Shown one piece after another: positions 1-35,305 of a stretch of 35,305 bases of DNA. Every line of letters starts with the position of its first letter. Position 1 is the first letter of the stretch. Origin of the DNA: Hyphomicrobiales bacterium. GTDB taxonomy: Bacteria > Pseudomonadota > Alphaproteobacteria > Rhizobiales > Rhizobiaceae. Location: the NCBI GenBank assembly GCA_900466575.1, contig UBMP01000029.1:1-35305 (forward strand), read 5' to 3'. Position numbers and translations under genes: made by a program. The notes under the pieces are model-generated. The model searched no databases. It was not told the origin of the DNA and saw only the letters and a list, made by a program, of their open reading frames with translations.

Positions 1-4
1 ATCT

Positions 5-83
5 AGCACTTAGCTTACAGCTAAGATGCTGATTTCCCTCCCTCTCCCACAAGGGGAGAGGACAGGCTGCGGGATGCCATCCC
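5..83. repeat. Three short inverted repeats downstream of fdsA
   Basis: The 90 bases after the fdsA stop contain three hairpin-forming palindromes and no convincing gene. They are TTAGCT/AGCTAA (10-15 and 19-24, extended by AGCA/TGCT), CCTCTCCC/GGGAGAGG (41-48 and 54-61) and GGGATG/CATCCC (71-76 and 78-83). The middle one resembles the GGGGAGA-type palindrome at the other end of the window (35214-35240). Such elements are commonly scattered between rhizobial genes. They could end fds transcription, but none is followed by a clear T-run on the minus strand. Confidence 0.5.
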
Positions 84-90
84 ATCACCA

Positions 91-2973
91 TCACTCCGCA
101 GCTTCCATTTTGCCCGCGATGCGGCGGGAGCGGCGGGAGAGTTCGGAATAGTCTTCCTGCCATTCCGACGGTCCGTTGGAGGGCGAGACCTGAACGGCGG
201 TCACCTTGTATTCCGGGCAGTTGGTCGCCCAGTCGGAGAAGTCGGTGGTGATGACGTTGGCCTGCGTGTCCGGGTGGTGGAAGGTCGTGTAGACGACGCC
301 GGGGGCCACGCGGTCGGTGATGAGCGCGCGCAGCGATGTATCGCCGGCACGCGACGAGAGGCGGATCCAGTCGCCATCGCGGATACCGCGATTTTCGGCA
401 TCGTGCGGGTGGATTTCCAGCCGGTCCTCGGCATGCCAGGCCACATTCTCCGTGCGCCGGGTCTGTGCGCCAACATTGTACTGGCTGAGGATGCGGCCGG
501 TCGTGAGCAGCAGTGGGAAGCGCGGGCCGGTCTTTTCATCCGTCGCGACGTATTCCGTGCGGATGAACTTGCCCTTGCCGCGGACGAAGCCGTCGACATG
601 CATGATCGGCGAGCCTTCCGGATGCTTCTCGTTGCAGGGCCACTGCACCGAGCCTTTCTCGTCCAGCAGTTCATAGGTCACATTGGCGAAGCTCGGCGTG
701 GTCGCGGCGATCTCGGCCATGATTTCCGACGGGTGGCTGTAGTTCCAGTCGAGGCCCATGGCGCGGGAGAGTTCCTGCGTCACTTCCCAATCGCCATAGC
801 CGTTCTTCGGCGACATGACCTTGCGCACGCGATTGATGCGGCGCTCGGCATTGGTAAAGGTGCCGTCCTTCTCGAGGAAGGTCGAGCCCGGCAGGAAGAC
901 ATGGGCGTAGTTCGCGGTTTCGTTGAGGAACAGGTCCTGCACGACGACGCATTCCATCGCGGCGAGACCGGCCGAGACGTGATGCGTATCCGGGTCGGAC
1001 TGCAGAATGTCCTCGCCCTGAATATAGATGCCCTTGAACGTGCCTTCGACGGCAGCGTCGAGCATGTTGGGGATGCGCAGGCCCGGCTCATTGTTGAGCT
1101 TAACGCCCCAGAGCTTTTCGAAGACGTCGCGCGTGGCGTCGTCGGAGATGTGGCGATAGCCCGGCAGTTCATGTGGGAAGGAGCCCATGTCGCAGGAGCC
1201 CTGCACATTGTTCTGGCCCCGCAGCGGGTTCACGCCGACGCCCTCGCGGCCGATATTACCAGTCGCCATGGCGAGGTTGGCGATCGACATGACCGTGGTC
1301 GAGCCCTGGCTGTGCTCGGTGACGCCGAGGCCGTAATAGATCGCGCCATTGCCGCCGGTGGCGTAGAGGCGCGCGGCTCCGCGAATGAGTTCGGCGGGAA
1401 CGCCGGAGAGCTTTTCGATCTCTTCCGGGCTGTGGCGCTTCTCTGCGACGAATTCGGCCCAGTCCTGGAATTCCGACCAGTCGCAGCGCTCGCGGATGAA
1501 GGCTTCGTTGTAGAGGCCTTCGGTGACGATGACATGTGCGAGCGCGGTGACGACCGCGACGTTGGTGCCGGGGCGCAGCGGCAGGTGATAATCAGCCTTC
1601 ACATGCGGCCCGTCCACCAGATCGATGCGGCGCGGATCGATGACGATGAGCTTGGCACCCTGACGCAGCCGCTTCTTCAGCCGCGAGCCGAAGACCGGGT
1701 GGCCGTCAGTCGGGTTCGCGCCGATGACGATGACGACATCGGTATGCTCGACGCTGTCGAAATCCTGCGTGCCGGCGGAGGTGCCGAAGGTCTGGCCGAG
1801 GCCGTAGCCGGTCGGCGAGTGGCAGACGCGGGCGCAGGTGTCGACATTGTTGTTGCCGAAGCCGGCGCGGATCAGCTTCTGGACCAGATAGGTCTCTTCG
1901 TTTGTGCAGCGCGAGGAGGTGATGCCGCCGACAGAATCTCGGCCATATTGCTTCTGAATCCGGCTGAATTCACGTGCCGTGTAGGTCAGCGCCTCCTCCC
2001 AGGAAACTTCGCGCCATGGCTGGTCGATGCTTTCGCGGATCATGGGGTTGAGGATGCGGTCGCGATGCGTGGCATAGCCCCAGGCGAAGCGGCCCTTGAC
2101 GCAGGAATGGCCGCGATTGGCCTTGCCATCCTTCCACGGCACCATGCGCACGAGCTCTTCGCCGCGCATCTCGGCCTTGAAGGAGCAGCCGACGCCGCAA
2201 TAGGCGCAGGTGGTGACGGCCGAATGTTCCGGCTGGCCGATCTCGATCACCGACTTTTCCGTCAGCGTCGCGGTCGGGCAGGCCTGCACGCAGGCGCCGC
2301 AGGAGACGCATTCGGAGGACAGAAAATCCTCATGCATGCCGGGCGACACGCGGCTGTCGAAGCCGCGGCCTTCGATGGTCAGCGCAAACGTGCCCTGCAC
2401 CTCTTCGCAGGCGCGGACGCAGCGCGAGCAGACGATGCATTTGGCCGGATCGTAGGTGAAATAGGGGTTCGACTCGTCCTTCGGCATCCAGCGGGCGTTG
2501 GTCTCGCCGACGCCATCGCGGGCCTTCACATGGTTGTCGCCCTCATAGCCATAGCGCACGTCGCGCAGGCCCACGGCGCCCGCCATGTCCTGCAGCTCGC
2601 AGTCGCCATTGGCGGCGCAGGTCAGGCAGTCGAGCGGGTGGTCGGAAATGTAGAGTTCCATGACGCCCTTGCGGATCGACTTCAGCCGCTCCGTCTGCGT
2701 GTGGACGACGAGGCCTTGCGCGACCGGCGTCGTGCAGGAGGCCGGCGTGCCGTTGCGGCCTTCGATTTCGACGAGACAGAGGCGGCAGGAGCCGAAGGCG
2801 TCGACCATGTCGGTGGCGCAGAGCTTCGGCACCTGAATGCCGGCTTCCATCGAGGCGCGCATCAGCGACGTGCCTTCCGGCACGGTGATCTCGCGACCGT
2901 CGATGGTCAGCGTGACGGTCTTTTCGGATTTCGAAGCGGGCGTGCCGTAGTCGATTTCGTGGATGAGGGACAT
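91..2973 (-). CDS. fdsA: NAD-dependent formate dehydrogenase, alpha (molybdenum) subunit
   Basis: Catalytic subunit of a soluble formate dehydrogenase; oxidises formate to CO2 at a bis-MGD molybdenum site and passes electrons through Fe-S clusters to FdsB. The 960 residues show, in order: a [2Fe-2S] ferredoxin domain (C52, C63, C66, C80); a His-Cys cluster site (H112, C116, C119, C125); two [4Fe-4S] motifs (C179/182/185/189 and C222/225/228/232); a further cluster at C256/259/263/291; then the molybdopterin oxidoreductase domain with the probable Mo ligand Cys384 in ARVCHSPTG, where selenoenzymes carry selenocysteine. The C-terminal MopB-binding domain is present, so the gene is full length. 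The ATG at 2973 follows AGGAGAC by five bases. It lies 57 bp after fdsB and is the last operon gene visible. fdhD/fdsD-type genes do not follow within the 90 bases left in the window. Confidence 0.96.
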   Translation of the reverse strand: MSLIHEIDYGTPASKSEKTVTLTIDGREITVPEGTSLMRASMEAGIQVPKLCATDMVDAFGSCRLCLVEIEGRNGTPASCTTPVAQGLVVHTQTERLKSIRKGVMELYISDHPLDCLTCAANGDCELQDMAGAVGLRDVRYGYEGDNHVKARDGVGETNARWMPKDESNPYFTYDPAKCIVCSRCVRACEEVQGTFALTIEGRGFDSRVSPGMHEDFLSSECVSCGACVQACPTATLTEKSVIEIGQPEHSAVTTCAYCGVGCSFKAEMRGEELVRMVPWKDGKANRGHSCVKGRFAWGYATHRDRILNPMIRESIDQPWREVSWEEALTYTAREFSRIQKQYGRDSVGGITSSRCTNEETYLVQKLIRAGFGNNNVDTCARVCHSPTGYGLGQTFGTSAGTQDFDSVEHTDVVIVIGANPTDGHPVFGSRLKKRLRQGAKLIVIDPRRIDLVDGPHVKADYHLPLRPGTNVAVVTALAHVIVTEGLYNEAFIRERCDWSEFQDWAEFVAEKRHSPEEIEKLSGVPAELIRGAARLYATGGNGAIYYGLGVTEHSQGSTTVMSIANLAMATGNIGREGVGVNPLRGQNNVQGSCDMGSFPHELPGYRHISDDATRDVFEKLWGVKLNNEPGLRIPNMLDAAVEGTFKGIYIQGEDILQSDPDTHHVSAGLAAMECVVVQDLFLNETANYAHVFLPGSTFLEKDGTFTNAERRINRVRKVMSPKNGYGDWEVTQELSRAMGLDWNYSHPSEIMAEIAATTPSFANVTYELLDEKGSVQWPCNEKHPEGSPIMHVDGFVRGKGKFIRTEYVATDEKTGPRFPLLLTTGRILSQYNVGAQTRRTENVAWHAEDRLEIHPHDAENRGIRDGDWIRLSSRAGDTSLRALITDRVAPGVVYTTFHHPDTQANVITTDFSDWATNCPEYKVTAVQVSPSNGPSEWQEDYSELSRRSRRIAGKMEAAE

Positions 2974-3030
2974 GGGCTGTCTCCTATGCGGAACGGGGGA
3001 GGGCGTGGGCGGCGGTGGCGTGCGGCATGA

Positions 3031-4590
3031 TCATTCTGCCGCCTCCAACTTGGTGCTGCCGACGAAATCATCGGGGAAATGCGTGATCGCGCTCATGACC
3101 GGATAGGGCGTGAAGCCGCCGAGTGCGCAGAGCGAGCCGAACTTCATCGTGTTGCAGAGGTCGGTCACGAGATCGAGGCTCTTCTTTGGCTCGATGCCGG
3201 CTGCGATCTTGTCCATGACCTCGACGCCGCGGGTCGAGCCGATGCGGCAGGGCGTGCATTTGCCGCAACTTTCGACCGCGCAGAATTCGAAGGCGAAGCG
3301 CGCCATTTTCAGCATGTCCGCGCTGTCGTCGAACACCGTGATGCCGGCGTGACCGATGAGGCCGCCGCGTGCGGCGAAGGCTTCGTAATCAAAGGGCGTG
3401 TCGAACATGGAGGGCGGGAAGAAGGCGCCGAGCGGTCCGCCGACCTGGGCAGCCTTGATGGGCCGGCCGGTTGCCGTGCCGCCGCCGATGCCCTCGACGA
3501 TCTCGCCGAGCGTCAGGCCGAAGGCGGTTTCGTAGAGGCCGGTGTGGCGGGCGTTGCCGGCAATCTGGATCGGGATGGTGCCGCGCGAGCGGCCCATGCC
3601 AAAGTCGCGGTAATATTCCGCACCTTCGTCCAGGATGATCGGGACGGAGGCGAGCGAGATGACGTTGTTGACCACCGTCGGCTTGCCGAACAGGCCTTCA
3701 AGCGCCGGGAGAGGCGGCTTGGAACGGACGACGCCGCGCTTGCCTTCCAGCGCGTTGAGCAGCGAGGTCTCCTCGCCGCAGACATAGGCGCCAGCACCGA
3801 CGCGCAGTTCCATGTCGAAGGCGTGGTGCGAACCGAGAACGGAGGAGCCGAGAATGCCGGCTTCGCGGGCGATCGTGATGGCCTTGTTGAACACCTCGAT
3901 TGCCAGCGGATATTCCGAGCGGGTGAAGATGTAGCCCTTGGTCGCGCCGGTCGCGAGGCCGGCAATCGCCATGCCCTCAATGAGGACGAAGGGGTCGCCT
4001 TCCATGATCATGCGGTCGGCAAAGGTGGCGCTGTCGCCCTCGTCGGCGTTGCAGACGATGTATTTCTGGCTCGCCTTGGCGTGGAGCACGGTATTCCACT
4101 TGACGCCGGTCGGGAAGCCCGCGCCGCCGCGGCCGCGCAGGCCGCTGTCGGTGACTTCCTTGACGATGTCGGCGGCATGCATGGCAAGCGCGGACCGCAG
4201 GCCCTTGAGCCCGCCATGAGCTTCATAGTCGGTGAGCGACAGCGGATCGATAACGCCGCAGCGCGCGAAGGTGAGGCGCGTCTGGTTCTTGAGAAACGGA
4301 ATGTCTTCGGTCGGGCCGAGATAGAGCGGATGCCCCGACTTTCCCTCCAGAAGCCCGGCTTCGATCAGTGGTTCGACGTCCTTTGCCTTCACCGGACCGT
4401 AGGCGATGCGGCCTTCCGGCGTTTCGACCTCGATGAGGGTCTCCAGCCAATGCATGCCGCGGGAACCGTTGCGGACGATGATCGCGTCGTGGCCTTCGGA
4501 GGCGATCGCGTATTGCAGCGCCTTGGCGAGATGGTTTGCACCGAGCGCCACGGCGGCGGAATCGCGGGGGACGTAAATCTTGATGCTCAT
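3031..4590 (-). CDS. fdsB: NAD-dependent formate dehydrogenase, beta (FMN/NAD) subunit
   Basis: NuoF-like diaphorase subunit that takes electrons from FdsA and FdsG and reduces NAD+. An N-terminal thioredoxin-like segment fused to the flavoprotein (about residues 1-110) is typical of FdsB/HoxF. GRGGAGFPTGVKW (153-165) and NADEGD (181-186) form the FMN/NADH site. An SLBB-type region lies near 340-390. C442, C445, C448 and C488 (ESCGKCTPCRIG and LCALGG) bind a [4Fe-4S] cluster. The 519-aa length is usual. The start codon overlaps the fdsG stop by four bases (ATGA), and GGAGG lies eight bases upstream, so translation is probably coupled to fdsG. Confidence 0.96.
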   Translation of the reverse strand: MSIKIYVPRDSAAVALGANHLAKALQYAIASEGHDAIIVRNGSRGMHWLETLIEVETPEGRIAYGPVKAKDVEPLIEAGLLEGKSGHPLYLGPTEDIPFLKNQTRLTFARCGVIDPLSLTDYEAHGGLKGLRSALAMHAADIVKEVTDSGLRGRGGAGFPTGVKWNTVLHAKASQKYIVCNADEGDSATFADRMIMEGDPFVLIEGMAIAGLATGATKGYIFTRSEYPLAIEVFNKAITIAREAGILGSSVLGSHHAFDMELRVGAGAYVCGEETSLLNALEGKRGVVRSKPPLPALEGLFGKPTVVNNVISLASVPIILDEGAEYYRDFGMGRSRGTIPIQIAGNARHTGLYETAFGLTLGEIVEGIGGGTATGRPIKAAQVGGPLGAFFPPSMFDTPFDYEAFAARGGLIGHAGITVFDDSADMLKMARFAFEFCAVESCGKCTPCRIGSTRGVEVMDKIAAGIEPKKSLDLVTDLCNTMKFGSLCALGGFTPYPVMSAITHFPDDFVGSTKLEAAE

Positions 4591-5066
4591 CGGCCGGCCT
4601 CCGCAAGCGCTGCCTTGACGGCGGCCAGATCGGCGCGGCCGATCAGCTCGCCGTCCAGCATGGCGGCCGGGGCGCAGGAACAGAGACCGAGACAGAAGAC
4701 CGGCTCCAGCGTGACACGGCCATCCGGCGTCGTTTCGTGCCAGTCGATGCCGAGCGCCTCGCGGACCGAATTGCAGAAGGCCTCGCCGCCGATCGACTGG
4801 CAGGCCTCGGCGCGACAGAGCTTCAGCACGTGGCGGCCGGCAGGGTCTTCCCGGAAGTCGTGATAGAAGGTCAGAACGCCGTACACTTCGGCGCGCGAGA
4901 GGTTCAGTTCCTTCGCAATCAGCGGCAGGACGGATTGCGGGATATGGCCAAATTCGTGATGCAACGCATGAAGAATGGGCAGAAGCGGCCCCTCCAGCGT
5001 TTTCAGCTCTCTGACGATTTCCAGCGCGCGCAATTCGACGCCGCCGAGGGGATTGTGAATATTCAA
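4587..5066 (-). CDS. fdsG: NAD-dependent formate dehydrogenase, gamma subunit
   Basis: NuoE-like [2Fe-2S] subunit of the formate dehydrogenase. The four cluster cysteines are C84, C89, C125 and C129 (LCRAEAC and CLGLC), counted from the start chosen here. I chose TTG at 5066 (protein begins L/M-NIHNPLGG, 159 aa) because GGGAGG sits eight bases upstream and the length matches the family. An ATG at 5141 is in frame and would add 25 residues, but that extension lies in the regulatory region and has no good ribosome site. First gene of fdsGBA, with coupled translation into fdsB. Confidence 0.9.
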   Translation of the reverse strand: MNIHNPLGGVELRALEIVRELKTLEGPLLPILHALHHEFGHIPQSVLPLIAKELNLSRAEVYGVLTFYHDFREDPAGRHVLKLCRAEACQSIGGEAFCNSVREALGIDWHETTPDGRVTLEPVFCLGLCSCAPAAMLDGELIGRADLAAVKAALAEAGR

Positions 5067-5158
5067 GGTGGAGACCTCCCGGTCCATTCCGAATGCCGCA
5101 TGATATGGGGCGACCATGGCTATCGAATGGACGGTGGTCAATATTCCTGTTTCGTCAA

Positions 5159-5179
5159 TTGATAGAAATTATCTATCAA
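5159..5179. promoter_or_regulatory. Probable LysR-type operator upstream of fdsG
   Basis: Perfect interrupted palindrome TTGATAG-N7-CTATCAA, containing ATAG-N7-CTAT, which is the geometry of a LysR-family site (T-N11-A) and the same pattern as an OxyR half-site. One arm overlaps the stop codon of the LysR gene. It lies about 93 bp upstream of the chosen fdsG start. A second ATAG-N7-CTAT is found upstream of the LysR gene (6198-6212), which supports recognition by that regulator. The link to the regulator is inferred from sequence pattern and position. Confidence 0.7.
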
Positions 5180-6078
5180 GAAATCACCAACTGTTCCTTG
5201 TCGGCTATCGTCTTTGCAGCGCCGAGAAGGGCGCGCACCAGCGGCGTGGCTGGGTCGCGCGGGGCGGTGACGATGCCGACGAGGTGGCCGGATTCCGGGC
5301 GGTCGAGCTCGATGGCGCGGACCTTGTTCTGGTAGCCGAAGGCCTCGATCATCCCGGCGGGCAGGATGGTCGCCCATTCGCCGGAAAGAACGTGGGAGAA
5401 GAGAACGACGATGGAATTGGATTCCATCCGGGCGCGGGGCCGCGTTCCCACCTCTTCGAAATGGCGATCGACGATGCGGCGGTTCTGCATGTCCGTCGTC
5501 AGCAGACAGAGATCGACGGCGGCGGCATCTTCCCAGGTGACGCGCGTGCGGCCCGCAAGGGGATGCTGGCGGGAGACAAGCATGTAATAGCGCTCGCGAT
5601 AGAGCGGGACCGTCTGAACGCGGCCCACCGGCTCACCACCCAGATAGGTGAGCCCGGCATCGACCTCGAAGTTTTCGATCAGTTCGAGAATCTGGTCGGA
5701 CGTCGCCGATCGGATCGAGAAGGTCACTTCCGGATGCCGCTTCTTGAAGATCTCGGTGATCTTGGGCGTGAAGGCAAGGGCAGTCGGAATGACCGCGAGA
5801 CGCAGATGACCGGACAGGCCGGAGCGCACTTCACGCATCTCGTCGCGGAGCGCGCGGGTGTCTGCGACGATCTTCCGCGCCCAGATCAGCACGCGCTCGC
5901 CTTCCGGCGTCAGGCCCTGAAAGCGAGATCCACGTTGAACGAGCAGGACGCCTAGCTGATCCTCAAGCTGACGGATGCCGGCGGACAGCGTCGGCTGGGT
6001 CACGCCGCATTCCTCTGCGGCCCGCCCGAAGTGCCGGCTCCTTGCCAGAGCGATAAAGAATTCAAGCTTTGAGATCAT
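5176..6078 (-). CDS. LysR-family transcriptional regulator, probable fds regulator
   Basis: 300-aa LysR-type regulator. The N-terminal winged helix-turn-helix spans about residues 1-60 (MISKLEFFIALARSRHFGR, then TQPTLSAGIRQLEDQLG). The effector-binding domain spans about 90-295. It lies directly upstream of fdsGBA and in the same direction, an arrangement seen for formate-dehydrogenase regulators in other proteobacteria. It may therefore be an FdsR-type formate-responsive regulator, which is an inference from position. Matching palindromes upstream of this gene and of fdsG suggest that it controls both itself and the operon. The ATG at 6078 has only a weak ribosome site (GGAACGG). Confidence 0.88.
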   Translation of the reverse strand: MISKLEFFIALARSRHFGRAAEECGVTQPTLSAGIRQLEDQLGVLLVQRGSRFQGLTPEGERVLIWARKIVADTRALRDEMREVRSGLSGHLRLAVIPTALAFTPKITEIFKKRHPEVTFSIRSATSDQILELIENFEVDAGLTYLGGEPVGRVQTVPLYRERYYMLVSRQHPLAGRTRVTWEDAAAVDLCLLTTDMQNRRIVDRHFEEVGTRPRARMESNSIVVLFSHVLSGEWATILPAGMIEAFGYQNKVRAIELDRPESGHLVGIVTAPRDPATPLVRALLGAAKTIADKEQLVIS

Positions 6079-6197
6079 GCGCTGCCGTTCCGGTATCGTT
6101 ATGCCGTCCGGCCTCGTGCAACTCCATCTTGCCCAACGCTGATCTTGACAGTTTTGCTAAGATTACAGGGTTGTTGTCTCTTATAACGGATTTTTGC

Positions 6198-6212
6198 ATA
6201 GGCCTTCCCTAT
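6198..6212. promoter_or_regulatory. ATAG-N7-CTAT palindrome upstream of the LysR gene
   Basis: The sequence is ATAG-GCCTTCC-CTAT, extended by one base on each side to CATAG/CTATG. The spacing and arms equal those of the palindrome in front of fdsG (5162-5176). It lies about 120 bp upstream of the LysR start codon, the usual place for an autoregulatory LysR site. Confidence 0.6.
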
Positions 6213-6273
6213 GAAAAACGTAAAAGAGTAAGCTGTGGATTTCGCGCAGCGGAAAAATTCCTTCCCGGTTCAT

Positions 6274-6307
6274 AAAAAATCCGCGGCCGATGACCTGGCC
6301 GCGGATT
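6274..6307 (-). terminator. Rho-independent terminator of the molybdenum hydroxylase operon
   Basis: On the minus strand a perfect 11-bp stem (AATCCGCGGCC paired with GGCCGCGGATT, plus-strand arms 6278-6288 and 6297-6307) with an 8-base loop is followed by a run of Ts (As at 6274-6279). It sits 31 bp after the stop of the FAD subunit gene and separates this operon from the LysR-fds block. Confidence 0.92.
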
Positions 6308-6338
6308 CCATGTTCGATTTGACGCGTCTCGGGTTCTA

Positions 6339-7136
6339 TCAGCCGGCGGCGGCCACGGCGCGCTTTGCCATGACCTTCACCAGATTGGCGCGGTAGTCCG
6401 AATTGCCGTGGATGTCTGCCATCATCATGCCCGCGTCCACGGTCACGGCGGCGAGCGCATCGGGTGCCCAGGCGGCCTTGAGGGCGGCTTCCATGCCCTG
6501 ATGGCGGAAGACACCGTTGGAACCAGCGCCGGTGACGGCGACGCGAACGTCGGAGCCTTTCTTGGCCACGAAGACGCCCGCCATGGCATAGCGCGAAGCC
6601 GGGTTCGGGAACTTCTGGTAGGCGGCCTTGTCCGGAGCTTCGAAGGAGAAGGAAACGATGATTTCGCCCTCTTCCAACGCCGTCTCGAACATGCCGACGA
6701 AGAAGTCGTCCGCAGCGATTTCGCGCTTGTTGGTCCTGACCGTCATGTTGAGCGCCAGAACCGCGGACGGATAGTCCGCTGCCGGGTCGTCATTGGCGAC
6801 TGAGCCGCCGATGGTGCCCATATGGCGGACATGGGGGTCGCCGATATGGCTTGCCAGATGGCAGAGCGCCGGGCACACGGCCTTGAGCGCGTCCGAGCTT
6901 GCCACATCGTAGTGCGACGTGCCGGCGCCGATGGTGACATTGCGGCCGTTGACCGTGATGCCCTTCATGGAACCGATGTGACGCAGGTCGATGAGGTCGG
7001 ACGGTGCGGCAAGACGCTGCTTCATGGTGGCGATCAGCGTCATGCCGCCGGCGAGGTACTTGCCCTCGCCAGCATCGCCCATCAGGCGGGCGGCCTCGTC
7101 CACGGAAGAGGCGCGGTGGTAATTCGTCTCATACAT
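6339..7136 (-). CDS. Molybdenum hydroxylase, FAD-binding medium subunit (CoxM-like)
   Basis: 265-aa FAD subunit of the xanthine dehydrogenase / CO dehydrogenase family, which carries electrons from the [2Fe-2S] small subunit to the acceptor. The two flavin-binding motifs are visible: AGGMTLIATMK (about residues 29-39) and TIGGSVAN (about 107-114). The C-terminal CO_deh_flav_C-type domain is complete. Last gene of the small-large-medium operon; it begins 13 bp after the large subunit stop, with GAGGGAG before the ATG. The reaction depends on the large subunit, whose substrate is not known. Confidence 0.92.
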   Translation of the reverse strand: MYETNYHRASSVDEAARLMGDAGEGKYLAGGMTLIATMKQRLAAPSDLIDLRHIGSMKGITVNGRNVTIGAGTSHYDVASSDALKAVCPALCHLASHIGDPHVRHMGTIGGSVANDDPAADYPSAVLALNMTVRTNKREIAADDFFVGMFETALEEGEIIVSFSFEAPDKAAYQKFPNPASRYAMAGVFVAKKGSDVRVAVTGAGSNGVFRHQGMEAALKAAWAPDALAAVTVDAGMMMADIHGNSDYRANLVKVMAKRAVAAAG

Positions 7137-7149
7137 GGTTGCTTCTCCC

Positions 7150-9495
7150 TCAGTGGCCGTGCATCGCCGCCCAGACCTTGGCGGGCGTGGCGGGCATGGT
7201 CAGGTTGTTGTTGCCGATGGCGTCGGTGATGGCGTTGATCACCGCCGGCGGAGAGCCGATGGCGCCGGCCTCGCCGCAGCCCTTGATGCCGAGCGGGTTG
7301 CTCGTGCAGGGCGTGGTCTGGTGCGACACCTTGTAGGACGGCAGGTCGTCGGCGCGCGGCATGGCATAGTCCATGTAGCTCGCCGTCAGCAGCTGGCCGG
7401 TCGAGGCGTCGTATTGCACGCCTTCCAGCAGTGCCTGGCCGATGCCCTGCGCGATGCCGCCATGCACCTGGCCTTCGACGATCATCGGGTTGATGATGTT
7501 GCCGAAATCGTCGGCGGCGACAAACTGGATCAGCTGGGTCTTGCCGGTATCCGGATCGACCTCGACTTCGCAGATGTAGCAGCCGGCGGGGAAGGTGAAG
7601 TTGGCCGGATCGTAGAACGCGCCTTCCTTCAGGCCGGGCTCCATGCCGGCCGGCAGGTTATGCGCGGTATAGGCGGAGAGCGCCACCTGGAACCACGGAA
7701 CCGACTTGTCGGTGCCCGCGACCTTCAGCTCGCCATTCTCGATGACGATGTCGCTTTCGGAGGCTTCCAGCAGGTGCGCGGCGATCTTCTTCGCCTTGAC
7801 CTCGACCTTGTCGAGCGCCTTGGCAATGGCCGACATGCCGACTGCGCCCGAGCGCGATCCGTAGGTGCCCATGCCCATCTGCACCTTGTCCGTGTCGCCA
7901 TGGACGATGGAGATGCTGTCGAGCGGTACGCCGAGGCGGGTGGCGACGAGCTGCGCGAAGGTCGTCTCATGGCCCTGGCCATGGCTGTGCGAGCCGGTGA
8001 GCACTTCGATCGTGCCGACCGCGTTGACGCGCACTTCGGCCGATTCCCAGAGGCCGACGCCGGCACCGAGCGAGCCCACCGCCGCCGACGGCGCGATGCC
8101 GCAGGCTTCGATATAGCAGCTCATGCCGATGCCGCGCTTCTTGCCGCGCCGCTCGGCTTCCGCCTTGCGGGCCGGGAAACCGGCCCAGTCGGCTTCCGCC
8201 ATGGCCGCATCCAGCGAGGCCTGGAAGTTGCCGGTGTCGTAATTCATGATGACCGGTGTCTGGTGCGGGAACTGGCGGATGAAGTTGATCGAGCGCAGCT
8301 CTGCCGGGGAAATTCCCAGTTCGCGGGCCGCCGTTTCCATCGTGCGTTCGAGCAGATAGGTCGCCTCCGGACGGCCGGCGCCGCGATAGGCATCGACCGG
8401 TGCGGTGTTGGTGTAGACCGCATGCACGTTCGCATAGATCGCCGGCAGATTGTACTGGCCGGAGAGCAGCGTCGCATAGAGATAGGTCGGTACGGCGCCC
8501 GAGAAGAGCGACATGTAGGCACCGAAATTGGCGGTCGTGTCGACCTTGAGCGCGGTGACGCGATGGTTCGCGTCGAAGGCCATCTTCACCTTGGAGACAT
8601 GGTCGCGGCCATGCGCGTCGGTGAGGAAGGCTTCCGTCCGGTCGGACGTCCACTTGACCGGAACGCCGGTCTTCTTCGAAGCCCAGAGACAGGTGATTTC
8701 TTCCGGATAGATATAGATCTTCGAGCCGAAACCGCCGCCGACATCGGGGGCGATGACGCGCAGCTTGTTTTCCGGGGCGACATTATAGAAGGCGCTCATC
8801 ACGAGGCGGGCCACATGCGGGTTCTGGCTCGTGGTGTAGCAGGTGTAATGGTCTTCCGCCGTGTCGTAGATGCCGAGTGCTGCGCGCGGCTCCATCGGGT
8901 TCGGTGACAGGCGGTTGTTGTGGATTTCGATTTCGGTGACGTGCGCGGCAGAGGCAAGCGCTGCATCCACCGCACCTTCATCGCCGATATGCCAGTCGTA
9001 AATCTGGTTGCCGGGGGCGTTGGCGTGGATCTGCGGCGCGCCGGGCTTCAGCGCGTCGACGGCCTCGGTGACGGCCGGCAGCACTTCGTAATCCACGACA
9101 ACGGCTTCGGCCGCGTCACGGGCCTCGCCGAGGCTGTCGGCCACCACGATGGCGACGGCGTCGCCGACATAGCGAACCGTTTCATAGGCGAGGGGACGCC
9201 AGTCGCCCATGTTCATCGGCGAACCATCTTTCGAATGGATCATCCAGCCGCAGATCAGGCTGCCGATGCCGTCTTCCTTCATCGCCTTGCCTTCCAGCAC
9301 GTCGATGACGCCCGGCATGTCCTTGGCAGCGGAGACGTCGATGCTCTTGATCTTTGCGTGGGCATGGGGGCTGCGGACAAAGACCGCATATTTCATCCCC
9401 GCCACCTTCATGTCGTCCACATACCGGCCCTTGCCGGTCAGGAAGCGCTTGTCTTCCTTGCGCGCAACGCGTGCGCCAATACCTTCAACACCCAT
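7150..9495 (-). CDS. Molybdenum hydroxylase, large molybdopterin subunit (form II CoxL-like)
   Basis: 781-aa catalytic subunit binding molybdopterin cytosine dinucleotide. Residues 1-140 form the a/b hammerhead domain, followed by the two Mo-cofactor domains. GGGFGSK (253-259) and a C-terminal GEAGAIGSPP segment with the probable catalytic Glu are present. Residues 369-375 read AYRGAGR. True form I CO dehydrogenases have AYRCSFR at this loop, so the cysteine that holds copper is absent. This places the protein in the form II (BMS) group, whose substrates are mostly unknown. A CO dehydrogenase label would be by homology only. GGGAGG precedes the ATG. Middle gene of the operon. Confidence 0.93.
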   Translation of the reverse strand: MGVEGIGARVARKEDKRFLTGKGRYVDDMKVAGMKYAVFVRSPHAHAKIKSIDVSAAKDMPGVIDVLEGKAMKEDGIGSLICGWMIHSKDGSPMNMGDWRPLAYETVRYVGDAVAIVVADSLGEARDAAEAVVVDYEVLPAVTEAVDALKPGAPQIHANAPGNQIYDWHIGDEGAVDAALASAAHVTEIEIHNNRLSPNPMEPRAALGIYDTAEDHYTCYTTSQNPHVARLVMSAFYNVAPENKLRVIAPDVGGGFGSKIYIYPEEITCLWASKKTGVPVKWTSDRTEAFLTDAHGRDHVSKVKMAFDANHRVTALKVDTTANFGAYMSLFSGAVPTYLYATLLSGQYNLPAIYANVHAVYTNTAPVDAYRGAGRPEATYLLERTMETAARELGISPAELRSINFIRQFPHQTPVIMNYDTGNFQASLDAAMAEADWAGFPARKAEAERRGKKRGIGMSCYIEACGIAPSAAVGSLGAGVGLWESAEVRVNAVGTIEVLTGSHSHGQGHETTFAQLVATRLGVPLDSISIVHGDTDKVQMGMGTYGSRSGAVGMSAIAKALDKVEVKAKKIAAHLLEASESDIVIENGELKVAGTDKSVPWFQVALSAYTAHNLPAGMEPGLKEGAFYDPANFTFPAGCYICEVEVDPDTGKTQLIQFVAADDFGNIINPMIVEGQVHGGIAQGIGQALLEGVQYDASTGQLLTASYMDYAMPRADDLPSYKVSHQTTPCTSNPLGIKGCGEAGAIGSPPAVINAITDAIGNNNLTMPATPAKVWAAMHGH

Positions 9496-9625
9496 TTCTG
9501 ATCCTCCCAGACGAGCGAATAGTGAAAAGTGATTTCAGCAGGCGGCAGGACCGCCCGGACATGCGCCACCTCGGTGCAGTGAAGACCGAATGAAAGCTGG
9601 CGTCCGGCGGCTCCCGTCGCCGGCC

Positions 9626-10114
9626 TTATTCGGCAGCCTGCTGGGCGCCACCCATTTCATCGGCGGCCGACAGGATCGACTTCACGATGTTGTGGTAGCC
9701 GGTGCAACGACAGATATTGCCTTCCAGCTCCTGGCGAACGGTCTGCTCGTCAAGCTGGCCGCCATGGCGGCGGATCATGTCGACGGCGGTCATCACCATG
9801 CCGGGTGTGCAGAAACCGCACTGAAGCCCATGGTTTTCCTTGAAGGCGGCCTGCACCGGATGCAGCGTGTCGCCCGAGGAAATGCCCTCAATCGTCGTGA
9901 TGTCCGAGCCGGATGCCTGGACAGCCAGGATCGTGCAGCTCTTGACCGACCTGCCGTCCATGTGGATCACGCAGGCGCCGCATTGCGTCGTATCGCAACC
10001 GACATGCGTGCCCGTGAGGCCCAGATTTTCGCGGATAAAGTTCACGAGCAGGGTGCGGTCTTCGCATTCTCCGCTCACTTTTCGACCATTCACGGTCAAC
10101 GTCACTTTCGTCAT
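9626..10114 (-). CDS. Molybdenum hydroxylase, [2Fe-2S] small subunit (CoxS-like)
   Basis: 162-aa subunit with two [2Fe-2S] clusters: a plant-ferredoxin-type site (C40, C45, C48, C60) and the helical C-terminal site (C99, C102, C135, C137; CGFCTPG and CRCTGY). It moves electrons from the Mo centre to the FAD subunit. First gene of the operon; AGGGAGG lies before the ATG. The gap of 130 bp to the large subunit gene is longer than is usual within such operons and holds no obvious gene. Confidence 0.94.
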
Positions 10115-10326
10115 GCATTCCTCCCTAGATTAGCAGACGCAGTGAAGAGACTATTTGCCGATTTCTCTTCTCAATCAACCGAAACATCCGAATGTGTAAA
10201 AGATTTGAAACATTTTGGTGGGTGAAACGTTATCCGCCCGCAAATGGCTGATCGGCCGCGAGAGGTGGTGCGGGTACGTTTCCACAATTTGAGCCAGATT
10301 AGTATTTAGTTCAAACATTTGGCTCT

Positions 10327-10339
10327 CGCGGAATCCGCG
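10327..10339. repeat. 13-bp perfect palindrome upstream of the lipoprotein gene
   Basis: CGCGGA-A-TCCGCG lies 66 bp upstream of the lipoprotein start codon, in the 290-bp divergent region between the molybdenum hydroxylase operon and the lipoprotein gene. It could be a protein-binding site. No family is recognised, and nothing else in this intergenic stretch stands out. Confidence 0.3.
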
Positions 10340-10404
10340 TGATCCATGCTAGTCAGTACGGATGGGGGGGTGTCTGGCTCCGCCCGTTACACAGGGAGAC
10401 AATC

Positions 10405-10668
10405 ATGAAGAAAGCTATTGCATTGATTCTGGTGGCGCTCGCCGTCACGAGCTGCACGCAGACCGAAAAGGGTGCGGGCATCGGCGCCGTCGGCGGCGCG
10501 ATCCTCGGTGGGGCTATCACGGGCGACGTTCGCGGCGCTGCTGTTGGCGCGGCCATCGGTGGTGTGACGGGTGCCGTTCTCGGCCACGTTTCCGAACAGC
10601 CTGGCCAGTGCTACTACCGCGACCGCCACGGCCGTCGTTACATCGACAGCTGCCCGCGCGGCTACTAA
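10405..10668 (+). CDS. Small glycine-zipper lipoprotein
   Basis: 87-aa predicted envelope lipoprotein. The signal peptide MKKAIALILVALAVTSC ends in a lipobox (VTS|C17). The mature part holds a glycine-zipper stretch with repeated G/A-x3-G spacing (about residues 23-60), as in the 17-kDa surface antigen / OmpA-2 glycine-zipper group. It ends in a short tail with two cysteines (CYYRDRHGRRY...CPRGY). AGGGAGA precedes the ATG. An in-frame TTG- or ATG-extended start upstream would destroy the signal peptide. It is a single-gene unit with its own terminator. Function is unknown; small lipoproteins of this kind are usually linked to outer-membrane integrity. Confidence 0.88.
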   Translation: MKKAIALILVALAVTSCTQTEKGAGIGAVGGAILGGAITGDVRGAAVGAAIGGVTGAVLGHVSEQPGQCYYRDRHGRRYIDSCPRGY

Positions 10669-10686
10669 GTCGAACCTGTTTCTGGG

Positions 10687-10720
10687 CACCGGCGCGGCAA
10701 AACCGCGCCGGTGTTTTTTT
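10687..10720 (+). terminator. Rho-independent terminator after the lipoprotein gene
   Basis: Perfect 11-bp GC-rich stem (CACCGGCGCGG at 10687-10697 with CCGCGCCGGTG at 10703-10713), CAAAA loop, then seven Ts (10714-10720). It separates the lipoprotein gene from the copper operon. Confidence 0.96.
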
Positions 10721-10723
10721 GTC

Positions 10724-10754
10724 TTGACCTTCCAGTGACTGGAAGGATTAGCCT
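10724..10754 (+). promoter_or_regulatory. CueR/MerR-type promoter and operator of the copper operon
   Basis: A -35 box TTGACC (10724-10729) and a -10 box TAGCCT (10749-10754) are separated by 19 bp, longer than the normal 17. The spacer region carries the palindrome CCTTCCAGT-G-ACTGGAAGG (10728-10746). This is the standard architecture of promoters twisted into activity by MerR-family proteins, and the palindrome closely resembles known CueR boxes. The cognate CueR is the second gene of the operon. Confidence 0.95.
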
Positions 10755-10781
10755 TGCTGAAATTCCTCAGGAGGGCTCGAG

Positions 10782-13118
10782 ATGAGCATGAATTCCGAAA
10801 CGCTGCCGGCTGAAGGCGCGCCGGTCCCCACGGCCATCGATCCCGTCTGCGGGATGACGGTGAAGCTCAACGCCGGCAAACCGAAGCTAGTCTACAAGGG
10901 GACGGAATATCACTTCTGCAATCCCAAGTGCCTGACGCGCTTTGATGCGGACCCTTATTTCTATCTCTCCGGCAATTCCAAAAGGCGGAAGAAGGCCGCC
11001 CCCAAGGTGGCGCGCTATACCTGCCCCATGGACCCGGAGATCGTTCAGGACGGACCGGGCACCTGCCCGATCTGCGGCATGGCGCTGGAGCCGATGGACG
11101 GGCAGGCGGACGGGCCGAATCCCGAACTCGTCGATTTCACGCGCCGCTTCTGGGTCAGCGTCGCCGCTGCCGTTCCGCTTCTTGTTCTCTCGATGGGGCC
11201 AATGCTGGGCCTGCCGATCCGGGAGTGGATCGGCGAGCGCGTTTCGGTCTTTCTCGAAATGATCTTGGCGGCACCCGTCGTTCTCTGGGCGGCGCAGCCG
11301 TTCTTTCATCGTGGCTGGGTGTCGGTGAAGACCTGGCATCTCAACATGTGGACGCTGATCATGCTGGGTGTCTCGGCGGCCTTCGGCTATAGCGTCGTGG
11401 CGGCGTTCCTCCCCGGCATATTCCCGCATGATATCGCTGGCCATGGCGGCGGCGTGCCGGTCTATTTCGAGGCGTCGGTGGTCATCATCGCGCTCGTCTT
11501 TCTCGGTCAAATTTTGGAACTCAGGGCGCGCGAGAAGACGGGCGACGCGCTGAAGGCCCTGGTCAATCTTGCGCCGAAAAAGGCGCTGCGGCTGAATGCC
11601 GACGGTTCGGAATATGAGGTGCCGCTGGAGAATATCCTGGTCGGCGACCGTATCCGCGTGCGCCCCGGCGAAAGTGTTGCGGTTGACGGGCAGGTGGCGG
11701 AAGGCCGCTCGTCGGTGGACGAGAGCATGATCACGGGCGAGTCGATCCCGGTCGAGAAGAACCCCGGCGATGCCGTCACCGGAGGGACGATCAACGGTAA
11801 TGGCGGGCTGATCATCGAGGCGACCAAGGTCGGTGACGACACGATGCTGGCGCAGATCGTCAAGATGGTCTCCAGCGCCCAGCGGTCGCGCGCGCCGATC
11901 CAGAGCCTCGCGGACAGGGTGGCCGGCTGGTTCGTGCCGGCGGTCGTGGCCGTTGCGGTTCTGTCGTTCATCGCGTGGCTGGTCTTCGCGCCGGAGCAAT
12001 CCTTCATCTACGCGATCGTAGCCGCCGTTTCCGTGCTGATGATCGCCTGCCCCTGCGCGCTGGGGCTCGCGACGCCCGTCTCGGTGATTGCCGCAACGGG
12101 GCGCGGCGCGCAGGCCGGCGTGCTGATCCGCAATGCGGCGGCACTGGAACGGCTGGCGGCGGCCGATACGCTGCTCATCGACAAGACCGGAACGATCACG
12201 GAAGGCAAGCCGGTTCTCTCGGGCGTGACGGCTTTCGAAGGTTTCTCCGAGGATGATGTCCTGTCGCTGGCCGCTTCGCTGGAGAAGGGTTCCGGCCATC
12301 CGTTGGCCGCCGCGATCCTGAAGGGTGCGGAGGACAAGGGGCTGGCCCTTCGCGACGTCACCGATTTCGACTCCGTCTCGGGCAAAGGCGTGATGGGCGT
12401 GATCGGCGGGCGGAAGGTGGCACTCGGCAATGCCAAGATGATGCGTCATGTCGGGGTTGAGGATGCGGGCTTTGGAAACCAGGCCGAGATGCTGGCGCGG
12501 GACGGTGCAACCGTGATGTATCTTGCCGCCGACGGCAAGCCGGCGGGGCTGATCGCGGCGGCTGACCCCGTCAAGACCACAGCGAAGGAGGCTGTTGCGG
12601 CACTCAAGGCGGCGGGCCTGCGCGTCATCATGGCGACGGGCGACCAGGAAGCGGCCGCGCGGGTGGTTGCCGCGCGCGTGGGTATCGACGATTTCCGCGC
12701 GGGTCTTCTGCCGGAGGGCAAGAAGGCGCTGGTGGACGGGCTTCAGGCTGAAGGTCGTTCAGTCGCCATGGCGGGCGATGGCGTCAACGACGCGCCGGCT
12801 CTGGCGGCGGCCGACACCGGCATTGCCATGGGCACAGGTGCGGATGTGGCGATCGAAAGCGCCGGCATCACGCTGGTGAAGGGCGATCTGCAAGGTGTGG
12901 TCAAGGCCCGGCATCTCGCCGCCGCGACGATCCGCAATATCAAGCAAAATCTGTTCTTCGCGTTTATATATAACGTGGTTGGCGTGCCGATTGCGGCGGG
13001 CGTGCTTTATCCGATCACCGGATCCATGCTCTCGCCCATGCTGGCGGCGGCCGCGATGAGCCTCTCATCCGTCTCGGTGATCTCCAATGCACTGCGGCTG
13101 CGGCGGCTCAAGCTTTGA
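10782..13118 (+). CDS. copA: Copper-exporting P1B-type ATPase with YHS and heavy-metal-binding N-terminus
   Basis: 778-aa inner-membrane ATPase that expels Cu(I). The N-terminus carries a YHS domain (about 19-64; PVCGM with C23, then C46 and C50) and a heavy-metal-binding segment (about 79-105; YTCPMDPEI...CPICGM) in place of the usual CxxC HMA domains. The transport core is complete: TGES actuator motif, membrane CPC (C423-P-C425) in [12 protein letters not shown], phosphorylated Asp467 in DKTGT, the SGHPLA nucleotide motif, and [17 protein letters not shown] precedes the start; ATG codons at 10782 and 10788 are both usable. It is driven by the CueR-type promoter upstream and followed after 9 bp by cueR. 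The gene symbol could equally be actP, a rhizobial name. Confidence 0.94.
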
Positions 13119-13127
13119 AAGGAGCGC

Positions 13128-13544
13128 ATGATGAATATCGGTGAAGCCTCGGAACGCTCCGGCCTGCCGGCGAAGACGATCCGCTATTACGAGGATATTT
13201 CGCTTGTCGCCCCCGACAGGGCCGACAACGGCTATCGCGATTACAGCGCGAGCGATGTGCATCGCCTGCGTTTCCTGCATCGCGCGCGCAATCTCGGTTT
13301 TTCCATTGATGAATGCCGGTTGCTCTTGTCGCTTTATTCCGATCGCAACCGGGCGAGCAGCGACGTGAAGGCGATGGCCGAGCAGAAGCTTAGCGAGATC
13401 GACGCCAAGATTGCCGAGCTGCAATCGCTCAAATCCGCCCTGCAGCCGCTGGTCGACTGCTGCCATGGCGATGACAGGCCGGATTGCCCCATTCTCGACG
13501 ATCTTGCCGGCCATGGCGGGCGCCGGGCACAAGTGCTGGCGTGA
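13128..13544 (+). CDS. cueR: MerR-family copper efflux regulator CueR
   Basis: 138-aa Cu(I)-sensing activator. The winged helix-turn-helix is at residues 2-40 (MNIGEASERSGLPAKTIRYYE), followed by a long dimerisation helix. The metal loop C112-HGDDRPD-C120 has the two cysteines at the same spacing as in CueR, and the neighbouring C111 gives a CC pair. Translation may start at 13128 or at the adjacent in-frame ATG at 13131; GGAG is just upstream. It is cotranscribed with copA and should act on the 19-bp-spacer promoter at 10724-10754, giving autoregulation of the operon. Confidence 0.93.
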   Translation: MMNIGEASERSGLPAKTIRYYEDISLVAPDRADNGYRDYSASDVHRLRFLHRARNLGFSIDECRLLLSLYSDRNRASSDVKAMAEQKLSEIDAKIAELQSLKSALQPLVDCCHGDDRPDCPILDDLAGHGGRRAQVLA

Positions 13545-13595
13545 CGAGGCCGGATCGCGGTGCTATAGCGCTCTGCGAAGAAGGGCGGGCATGGC

Positions 13596-14765
13596 ATGCG
13601 CAACATAACGGTTCTGGGGTCGACAGGGTCGATCGGCGTCTCGACGCTGGATGTGGTCGGGCAATTGGGTGGACGCGGCGCGTTCGAAGTGCTGGCGCTG
13701 ACCGGCAATGGCAATATCCCGCTGCTCGCCGAACAGGCGATCGCCTCGGGCGCAAAGCTTGCCGTCACTGCTAGCGAAGAGCTTTATTCTGAACTCAAAT
13801 CTGCGCTGGCCGGTACCGGCATTGCGGTCGCCGCCGGCAAGTCTGGCCTCATCGAGGCCGCCGAGATGGAGGCGAGCCTTGTCATGGCCGCCATCGTCGG
13901 AACCGCCGGTCTTGCGCCGACGCTTGCCGCAGCCCGGCGCGGCGCCGATATCGCACTCGCCAACAAGGAATGCCTCGTCTCCGCCGGCACGCTCTTTATC
14001 GAGGCGGTCGAGAAGGGCGGCGGCAAACTGCTGCCGGTCGACAGCGAACACAATGCCATCTTCCAAGTGCTCGAAGAAAACCAGCGCCACGCGCTGGAGC
14101 GCATCGTGCTCACCGCCTCCGGCGGGCCGTTCCGCACATGGACGCGCGAGCAGATGGCGGGCGTCACCGCCGCAGTCGCGCGCGTGCATCCCAACTGGTC
14201 GATGGGCCTGAAGATTTCTGTCGGCAGCGCCTCGATGTTCAACAAGGCGCTGGAGATGATCGAGGCGAAGCATCTCTTCCGCGTCGCGCCCGAGCAGATC
14301 GAAGTCATCGTCCACCCGCAAAGCGTCATCCATTCCATGGTCGGCTACACCGACGGCTCCGTGCTCGCCCAGCTCGGCTGCCCGGACATGCGCACGGCCA
14401 TCGGTTATGCGCTCGCATACCCCGCGCGCCCCGCGCTCAATGTCGAACGCCTCGACTTCGCCAAGCTCGCCCGTCTCGACTTTGAAGCCCCCGACGAAAT
14501 CCGCTTTCCCGCCCTGCGCCTCGCCCGCCTCGCCATGACCCGCGGCGGCCAGCAAAGCGCCATCATGAACGCCGCGGAAGAAACCGCCTTCGATGCCTTT
14601 GTGGAGGAGAAGATCGGGTTCCTGGAGATGGCCGATGTCGTCGAGGCGGTCATGGAGGAGATGACCGGCTGGGGCGCTGCAGCGACGGTCGAGGATGTGT
14701 TTGCTTGTGATGCGGAAGCGAGGGTAAGGGCCGGGGAATGGGTGAGGGGGAAGCGGGCGGCTTGA
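13596..14765 (+). CDS. dxr: 1-deoxy-D-xylulose 5-phosphate reductoisomerase
   Basis: 389-aa enzyme of the MEP isoprenoid pathway that turns DXP into 2-C-methyl-D-erythritol 4-phosphate using NADPH. Visible signatures are GSTGSIG (residues 8-14, NADPH), NKECLVSAG, the metal-binding PVDSEHNAIFQ, the active-site loop ASGGPFR, and HPNWSMG-K. The length is normal for the family. It is not next to uppS, cdsA or rseP here; it stands between the copper operon and the AT-rich patch. The ATG at 13596 has only a weak ribosome site (GAAGGGCGGG). Confidence 0.95.
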   Translation: MRNITVLGSTGSIGVSTLDVVGQLGGRGAFEVLALTGNGNIPLLAEQAIASGAKLAVTASEELYSELKSALAGTGIAVAAGKSGLIEAAEMEASLVMAAIVGTAGLAPTLAAARRGADIALANKECLVSAGTLFIEAVEKGGGKLLPVDSEHNAIFQVLEENQRHALERIVLTASGGPFRTWTREQMAGVTAAVARVHPNWSMGLKISVGSASMFNKALEMIEAKHLFRVAPEQIEVIVHPQSVIHSMVGYTDGSVLAQLGCPDMRTAIGYALAYPARPALNVERLDFAKLARLDFEAPDEIRFPALRLARLAMTRGGQQSAIMNAAEETAFDAFVEEKIGFLEMADVVEAVMEEMTGWGAAATVEDVFACDAEARVRAGEWVRGKRAA

Positions 14766-15093
14766 GGGGGGCAGTCAAGTTTAGCCGTGTTTTGGCCCAC
14801 GCAACCCACCCGGTTTGTGACCGCTTCGCGCCGTCATTTCAGTCACAAGTTCCAAGCTAATGTCATCCCGAAAGCGGTGGTGACCTCAGGAAGCTTCCTA
14901 ATGGCCAACCCTCCGCTCCATTGACTGAGCAACCACGACATTGAAACTTGCAGTACGCCAAGTTGCCGCAAATGAGAAAGCTTTCAAAGGCCTTCTTCAG
15001 GTAACACCGACAACACGCCTGTCGCTTGCTGAGGCACAAAATTTCGTCTTAAACTTGAATCTTTACAGTGGCTGACGATTCGTAGTGTGAGAT
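14766..15093. other. Non-coding or remnant stretch between dxr and the orphan ATPase gene
   Basis: This 328-bp stretch holds no complete recognised gene. Base composition falls from the high GC of dxr to clearly more AT from about 14840 onward, matching the gene that follows. The only feature I can point to is the short open frame at 14941-15075, listed separately. No terminator hairpin, tRNA remnant or insertion-sequence end is visible, and I see no direct repeat pair marking an insertion. Confidence 0.5.
14941..15075 (+). CDS. Possible 44-aa ORF or 3' remnant upstream of the orphan ATPase gene
   Basis: An open frame from TTG at 14941 to TGA at 15073-15075 encodes 44 residues (KLAVRQVAANEKAFKGLL..., ending NLNLYSG). 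It ends 18 bp before the ATPase gene and has the same AT-rich composition. No clear ribosome site precedes the TTG. It may be the end of a deleted partner gene, a small leader ORF, or chance; the frame is open from just after an in-frame TGA about 12 bases upstream. I do not recognise the protein. Confidence 0.2.
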   Translation: MKLAVRQVAANEKAFKGLLQVTPTTRLSLAEAQNFVLNLNLYSG

Positions 15094-16827
15094 ATGACGA
15101 TCTCCAAGATTCACATTGAAAATATTCGTGGTTTTGAAAAGGTGAGTTTAACGGTTAATCTTCGCCCAAATTGCACTAACATCCTTGTTGCCCCGAATGG
15201 CTTTGGCAAGAGCAGCATATCTACGGCTTTCAACTGCGCTAGAGGCAGCAAGCTCAACGTTGACGAAAAAGACAAGTACAAGAAAAAAGATGCGGCGGTA
15301 TCACGCCTTTCCATTGATTACGACGATAAGACCCTACATGCGAACTCAGACCTGAATGAAATATCGGGCGAGTTCGATATTCATGTAATTAAGTCGAACA
15401 TTGAGCCAAAAGCTAAACTTCCTAAAATAAATGGCTTCACAGTTGCGAAGCCGTATCTGGAGATTCCGTCGCTTGACCTTGGGCCAGCGTTTGATAAAGA
15501 AAAAATAAATTTTGACATAAATAGTTACAAGCCGTTGTTTGGGGAAAACTCAAAAGTTGTCCCTAATCTATCTACCCGGTGCGACGACGAGATTCTCAGA
15601 AGCGAATTACTTGGCGTGATTGCCTCTATCGATAAGCTTAAGCAAAAAAAATCGTCTGACTTGTTCGAAGAAATGATTGAGGCGGTAAAGGGTCTAGGCG
15701 GATCAAAAGCATCAATTAGCGACAAGGTCGCAGCCCAATACGCTCAGAAAGTCGATGAACTGCCGCATCTCAAGGCCGTCTTTGATGTGGTGATGAAGCA
15801 TGGGCAAGGGAACACCTGGCTTGATAGCGTGATCATATGCTACATACTAATGGACTTGTGCGCATCCGACAGGCCAAACCTGAAGAAATGGTTGCAGTAC
15901 GCCGTTTATTCCCGGCGCCTGAAATCTTTGAAAGATTTCATCGGAGACATCAATGGAGCTTGGGTAACTGCTGAAATAAAAGAAACCAAAGGTCGCGTCC
16001 TAGTCACTTTCCCCGACGCCTCATCGCTCTCAAATGGGCAGCGCGATCTTCTGTACTTCGGTTGCAATTTGCTACGGACGCGCGAGACAAATAGCACGAA
16101 ACCCTGCATCCTGTTGATCGATGAAGTCTTCGATTATCTTGATGACGCGAACATCGTTGTTGCTCAATATTTTATGAGCAAGTTAATCGACACGTATCGA
16201 GAAGAGGGTAGGCAGATTTACATTTGTCTACTAACCCACTTAGACCCCGTGTATTTCAAAGGCTACGCGCTTAAGCGCCAGCAGACCGTATACCTTGGAG
16301 ACACCACGCAGAAAATTAGTGAAACTATGCGGAAGGTCATCGCGCACCGAGACGATGCATGTTGGGCGGCAGACCTGTCTCGACACTTCCTTCATTATCA
16401 CCCCGATGACTGTGATATCTCGGAGACATTCAACTCCACATACGGACTGCCGAAGAAACACGGCAAAAGTCACGGCTTCTACGAGTTTTTGAAAGAAGAA
16501 TGGGACAAGTGTGTTGCTGGTGGCGGAAGCTACGATCCTTTCGCAGTTTGTGCCTATGTCCGAGTGCAGATCGAGCGATGCGCTTACTCTAAAATCCAGA
16601 CTCAGCCGGAGCGAGAGAAGTTTCTGCTAGAGTGTAATGGCACTGCAAACAAACTGGAGTATGCCGAGTCTATAGGTATTCTCGTCCCGGAAGCATGCCT
16701 TCTGCTGGGAGTGGTATACAACGATGCCCTGCATCGAAAGGGCGCTATCGATCAGTCTTCTACCATCGCTCTTAAACTGAGAAATTTAGGGCTTCAGAGT
16801 ATGATGAAGCAAGCGATCAACTGGTAG
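15094..16827 (+). CDS. Orphan ABC/SMC-like AAA ATPase of unknown function, possible defence gene
   Basis: 577-aa P-loop ATPase of the RecF/SMC/OLD-like group (AAA_15/AAA_23 type). IxIxNIRGFE at the N-terminus is typical of the group. Walker A is APNGFGKSS (33-41), with A33 replacing the usual first Gly. The ABC signature is SLSNGQRD (311-318), Walker B is ILLIDEVFD (339-347, with D343-E344), and a switch His lies in LLTHLDP (H382). Between Walker A and the signature there are only about 270 residues and no long coiled coil. Residues about 420-577 form a separate helical domain that I cannot assign. Codon use is AT-richer than all neighbours, suggesting transfer. Similar single ATPases occur in phage-defence systems, but no nuclease or partner is seen here. 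After the TAG stop the frame stays open for 32 codons. Confidence 0.8.
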   Translation: MTISKIHIENIRGFEKVSLTVNLRPNCTNILVAPNGFGKSSISTAFNCARGSKLNVDEKDKYKKKDAAVSRLSIDYDDKTLHANSDLNEISGEFDIHVIKSNIEPKAKLPKINGFTVAKPYLEIPSLDLGPAFDKEKINFDINSYKPLFGENSKVVPNLSTRCDDEILRSELLGVIASIDKLKQKKSSDLFEEMIEAVKGLGGSKASISDKVAAQYAQKVDELPHLKAVFDVVMKHGQGNTWLDSVIICYILMDLCASDRPNLKKWLQYAVYSRRLKSLKDFIGDINGAWVTAEIKETKGRVLVTFPDASSLSNGQRDLLYFGCNLLRTRETNSTKPCILLIDEVFDYLDDANIVVAQYFMSKLIDTYREEGRQIYICLLTHLDPVYFKGYALKRQQTVYLGDTTQKISETMRKVIAHRDDACWAADLSRHFLHYHPDDCDISETFNSTYGLPKKHGKSHGFYEFLKEEWDKCVAGGGSYDPFAVCAYVRVQIERCAYSKIQTQPEREKFLLECNGTANKLEYAESIGILVPEACLLLGVVYNDALHRKGAIDQSSTIALKLRNLGLQSMMKQAINW

Positions 16828-16953
16828 CTGGTGCTGGACAACGATGATCCAGACAGCGCTCTACAGCCTATTGACGAAATCAGCTTAGCTGTTCTCGGCT
16901 CCTGCGGCATGCAAACTCAAAGTTGACCTTCCATTGTCGCCCCTTCTCTGAAG

Positions 16954-16993
16954 CCACCTGTCCTCTGATGTGGCTCTCCCAGGTGGGGTTTTT
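16954..16993 (+). terminator. Possible terminator of the orphan ATPase gene
   Basis: A 7-bp stem (CCACCTG at 16954-16960 with CAGGTGG at 16980-16986) with a 19-base loop is followed by GGTTTTT. The stem is short and the loop long, so support is moderate. It lies about 130 bp after the ATPase stop and directly before the hydrolase gene fragment. Confidence 0.45.
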
Positions 16994-16996
16994 CCC

Positions 16997-17211
16997 TCAC
17001 ACCCCGTAAACCGCCCTTCTCAAATTGTCCGGAAACGCCCCCATGCACCCCTCCAGCGCGGTATTGCTGAGCGACACCATCGTCACCCCCGCTGCCCGGT
17101 CCACCAGCCAGGTATTGCCGTAAACCCCGCCCATTGCACCGCGCCCTTGGCCATGGTGCTGAGCACTGTGCTTTGGTCCTCGCAGACGGCGCCGAAGGAG
17201 CTGAAGCGCGT
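16997..17211 (-). pseudogene. Degenerate 3' fragment of a serine hydrolase gene
   Basis: This stretch repeats the last ~215 bp of the intact serine hydrolase gene at 17937-19055, in the same orientation and 940 bp away. A 39-bp block (17021-17059 and 17961-17999) is identical; the rest differs mainly at silent positions. The last about 46 residues (GGVYGNTWLVDRAAG... to VYGV-stop) are preserved. A one-base deletion near 17130 then breaks the frame, and similarity stops near 17211. There is no start or catalytic region. The silent differences suggest a copy from a related lineage, or an old duplication, rather than a recent tandem event. Confidence 0.85.
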
Positions 17212-17319
17212 TCCGTTTCACAGCGAAAGGGAATTGACCTACCGCCCCTGGAACACGACAATCCACCGCGCGTTAAACCGCCGCCTCTAACTCCCTTCCA
17301 AACCCGAAAGTCCCCCACA

Positions 17320-17883
17320 TTGCTTGAAACCCTCATCGCCAAATACGGCCTTCTGGCCGTCCTGATCGGTTCCGGGATCGAGGGGGAGACGGTGGTGTTT
17401 CTGGGCGGGGTTTCGGCGCATCGGCATCTTCTGCCGTTCTGGGGCGTGGCGGCTGCGGCGGCGCTGGGGTCGTTTATCGCCGACCAGATCTTCTTTTTCC
17501 TCGGGCGCCGGGCCAGCGGGTCGGCGTGGGTGCGGAAGTGGACATCCCATCCTGTCGCCGCAAAGGGGAAGGCCTTGCTGGAGCGCTATCCGACCGGGTT
17601 CATTCTTGCCTTCCGGTTCATCTATGGCATGCGAAATATCAGTCCGGTCATCATCGGGTTGTCTGCCGTTCGTGCCCGCAAGTTCGTGATGCTGAATGCG
17701 CTCGCGGCGCTCGTCTGGGGCCTTGTCATTTCGGCTGCCGGATATCTCTTCAGCAACGCGATCGAGTCCGTGCTTGGTCGCATGCATCTGCATATCCACC
17801 TGATCATCGGTCTGGTGTTTGCCGTTGCCTTTGGCGGTGTCCTATGGATCTGGAGCCGTTGGAGGCTTGCGAAGGACCCGTGA
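17320..17883 (+). CDS. DedA-family (SNARE-associated/VTT) membrane protein
   Basis: 187-aa inner-membrane protein of the DedA family, members of which are proposed lipid scramblases or proton-dependent transporters. The conserved GSGIEGE near the N-terminus with an acidic residue, the FRFIYGMRN motif (family F-R-F/I-x-G-x-R) and several hydrophobic segments are visible. I chose TTG at 17320 because family members begin near here (M/L-LETLIAKYGLLAV). The same frame is open from 17134, but that part is antisense to the hydrolase fragment and is proline- and charge-rich, unlike a DedA N-terminus. The ribosome site is weak (GAAAG). The gene is wedged between the two copies of the hydrolase 3' end. 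Confidence 0.82.
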   Translation: MLETLIAKYGLLAVLIGSGIEGETVVFLGGVSAHRHLLPFWGVAAAAALGSFIADQIFFFLGRRASGSAWVRKWTSHPVAAKGKALLERYPTGFILAFRFIYGMRNISPVIIGLSAVRARKFVMLNALAALVWGLVISAAGYLFSNAIESVLGRMHLHIHLIIGLVFAVAFGGVLWIWSRWRLAKDP

Positions 17884-17936
17884 CGATTCGCCATCGTCCG
17901 ACGCGCGCCGCACGACCGGCTGAGCAGGCTTGTCCG

Positions 17937-19055
17937 TCAAACCCCGTATAGAGCGCGACGCAAATTGTCCGGAAACGCCCCCATGCACCCCTCCAGCGCC
18001 GTGTTGCTAAGCGACACCATCGTAATACCGGCTGCCCGGTCTACCAGCCAGGTATTGCCATAGACCCCGCCCCATTGCACCGCGCCCTTGGCCATGGTGG
18101 CAAGCGCGATGCTCGGGTCTTCGCAGACGGCGCCGAAGAAGCCGAAGCGCATGCCGGGTTCGCAGGTGATGGTGCCGACCTGGTTTGCGAAGCCGGCTTC
18201 CGCGAGGCTCGGGCTCATGACCTTGCCGCCGCCGCGAGCCAGCGTATCGAGGAGGGTCATGACGTCGCCGGCCGTACCTGCCATGCCGGCGCCGCCGGAC
18301 TGGAAGGCTTTCGGGTTGAAGATGCGGTTGGGCGAGAAGCCGGCGGTCCAGCCGGATTCGCGGGGCGGGTAGTAGGGGCTTGGCATGCGGATCGCGCCCT
18401 TTGCGCCATCGGCATAGGCGGCAGCGAGGCGGTCGGGGTCGGTGACGTGGAAGCGGCTGTCCTTGAGGCCAAGCGGGCCGGTCACATAGTGGTTCACCGC
18501 CTCTTCGAGCGTGCCGCCATGGACGCGGGCGATCAGCGCGCCGAGAATGTCCAGCGCCACCGAATAGGCCCAGGCGGTGCCGGGCTCGTAGTCGAGCGGG
18601 ATGTCGTTCAGCGGGCGGAAATTTGTCTCTGCGTCATTGTCCGTGTCGAGGATGCCGATGGTCACGCGCTTGCCGGCCTCGAGCTGTTCGAGCGCCGGAT
18701 TGTAGGAGAGGCCGGCCGTGTGGGTCAGCAGGTGGCGGATGGTGATCTTCGCCTGCTCGCCGCTCGGGCTCTTGGGGTTAAACCAGGGCAGATGGGTGAC
18801 GGCGAGGTCATCGAGGCCGAGCTTGCCCTTGTCGATCATCGCGAGCGTTGCGGCCGCCACAAAGGGCTTGGTGACGGAGGCGAAGCGGAAGATGGTGTCG
18901 TCGCGCGTGCGCTTCTCCGCCTCGCGGTCCGCATAGCCTGCGGCGCGCCGGTAGATTTCCTTGCCGTTCTTGCGGACGATGACGACGCATCCGACGATGC
19001 TCTTGCGGGCGACGGCGGTGTCGATGACGCGATCAAGGCGGTCCTGCATGGACAT
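17937..19055 (-). CDS. Class C beta-lactamase-fold serine hydrolase
   Basis: 372-aa protein of the beta-lactamase / EstB esterase family. The nucleophile motif is S60-V-T-K63 in FASVTKPF. The tyrosine motif is Y164-S-V. A C-terminal WGG (QWGGVYGN) stands where beta-lactamases have KTG, as in EstB-type esterases. No signal peptide is visible, so it is probably cytoplasmic and more likely an esterase or peptidase than a resistance enzyme. ATGs at 19055 and 19049 are both possible. Its last ~215 bp recur as the broken fragment at 16997-17211. Confidence 0.88.
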   Translation of the reverse strand: MSMQDRLDRVIDTAVARKSIVGCVVIVRKNGKEIYRRAAGYADREAEKRTRDDTIFRFASVTKPFVAAATLAMIDKGKLGLDDLAVTHLPWFNPKSPSGEQAKITIRHLLTHTAGLSYNPALEQLEAGKRVTIGILDTDNDAETNFRPLNDIPLDYEPGTAWAYSVALDILGALIARVHGGTLEEAVNHYVTGPLGLKDSRFHVTDPDRLAAAYADGAKGAIRMPSPYYPPRESGWTAGFSPNRIFNPKAFQSGGAGMAGTAGDVMTLLDTLARGGGKVMSPSLAEAGFANQVGTITCEPGMRFGFFGAVCEDPSIALATMAKGAVQWGGVYGNTWLVDRAAGITMVSLSNTALEGCMGAFPDNLRRALYGV

Positions 19056-19146
19056 GGGCGATTCCCGGTTTCGTTGTCAGAAACAAAAACGGAGCATGTC
19101 GCCTCGCTCCGTTCAATTCAGAAATATTGATGTGCGCATGAATGGT

Positions 19147-19497
19147 TCAAAGGGTGCAGCGGCCGGCGGAACGAGCGACGATGTACAGGCATCCTACGGC
19201 GCCGAAGACGAAGACGGGGGCGTGAGCCCGGAAATTGATCCGACCAATCGTTTCAAATCTCTGCATGAGAAACAGGATGCCAACCCATATCAGACCAATC
19301 ACCACAAGCACGAAAGGGAAAATCACCGGCGTGAAGACCAGCAAGCCAATAAGGAAAATGACGCAGGCCAGGGTGTTGTCCTTTTCGACCAAGCCATAAG
19401 CAATCGCCGCGAGAGCCAGCCAGAGGCAGATATGAATCAGCACGCTTTTCAGCGATTCCCACTGCTTCAAGCGCCTTGTTTGCGACCAATCTTTCAA
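19147..19497 (-). CDS. Small hypothetical membrane protein
   Basis: Up to 116 aa with about three or four hydrophobic segments (around residues 18-36, 43-60, 62-78 and 92-108) and basic ends. No family is recognised. The start is uncertain: TTG at 19497 gives the longest frame, while a TTG nine codons in or a GTG at residue 19 are alternatives. No ATG is available before residue 78, and no strong ribosome site is seen. It lies between the hydrolase and hemA on the same strand. The clean pattern of hydrophobic segments favours a real gene. Confidence 0.5.
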   Translation of the reverse strand: MKDWSQTRRLKQWESLKSVLIHICLWLALAAIAYGLVEKDNTLACVIFLIGLLVFTPVIFPFVLVVIGLIWVGILFLMQRFETIGRINFRAHAPVFVFGAVGCLYIVARSAGRCTL

Positions 19498-19623
19498 AAG
19501 CCCGCCACCCCTTTCCTCTGCAACTTCTGGATTAAGTCAGGAATGCATTCCCCGCAACGAAAACCGCCCCGGATCCTTAATGGAACGGAGGCGGCTGAAA
19601 GTTGACGTCAATCTACAGTGTGA

Positions 19624-20838
19624 TCAGGCCACAGCCCGCGCCAGTGCGCAACGCGACCAGAGGCTATGCAGTGCGCCGACGAAGTGGCGCATGTCGTCGT
19701 CCGTGTGGAACGGGCTCGGCGTGATGCGCAGGCGCTCGGTCTTCTTCGGCACGGTCGGATAGTTGATCGGCTGAACGTAGATGCCGTAATTGTCGAGCAG
19801 CAGGTCGGAGATCCACTTGCACTTGGCGGCGTCGCCCACCATGACCGGCACGATATGGCTCGGGTTCGGCATATGCGGGATGCCTGCGGCGTCGAGCATC
19901 TTGCGGAGCGTGCGCACACGCTCCTGATGACAGAGCCGTTCCTGCTGGCTTGCCTTCAGATGCGTGATCGATGCGAGCGCGCCCGCGGCGATTGCCGGCG
20001 GCAGCGAGGTGGTGAAGATGAAGCCGGAGGCGAAGGAGCGGACGAAGTCGATCAGCGCCGTCGAGCCGGTGATATAGCCGCCCATGACGCCGAAGGCCTT
20101 GCCGAGCGTGCCTTCAATGACGGTGATGCGATCCATCACGCCGTCGCGTTCTGCAATGCCGCCGCCGCGCGGGCCGTAGAGGCCAACAGCGTGGACTTCA
20201 TCGAGATAGGTCATCGCACCGTATTTGTCGGCGATGTCGCAGATCTCCTTGATGGGGGCGATGTCGCCATCCATGGAATAGACGGATTCGAAAGCGACCA
20301 GCTTGGGCGCGGCCGGATCGGCGGCGCGCAGCTTGGCTTCGAGATCCTTCAGGTCGTTGTGCTTCCAGATCACGCGTTCGCACTTGGAATGGCGAATGCC
20401 TTCGATCATGGATGCGTGGTTGCCGGCATCCGAGAAGACGATCAAGCCGGGGATCTTGGCGCCGAGCGTGCCGAGCGACGCCCAGTTGGACATGTAGCCG
20501 GAATTGAAGAGGAGCGCGGCTTCCTTGCCATGCAGGTCCGCGAGCTCGCGCTCAAGCAGGACATGGTAGTGGTTGGTGCCCGAAATGTTGCGGGTGCCGC
20601 CGGCACCGGTGCCACACTGGTCGATGGCCGTCTTCATGGCTTCCATCACGGCGGCGTTCTGGCCCATGCCGAGATAGTCGTTGGAACACCACACGGTCAC
20701 TTCCTGCGGGCCGTTTTCAGTGTGGCGGATCGCCTTGGGGAAATTACCGCGCTGGCGCTCGAGATCGGCGAATACGCGATATCGGCCTTCCTGGTGCAAA
20801 CCGTCCAGCTCGTTCTTGAAAAAGGCCTCGAAATCCAT
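19624..20838 (-). CDS. hemA: 5-aminolevulinate synthase (C4 pathway)
   Basis: PLP enzyme that condenses glycine and succinyl-CoA to 5-aminolevulinate, the first step of haem synthesis in alphaproteobacteria. The core is complete: [28 protein letters not shown], the YLDEVHAVG aspartate loop, and the PLP lysine in EGTLGKAFG. From ATG at 20838 the protein starts [11 protein letters not shown] and has 404 aa, the usual family size; GGAG lies six bases upstream. A frame-extending start at 20877 adds 13 residues but lacks such support. The region upstream carries an Irr-like element (20902-20916) and an FNR/FixK-like box (21013-21026), which would fit iron and oxygen control. Confidence 0.96.
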
Positions 20839-20901
20839 TCTCGTCTCCACACCTGCCATGGCGTTTTCAGGTTTCACGCGATCCCCGTCAAGTCCCGACA
20901 G

Positions 20902-20916
20902 TTAGATTCCTTCTAA
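20902..20916. promoter_or_regulatory. Irr box (ICE)-like palindrome upstream of hemA
   Basis: TTAGA-N5-TCTAA, a perfect interrupted palindrome, matches the core of the iron-control element TTTAGAA-N3-TTCTAAA bound by Irr in rhizobia. The flanking and inner positions differ from consensus. It lies 64 bp upstream of the hemA ATG, close to where a promoter should be. Haem-synthesis genes are known Irr targets in this group; control here is inferred. Confidence 0.5.
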
Positions 20917-21012
20917 TCTGCGGCAATTCGCGCATCACGTTTTCGTTGAGCGCGCCAACGGTTCGTCTGCGGCCCTCATCAATCTTGCTAGCATCGGGAA
21001 ACGATCTGCCAA

Positions 21013-21026
21013 TTGATGTATGTCAA
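21013..21026. promoter_or_regulatory. FNR/FixK-like box upstream of hemA
   Basis: TTGAT-GTAT-GTCAA differs from the anaerobox TTGAT-N4-ATCAA at one position. It lies about 175 bp upstream of hemA. FNR/FixK control of hemA is known in other alphaproteobacteria; activity here is inferred from the motif. Confidence 0.5.
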
Positions 21027-21141
21027 CAGCTGCTCGATTCGCGTCTTGCCCCCCGTCGCATGTCACGCCCCGAATGCGCGGCACCCACGGCAAACAGTTG
21101 CTCCAAAGGTTTAAGGATTTTTTACCACGCGGCGGCAGCTT

Positions 21142-21936
21142 TCAGGGCGCGGGGAAGAGCGCGTTCGATTTGCCGGTGAGCCAATAGCCGACCAGACCGA
21201 TCCATTCATGCGCGGCGTTGTCAACGAGGCCAAGACCTTCGGCCACGCTTTCGGGAAAGACGGCCAGTTGCGACAGGCCGTAGGTTTGATAATCGACCGG
21301 GTAGGGGATGACGTCGAAACCGACGGCGCGGAAGGTGCCGACCGCGCGCGGCATGTGGCTTGCGGATGTGACCAGCAGCCACCGTTCCCCGGGCTTCGGC
21401 TTCAGCGCTTCCAGGCTGTAGCGGGCGTTTTCCGCCGTCGTGCGCGATTTTTCCTCCATCTCGATACGCTCTGCCGAGAGGCCCAGTTCCACCAGCAGCT
21501 TCTTCGTCAGCGCCGATTCGGTATTGAGGCCGGGATCGCCGAAGTGTCCGGAGCCGCCGGATAGGAAGATGCGCGCCTGCGGATAGCGCACGGCCAGCAC
21601 TGCCGTTTCGGTCACGCGCTCTGCGCCGCTGTTGATGGCAATCGTGTTGCGGGCAGGCGAAAGATCCACATCGACCGGTCCGCCCAGCATGATCACGCCG
21701 GTTGGCGGCTCGTTGATGACCGGCTGCGGGAAGCGGTCCTCCAGGATGGCCTGGGGGACATTGGCCAGTGGCGTCAACCCAAAGGCGAACGTGAGCAGGA
21801 TCGAGAGGACGCAGAGCGTCATCCCGGCCCGGCGCCGGCGGAAAATCAGAAGCATCACGCCCACCAGCCCCACAATAAAAAGAGCCGTGGACGGCGTGGT
21901 GGCAAAGCCGACAAGCTTGGAAATGACGAAAAACAT
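21142..21936 (-). CDS. YdcF/ElyC-like DUF218 membrane protein
   Basis: 264-aa protein with two N-terminal membrane helices (about residues 12-31 and 38-58) and a DUF218 domain (about 79-235). Visible domain signatures are VIMLGGPVD, FLSGGSG, the E-x-x-SRTTAENARYS segment and LVTSASHMPRA. The layout is that of ElyC/YdcF envelope proteins, with ElyC linked in E. coli to enterobacterial common antigen and peptidoglycan homeostasis. The substrate here is unknown. It lies upstream of hemA on the same strand, separated by 303 bp. Confidence 0.87.
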   Translation of the reverse strand: MFFVISKLVGFATTPSTALFIVGLVGVMLLIFRRRRAGMTLCVLSILLTFAFGLTPLANVPQAILEDRFPQPVINEPPTGVIMLGGPVDVDLSPARNTIAINSGAERVTETAVLAVRYPQARIFLSGGSGHFGDPGLNTESALTKKLLVELGLSAERIEMEEKSRTTAENARYSLEALKPKPGERWLLVTSASHMPRAVGTFRAVGFDVIPYPVDYQTYGLSQLAVFPESVAEGLGLVDNAAHEWIGLVGYWLTGKSNALFPAP

Positions 21937-21962
21937 GAGGTCTCATGAAAGCGGAAAATGAC

Positions 21963-22039
21963 TGGTGATCCCGACGCGATTCGAACGCGTGGCCTACAGA
22001 TTAGGAATCTGTCGCTCTATCCTGCTGAGCTACGGGACC
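21963..22039 (-). tRNA. tRNA-Arg (anticodon CCT)
   Basis: 77-nt cloverleaf on the minus strand. The acceptor GGTCCCG pairs with CGGGATC, including one G-T wobble. Other parts are a D-arm with AGCTCAGCAGGATAGAGC, the anticodon stem ACAGA/TCTGT around loop TTCCTAA (anticodon CCT, reading AGG), and a T-arm with GTTCGAATC. The 3' CCA is encoded. tRNA genes of this kind are common integration sites, but no integrase or duplicated 3' end is visible here. Confidence 0.97.
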
Positions 22040-22231
22040 ACTGGCACTCTCAATACTAAAGCTGCCGGAAGAAGCCAAGACCTTTCTCCTGCTTCGGCAG
22101 TGTGCGGAAAGGTTCCGTTGGCCGGTTGAATACCGCTGATTTGGTTAATCATTCCGAAATACGGGCCTGCGATAGTGCAAGTGGCTGAAAAGCCGGATTT
22201 GTATCTCGTTGAACGGCAAATGTAGGTCTGT

Positions 22232-23971
22232 TTGGTCAAGCTTCCGAAGAAGGTGGTCATCATCGCGTCCGGTGTGGTCGTCCTCACCGGGGCTTCCGGC
22301 GCGACCGCTTTCTTCATCGGCAAGGACAAGATTCTCGGACCCTCGGCGAAGGAACTCGGCGGTGTGGAATGCACCGACGTGATCCGTGTTGCGGACATGC
22401 GCAAGGATCGGGGGCCGTGGCTGCGCAAATTCGTGCGCGTGCCGCCCGGCACGGATGGCATGACGCGCGTCAAGACGGCGCTGCGCGTGGCCAAGAAGGT
22501 GCAGGAAACGCTGCCTGCCGATCTCATTGAAATCGCCGTGCTTGACCAATCCGGCCCGGACAAGCGTGCCCAGATGCGCGGCCGCGCGATCGGCGCCGAG
22601 GTCATTCTCGTCAAGGACGCAGCCAAGGTCCCCGGCATCACGGCGCCATACACGATCCAGTATTATCAGGGTGGGGCCAGCGGCACCGGCATGTTCTATG
22701 GCGAAGAGGCCACGCTGACTTCGGACGAAGCTGAAGAGCTTCTGTCGAAGATGAAGGACCTGAACGATTGCGCCCCGCCGCCCGGCAAGGAAGAGGCCGG
22801 CGACAAGAAGGGCGAGAAGAAGAAAGAGAAGAAGCCAGAGAAAAAACCGGAAAAGAAGGACAAGAAGAAGGAAGGCGAAGGCCACGAGGCAGGCGCCAAG
22901 GAAGGCGAAGGCGCGAAACCGGAAGAGGCCAAGAAGGAAGAACCGAAGAAGGAAGAAAAGCCCGAAGTCGTGTTCCCCAACGACGTGTTCGGCAAGATGC
23001 AGAAGGCGGCTTTCGACAAGGCCGAAGAGGCTGCCGCTGCCGAAGAAGAGGCGAAGAAGGAAGAAGAGGCCAAAAAGCCCGGCATGTTTGGCAAGGTGCT
23101 GGGCATGGTGGGTCTTGGCAGCAAGGATGAAGCGGAAGGCGAACATGGCGCTGCGGAAGAGGGCGGCGAACACGCGGCCCCTGCCGAAGAAGGTGGCGGC
23201 GAGCATGCCGCGCCGGCGGAAGCGGACGGTGCAGAACATGGAACCGAGGCCGCGAAACCTGCCGCCGGGCATGAGGCCAAGGACGCGCCGAAGAGCGACG
23301 CCAAGCCAACCTCCCACCATGAGAGCAAATCCGAAAGCGGCAAACCGGAAAAGGCCAATCCCGAAGCGGCCAAACATGATGGCGGCAAGCCCGAGACGTC
23401 TGCCAAGGAGACTGCGGCCGAGCCGGGAGAGAAGGGCGGCGGCTTCATGTCGAAGATGCTCGGCATGGTCGGCCTCGGCAAGGAAAAGCCGAAGGATACG
23501 ATCGAGCATTCCGGCGGTCCCGCCATCTTCAGCGGCAAGAGCGTGAAGAAGGACGAGACCGGCAAGGCACCGGCGGGCGAGCAGCCGGCGCATGGCGAAG
23601 AGAAGACATCCGACCATAGCGAGGCGCCGGCCCCTGCCGAACACGGCGCGGAGCCTGCAGGCGAGGAACATTCAGCCCCTGCGGAGCACGGCGCTGCCGG
23701 GGAACCCGCTGCGACGGCCCCGGACGCAACCGCCGACAAGCCCGAGCCAAAAGCGGAGCATGGCGCTGCCGCCGATCATGGCGCGGAGGCGCGCCCCGTC
23801 GATGCCGCACCGGCTCATGACAAGCCTGCAGCCCATGAGGCCTCCGCCCATAACGATCCGGTTCTGGAGGCTGTGAATGCAGCAGACCACAAGCCGGCTG
23901 AGGCAGACGCCGAGCATCCCGCTGCTGAGCCGAAGAAGGACGACAATGCGTCTGCGGCGCACGGGGGCTAA
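22232..23971 (+). CDS. Membrane-anchored protein with long charged low-complexity tail, function unknown
   Basis: 579 aa. A short basic start and one hydrophobic segment (about residues 7-29) anchor it in the membrane. Residues about 45-187 form a folded domain of unknown function (ECTDVIRVADMRKDRGPW...). The rest is low complexity: a Lys/Glu-rich run (about 190-250) and an Ala-Glu-His-Gly-Pro-rich tail with many AEHG units. LGMVGLG occurs twice (residues 290-296 and 410-416) inside similar hydrophobic modules starting PGMFGK and GGFMSK, so part of the tail seems duplicated. The start is TTG at 22232, with AGG about 12 bases before it; a GTG at 22253 is an alternative. Long open frames on the opposite strand here are compositional. 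The tail may span the periplasm, which is an inference. Confidence 0.8.
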   Translation: MVKLPKKVVIIASGVVVLTGASGATAFFIGKDKILGPSAKELGGVECTDVIRVADMRKDRGPWLRKFVRVPPGTDGMTRVKTALRVAKKVQETLPADLIEIAVLDQSGPDKRAQMRGRAIGAEVILVKDAAKVPGITAPYTIQYYQGGASGTGMFYGEEATLTSDEAEELLSKMKDLNDCAPPPGKEEAGDKKGEKKKEKKPEKKPEKKDKKKEGEGHEAGAKEGEGAKPEEAKKEEPKKEEKPEVVFPNDVFGKMQKAAFDKAEEAAAAEEEAKKEEEAKKPGMFGKVLGMVGLGSKDEAEGEHGAAEEGGEHAAPAEEGGGEHAAPAEADGAEHGTEAAKPAAGHEAKDAPKSDAKPTSHHESKSESGKPEKANPEAAKHDGGKPETSAKETAAEPGEKGGGFMSKMLGMVGLGKEKPKDTIEHSGGPAIFSGKSVKKDETGKAPAGEQPAHGEEKTSDHSEAPAPAEHGAEPAGEEHSAPAEHGAAGEPAATAPDATADKPEPKAEHGAAADHGAEARPVDAAPAHDKPAAHEASAHNDPVLEAVNAADHKPAEADAEHPAAEPKKDDNASAAHGG

Positions 23972-24031
23972 GGGCGGGGCTGACGCGAGCGCCCAAGCGG
24001 TGTCGCAAATTTTGTCGGCCTTGCCAAAAGC

Positions 24032-24056
24032 AAAATCCCCGGCACGACGCCGGGGA
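24032..24056 (-). terminator. Rho-independent terminator after lysS
   Basis: An 8-bp stem TCCCCGGC/GCCGGGGA (24036-24043 and 24049-24056) with a 5-base loop is followed on the minus strand by ATTTTGC. It lies 29 bp after the lysS stop. It could also slow transcription coming from the convergent gene that ends at 23971. Confidence 0.75.
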
Positions 24057-24084
24057 CTTGATTTCATAACTTCGCGCTCTTCGC

Positions 24085-25584
24085 TCAATCCGCCTTCTGG
24101 CGTCTCGCCGGGAAGAGGATGACGTCGCGGATCGACGGGGCGTTGGTCAGCAGCATGATCAGGCGGTCGATGCCGATGCCGAGGCCGCCGGCAGGCGGCA
24201 TGCCCTGGTCGATGGCGTCGAGGAATTCGTCGTCCAGCTGCTTGTCCTTTTCGCCGCGGGCGTGGGCCTGTTCGAGCTGCTCAACCATGCGGCGGCGCTG
24301 TTCTTCCGGATCGTTGAGTTCGGAGAAGGCGTTGCCGAGTTCCCAGGCGTTGCAATAGGTCTCGAAGCGTTCGACGAGGCGCGGCTCGCCCGGCACTTCC
24401 TTGGCGAAGGGCGAGATGTCCTTCGGGAAGTGGGTGACGTGGCTCGGCTGAATGAGCGTGCCTTCGACCTTTTCCTCAAAGATGAAGGCGAGGCATTCGC
24501 CCCAGGTCCAGTCCTTTTCGACCTCGAAGCCGGCAGCCTTTGCGGCGGCGCGGGCTTCTTCGTCGGTCTTGATCGCGAGGAAGTCGATGCCGGTTGCTTC
24601 CTTCACCGCGTCGGGCATGGGCACGCGCTTGAAGGGACCCTTGAAGGAGATTTGCTTGTCGCCGAAGGGGAAGTCGGTCGTGCCATGGATCTGCAGGGCG
24701 AGCGCCTCGAACAGGCGCTCGACGAGGCCCATCACGTCCTCATAGTCGGCATAGGCCCAGTAACATTCCATCATGGTGAATTCGGGATTGTGCCGGGTGG
24801 AAACGCCTTCGTTGCGGAAGTTGCGGTTGACCTCGAACACCTTGTCGGCAAGACCGGAGACCAGCGTGCGCTTCAGGAACAGTTCCGGCGCAATGCGCAG
24901 GTACATGTCCAGCTTCAGCGTGTTGTGATGGGTCTTGAAGGGCTCGGCGGTGGCACCGCCATAGACCGAATGCAGCATCGGCGTTTCGACTTCCATGAAG
25001 CCTTCCTGCTCCATGAAGCGGCGCACGCCCGAGATGATCTTCGAACGCTGCTGGAAGCGGAGCTTGGACTCCTCGTTCGTCATGATGTCGAGATGGCGCT
25101 TGCGGTAGCGCAGCTCGATGTCGGACAGACCATGCCACTTTTCCGGCATGGGCAGCAGCGCCTTGGTCAGCATGGTGATCGTGTGGACGTTGACCGTCAG
25201 CTCGCCGCGCTTGGTGCGGCGGACTTCGCCGGTGACGCCGATAATGTCGCCGAGATCGATCAGCGGCAGGAGGTTGCGTGCCTCTTCCGAGGTCACATCC
25301 TTGTGGCTGAACACCTGTACCTTGCCGGAGGCATCGACGATGTCGATGAACATGCCGGAATTGCGGTTCGAGTAGACACGACCGGCAACGGTGACGATGT
25401 CGCCCGTCAGCGTGTCGGGCTCGATGTCCTTATACTTCTCGGCCAGTTCCGCATTGGTGATCGTGCGGTGGAAATGCGCCGGATAGACATCGCCGATCGT
25501 CTCACGAAGCTTGGCAAGCTTCTGCGCGCGTACTTCGGTGACGTCAGAGGAGAGGGCGGCTTCGGTCGTGTTATTCGCGGTCAT
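24085..25584 (-). CDS. lysS: Lysyl-tRNA synthetase, class II
   Basis: 499-aa class II enzyme that charges tRNA-Lys. The N-terminal OB-fold anticodon-binding domain (about 60-150) precedes the catalytic core. Visible parts are a motif 1 region (FMEQEGFMEVETPMLH), motif 2 (FRNEGVSTRHNPEFTMMECY) and motif 3 (GGLGIGIDRL near the C-terminus). The length is normal. The start overlaps the end of the upstream 99-aa gene by four bases, so translation is coupled. Last gene of gltX-unknown-lysS. Confidence 0.96.
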   Translation of the reverse strand: MTANNTTEAALSSDVTEVRAQKLAKLRETIGDVYPAHFHRTITNAELAEKYKDIEPDTLTGDIVTVAGRVYSNRNSGMFIDIVDASGKVQVFSHKDVTSEEARNLLPLIDLGDIIGVTGEVRRTKRGELTVNVHTITMLTKALLPMPEKWHGLSDIELRYRKRHLDIMTNEESKLRFQQRSKIISGVRRFMEQEGFMEVETPMLHSVYGGATAEPFKTHHNTLKLDMYLRIAPELFLKRTLVSGLADKVFEVNRNFRNEGVSTRHNPEFTMMECYWAYADYEDVMGLVERLFEALALQIHGTTDFPFGDKQISFKGPFKRVPMPDAVKEATGIDFLAIKTDEEARAAAKAAGFEVEKDWTWGECLAFIFEEKVEGTLIQPSHVTHFPKDISPFAKEVPGEPRLVERFETYCNAWELGNAFSELNDPEEQRRRMVEQLEQAHARGEKDKQLDDEFLDAIDQGMPPAGGLGIGIDRLIMLLTNAPSIRDVILFPARRQKAD

Positions 25585-25880
25585 TGTTCGGTTTCCCCAG
25601 CGATTTTGCTTTCCGTCAGTTTCTTGAAGTACTCGCGGGATTTCTCTTCATCATCCTTCTCTTGTCGAAGGATGTGCTGAAGATAGTGTTCGTCTTTGGT
25701 GTCCTCCGTTCCAAGGAACTCCGACACCTCTATGTGATCGTCGTCGAAAACCGAAATCTCTACACGTTTTCCGACGAGCGTAATCGTTACATCGATCGTC
25801 TCCGGCCGATGGCGCGCGAGATGATAGTGGATTTTGGCATCATCCAGCTGCTTCAGCAGACGGTAGATTGCAGCGGCCAT
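25581..25880 (-). CDS. Conserved-looking 99-aa protein of unknown function between gltX and lysS
   Basis: 99-aa soluble protein without signal or membrane segment. Residues 1-65 look like a small alpha-beta fold (RLLKQLDDAKIHYHLARHR, then DVTITLVGKRVEISVFDDDHIEVSEF). Residues 66-99 are highly charged and probably helical. GTGAGG lies just before the ATG. It begins 43 bp after gltX and overlaps lysS by four bases. The position inside a translation operon suggests a linked role, but it may simply be a hitch-hiker. Similar small proteins have no assigned function that I can name. Confidence 0.75.
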   Translation of the reverse strand: MAAAIYRLLKQLDDAKIHYHLARHRPETIDVTITLVGKRVEISVFDDDHIEVSEFLGTEDTKDEHYLQHILRQEKDDEEKSREYFKKLTESKIAGETEQ

Positions 25881-25923
25881 ATCCTCACCTCAACGCCGGG
25901 CGGCAAGCGACACCCGAAGGATG

Positions 25924-27384
25924 TCATTTGCCTTCGCGAACGGCCTGCGCCACTACGGTGGCTGCGGATTTCAGGCGCTGGCGGACGACGGAACGGCCGA
26001 GAATGGCCATACTGTCGAAGAGCGGCAGCGAGCGCGACGATCCGGAAACGGCGATGAAGAGCGGCGCGAGCACGTCGCGCAGCTTCTTGTCCATCCGTTC
26101 CGAGATGGCGCGCAGTTCCGCCTCAATGCTCTCGACATTCCATTCGAAGATCTTCTCGAGATCGGCCTGCGCCGTTTCGAGGATCGCCTGAACGTCAGCC
26201 AGCGGCACCTTCTTGATGTTGGCGAAGTCGTTGGCCGTCAGGCCGAGGTCGCCCTTCAGGAGGAAGCCGGCGAGGTCCGGAAGGTCGGAGAGGCGCGTGA
26301 TGCGGCTCTGCGAGAGCTTCATGCCTTCGCGGAAACGGTCGTTCTCCTGCGCCCAGGCGAGCACGCGGGTGACGAAATCGGTTTCGCTGAGACCTTCGCG
26401 CAGCCAGCGGCCGTTCAGCCAGTCGAGCTTCTGGATATCGAAGATCGCGCCCGCCTTGTTGAGGTTTTCCGGATCGAACTTTGCGGCCAGCTGCTCCATG
26501 GTCAACATCTCTTCGCCTTCGGCGATCTGGATGAAGAAGAGGCCGAGGAAGTTCATCAGCGCTTCCGGCAGATAGCCGAGCGCGGAATAATAGGAGATCG
26601 AAGTCGGGTTGCGGCGCTTCGACAGCTTCGTCTTGTCGGCGTTGCGCATCAGCGACAGATGCATGAACTTCGGCGGTTCGAGGCCGAGATACTTGTAGAG
26701 CAGAATGTGCTTCGGCACGGAGGCGAGCCACTCTTCGCCGCGCGCCACATGCGTGATCTTCATCAGATGGTCGTCGACGACGTTGGCCATATGATAGGTC
26801 GGCATGCCGTCGGCCTTGAGCAGGACCTGCATGTCGACGCTATCCCACGGGATCGACACGTCGCCATAGACGCCGTCGTTGAATTCGCAATTGCCTTCGG
26901 TCGGGATTTTCATGCGCACGACGGAGGGCTCGCCCGCGTCCATGCGGGTCTTGACCTCTTCGGCCTTCAGCGAAAGGCAGCGGCCGTCATATTTCGGCTG
27001 CTGGCCGGCTGCGCGCTGGGCGGCGCGCATCTCTTCCAGACGCTCGGGCGTGCAGAAGCAGCGGAAGCCGTGGCCGGCGGAGACGATCTTCTCGACGTAT
27101 TCGCCATAGATATGCTTGCGGTCGGACTGGCGGTAGGGACCGTAAGGGCCGCCGATATCCGGACCTTCCGACCATTCGAGGCCGCACCATTTCAGCGCGT
27201 CGAGCACCTTCGTTTCGAATTCCGGCGTCGAGCGGGTCGCGTCGGTGTCTTCGATACGCAGGATGAAGGTGCCGTTGTTCTTCTTGGCGAAGAGATAGTT
27301 GAACAGCGCGATATAGGCAGTGCCGACATGCGGCTCGCCGGTGGGCGAGGGAGCAATGCGGACGCGGACGTTGGATGCGGTCAT
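25924..27384 (-). CDS. gltX: Glutamyl-tRNA synthetase, class I
   Basis: Class I synthetase that charges tRNA-Glu. The HIGH-type motif is PSPTGEPHVGTA and the KMSKS-type motif is KLSKRRN. The anticodon-binding helical domain occupies the C-terminal third. From ATG at 27384 (MTASNVRVRIAPSPTG) it has 486 aa, the usual size. An ATG two codons upstream (27390) is equally possible and has a slightly better AAAGA spacing. Many alphaproteobacteria carry two gltX copies and use indirect tRNA-Gln amidation; which copy this is cannot be told here. First gene of the operon with the 99-aa gene and lysS. Confidence 0.95.
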   Translation of the reverse strand: MTASNVRVRIAPSPTGEPHVGTAYIALFNYLFAKKNNGTFILRIEDTDATRSTPEFETKVLDALKWCGLEWSEGPDIGGPYGPYRQSDRKHIYGEYVEKIVSAGHGFRCFCTPERLEEMRAAQRAAGQQPKYDGRCLSLKAEEVKTRMDAGEPSVVRMKIPTEGNCEFNDGVYGDVSIPWDSVDMQVLLKADGMPTYHMANVVDDHLMKITHVARGEEWLASVPKHILLYKYLGLEPPKFMHLSLMRNADKTKLSKRRNPTSISYYSALGYLPEALMNFLGLFFIQIAEGEEMLTMEQLAAKFDPENLNKAGAIFDIQKLDWLNGRWLREGLSETDFVTRVLAWAQENDRFREGMKLSQSRITRLSDLPDLAGFLLKGDLGLTANDFANIKKVPLADVQAILETAQADLEKIFEWNVESIEAELRAISERMDKKLRDVLAPLFIAVSGSSRSLPLFDSMAILGRSVVRQRLKSAATVVAQAVREGK

Positions 27385-27450
27385 CGTCATGGATCTTTGC
27401 AAGGCAGATTTCTGAGCACCCTTGCGGGCGACGAGATCATGCAGGTTCCG

Positions 27451-27489
27451 AAAAATAGCGCCCCTGCCGGGACGAGGTCGCGGCAGGGG
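27451..27489 (-). terminator. Probable terminator after the TerC gene
   Basis: A perfect 9-bp stem CCCCTGCCG/CGGCAGGGG (27461-27469 and 27481-27489) with an 11-base loop is followed on the minus strand by CGCTATTTTT. The T-run starts six bases from the stem, which is not ideal. It lies between the TerC stop (27555) and the gltX start (27384), so it could instead be a structure in the gltX leader. Confidence 0.55.
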
Positions 27490-27554
27490 ATATCGGTCTG
27501 CGTTAGGCCATATTGGCCGGGAAAGTCAAGTCAAGCGATGGGCTTCGACCTGTC

Positions 27555-28292
27555 TCAGCCTTTGCGTTGCTTGGCGTTGCGCGCCATCATGTTGAGGATC
27601 TCGACCAGCGCCGAGAAGCCCATGGCGGCATAGATGTAACCCTTGGGCACATGATAGCCGAAGCCGTCGGCAATCAGCGTCATCCCGATCATCAGCAGGA
27701 AGCCCAAAGCCAGCATGACAATGGTCGGGTTTCGCTCGATGAAGTTGGCGAGCGGATTGGCGGCGAGCATCATGGTCGCGACCGCGACGAGAACGGCGAT
27801 CACCATGACCGGCAGGTGTTCGGTCATGCCCACGGCGGTGATGATGCTGTCGACGGAGAAGACAATGTCGAGCACGATGATCTGGAAGATGGCCGCGCCG
27901 AAGCCGATGGTGACGGTTTTTGCCAGCTTGTCATCAGCCTGCTCGACCGGATCGGTGCTGTGATGGATTTCCTTTGTCGCCTTCCAGACGAGGAAGAGAC
28001 CGCCGGCGATCAGGATCATGTCCTTCCAGGAGAAGTCATGGCCGAAGGCGTTGAAGACGGGGGCGGTCAGCTTCACGATCCAGGCGGCGAAGCTCAGGAG
28101 GATCAGGCGCATGATCAGCGCGAGCGAGATGCCGATCATCCGCGACTTGCTGCGATGTTCGGGCGGAAGCTTGTTGGTCAGGATCGAAATAAAGATCAGG
28201 TTGTCGATGCCGAGCACGACTTCCATGGCAATGAGCGTGATGAGCGCCGCCCAGACGGCGGGGTCCTGGGCAAGTATGATAAGGTTGTCCAT
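27555..28292 (-). CDS. TerC-family integral membrane protein
   Basis: 245-aa protein with seven to eight membrane helices. The two repeated acidic motifs of TerC proteins are present: EVVLGIDN (about residues 24-31) and DIVFSVDS (about 142-149). Members are linked to tellurite resistance and, in the Alx/MntP-like branch, to manganese export; newer work links TerC proteins to loading metal onto exported enzymes. The substrate here is not determined. The gene stands alone, with TetR on one side and gltX on the other. Confidence 0.9.
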
Positions 28293-28396
28293 CGTTCACC
28301 GTCTTGGTTACATTGACGGCGCACATAGGTATTGACGACGCCTCCGCCAAGAGGGACCGGGGTAAAACTTGAATATCAACTATGCCTGATGTCGCG

Positions 28397-29068
28397 TCAG
28401 GCGGCATATGCCTTCATGAAGACACGGATTGCAGACCGAACCGTCTTTTCTATTTCAGCATCGTCCGGCTGGACGCGTTCATTAAAGAGGCATGGTTTGA
28501 ACAGGCCCGCGGTGCAAAGATCGGCGAACTGACGTGCGGCGAGAAGCGGATCTTCCAGAACAAGCTCTCCCTTGTCGACCCGCGTGGCGAGGTAATCCTT
28601 CAATTGGTGCGCGCCCTTGGTCGGGCCGCAATTGAGAAACATGTTGGCCACTTCCGGCATGTCGTCGATAACGCCCAGCACCATGCGCAGGCTGCGCACC
28701 GTATCTGCGTTGCTCATATGGCGGCCGAACATCATGCCGAAATCAAAGAGAACGTCCTGTAGCGGCTTGGTGTCGACCAGGATGCTGCCGACAGCGTCAA
28801 AGATCCGCTCGCGCTCACGGTGGATCAGCCCCGCAAAGAGTTCTTCCTTGTTGTTGAAATAGACGTAGATCGTGCCCTTCGAAACGCCCGCCGCCTTGGT
28901 GATGTCATTCATGCTCGCGCCGTCGAAGCCGTTCGCGGCGAAGACCTTCTTCGCTCCGTCCAGGATCTGGTCGCGTTTTGCCGGGTTTTCGCCTGCGCCA
29001 AGACGCCCCGGACCTTGGGGACTTTGGCTGATACGGCTCACGGCGTTCATTTCGCTCATGGCTTGCAT
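28397..29068 (-). CDS. TetR-family repressor, divergent from the efflux genes
   Basis: 223-aa TetR regulator. After a flexible N-terminus, the helix-turn-helix lies at about residues 33-80 (RDQILDGAKKVFAANGFDG, then ITKAAGVSKGTIYVYFNNKEEL). The rest is an all-helical ligand domain. The start is ATG at 29068, or the ATGs at 29059 or 29050. It is divergent from emrA and emrB, and two matching palindromes lie between them. It probably represses both directions until a pump substrate binds, which is an inference. Confidence 0.9.
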   Translation of the reverse strand: MQAMSEMNAVSRISQSPQGPGRLGAGENPAKRDQILDGAKKVFAANGFDGASMNDITKAAGVSKGTIYVYFNNKEELFAGLIHRERERIFDAVGSILVDTKPLQDVLFDFGMMFGRHMSNADTVRSLRMVLGVIDDMPEVANMFLNCGPTKGAHQLKDYLATRVDKGELVLEDPLLAARQFADLCTAGLFKPCLFNERVQPDDAEIEKTVRSAIRVFMKAYAA

Positions 29069-29102
29069 ACCGGATGCTTCCCTAACTCAATTTTAATTAA
29101 GA

Positions 29103-29116
29103 GAACCGATCGGTTC
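29103..29116. promoter_or_regulatory. TetR-type operator 1 in the divergent promoter region
   Basis: GAACCGATCGGTTC is a perfect 14-bp palindrome, 35 bp from the TetR start codon and next to an AT-rich TTAATTAA stretch that may be part of its promoter. It differs at one base from operator 2, and the centres are 64 bp apart, close to six helical turns. Confidence 0.8.
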
Positions 29117-29166
29117 GATTTCACTTGATATGGGACAAAACTTCGATTATGTCAATGGCAATGACT

Positions 29167-29180
29167 GAACCGTTCGGTTC
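29167..29180. promoter_or_regulatory. TetR-type operator 2 before the efflux genes
   Basis: GAACCGTTCGGTTC repeats operator 1 with one central mismatch and lies 23 bp before the emrA start codon. The position would block transcription of, or promoter access to, the efflux genes. Confidence 0.78.
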
Positions 29181-29202
29181 GAACTAGACCTATCAGGAAA
29201 TT

Positions 29203-30432
29203 ATGCCAATGGCCAAGAATGTAGGCAATGCAGCCGTCCATCTGATCGATGGAGAAGAGGCTGAAGAGATCGTTCGCGATGAGGCGGCGTCCAAGGCTGC
29301 CGAAGCGGATGACCGCGCGGAAGCAAAGCCTGCCGCGCCTGTCGCCCCGAAGAAGGCGGCTCCCCGGAAGGGCGGTCGCGGACGCCTCGTGCTCGGCGTG
29401 ATCGTGTTGGCCGCGCTGGCCGGCGGCGCCTATTACGGTCACCAATGGTGGGTCAACGGTCGTTTCATGGTCTCGACCGATGACGCCTATATCGGCGGTG
29501 ACATCAACTATGTCGCACCCAAGGTCGGCGGTTACGTCAAGACGGTCAACGTCAAGGCCAATGATTACGTCAAGGCCGGTGACCCGCTGGTGACGCTCGA
29601 TGACGGCGACTATCGCATCGCGCTTGAACAGGCTCGTGCGCAGCTCGTCACACAGCAGCTTTCGCTGAAGTCGATCGATGCGCAGCGGCTTGTCGCCGTT
29701 GCTGCCCAGGAACAGGCCCAGGCCAAGCTGAAGGCGTCCCAGGCCGCCCTTCACGGCGCGCAGCTTGCCCAGCAGCGCGCCAGCACCCTGCAGTCCAAGG
29801 AATTCGCCAGCGCCTCGTCGCTCGACACCGCCAATGTGGCGCTGGAGCAGGCGCAGGCCGACGTCGGCGCCTCCAACGCCGCCATTCAGTCGGCTGTCGC
29901 CAACATTGCCGCCATCGATGCGCAACACGCGCAGGCCGAGAGCGCCATCAAGTCCCTGCAGCTTGCCATCGACAAGGCCGAGCGTGACGAGAGCTTCACC
30001 GTTCTGCGCGCGCCTTTCGACGGTATCGTCGGCAACCTGTCGGTTCAGGAAGGCGACCTTGTGTCGCCGGGCATGCGGATTGCGGCCGTCGTTCCGGCCG
30101 ACGCGCTCTATATCGACGCCAATTTCAAGGAAACGCAGATCGCCGAAATCCAGCCGGGCCAGACGGTCGGCATCCATGTCGATGCGCTCGGCGACAAGAA
30201 GATCGAAGGCAAGGTGCTGTCGATTTCGCCGGCCTCCGGTGCGGTCTTCTCGCTTCTGCCTGCCGAAAACGCCACCGGCAACTTCACCAAGATCACCCAG
30301 CGGCTGCCGGTTCGCATCTCGATCCCCAAGGATGCACTCGCAACGCATCGTCTGATGGCCGGGTTGTCGGTCGTGGTCGATGTCGATACGCGCACGACGC
30401 CCGCCACCCCCAAGACGGCGTCCGCGCAGTAA
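29203..30432 (+). CDS. emrA: HlyD-family membrane fusion protein of a drug efflux pump
   Basis: 409-aa EmrA-type periplasmic adaptor. A charged cytoplasmic N-terminus of about 60 residues precedes one membrane helix (about 61-80). Then come the biotinyl/lipoyl-like barrel (STDDAYIGGDINYVAPKVGG), a long Ala/Gln-rich coiled-coil hairpin (about 145-260) and the beta-barrel part (DALYIDANFKETQ). The unusually long, acidic and Ala/Lys/Pro-rich N-terminus is notable. AGGAA precedes ATG 29203; ATG 29209 is possible. It pairs with the MFS pump 22 bp downstream and would link it to an outer-membrane channel. Confidence 0.92.
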   Translation: MPMAKNVGNAAVHLIDGEEAEEIVRDEAASKAAEADDRAEAKPAAPVAPKKAAPRKGGRGRLVLGVIVLAALAGGAYYGHQWWVNGRFMVSTDDAYIGGDINYVAPKVGGYVKTVNVKANDYVKAGDPLVTLDDGDYRIALEQARAQLVTQQLSLKSIDAQRLVAVAAQEQAQAKLKASQAALHGAQLAQQRASTLQSKEFASASSLDTANVALEQAQADVGASNAAIQSAVANIAAIDAQHAQAESAIKSLQLAIDKAERDESFTVLRAPFDGIVGNLSVQEGDLVSPGMRIAAVVPADALYIDANFKETQIAEIQPGQTVGIHVDALGDKKIEGKVLSISPASGAVFSLLPAENATGNFTKITQRLPVRISIPKDALATHRLMAGLSVVVDVDTRTTPATPKTASAQ

Positions 30433-30454
30433 CGGCATATATTGAGGTAAGACC

Positions 30455-32041
30455 ATGGCCGACACGATCGCGAAGGACGTAAAGGCAGGTGTGCCGCCTG
30501 AACCTCCAGTCCCGCTGCGCAATGTCCTTGCGTTCTTCGCGATGGTCCTCGGCATGTTCATGGCGATCCTGGACATCCAGATCGTTTCGGCGTCGCTGTC
30601 TGAAATTCAGGCGGGCCTCGGCGCCAGTTCCGATGAGGCGGCGTGGGTCCAGACGGCCTATCTCGTGGCCGAAGTCATCATGATCCCGCTTTCGGGCATG
30701 GCTGCGCGCATTCTTTCGACGCGGGTGATGTTCACGATCTCGGCAGCCGGCTTCACGGCAGCCAGTGCGCTCGCGGCTACGGCCACCAACATCGACCAGA
30801 TGATCATCTACCGCGCCTTCCAGGGCTTCATCGGTGGCGGCATGATCCCGTCGGTCTTTGCGGCGGCCTTCATCATCTTCCCGCCCTCCAAGCGTCCCAT
30901 CGTTTCGCCGATCATCGGCCTCATCGCGACGCTTGCCCCGACCATTGGTCCGACCGTCGGCGGATATCTCAGCCACAGTTTCTCGTGGCACTGGCTGTTC
31001 CTCGTCAACGTGCCGCCCGGCATCATCGTCACCATCGCCGCCTGGACGCTTATCAATTTCGACAAGCCGGAGCCGGAGCTTGCCCGCAATTTCGACTGGA
31101 CAGGGCTTATCAGCATGGGCGTCTTTCTGGGCGCGATGGAGTATGTGCTCGAAGAGGGCAACAACAAGGGCTGGCTAGAGGACGAGAAGATCGTGATCGG
31201 TGCGGCTGCCATCGTGATCGCCGGTGTCATTTTCTTCTACCGCGCCTTCACGGCGAAATTTCCGATCGTCGACCTCAAGGCGTTCACCAACCGGAATTTC
31301 GCCTTCGGCACGGCCTTCTCCTTCATCATGGGCGTAGGGCTTTACGGGCTGACCTATCTCTATCCGGTCTACCTGTCCGCCATCCGTGGCTATGACTCGC
31401 TGATGATCGGGGAGACGATGTTCGTTTCGGGTCTTGCCATGTTCATGACAGCGCCCATTGCCGGCATCATGTCGGGTCGGATGGATCCGCGCTTCATGAT
31501 GATGATCGGCTTCTTCGGCTTTGCCTGCGGCACGTTGATGATGACGCGCATGACGGCAGACTGGGATTTCTGGGAGCTCTTCGTTCCGCAGATCCTGCGC
31601 GGCTGCTCGATGATGATCGCCATGGTGCCGATCAACAACGTGGCGCTCGGTACGCTGCCGCCGGATCGCATCCGAAATGCGTCCGGCCTCTACAACCTCA
31701 GCCGCAACCTCGGCGGCGCCGTCGGTCTTGCGGTGATCAACACGATGCTGACACGGCAGACGCGGTCGCATTACGAGCAGCTGTCGGAACATGTGCAATG
31801 GGGCCGTCCCGAAGCGCGCGACATGGTCACCTCCATGACCAACAAGTTCAATGCGCTCGGTCTCGATGGTGGCACGGTGGCGATCAAGCAGCTGGCGGGC
31901 ATGGTGAACCAGCAGGCTTATATTCTGTCCTTCATCGATGTCTTCCTGTTGCTGACCTCGCTCTTTGCCGTGCTCGTCGTCGCGTCCTTCATGATCCAGA
32001 AGCCGCAAGGACCGGCCGGAGCCTCCGGCGGCGGACATTGA
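30455..32041 (+). CDS. emrB: DHA2-type MFS multidrug efflux transporter
   Basis: 528-aa inner-membrane pump with about 14 helices, the DHA2 (EmrB/QacA) pattern. DIQIVSASLSEIQAGLG in helix 1, WVQTAYLVAEVIMIPLSG, and a motif-C-like stretch around PTIGPTVGGYLSH are the usual signatures. GAGGTAAG precedes the ATG. It forms an operon with emrA and is presumably controlled by the divergent TetR protein. Drug range cannot be read from sequence. Confidence 0.93.
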   Translation: MADTIAKDVKAGVPPEPPVPLRNVLAFFAMVLGMFMAILDIQIVSASLSEIQAGLGASSDEAAWVQTAYLVAEVIMIPLSGMAARILSTRVMFTISAAGFTAASALAATATNIDQMIIYRAFQGFIGGGMIPSVFAAAFIIFPPSKRPIVSPIIGLIATLAPTIGPTVGGYLSHSFSWHWLFLVNVPPGIIVTIAAWTLINFDKPEPELARNFDWTGLISMGVFLGAMEYVLEEGNNKGWLEDEKIVIGAAAIVIAGVIFFYRAFTAKFPIVDLKAFTNRNFAFGTAFSFIMGVGLYGLTYLYPVYLSAIRGYDSLMIGETMFVSGLAMFMTAPIAGIMSGRMDPRFMMMIGFFGFACGTLMMTRMTADWDFWELFVPQILRGCSMMIAMVPINNVALGTLPPDRIRNASGLYNLSRNLGGAVGLAVINTMLTRQTRSHYEQLSEHVQWGRPEARDMVTSMTNKFNALGLDGGTVAIKQLAGMVNQQAYILSFIDVFLLLTSLFAVLVVASFMIQKPQGPAGASGGGH

Positions 32042-32106
32042 CGCCAGGGATAGTCGCGCTACCGTCCTTCGCAAGCCCTTGAGTCGCGGAAGACGGGAGA
32101 TGTCAG

Positions 32107-32622
32107 TTGTCCGAAGACCCCGATCTTGAGACCGACCGCCTGATCCTTCGACCTCCACGCGCGGAAGATCTGCCGGGCTGGGCTGCGATGATGGCCGATC
32201 CCGACAATTCGCGCTTTATCGGCGGGCCGCTCGGACACCGTGCGGCCTGGGCCAGTCTCTCGATCATGGCCGGAAGCTGGGCGTTGCACGGCTTTGGCAA
32301 TTTCTCGGTTCTGCTCAAATCCTCCGGCGAATGGATCGGCCGCGCGGGCCCGTGGATGCCGCCCGGCTGGCCGGGGCCGGAGATCGGCTGGGCCTTCCAG
32401 AAGCAGCATTGGGGACAGGGCTATGCCGCCGAAGCGACGCGCGCCACGATGGGCTGGGCCCGCGGCGTGCTCGGCTGGGACCATGCGATCCATATCATCC
32501 ATCCCGAAAACTCCGCCTCCATGGCGCTGGCCGAACGCATTGGCTCCCGCTTCGAGCGCGAGCTTCCGCCGCGCACGCTGGATAACGCTGTGCCTCTTCT
32601 CGTCTTCTCGCAAAAATTCTGA
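32107..32622 (+). CDS. GNAT-family N-acetyltransferase (RimJ/RimL type)
   Basis: 171-aa acetyltransferase. LETDRLILRPPRAEDLPGW opens the domain, GWAFQKQHWGQGYAAEAT holds the acetyl-CoA pyrophosphate-binding loop, and HPENSASMALAERIG is the typical late GNAT segment. I chose TTG at 32107, which follows GGGAGA by six bases. An ATG at 32100 is out of frame. It begins 65 bp after emrB and may be cotranscribed. The substrate is unknown. Confidence 0.87.
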   Translation: MSEDPDLETDRLILRPPRAEDLPGWAAMMADPDNSRFIGGPLGHRAAWASLSIMAGSWALHGFGNFSVLLKSSGEWIGRAGPWMPPGWPGPEIGWAFQKQHWGQGYAAEATRATMGWARGVLGWDHAIHIIHPENSASMALAERIGSRFERELPPRTLDNAVPLLVFSQKF

Positions 32623-32698
32623 TTTACGTACCTCAAAATTCTGCTAAAAGCATGTCTCGCAAAGGCGCCCGTGCGATTTTGCGTTGCGAGGAGAGGTC

Positions 32699-33724
32699 AT
32701 GCGTCCGACCGTTCATGATATTGCCGAAAAGGCGGGGGTCAGCCTCGCCACGGTGGATCGTGTCCTCAACAACCGGCCGGGCGTGAAGGCAAAGACGCGA
32801 GCGCTGGTCGAGGACGCCATTGCCGAGATCGGCTATATCCGCGACGTCGCGGCCGCCAATCTGGCGCGCCGGCGGCTTTACCGTTTTGTTTTTATCATCC
32901 CCGACAGCGACAACTCATTCATCGACCAGCTGCGTGGCGCCTTGCGCGACATGGCGGCTGTTTCGCAGATCGAGCGGATCGAAATCGGGGTGCGCGAGGT
33001 TGCGGCCTTTGACGCGGCGGCGCTGGTGGCGGCGATGCGCGAGGCGATGGCGTCCGATCCAGATGGCATTGCCATGGTTGCCATTGATGACGACGAGGTT
33101 CGGGCCGTTACGGCCGAGGCGCGCGCAGCGGGTATTGCTGTCGTGACGCTCGTCTCTGATCTGCCGGGTTCCGGGCGTATTCATTATGCCGGTATCGACA
33201 ATCTGGCCGCCGGCCGCACGGCGGCGAGCCTGCTCGGGCGGTTCATCGCGGGTCAGGGCACGGTCGGCGTGATTGTCGGCTCGCTCAATGCGCGTGACCA
33301 CCGGGAACGTCTGGCCGGGTTTGAAAGCGTGCTGGCGTCGGATTATCCGGGCGTCCACATGCTTCCGATCCTGGAGGGGCGGGACGATCCGAAGCGGGTG
33401 GAGCGCGAAGCGGCGGCCCTTCTGAAGGCCCATCCGGAGCTTGCAGGCCTCTACAGTCTCGGCGCCGGCAATCGCGGTCTCGTGAAGGTGCTGCGGGCGC
33501 ATGCGCCGGCGCGCCATCTCCCGGTCATTGCGCACGAGCTGACGGCGACGACGCGGGAGGCCCTGTCGCAAGGTCTCTTCGACGCGGTGCTCAATCAGGA
33601 TGCCGGCCACGAGGTGCGCAGCGCCGTGCGGGTGATGAAGGCGCATGCCGACGGGCTTCATACGGTGGACGCACAGGAGCGCATCCGCATCGACATTTTC
33701 TTGAAGGATAACATGCCCCAGTAA
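32699..33724 (+). CDS. LacI-family regulator with sugar-binding domain
   Basis: 341-aa regulator. The DNA-binding domain is MRPTVHDIAEKAGVSLATVDRVLN with the hinge following. Residues about 60-335 form a periplasmic-binding-protein-like sugar domain. GAGGAGAGG directly precedes ATG 32699, so an in-frame TTG at 32684 is not needed. The xylulokinase gene follows after 21 bp in the same direction, so a pentose or pentitol is a likely signal. Xylose itself is not shown. No clear operator palindrome was found upstream. Confidence 0.9.
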   Translation: MRPTVHDIAEKAGVSLATVDRVLNNRPGVKAKTRALVEDAIAEIGYIRDVAAANLARRRLYRFVFIIPDSDNSFIDQLRGALRDMAAVSQIERIEIGVREVAAFDAAALVAAMREAMASDPDGIAMVAIDDDEVRAVTAEARAAGIAVVTLVSDLPGSGRIHYAGIDNLAAGRTAASLLGRFIAGQGTVGVIVGSLNARDHRERLAGFESVLASDYPGVHMLPILEGRDDPKRVEREAAALLKAHPELAGLYSLGAGNRGLVKVLRAHAPARHLPVIAHELTATTREALSQGLFDAVLNQDAGHEVRSAVRVMKAHADGLHTVDAQERIRIDIFLKDNMPQ

Positions 33725-33745
33725 AGGCGGGCGGGAGGAAACAGC

Positions 33746-35200
33746 ATGTATCTCGGTCTCGATCTCGGCACGTCGGGCGTCAAGGCGCTTCTCATCGACG
33801 ACAACCAGACGATCCTTGCTTCCGGCAACGGCTCGCTGGATGTCTCTCGGCCGCATTCCGGCTGGTCGGAGCAGGACCCGGCGCATTGGCTGCGCGCGAC
33901 CCGCGAAGCCGTTGCTGCCATCAAGGCGAGCCACCCGGAAGCGCTCGCTTCGGTCAAGGGTATCGGTCTGTCAGGCCAGATGCATGGCGCGACGCTGGTC
34001 GACAAGGCCGGCAACGTGCTGCGGCCCTGTATTCTCTGGAATGACACGCGCTCCTTCGCCGAAGCGGCCAAGCTCGATGCCGACCCGCGTTTCCGCGACA
34101 TCACCGGCAATATCGTCTTCCCAGGTTTCACCGCGCCGAAGCTGGTTTGGGTGAAGAACAATGAGCCGGAGATTTTCGCCAAGGTCGCCAAGGTTTTGCT
34201 GCCGAAGGATTACCTGCGTCTCTGGCTGACAGGCGAGTATCTTTCCGAAATGTCCGACTCGGCCGGCACCAGCTGGCTCGATACCGGCAAGCGCGCCTGG
34301 TCGTCTGAGCTTCTCGCCGCGACGGATCTCGAGGAAAGCCGTATGCCGGGTCTCGTCGAGGGCACGGCGGAAGCGGGCGTGTTGCGCGCCGAGCTTCTGG
34401 CCGAATGGGGCATGGTCGGCCGCGTCGTCGTTGCCGGCGGGGCAGGGGACAATGCGGCCTCGGCGGTCGGCATGGGCACGGTTCACTCGGGCTCCGCCTT
34501 CGTGTCGCTCGGTACGTCGGGCGTGCTCTTTGCGGCGAACGACCGCTACCTGCCCAATCCGGCCAGCGCGGTCCATGCCTTCTGCCACGCGATCCCCAAT
34601 ACCTGGCACCAGATGGGTGTCATTCTCTCGGCGACCGATGCGCTCAACTGGCATTCGCATGTCACGGGCAAGAGCGCTGCCGAGCTTTCAGCCGAACTCG
34701 GCGACACGCTGAAGGCGCCATCGAGCGTCACCTTCCTGCCCTATCTCTCGGGCGAGCGGACGCCGCATAACGATGCCAAGATCCGCGGCGTCTTTGCCGG
34801 GCTGGAGCATGAATCCTCGCGTGTCGTGCTGACGCAGGCGGTGATGGAAGGCGTAACCTTTGCCATCCGCGACAATCTCGCAGCGCTGAATGCTGCCGGC
34901 ACGGAGATTTCGCGTGTCACCGCCATTGGTGGCGGCTCGCGGTCGCGCTACTGGCTGAAGTCGATTGCCACGGCGCTCAACATCCCGGTCGATATCCCGA
35001 CGGATGGCGATTTCGGTGCGGCTTTCGGTGCTGCGCGGCTGGGGCTGCTGGCAGCGACCGGGGCTGATCCGTTGTCCGTTTGCACCGCGCCGAAGACGGC
35101 GGAGACGGTGGAGCCGGATACGTACATGACCGAGGCTTATGACGAGGCATACCGGCGCTACCGCGCGCTTTATCCGGCGGTGAAGGCGGCGATGGGCTGA
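33746..35200 (+). CDS. xylB: Xylulokinase
   Basis: 484-aa FGGY-family sugar kinase that phosphorylates D-xylulose to xylulose 5-phosphate. YLGLDLGTSGVKALL (N-terminal phosphate-1 loop), GLSGQMHGATLVD, ILWNDTRS, GAGDNAASAVG (catalytic Asp region), SLGTSGV (second phosphate loop) and the C-terminal AIGGGSRSRYW adenosine site are all present. SGQMHG is characteristic of XylB over other FGGY kinases. GGGAGGAAA precedes the ATG. It is cotranscribed with the LacI regulator; xylA would be expected beyond the palindrome at the right edge but is not visible. Confidence 0.94.
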   Translation: MYLGLDLGTSGVKALLIDDNQTILASGNGSLDVSRPHSGWSEQDPAHWLRATREAVAAIKASHPEALASVKGIGLSGQMHGATLVDKAGNVLRPCILWNDTRSFAEAAKLDADPRFRDITGNIVFPGFTAPKLVWVKNNEPEIFAKVAKVLLPKDYLRLWLTGEYLSEMSDSAGTSWLDTGKRAWSSELLAATDLEESRMPGLVEGTAEAGVLRAELLAEWGMVGRVVVAGGAGDNAASAVGMGTVHSGSAFVSLGTSGVLFAANDRYLPNPASAVHAFCHAIPNTWHQMGVILSATDALNWHSHVTGKSAAELSAELGDTLKAPSSVTFLPYLSGERTPHNDAKIRGVFAGLEHESSRVVLTQAVMEGVTFAIRDNLAALNAAGTEISRVTAIGGGSRSRYWLKSIATALNIPVDIPTDGDFGAAFGAARLGLLAATGADPLSVCTAPKTAETVEPDTYMTEAYDEAYRRYRALYPAVKAAMG

Positions 35201-35213
35201 GAGGGTCCCACAT

Positions 35214-35240
35214 CCATCTCCCCCCTTGTGGGGGAGATGG
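35214..35240. repeat. Intergenic palindrome after xylB
   Basis: CCATCTCCCCC/GGGGGAGATGG (35214-35224 and 35230-35240) with a CTTGT loop, 13 bp after the xylB stop. It resembles the palindrome at 41-61 (GGGGAGAG core with a similar CTTG-type loop, in the opposite orientation) and belongs to a class of elements common between rhizobial genes. It may act as a transcription end or RNA-stabilising structure. Confidence 0.75.
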
Positions 35241-35305
35241 CGGCAGCCAGAGGGGGACTTTACCGCGAGCGCTGAGTTTGCCGAGAGAAAGACCCCTCCC
35301 CAACC

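What the first reader, a model, noticed from the sequence alone, without database searches (positions are those of the whole stretch)
14840..16920. Orphan ABC/SMC-type ATPase gene in an AT-rich island
The 577-aa gene at 15094-16827 has Walker A, an ABC signature (SLSNGQ), Walker B and a switch histidine, but no long coiled coil, no recognised nuclease and no partner gene. Its C-terminal ~160 residues are unassigned. Codon use and base composition break sharply with dxr before it and the hydrolase fragment after it. Compact lone ATPases of this kind are often defence genes. This is the best candidate in the window for an undescribed single-gene system. Two chance-prone R-x4/5-H matches (R413/H418 and R430/H436) recall the HEPN RNase motif but are too weak to rely on.
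Basis: partly seen in the sequence, partly recalled or inferred. Interest (0 to 1): 0.75.

Follow-up and report, generated by a model that had tools for sequence, protein, structure and literature searches.

The report
Mobile ATPase-toxin gene linked to restriction
A small, uncatalogued bacterial ATPase gene that appears in unrelated genomes as a neat 2.1 kb unit and elsewhere sits inside restriction-modification (anti-virus) gene clusters, and whose tail carries a three-residue signature like that of known tRNA-cutting suicide enzymes.

Summary
Window 15094-16827 (+) encodes an intact 577-aa ABC/Rad50-type ATPase in an AT-rich island (gene G+C 46.5%, dxr 65.2%). It is accessory: no match in 60 of 60 other relatives. 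Copies with 84-93% protein identity occur in Paracoccus, Mesorhizobium, Acetobacter, a Sinorhizobium plasmid and a viral contig; DNA similarity covers a unit of about 2.1 kb and stops. dN/dS is 0.08-0.14. Between dxr and dedA two congeners carry other lone ATPase-type genes. Distant full-length homologues (27-32%) lie in type I R-M operons (2 loci), near type III R-M (2), in a PglZ/BrxL cluster and on mobile elements; 7 of 15 loci have a methyltransferase or restriction gene nearby. The C-terminal domain has no credible Pfam or PADLOC match. In 15 of 15 homologues it keeps R490-x3-E494-x50..52-H547, the form published for the RloC/PrrC anticodon-nuclease triad. Against this, profile comparison with RloC-like tails was not significant, the PrrC model did not match, and the tail's fold could not be tested. 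Best reading: an R-M-associated, ATPase-gated suicide RNase working like PrrC, from an unnamed family; defence likely, RNase chemistry inferred.

The parts
15094..16827 (+). 577-aa ABC/Rad50-type ATPase with a C-terminal domain of about 150-160 residues
15190..15213 (+). Walker A (residues 33-40, APNGFGKS)
16027..16041 (+). ABC signature LSNGQ (residues 312-316)
16108..16143 (+). Walker B and D-loop ILLIDEVFDYLD (residues 339-350)
16237..16239 (+). switch histidine H382
   Evidence: 15 of 15
16366..16824 (+). C-terminal domain (about residues 425-577), no known family; putative RNase domain
   Evidence: no credible match in 10 of 10 members given; all-helical
16561..16575 (+). R490-x3-E494, first two residues of the PrrC/RloC-like triad
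   Evidence: 15 of 15; motif from passages of PMC2610378
16717..16734 (+). YNDALH (residues 542-547); H547 is the third triad residue, N543 at -4 as in RloC-like NDGSH
14821..16943 (+). unit of about 2.1 kb shared with unrelated loci; outer limits of the blastn matches, which vary by partner
14821..15093 (+). conserved 5' flank of the unit, no convincing ORF
16828..16943 (+). conserved 3' flank of the unit (83-91% identical over about 100 bp in 4 comparisons, above third codon positions)
14771..17250 (.). variable interval between dxr and dedA; two congeners hold other single genes here
16987..17215 (-). partial copy of the hydrolase gene 17937-19055, beside the insert

Best explanation
It is a horizontally moving defence gene whose protein works like the anticodon nuclease PrrC. 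A compact Rad50-type ABC head senses a sign of infection and, through its nucleotide cycle, holds back or releases a C-terminal RNase (R490, E494, H547), most likely acting on tRNA, that stops translation and aborts the infection. In relatives the gene rides inside R-M loci and probably acts as a second line when restriction is disturbed; the alphaproteobacterial copies have become a lone 2.1 kb cassette and must sense their trigger themselves or in trans. Shown: the ATPase motifs, mobility, purifying selection, R-M association and invariance of the triad. Inferred: RNase activity, tRNA as target, the trigger and the abortive outcome.
For: No match in 60 of 60 other relatives, yet copies 84-93% identical in other orders, on a plasmid and on a viral contig. 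In the ten pairs of five loci (window, L002, L003, L005, L006) similarity ends 194-273 bp before the start and 95-123 bp after the stop; a sixth locus, L004, is shorter. dN/dS 0.08-0.14 in 5 of 5 comparisons with the window copy. Two congeners carry other lone ATPase-type genes at the same place: one OLD/AriA-like, one with a weak HATPase match. Homologues: hsdR-hsdM-hsdS-this-DRT UG5 (L033); hsdM...hsdS-PD-Lambda-5_A-like-this-hsdR (L034); type III mod-res (L011); GmrSD-PglZ-BrxL-Mrr-this (L013); C5 methyltransferase (L007). R-x3-E-x50..52-H is invariant in 15 of 15 (frequency 0.0017 among column permutations of residues 410-577) and is the only invariant set of that form in the protein. The published RloC motif is Arg-X3-Glu-X36-52-His, and changing any of the three residues abolished RloC activity (PMC2610378, passages). 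13 of 19 AAA_13 frames examined here carry R-x3-E...SH in the tail (13 of 20 if the fragment L065 is counted). PrrC is also an ABC head with a C-terminal nuclease inside a type I R-M locus (PMC3710099 and PMC12707154, passages).
Against: hhalign of the C-terminal domain against nine RloC-like C-termini is not significant (53 of 300 column shuffles score as high), and a global alignment gave nonsense; those nine were triad-bearing frames, so the set was favourable. The PADLOC PrrC model gave three matches at E<=10 in the genome, none at this locus (after a loose first look); only the best 25 of 55 PADLOC families were shown and PrrC was not among them. AAA_13 is not among the Pfam matches at E<=1. 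Foldseek matches, best 50 of 317 seen, are ABC-head proteins with TM 0.20-0.27 by query and say nothing of the tail. H547 lies in a block of mean pLDDT 56. The motif was looked for after seeing the conserved residues, and 52 is the edge of the published spacing. 7 of 15 loci, including this one, show no R-M, PglZ/BrxL or TIR gene nearby by what was looked at; L032 and L003 neighbours were not scanned with profiles. The window's own genome has no hsdS match.
Confidence: 0.5

Rival explanations
1. Same defence role, but the C-terminal domain is not an RNase: it binds a partner (for example the R-M complex) or DNA, and the ATPase recruits or is itself a DNA-acting effector, as PtuA does with PtuB or AriA with AriB (partner roles recalled).
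For: Best structural matches are retron/Septu PtuA, Rad50 and AriA; best PADLOC matches are AriA, mad3 and PtuA, mostly over the N-terminus; profile link to RloC C-termini not significant.
Against: No conserved partner gene was seen: neighbours differ from locus to locus, and the alphaproteobacterial copies share no DNA similarity outside the unit in the stretches compared (L002-L004 whole and window 13001-19000; 1.2 kb on each side). Invariant R, E and H residues suggest catalysis more than binding (inference).
Confidence: 0.3
2. A selfish or maintenance function: the 2.1 kb unit spreads for its own sake or stabilises plasmids and islands, and the ATPase serves its mobility or acts as an addiction toxin.
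For: A bounded unit in unrelated sites; integrase or resolvase genes near 5 of 15 loci by annotation or Pfam (L002, L005, L007, L008, L012); conserved 3' flank.
Against: Distant members sit within R-M operons. No transposase or recombinase domain in the protein. No shared antitoxin-like neighbour was seen.
Confidence: 0.12
3. An ordinary DNA-repair ATPase (RecF/Rad50/SMC-like) that happens to be accessory.
For: Weak matches to RecF and SMC_N.
Against: All below curated cut-offs (RecF 31.3 of 172 bits); absent from close relatives; no long coiled coil or nuclease subunit; R-M association.
Confidence: 0.05

Closest known systems
PrrC anticodon nuclease (EcoprrI type I R-M locus)
   Same: Compact ABC ATPase head plus C-terminal part with an R-x3-E...H triad; gene inside a type I R-M operon, close to hsdS in L033 and L034.
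   Different: 577 aa against a PADLOC model of 372 positions, which does not match this locus; E-to-H spacing 50-52 against 31 in PrrC (from the residue numbers); most alphaproteobacterial copies have no R-M gene beside them, L004 and L007 excepted.
RloC (AAA_13 family)
   Same: ABC head and R-x3-E-x36..52-H motif; N at -4 from H in 9 of the 13 triad-bearing RloC-like tails seen here.
   Different: No zinc-hook coiled coil; H547 is preceded by L or M, not S; no AAA_13 match; profile comparison not significant.
PtuA of Septu and retron Ec78/Eco7; AriA of PARIS
   Same: Rad50-like ABC head; among the nearest solved structures and the best PADLOC matches.
   Different: No PtuB, AriB or reverse transcriptase partner shared by the family; C-terminal domain without a match to theirs.
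OLD/GajA (Gabija) ATPases
   Same: N-terminal ABC head. An OLD/AriA-like ATPase occupies the same dxr-dedA site in a congener.
   Different: No TOPRIM domain found in P0001.

Membership tests
PrrC/RloC anticodon nucleases | ABC ATPase head in the N-terminal part | tested here: met
PrrC/RloC anticodon nucleases | C-terminal R-x3-E-x36..52-H triad (PMC2610378, passages; PrrC's own spacing is 31) | tested here: met
   15 of 15, spacing 50-52
PrrC/RloC anticodon nucleases | Match to the family profile (PADLOC PrrC; Pfam AAA_13) | tested here: not met
   PrrC model PDLC02360: no match at this locus at E<=10; AAA_13 not listed at E<=1
PrrC/RloC anticodon nucleases | Detectable profile similarity of the C-terminal domains | tested here: inconclusive
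   hhalign: 53 of 300 shuffles as high, though R, E, N, D and H fall in register
PrrC/RloC anticodon nucleases | tRNA anticodon cleavage | not testable with these tools
   needs an RNase assay
RloC | Zinc-hook coiled-coil insert | tested here: not met
   no long coiled coil in the model, longest helix 45 residues; 577 aa against 722-793 in the 13 triad-bearing RloC-like frames
HEPN superfamily | Rx4-6H motif | tested here: not met
   No invariant R lies 5-7 residues before an invariant H; the position five before H547 is Y or F. PMC3710099 nevertheless places PrrC and RloC in HEPN (passages)
HEPN superfamily | HEPN helical fold | tested here: inconclusive
   C-terminal domain all-helical in the full model; the domain folded alone failed, pLDDT 42.7
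Septu (PtuA) | Adjacent PtuB HNH nuclease | tested here: not met
   no second gene in the window's island; no shared neighbour among the relatives
OLD/Gabija | C-terminal TOPRIM domain | tested here: not met
   no TOPRIM match
Lamassu LmuB / SMC | Long coiled coil and partner genes | tested here: not met

The most novel reading that the evidence does not exclude
A new family of R-M-linked ATPase-gated RNases, distinct from PrrC and RloC, one branch of which has left its R-M hosts and become a transposase-less single-gene cassette that spreads across Alphaproteobacteria by an unknown mechanism using its own conserved ends, able to guard a cell in trans.
Probability: 0.25. Interest if true: 0.75.

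Novelty: new variant of a known kind. Interest (0 to 1): 0.55.

Why it matters
If the triad is a nuclease, this adds a third, uncatalogued branch to the PrrC/RloC kind of restriction guardian, found in at least two phyla (Pseudomonadota and Bacillota), with a tail that the Pfam and PADLOC libraries used here do not recognise, and with a minimal one-gene form suited to testing what the ABC head senses without an R-M complex. The dxr-dedA interval is also a small hotspot in which lone ATPase-type genes are exchanged.

Tried and rejected
Core-gene hypothesis: rejected. Upstream flank as a remnant of a coding sequence: frame-breaking indels among copies, not pursued further. 3' flank as an RNA element: 31 predicted pairs, 1 with a two-sided change, covariation term positive, so no support; Rfam at gathering scores finds only a tRNA in the window. 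Terminal inverted repeats: none seen by eye in the aligned ends and no repeat finder pair joins the two ends. Sigma-70 promoter and terminator scans no better than shuffles. Profile comparison to RloC C-termini: not significant. BFVD: 8 matches at E<=0.001, ABC/SMC-type proteins in those that carry a name. Phage and E. coli collections: no match. Viral-contig scan 29 gave four new members (L010-L013); the later scans gave only repeats: L009 and L031 are the L005 contig, L030 the L010 contig, L053 the L012 contig, L054 the L013 contig. Matches to the N-terminal part only (L014, L016-L018, L022-L029, L035-L038) and L021, a strong match of 59 residues in a 61-aa frame, were left out of the family set of 15. 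For the hhalign test I used 9 of the 11 AAA_13 loci (L059 and L065, both cut short, left out). Literature: searches listed no paper that I recognised as describing this family, and a search for four accession or locus names of its members found none; only open-licence papers were searchable. PMC2610378, PMC3710099, PMC12707154 and PMC9519451 were seen as passages; all other papers as search listings only.

Full report
What is there. The 577-aa ORF at 15094-16827 (+) is intact and has all ABC motifs. Curated models match weakly and below their cut-offs: SMC_N 29.2 bits (cut-off 40), AAA_23 26.7 (27), AAA_15 25.8 (32.1); RecF 31.3 bits (172). PADLOC's best are AriA, mad3 and PtuA with E of about 2e-7 to 4e-7; 55 families passed E<=1, of which 25 were shown. 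The gene's G+C is 46.5% against 65.2% for dxr.

Accessory and mobile. Of 61 genomes (own plus 60 relatives, 5 of them congeners) only the own genome matches. In class, phylum and order samples 5 of 385, 13 of 398 and 5 of 397 genomes matched; full-length matches were 2, 3 and 1, the own genome included in each. Copies with 84-93% protein identity lie in Paracoccus, Mesorhizobium, Acetobacter, an IMG/VR contig and Sinorhizobium plasmid accessoryA; an Agrobacterium plasmid has 75%. In the ten pairs among window, L002, L003, L005 and L006, DNA similarity begins 194-273 bp before the start and ends 95-123 bp after the stop. The Acetobacter copy (L004) reaches at most 135 bp upstream and 53-63 bp downstream. 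Outer limits in the window are 14821 and 16943. dN/dS (NG86, window against each) is 0.079-0.143 in 5 of 5 comparisons, so the protein is under selection through these transfers. The 3' flank (83-91% in 4 comparisons) is more conserved than third codon positions (61-81% in 5); the 5' flank is about as conserved as third positions.

The site. In the genus, the dxr-dedA interval differs: in G001 a 605-aa protein with a weak HATPase match (26.6 bits, cut-off 26.4), in G004 a 671-aa OLD/AriA-like ATPase, in G002 sequence of about 48-50% G+C cut by contig ends; G005 and G003 differ in gene order. Beside the insert in the window lies a partial copy, about 230 bp, of the neighbouring hydrolase gene; the fetched stretches of G001, G002, G004 and G005 show one copy. 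It may be a trace of the exchange. So the interval holds a single ATPase-type gene, a different one each time, in 3 of 6 genomes.

Family and neighbourhoods. Fifteen full-length members were aligned: the window, L002-L008, L010-L013 and L032-L034; the distant ones are 27-32% identical to the window protein. Neighbours: L033 hsdR-hsdM-hsdS-this-DRT UG5 nitrilase; L034 hsdM...hsdS-PD-Lambda-5_A-like-this-hsdR; L011 type III mod-res, two unknown ORFs, this; L013 GmrSD-PglZ-BrxL-Mrr-this (4-bp overlap; PglZ only just over its cut-off); L007 C5 methyltransferase-89 aa-this (4-bp overlap); L008 type III Res and an annotated methyltransferase from about 3 kb downstream; L004 D12 methyltransferase and a DndB-like gene; L006 five TIR-domain genes. 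That is 7 of 15 with a methyltransferase or restriction gene and 8 of 15 with the TIR array. The neighbours of L003 and L032 were judged from ORF translations only, and the lengths of flank differ. As a rough yardstick, not a matched control, hsdS matches occur in 45 of 100 sampled genomes, 103 domain matches in all; by my arithmetic a random 16-kb stretch would hold one in about 0.5% of cases, against 2 of 15 loci here. PD-Lambda-5 was described as a compacted prophage version of an R-M plus Abi system (PMC9519451, passages).

The C-terminal domain. No credible Pfam or PADLOC match in the 10 of 15 members given, at E<=10; the few listed are weak (E 0.03 or more) and unrelated. In 15 of 15 members R490, E494 and H547 are identical, with E-x50..52-H; N543 is kept in 14 of 15, D in the other. 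PMC2610378 (passages) describes Arg-X3-Glu-X36-52-His in RloC, likened to PrrC Arg320-Glu324-His356, and loss of activity on changing any of the three in RloC. Among the AAA_13 frames examined here 13 of 19 carry R-x3-E...SH in the tail, or 13 of 20 with the fragment L065. The invariant R, E, H arrangement arises in 0.17% of column permutations of residues 410-577, a post hoc figure. Local hhalign puts these residues in register with RloC-like tails, but the score is ordinary (53 of 300 shuffles), and the global run was meaningless. Membership in PrrC or RloC therefore fails on profile grounds, while the working likeness stands.

Structure. Foldseek's best PDB matches (50 of 317 seen) are retron PtuA, Rad50 and AriA chains, with E of 1.9e-6 to 1e-4 but TM 0.20-0.27 by query: the ABC head. 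The tail model is all-helical with R490 and E494 on one helix (482-501) and H547 just after another (533-546), the latter in a block of mean pLDDT 56. No coordinates were available to measure distances.

Mechanism. Inferred by likeness with PrrC, which is embedded in a type I R-M locus, held inactive by it, and released when phage inhibits restriction (PMC3710099 and PMC12707154, passages): the ABC head gates a tail RNase that stops translation. The lone alphaproteobacterial copies must sense a signal directly, perhaps DNA breaks as reported for RloC, or act in trans. The step from conserved triad to RNase is the weakest and is what the proposed mutants test.

Verdict. The finding is real, more than a chance ORF, very probably a defence gene, and belongs to a family that the libraries used here do not hold. 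It is best called a new variant of a known kind.

Noticed in passing
window 14771-17250; L047, L048, L051, L052: The dxr-dedA interval is a hotspot in this genus: a gene with a weak HATPase match in G001, an OLD/AriA-like ATPase in G004, unknown low-G+C sequence in G002.
   Followed up: partly
window 16987-17215 and 17937-19055: Partial duplicate of the 3' end of a beta-lactamase-fold hydrolase gene beside the insert; the fetched stretches of four congeners show one copy.
   Followed up: partly
L047:1438-3255 (-): 605-aa lone protein with a weak HATPase match and no PADLOC match at E<=0.001 in the hotspot; a candidate defence gene in its own right.
   Followed up: no
window 16828-16943: The 3' flank of the mobile unit is more conserved than third codon positions; its role is unexplained.
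   Followed up: partly
L006:10691-14203: Array of five TIR-domain genes close to a copy of the unit on a Sinorhizobium plasmid.
   Followed up: no
L007:7735-8004: 89-aa ORF between a C5 methyltransferase and the ATPase gene, overlapping the latter by 4 bp, with no Pfam match at E<=0.001.
   Followed up: no
window 22501-23500: Strong A over T skew (0.49) within the long ORF 22145-23671, which has no Pfam match at E<=0.001.
   Followed up: no
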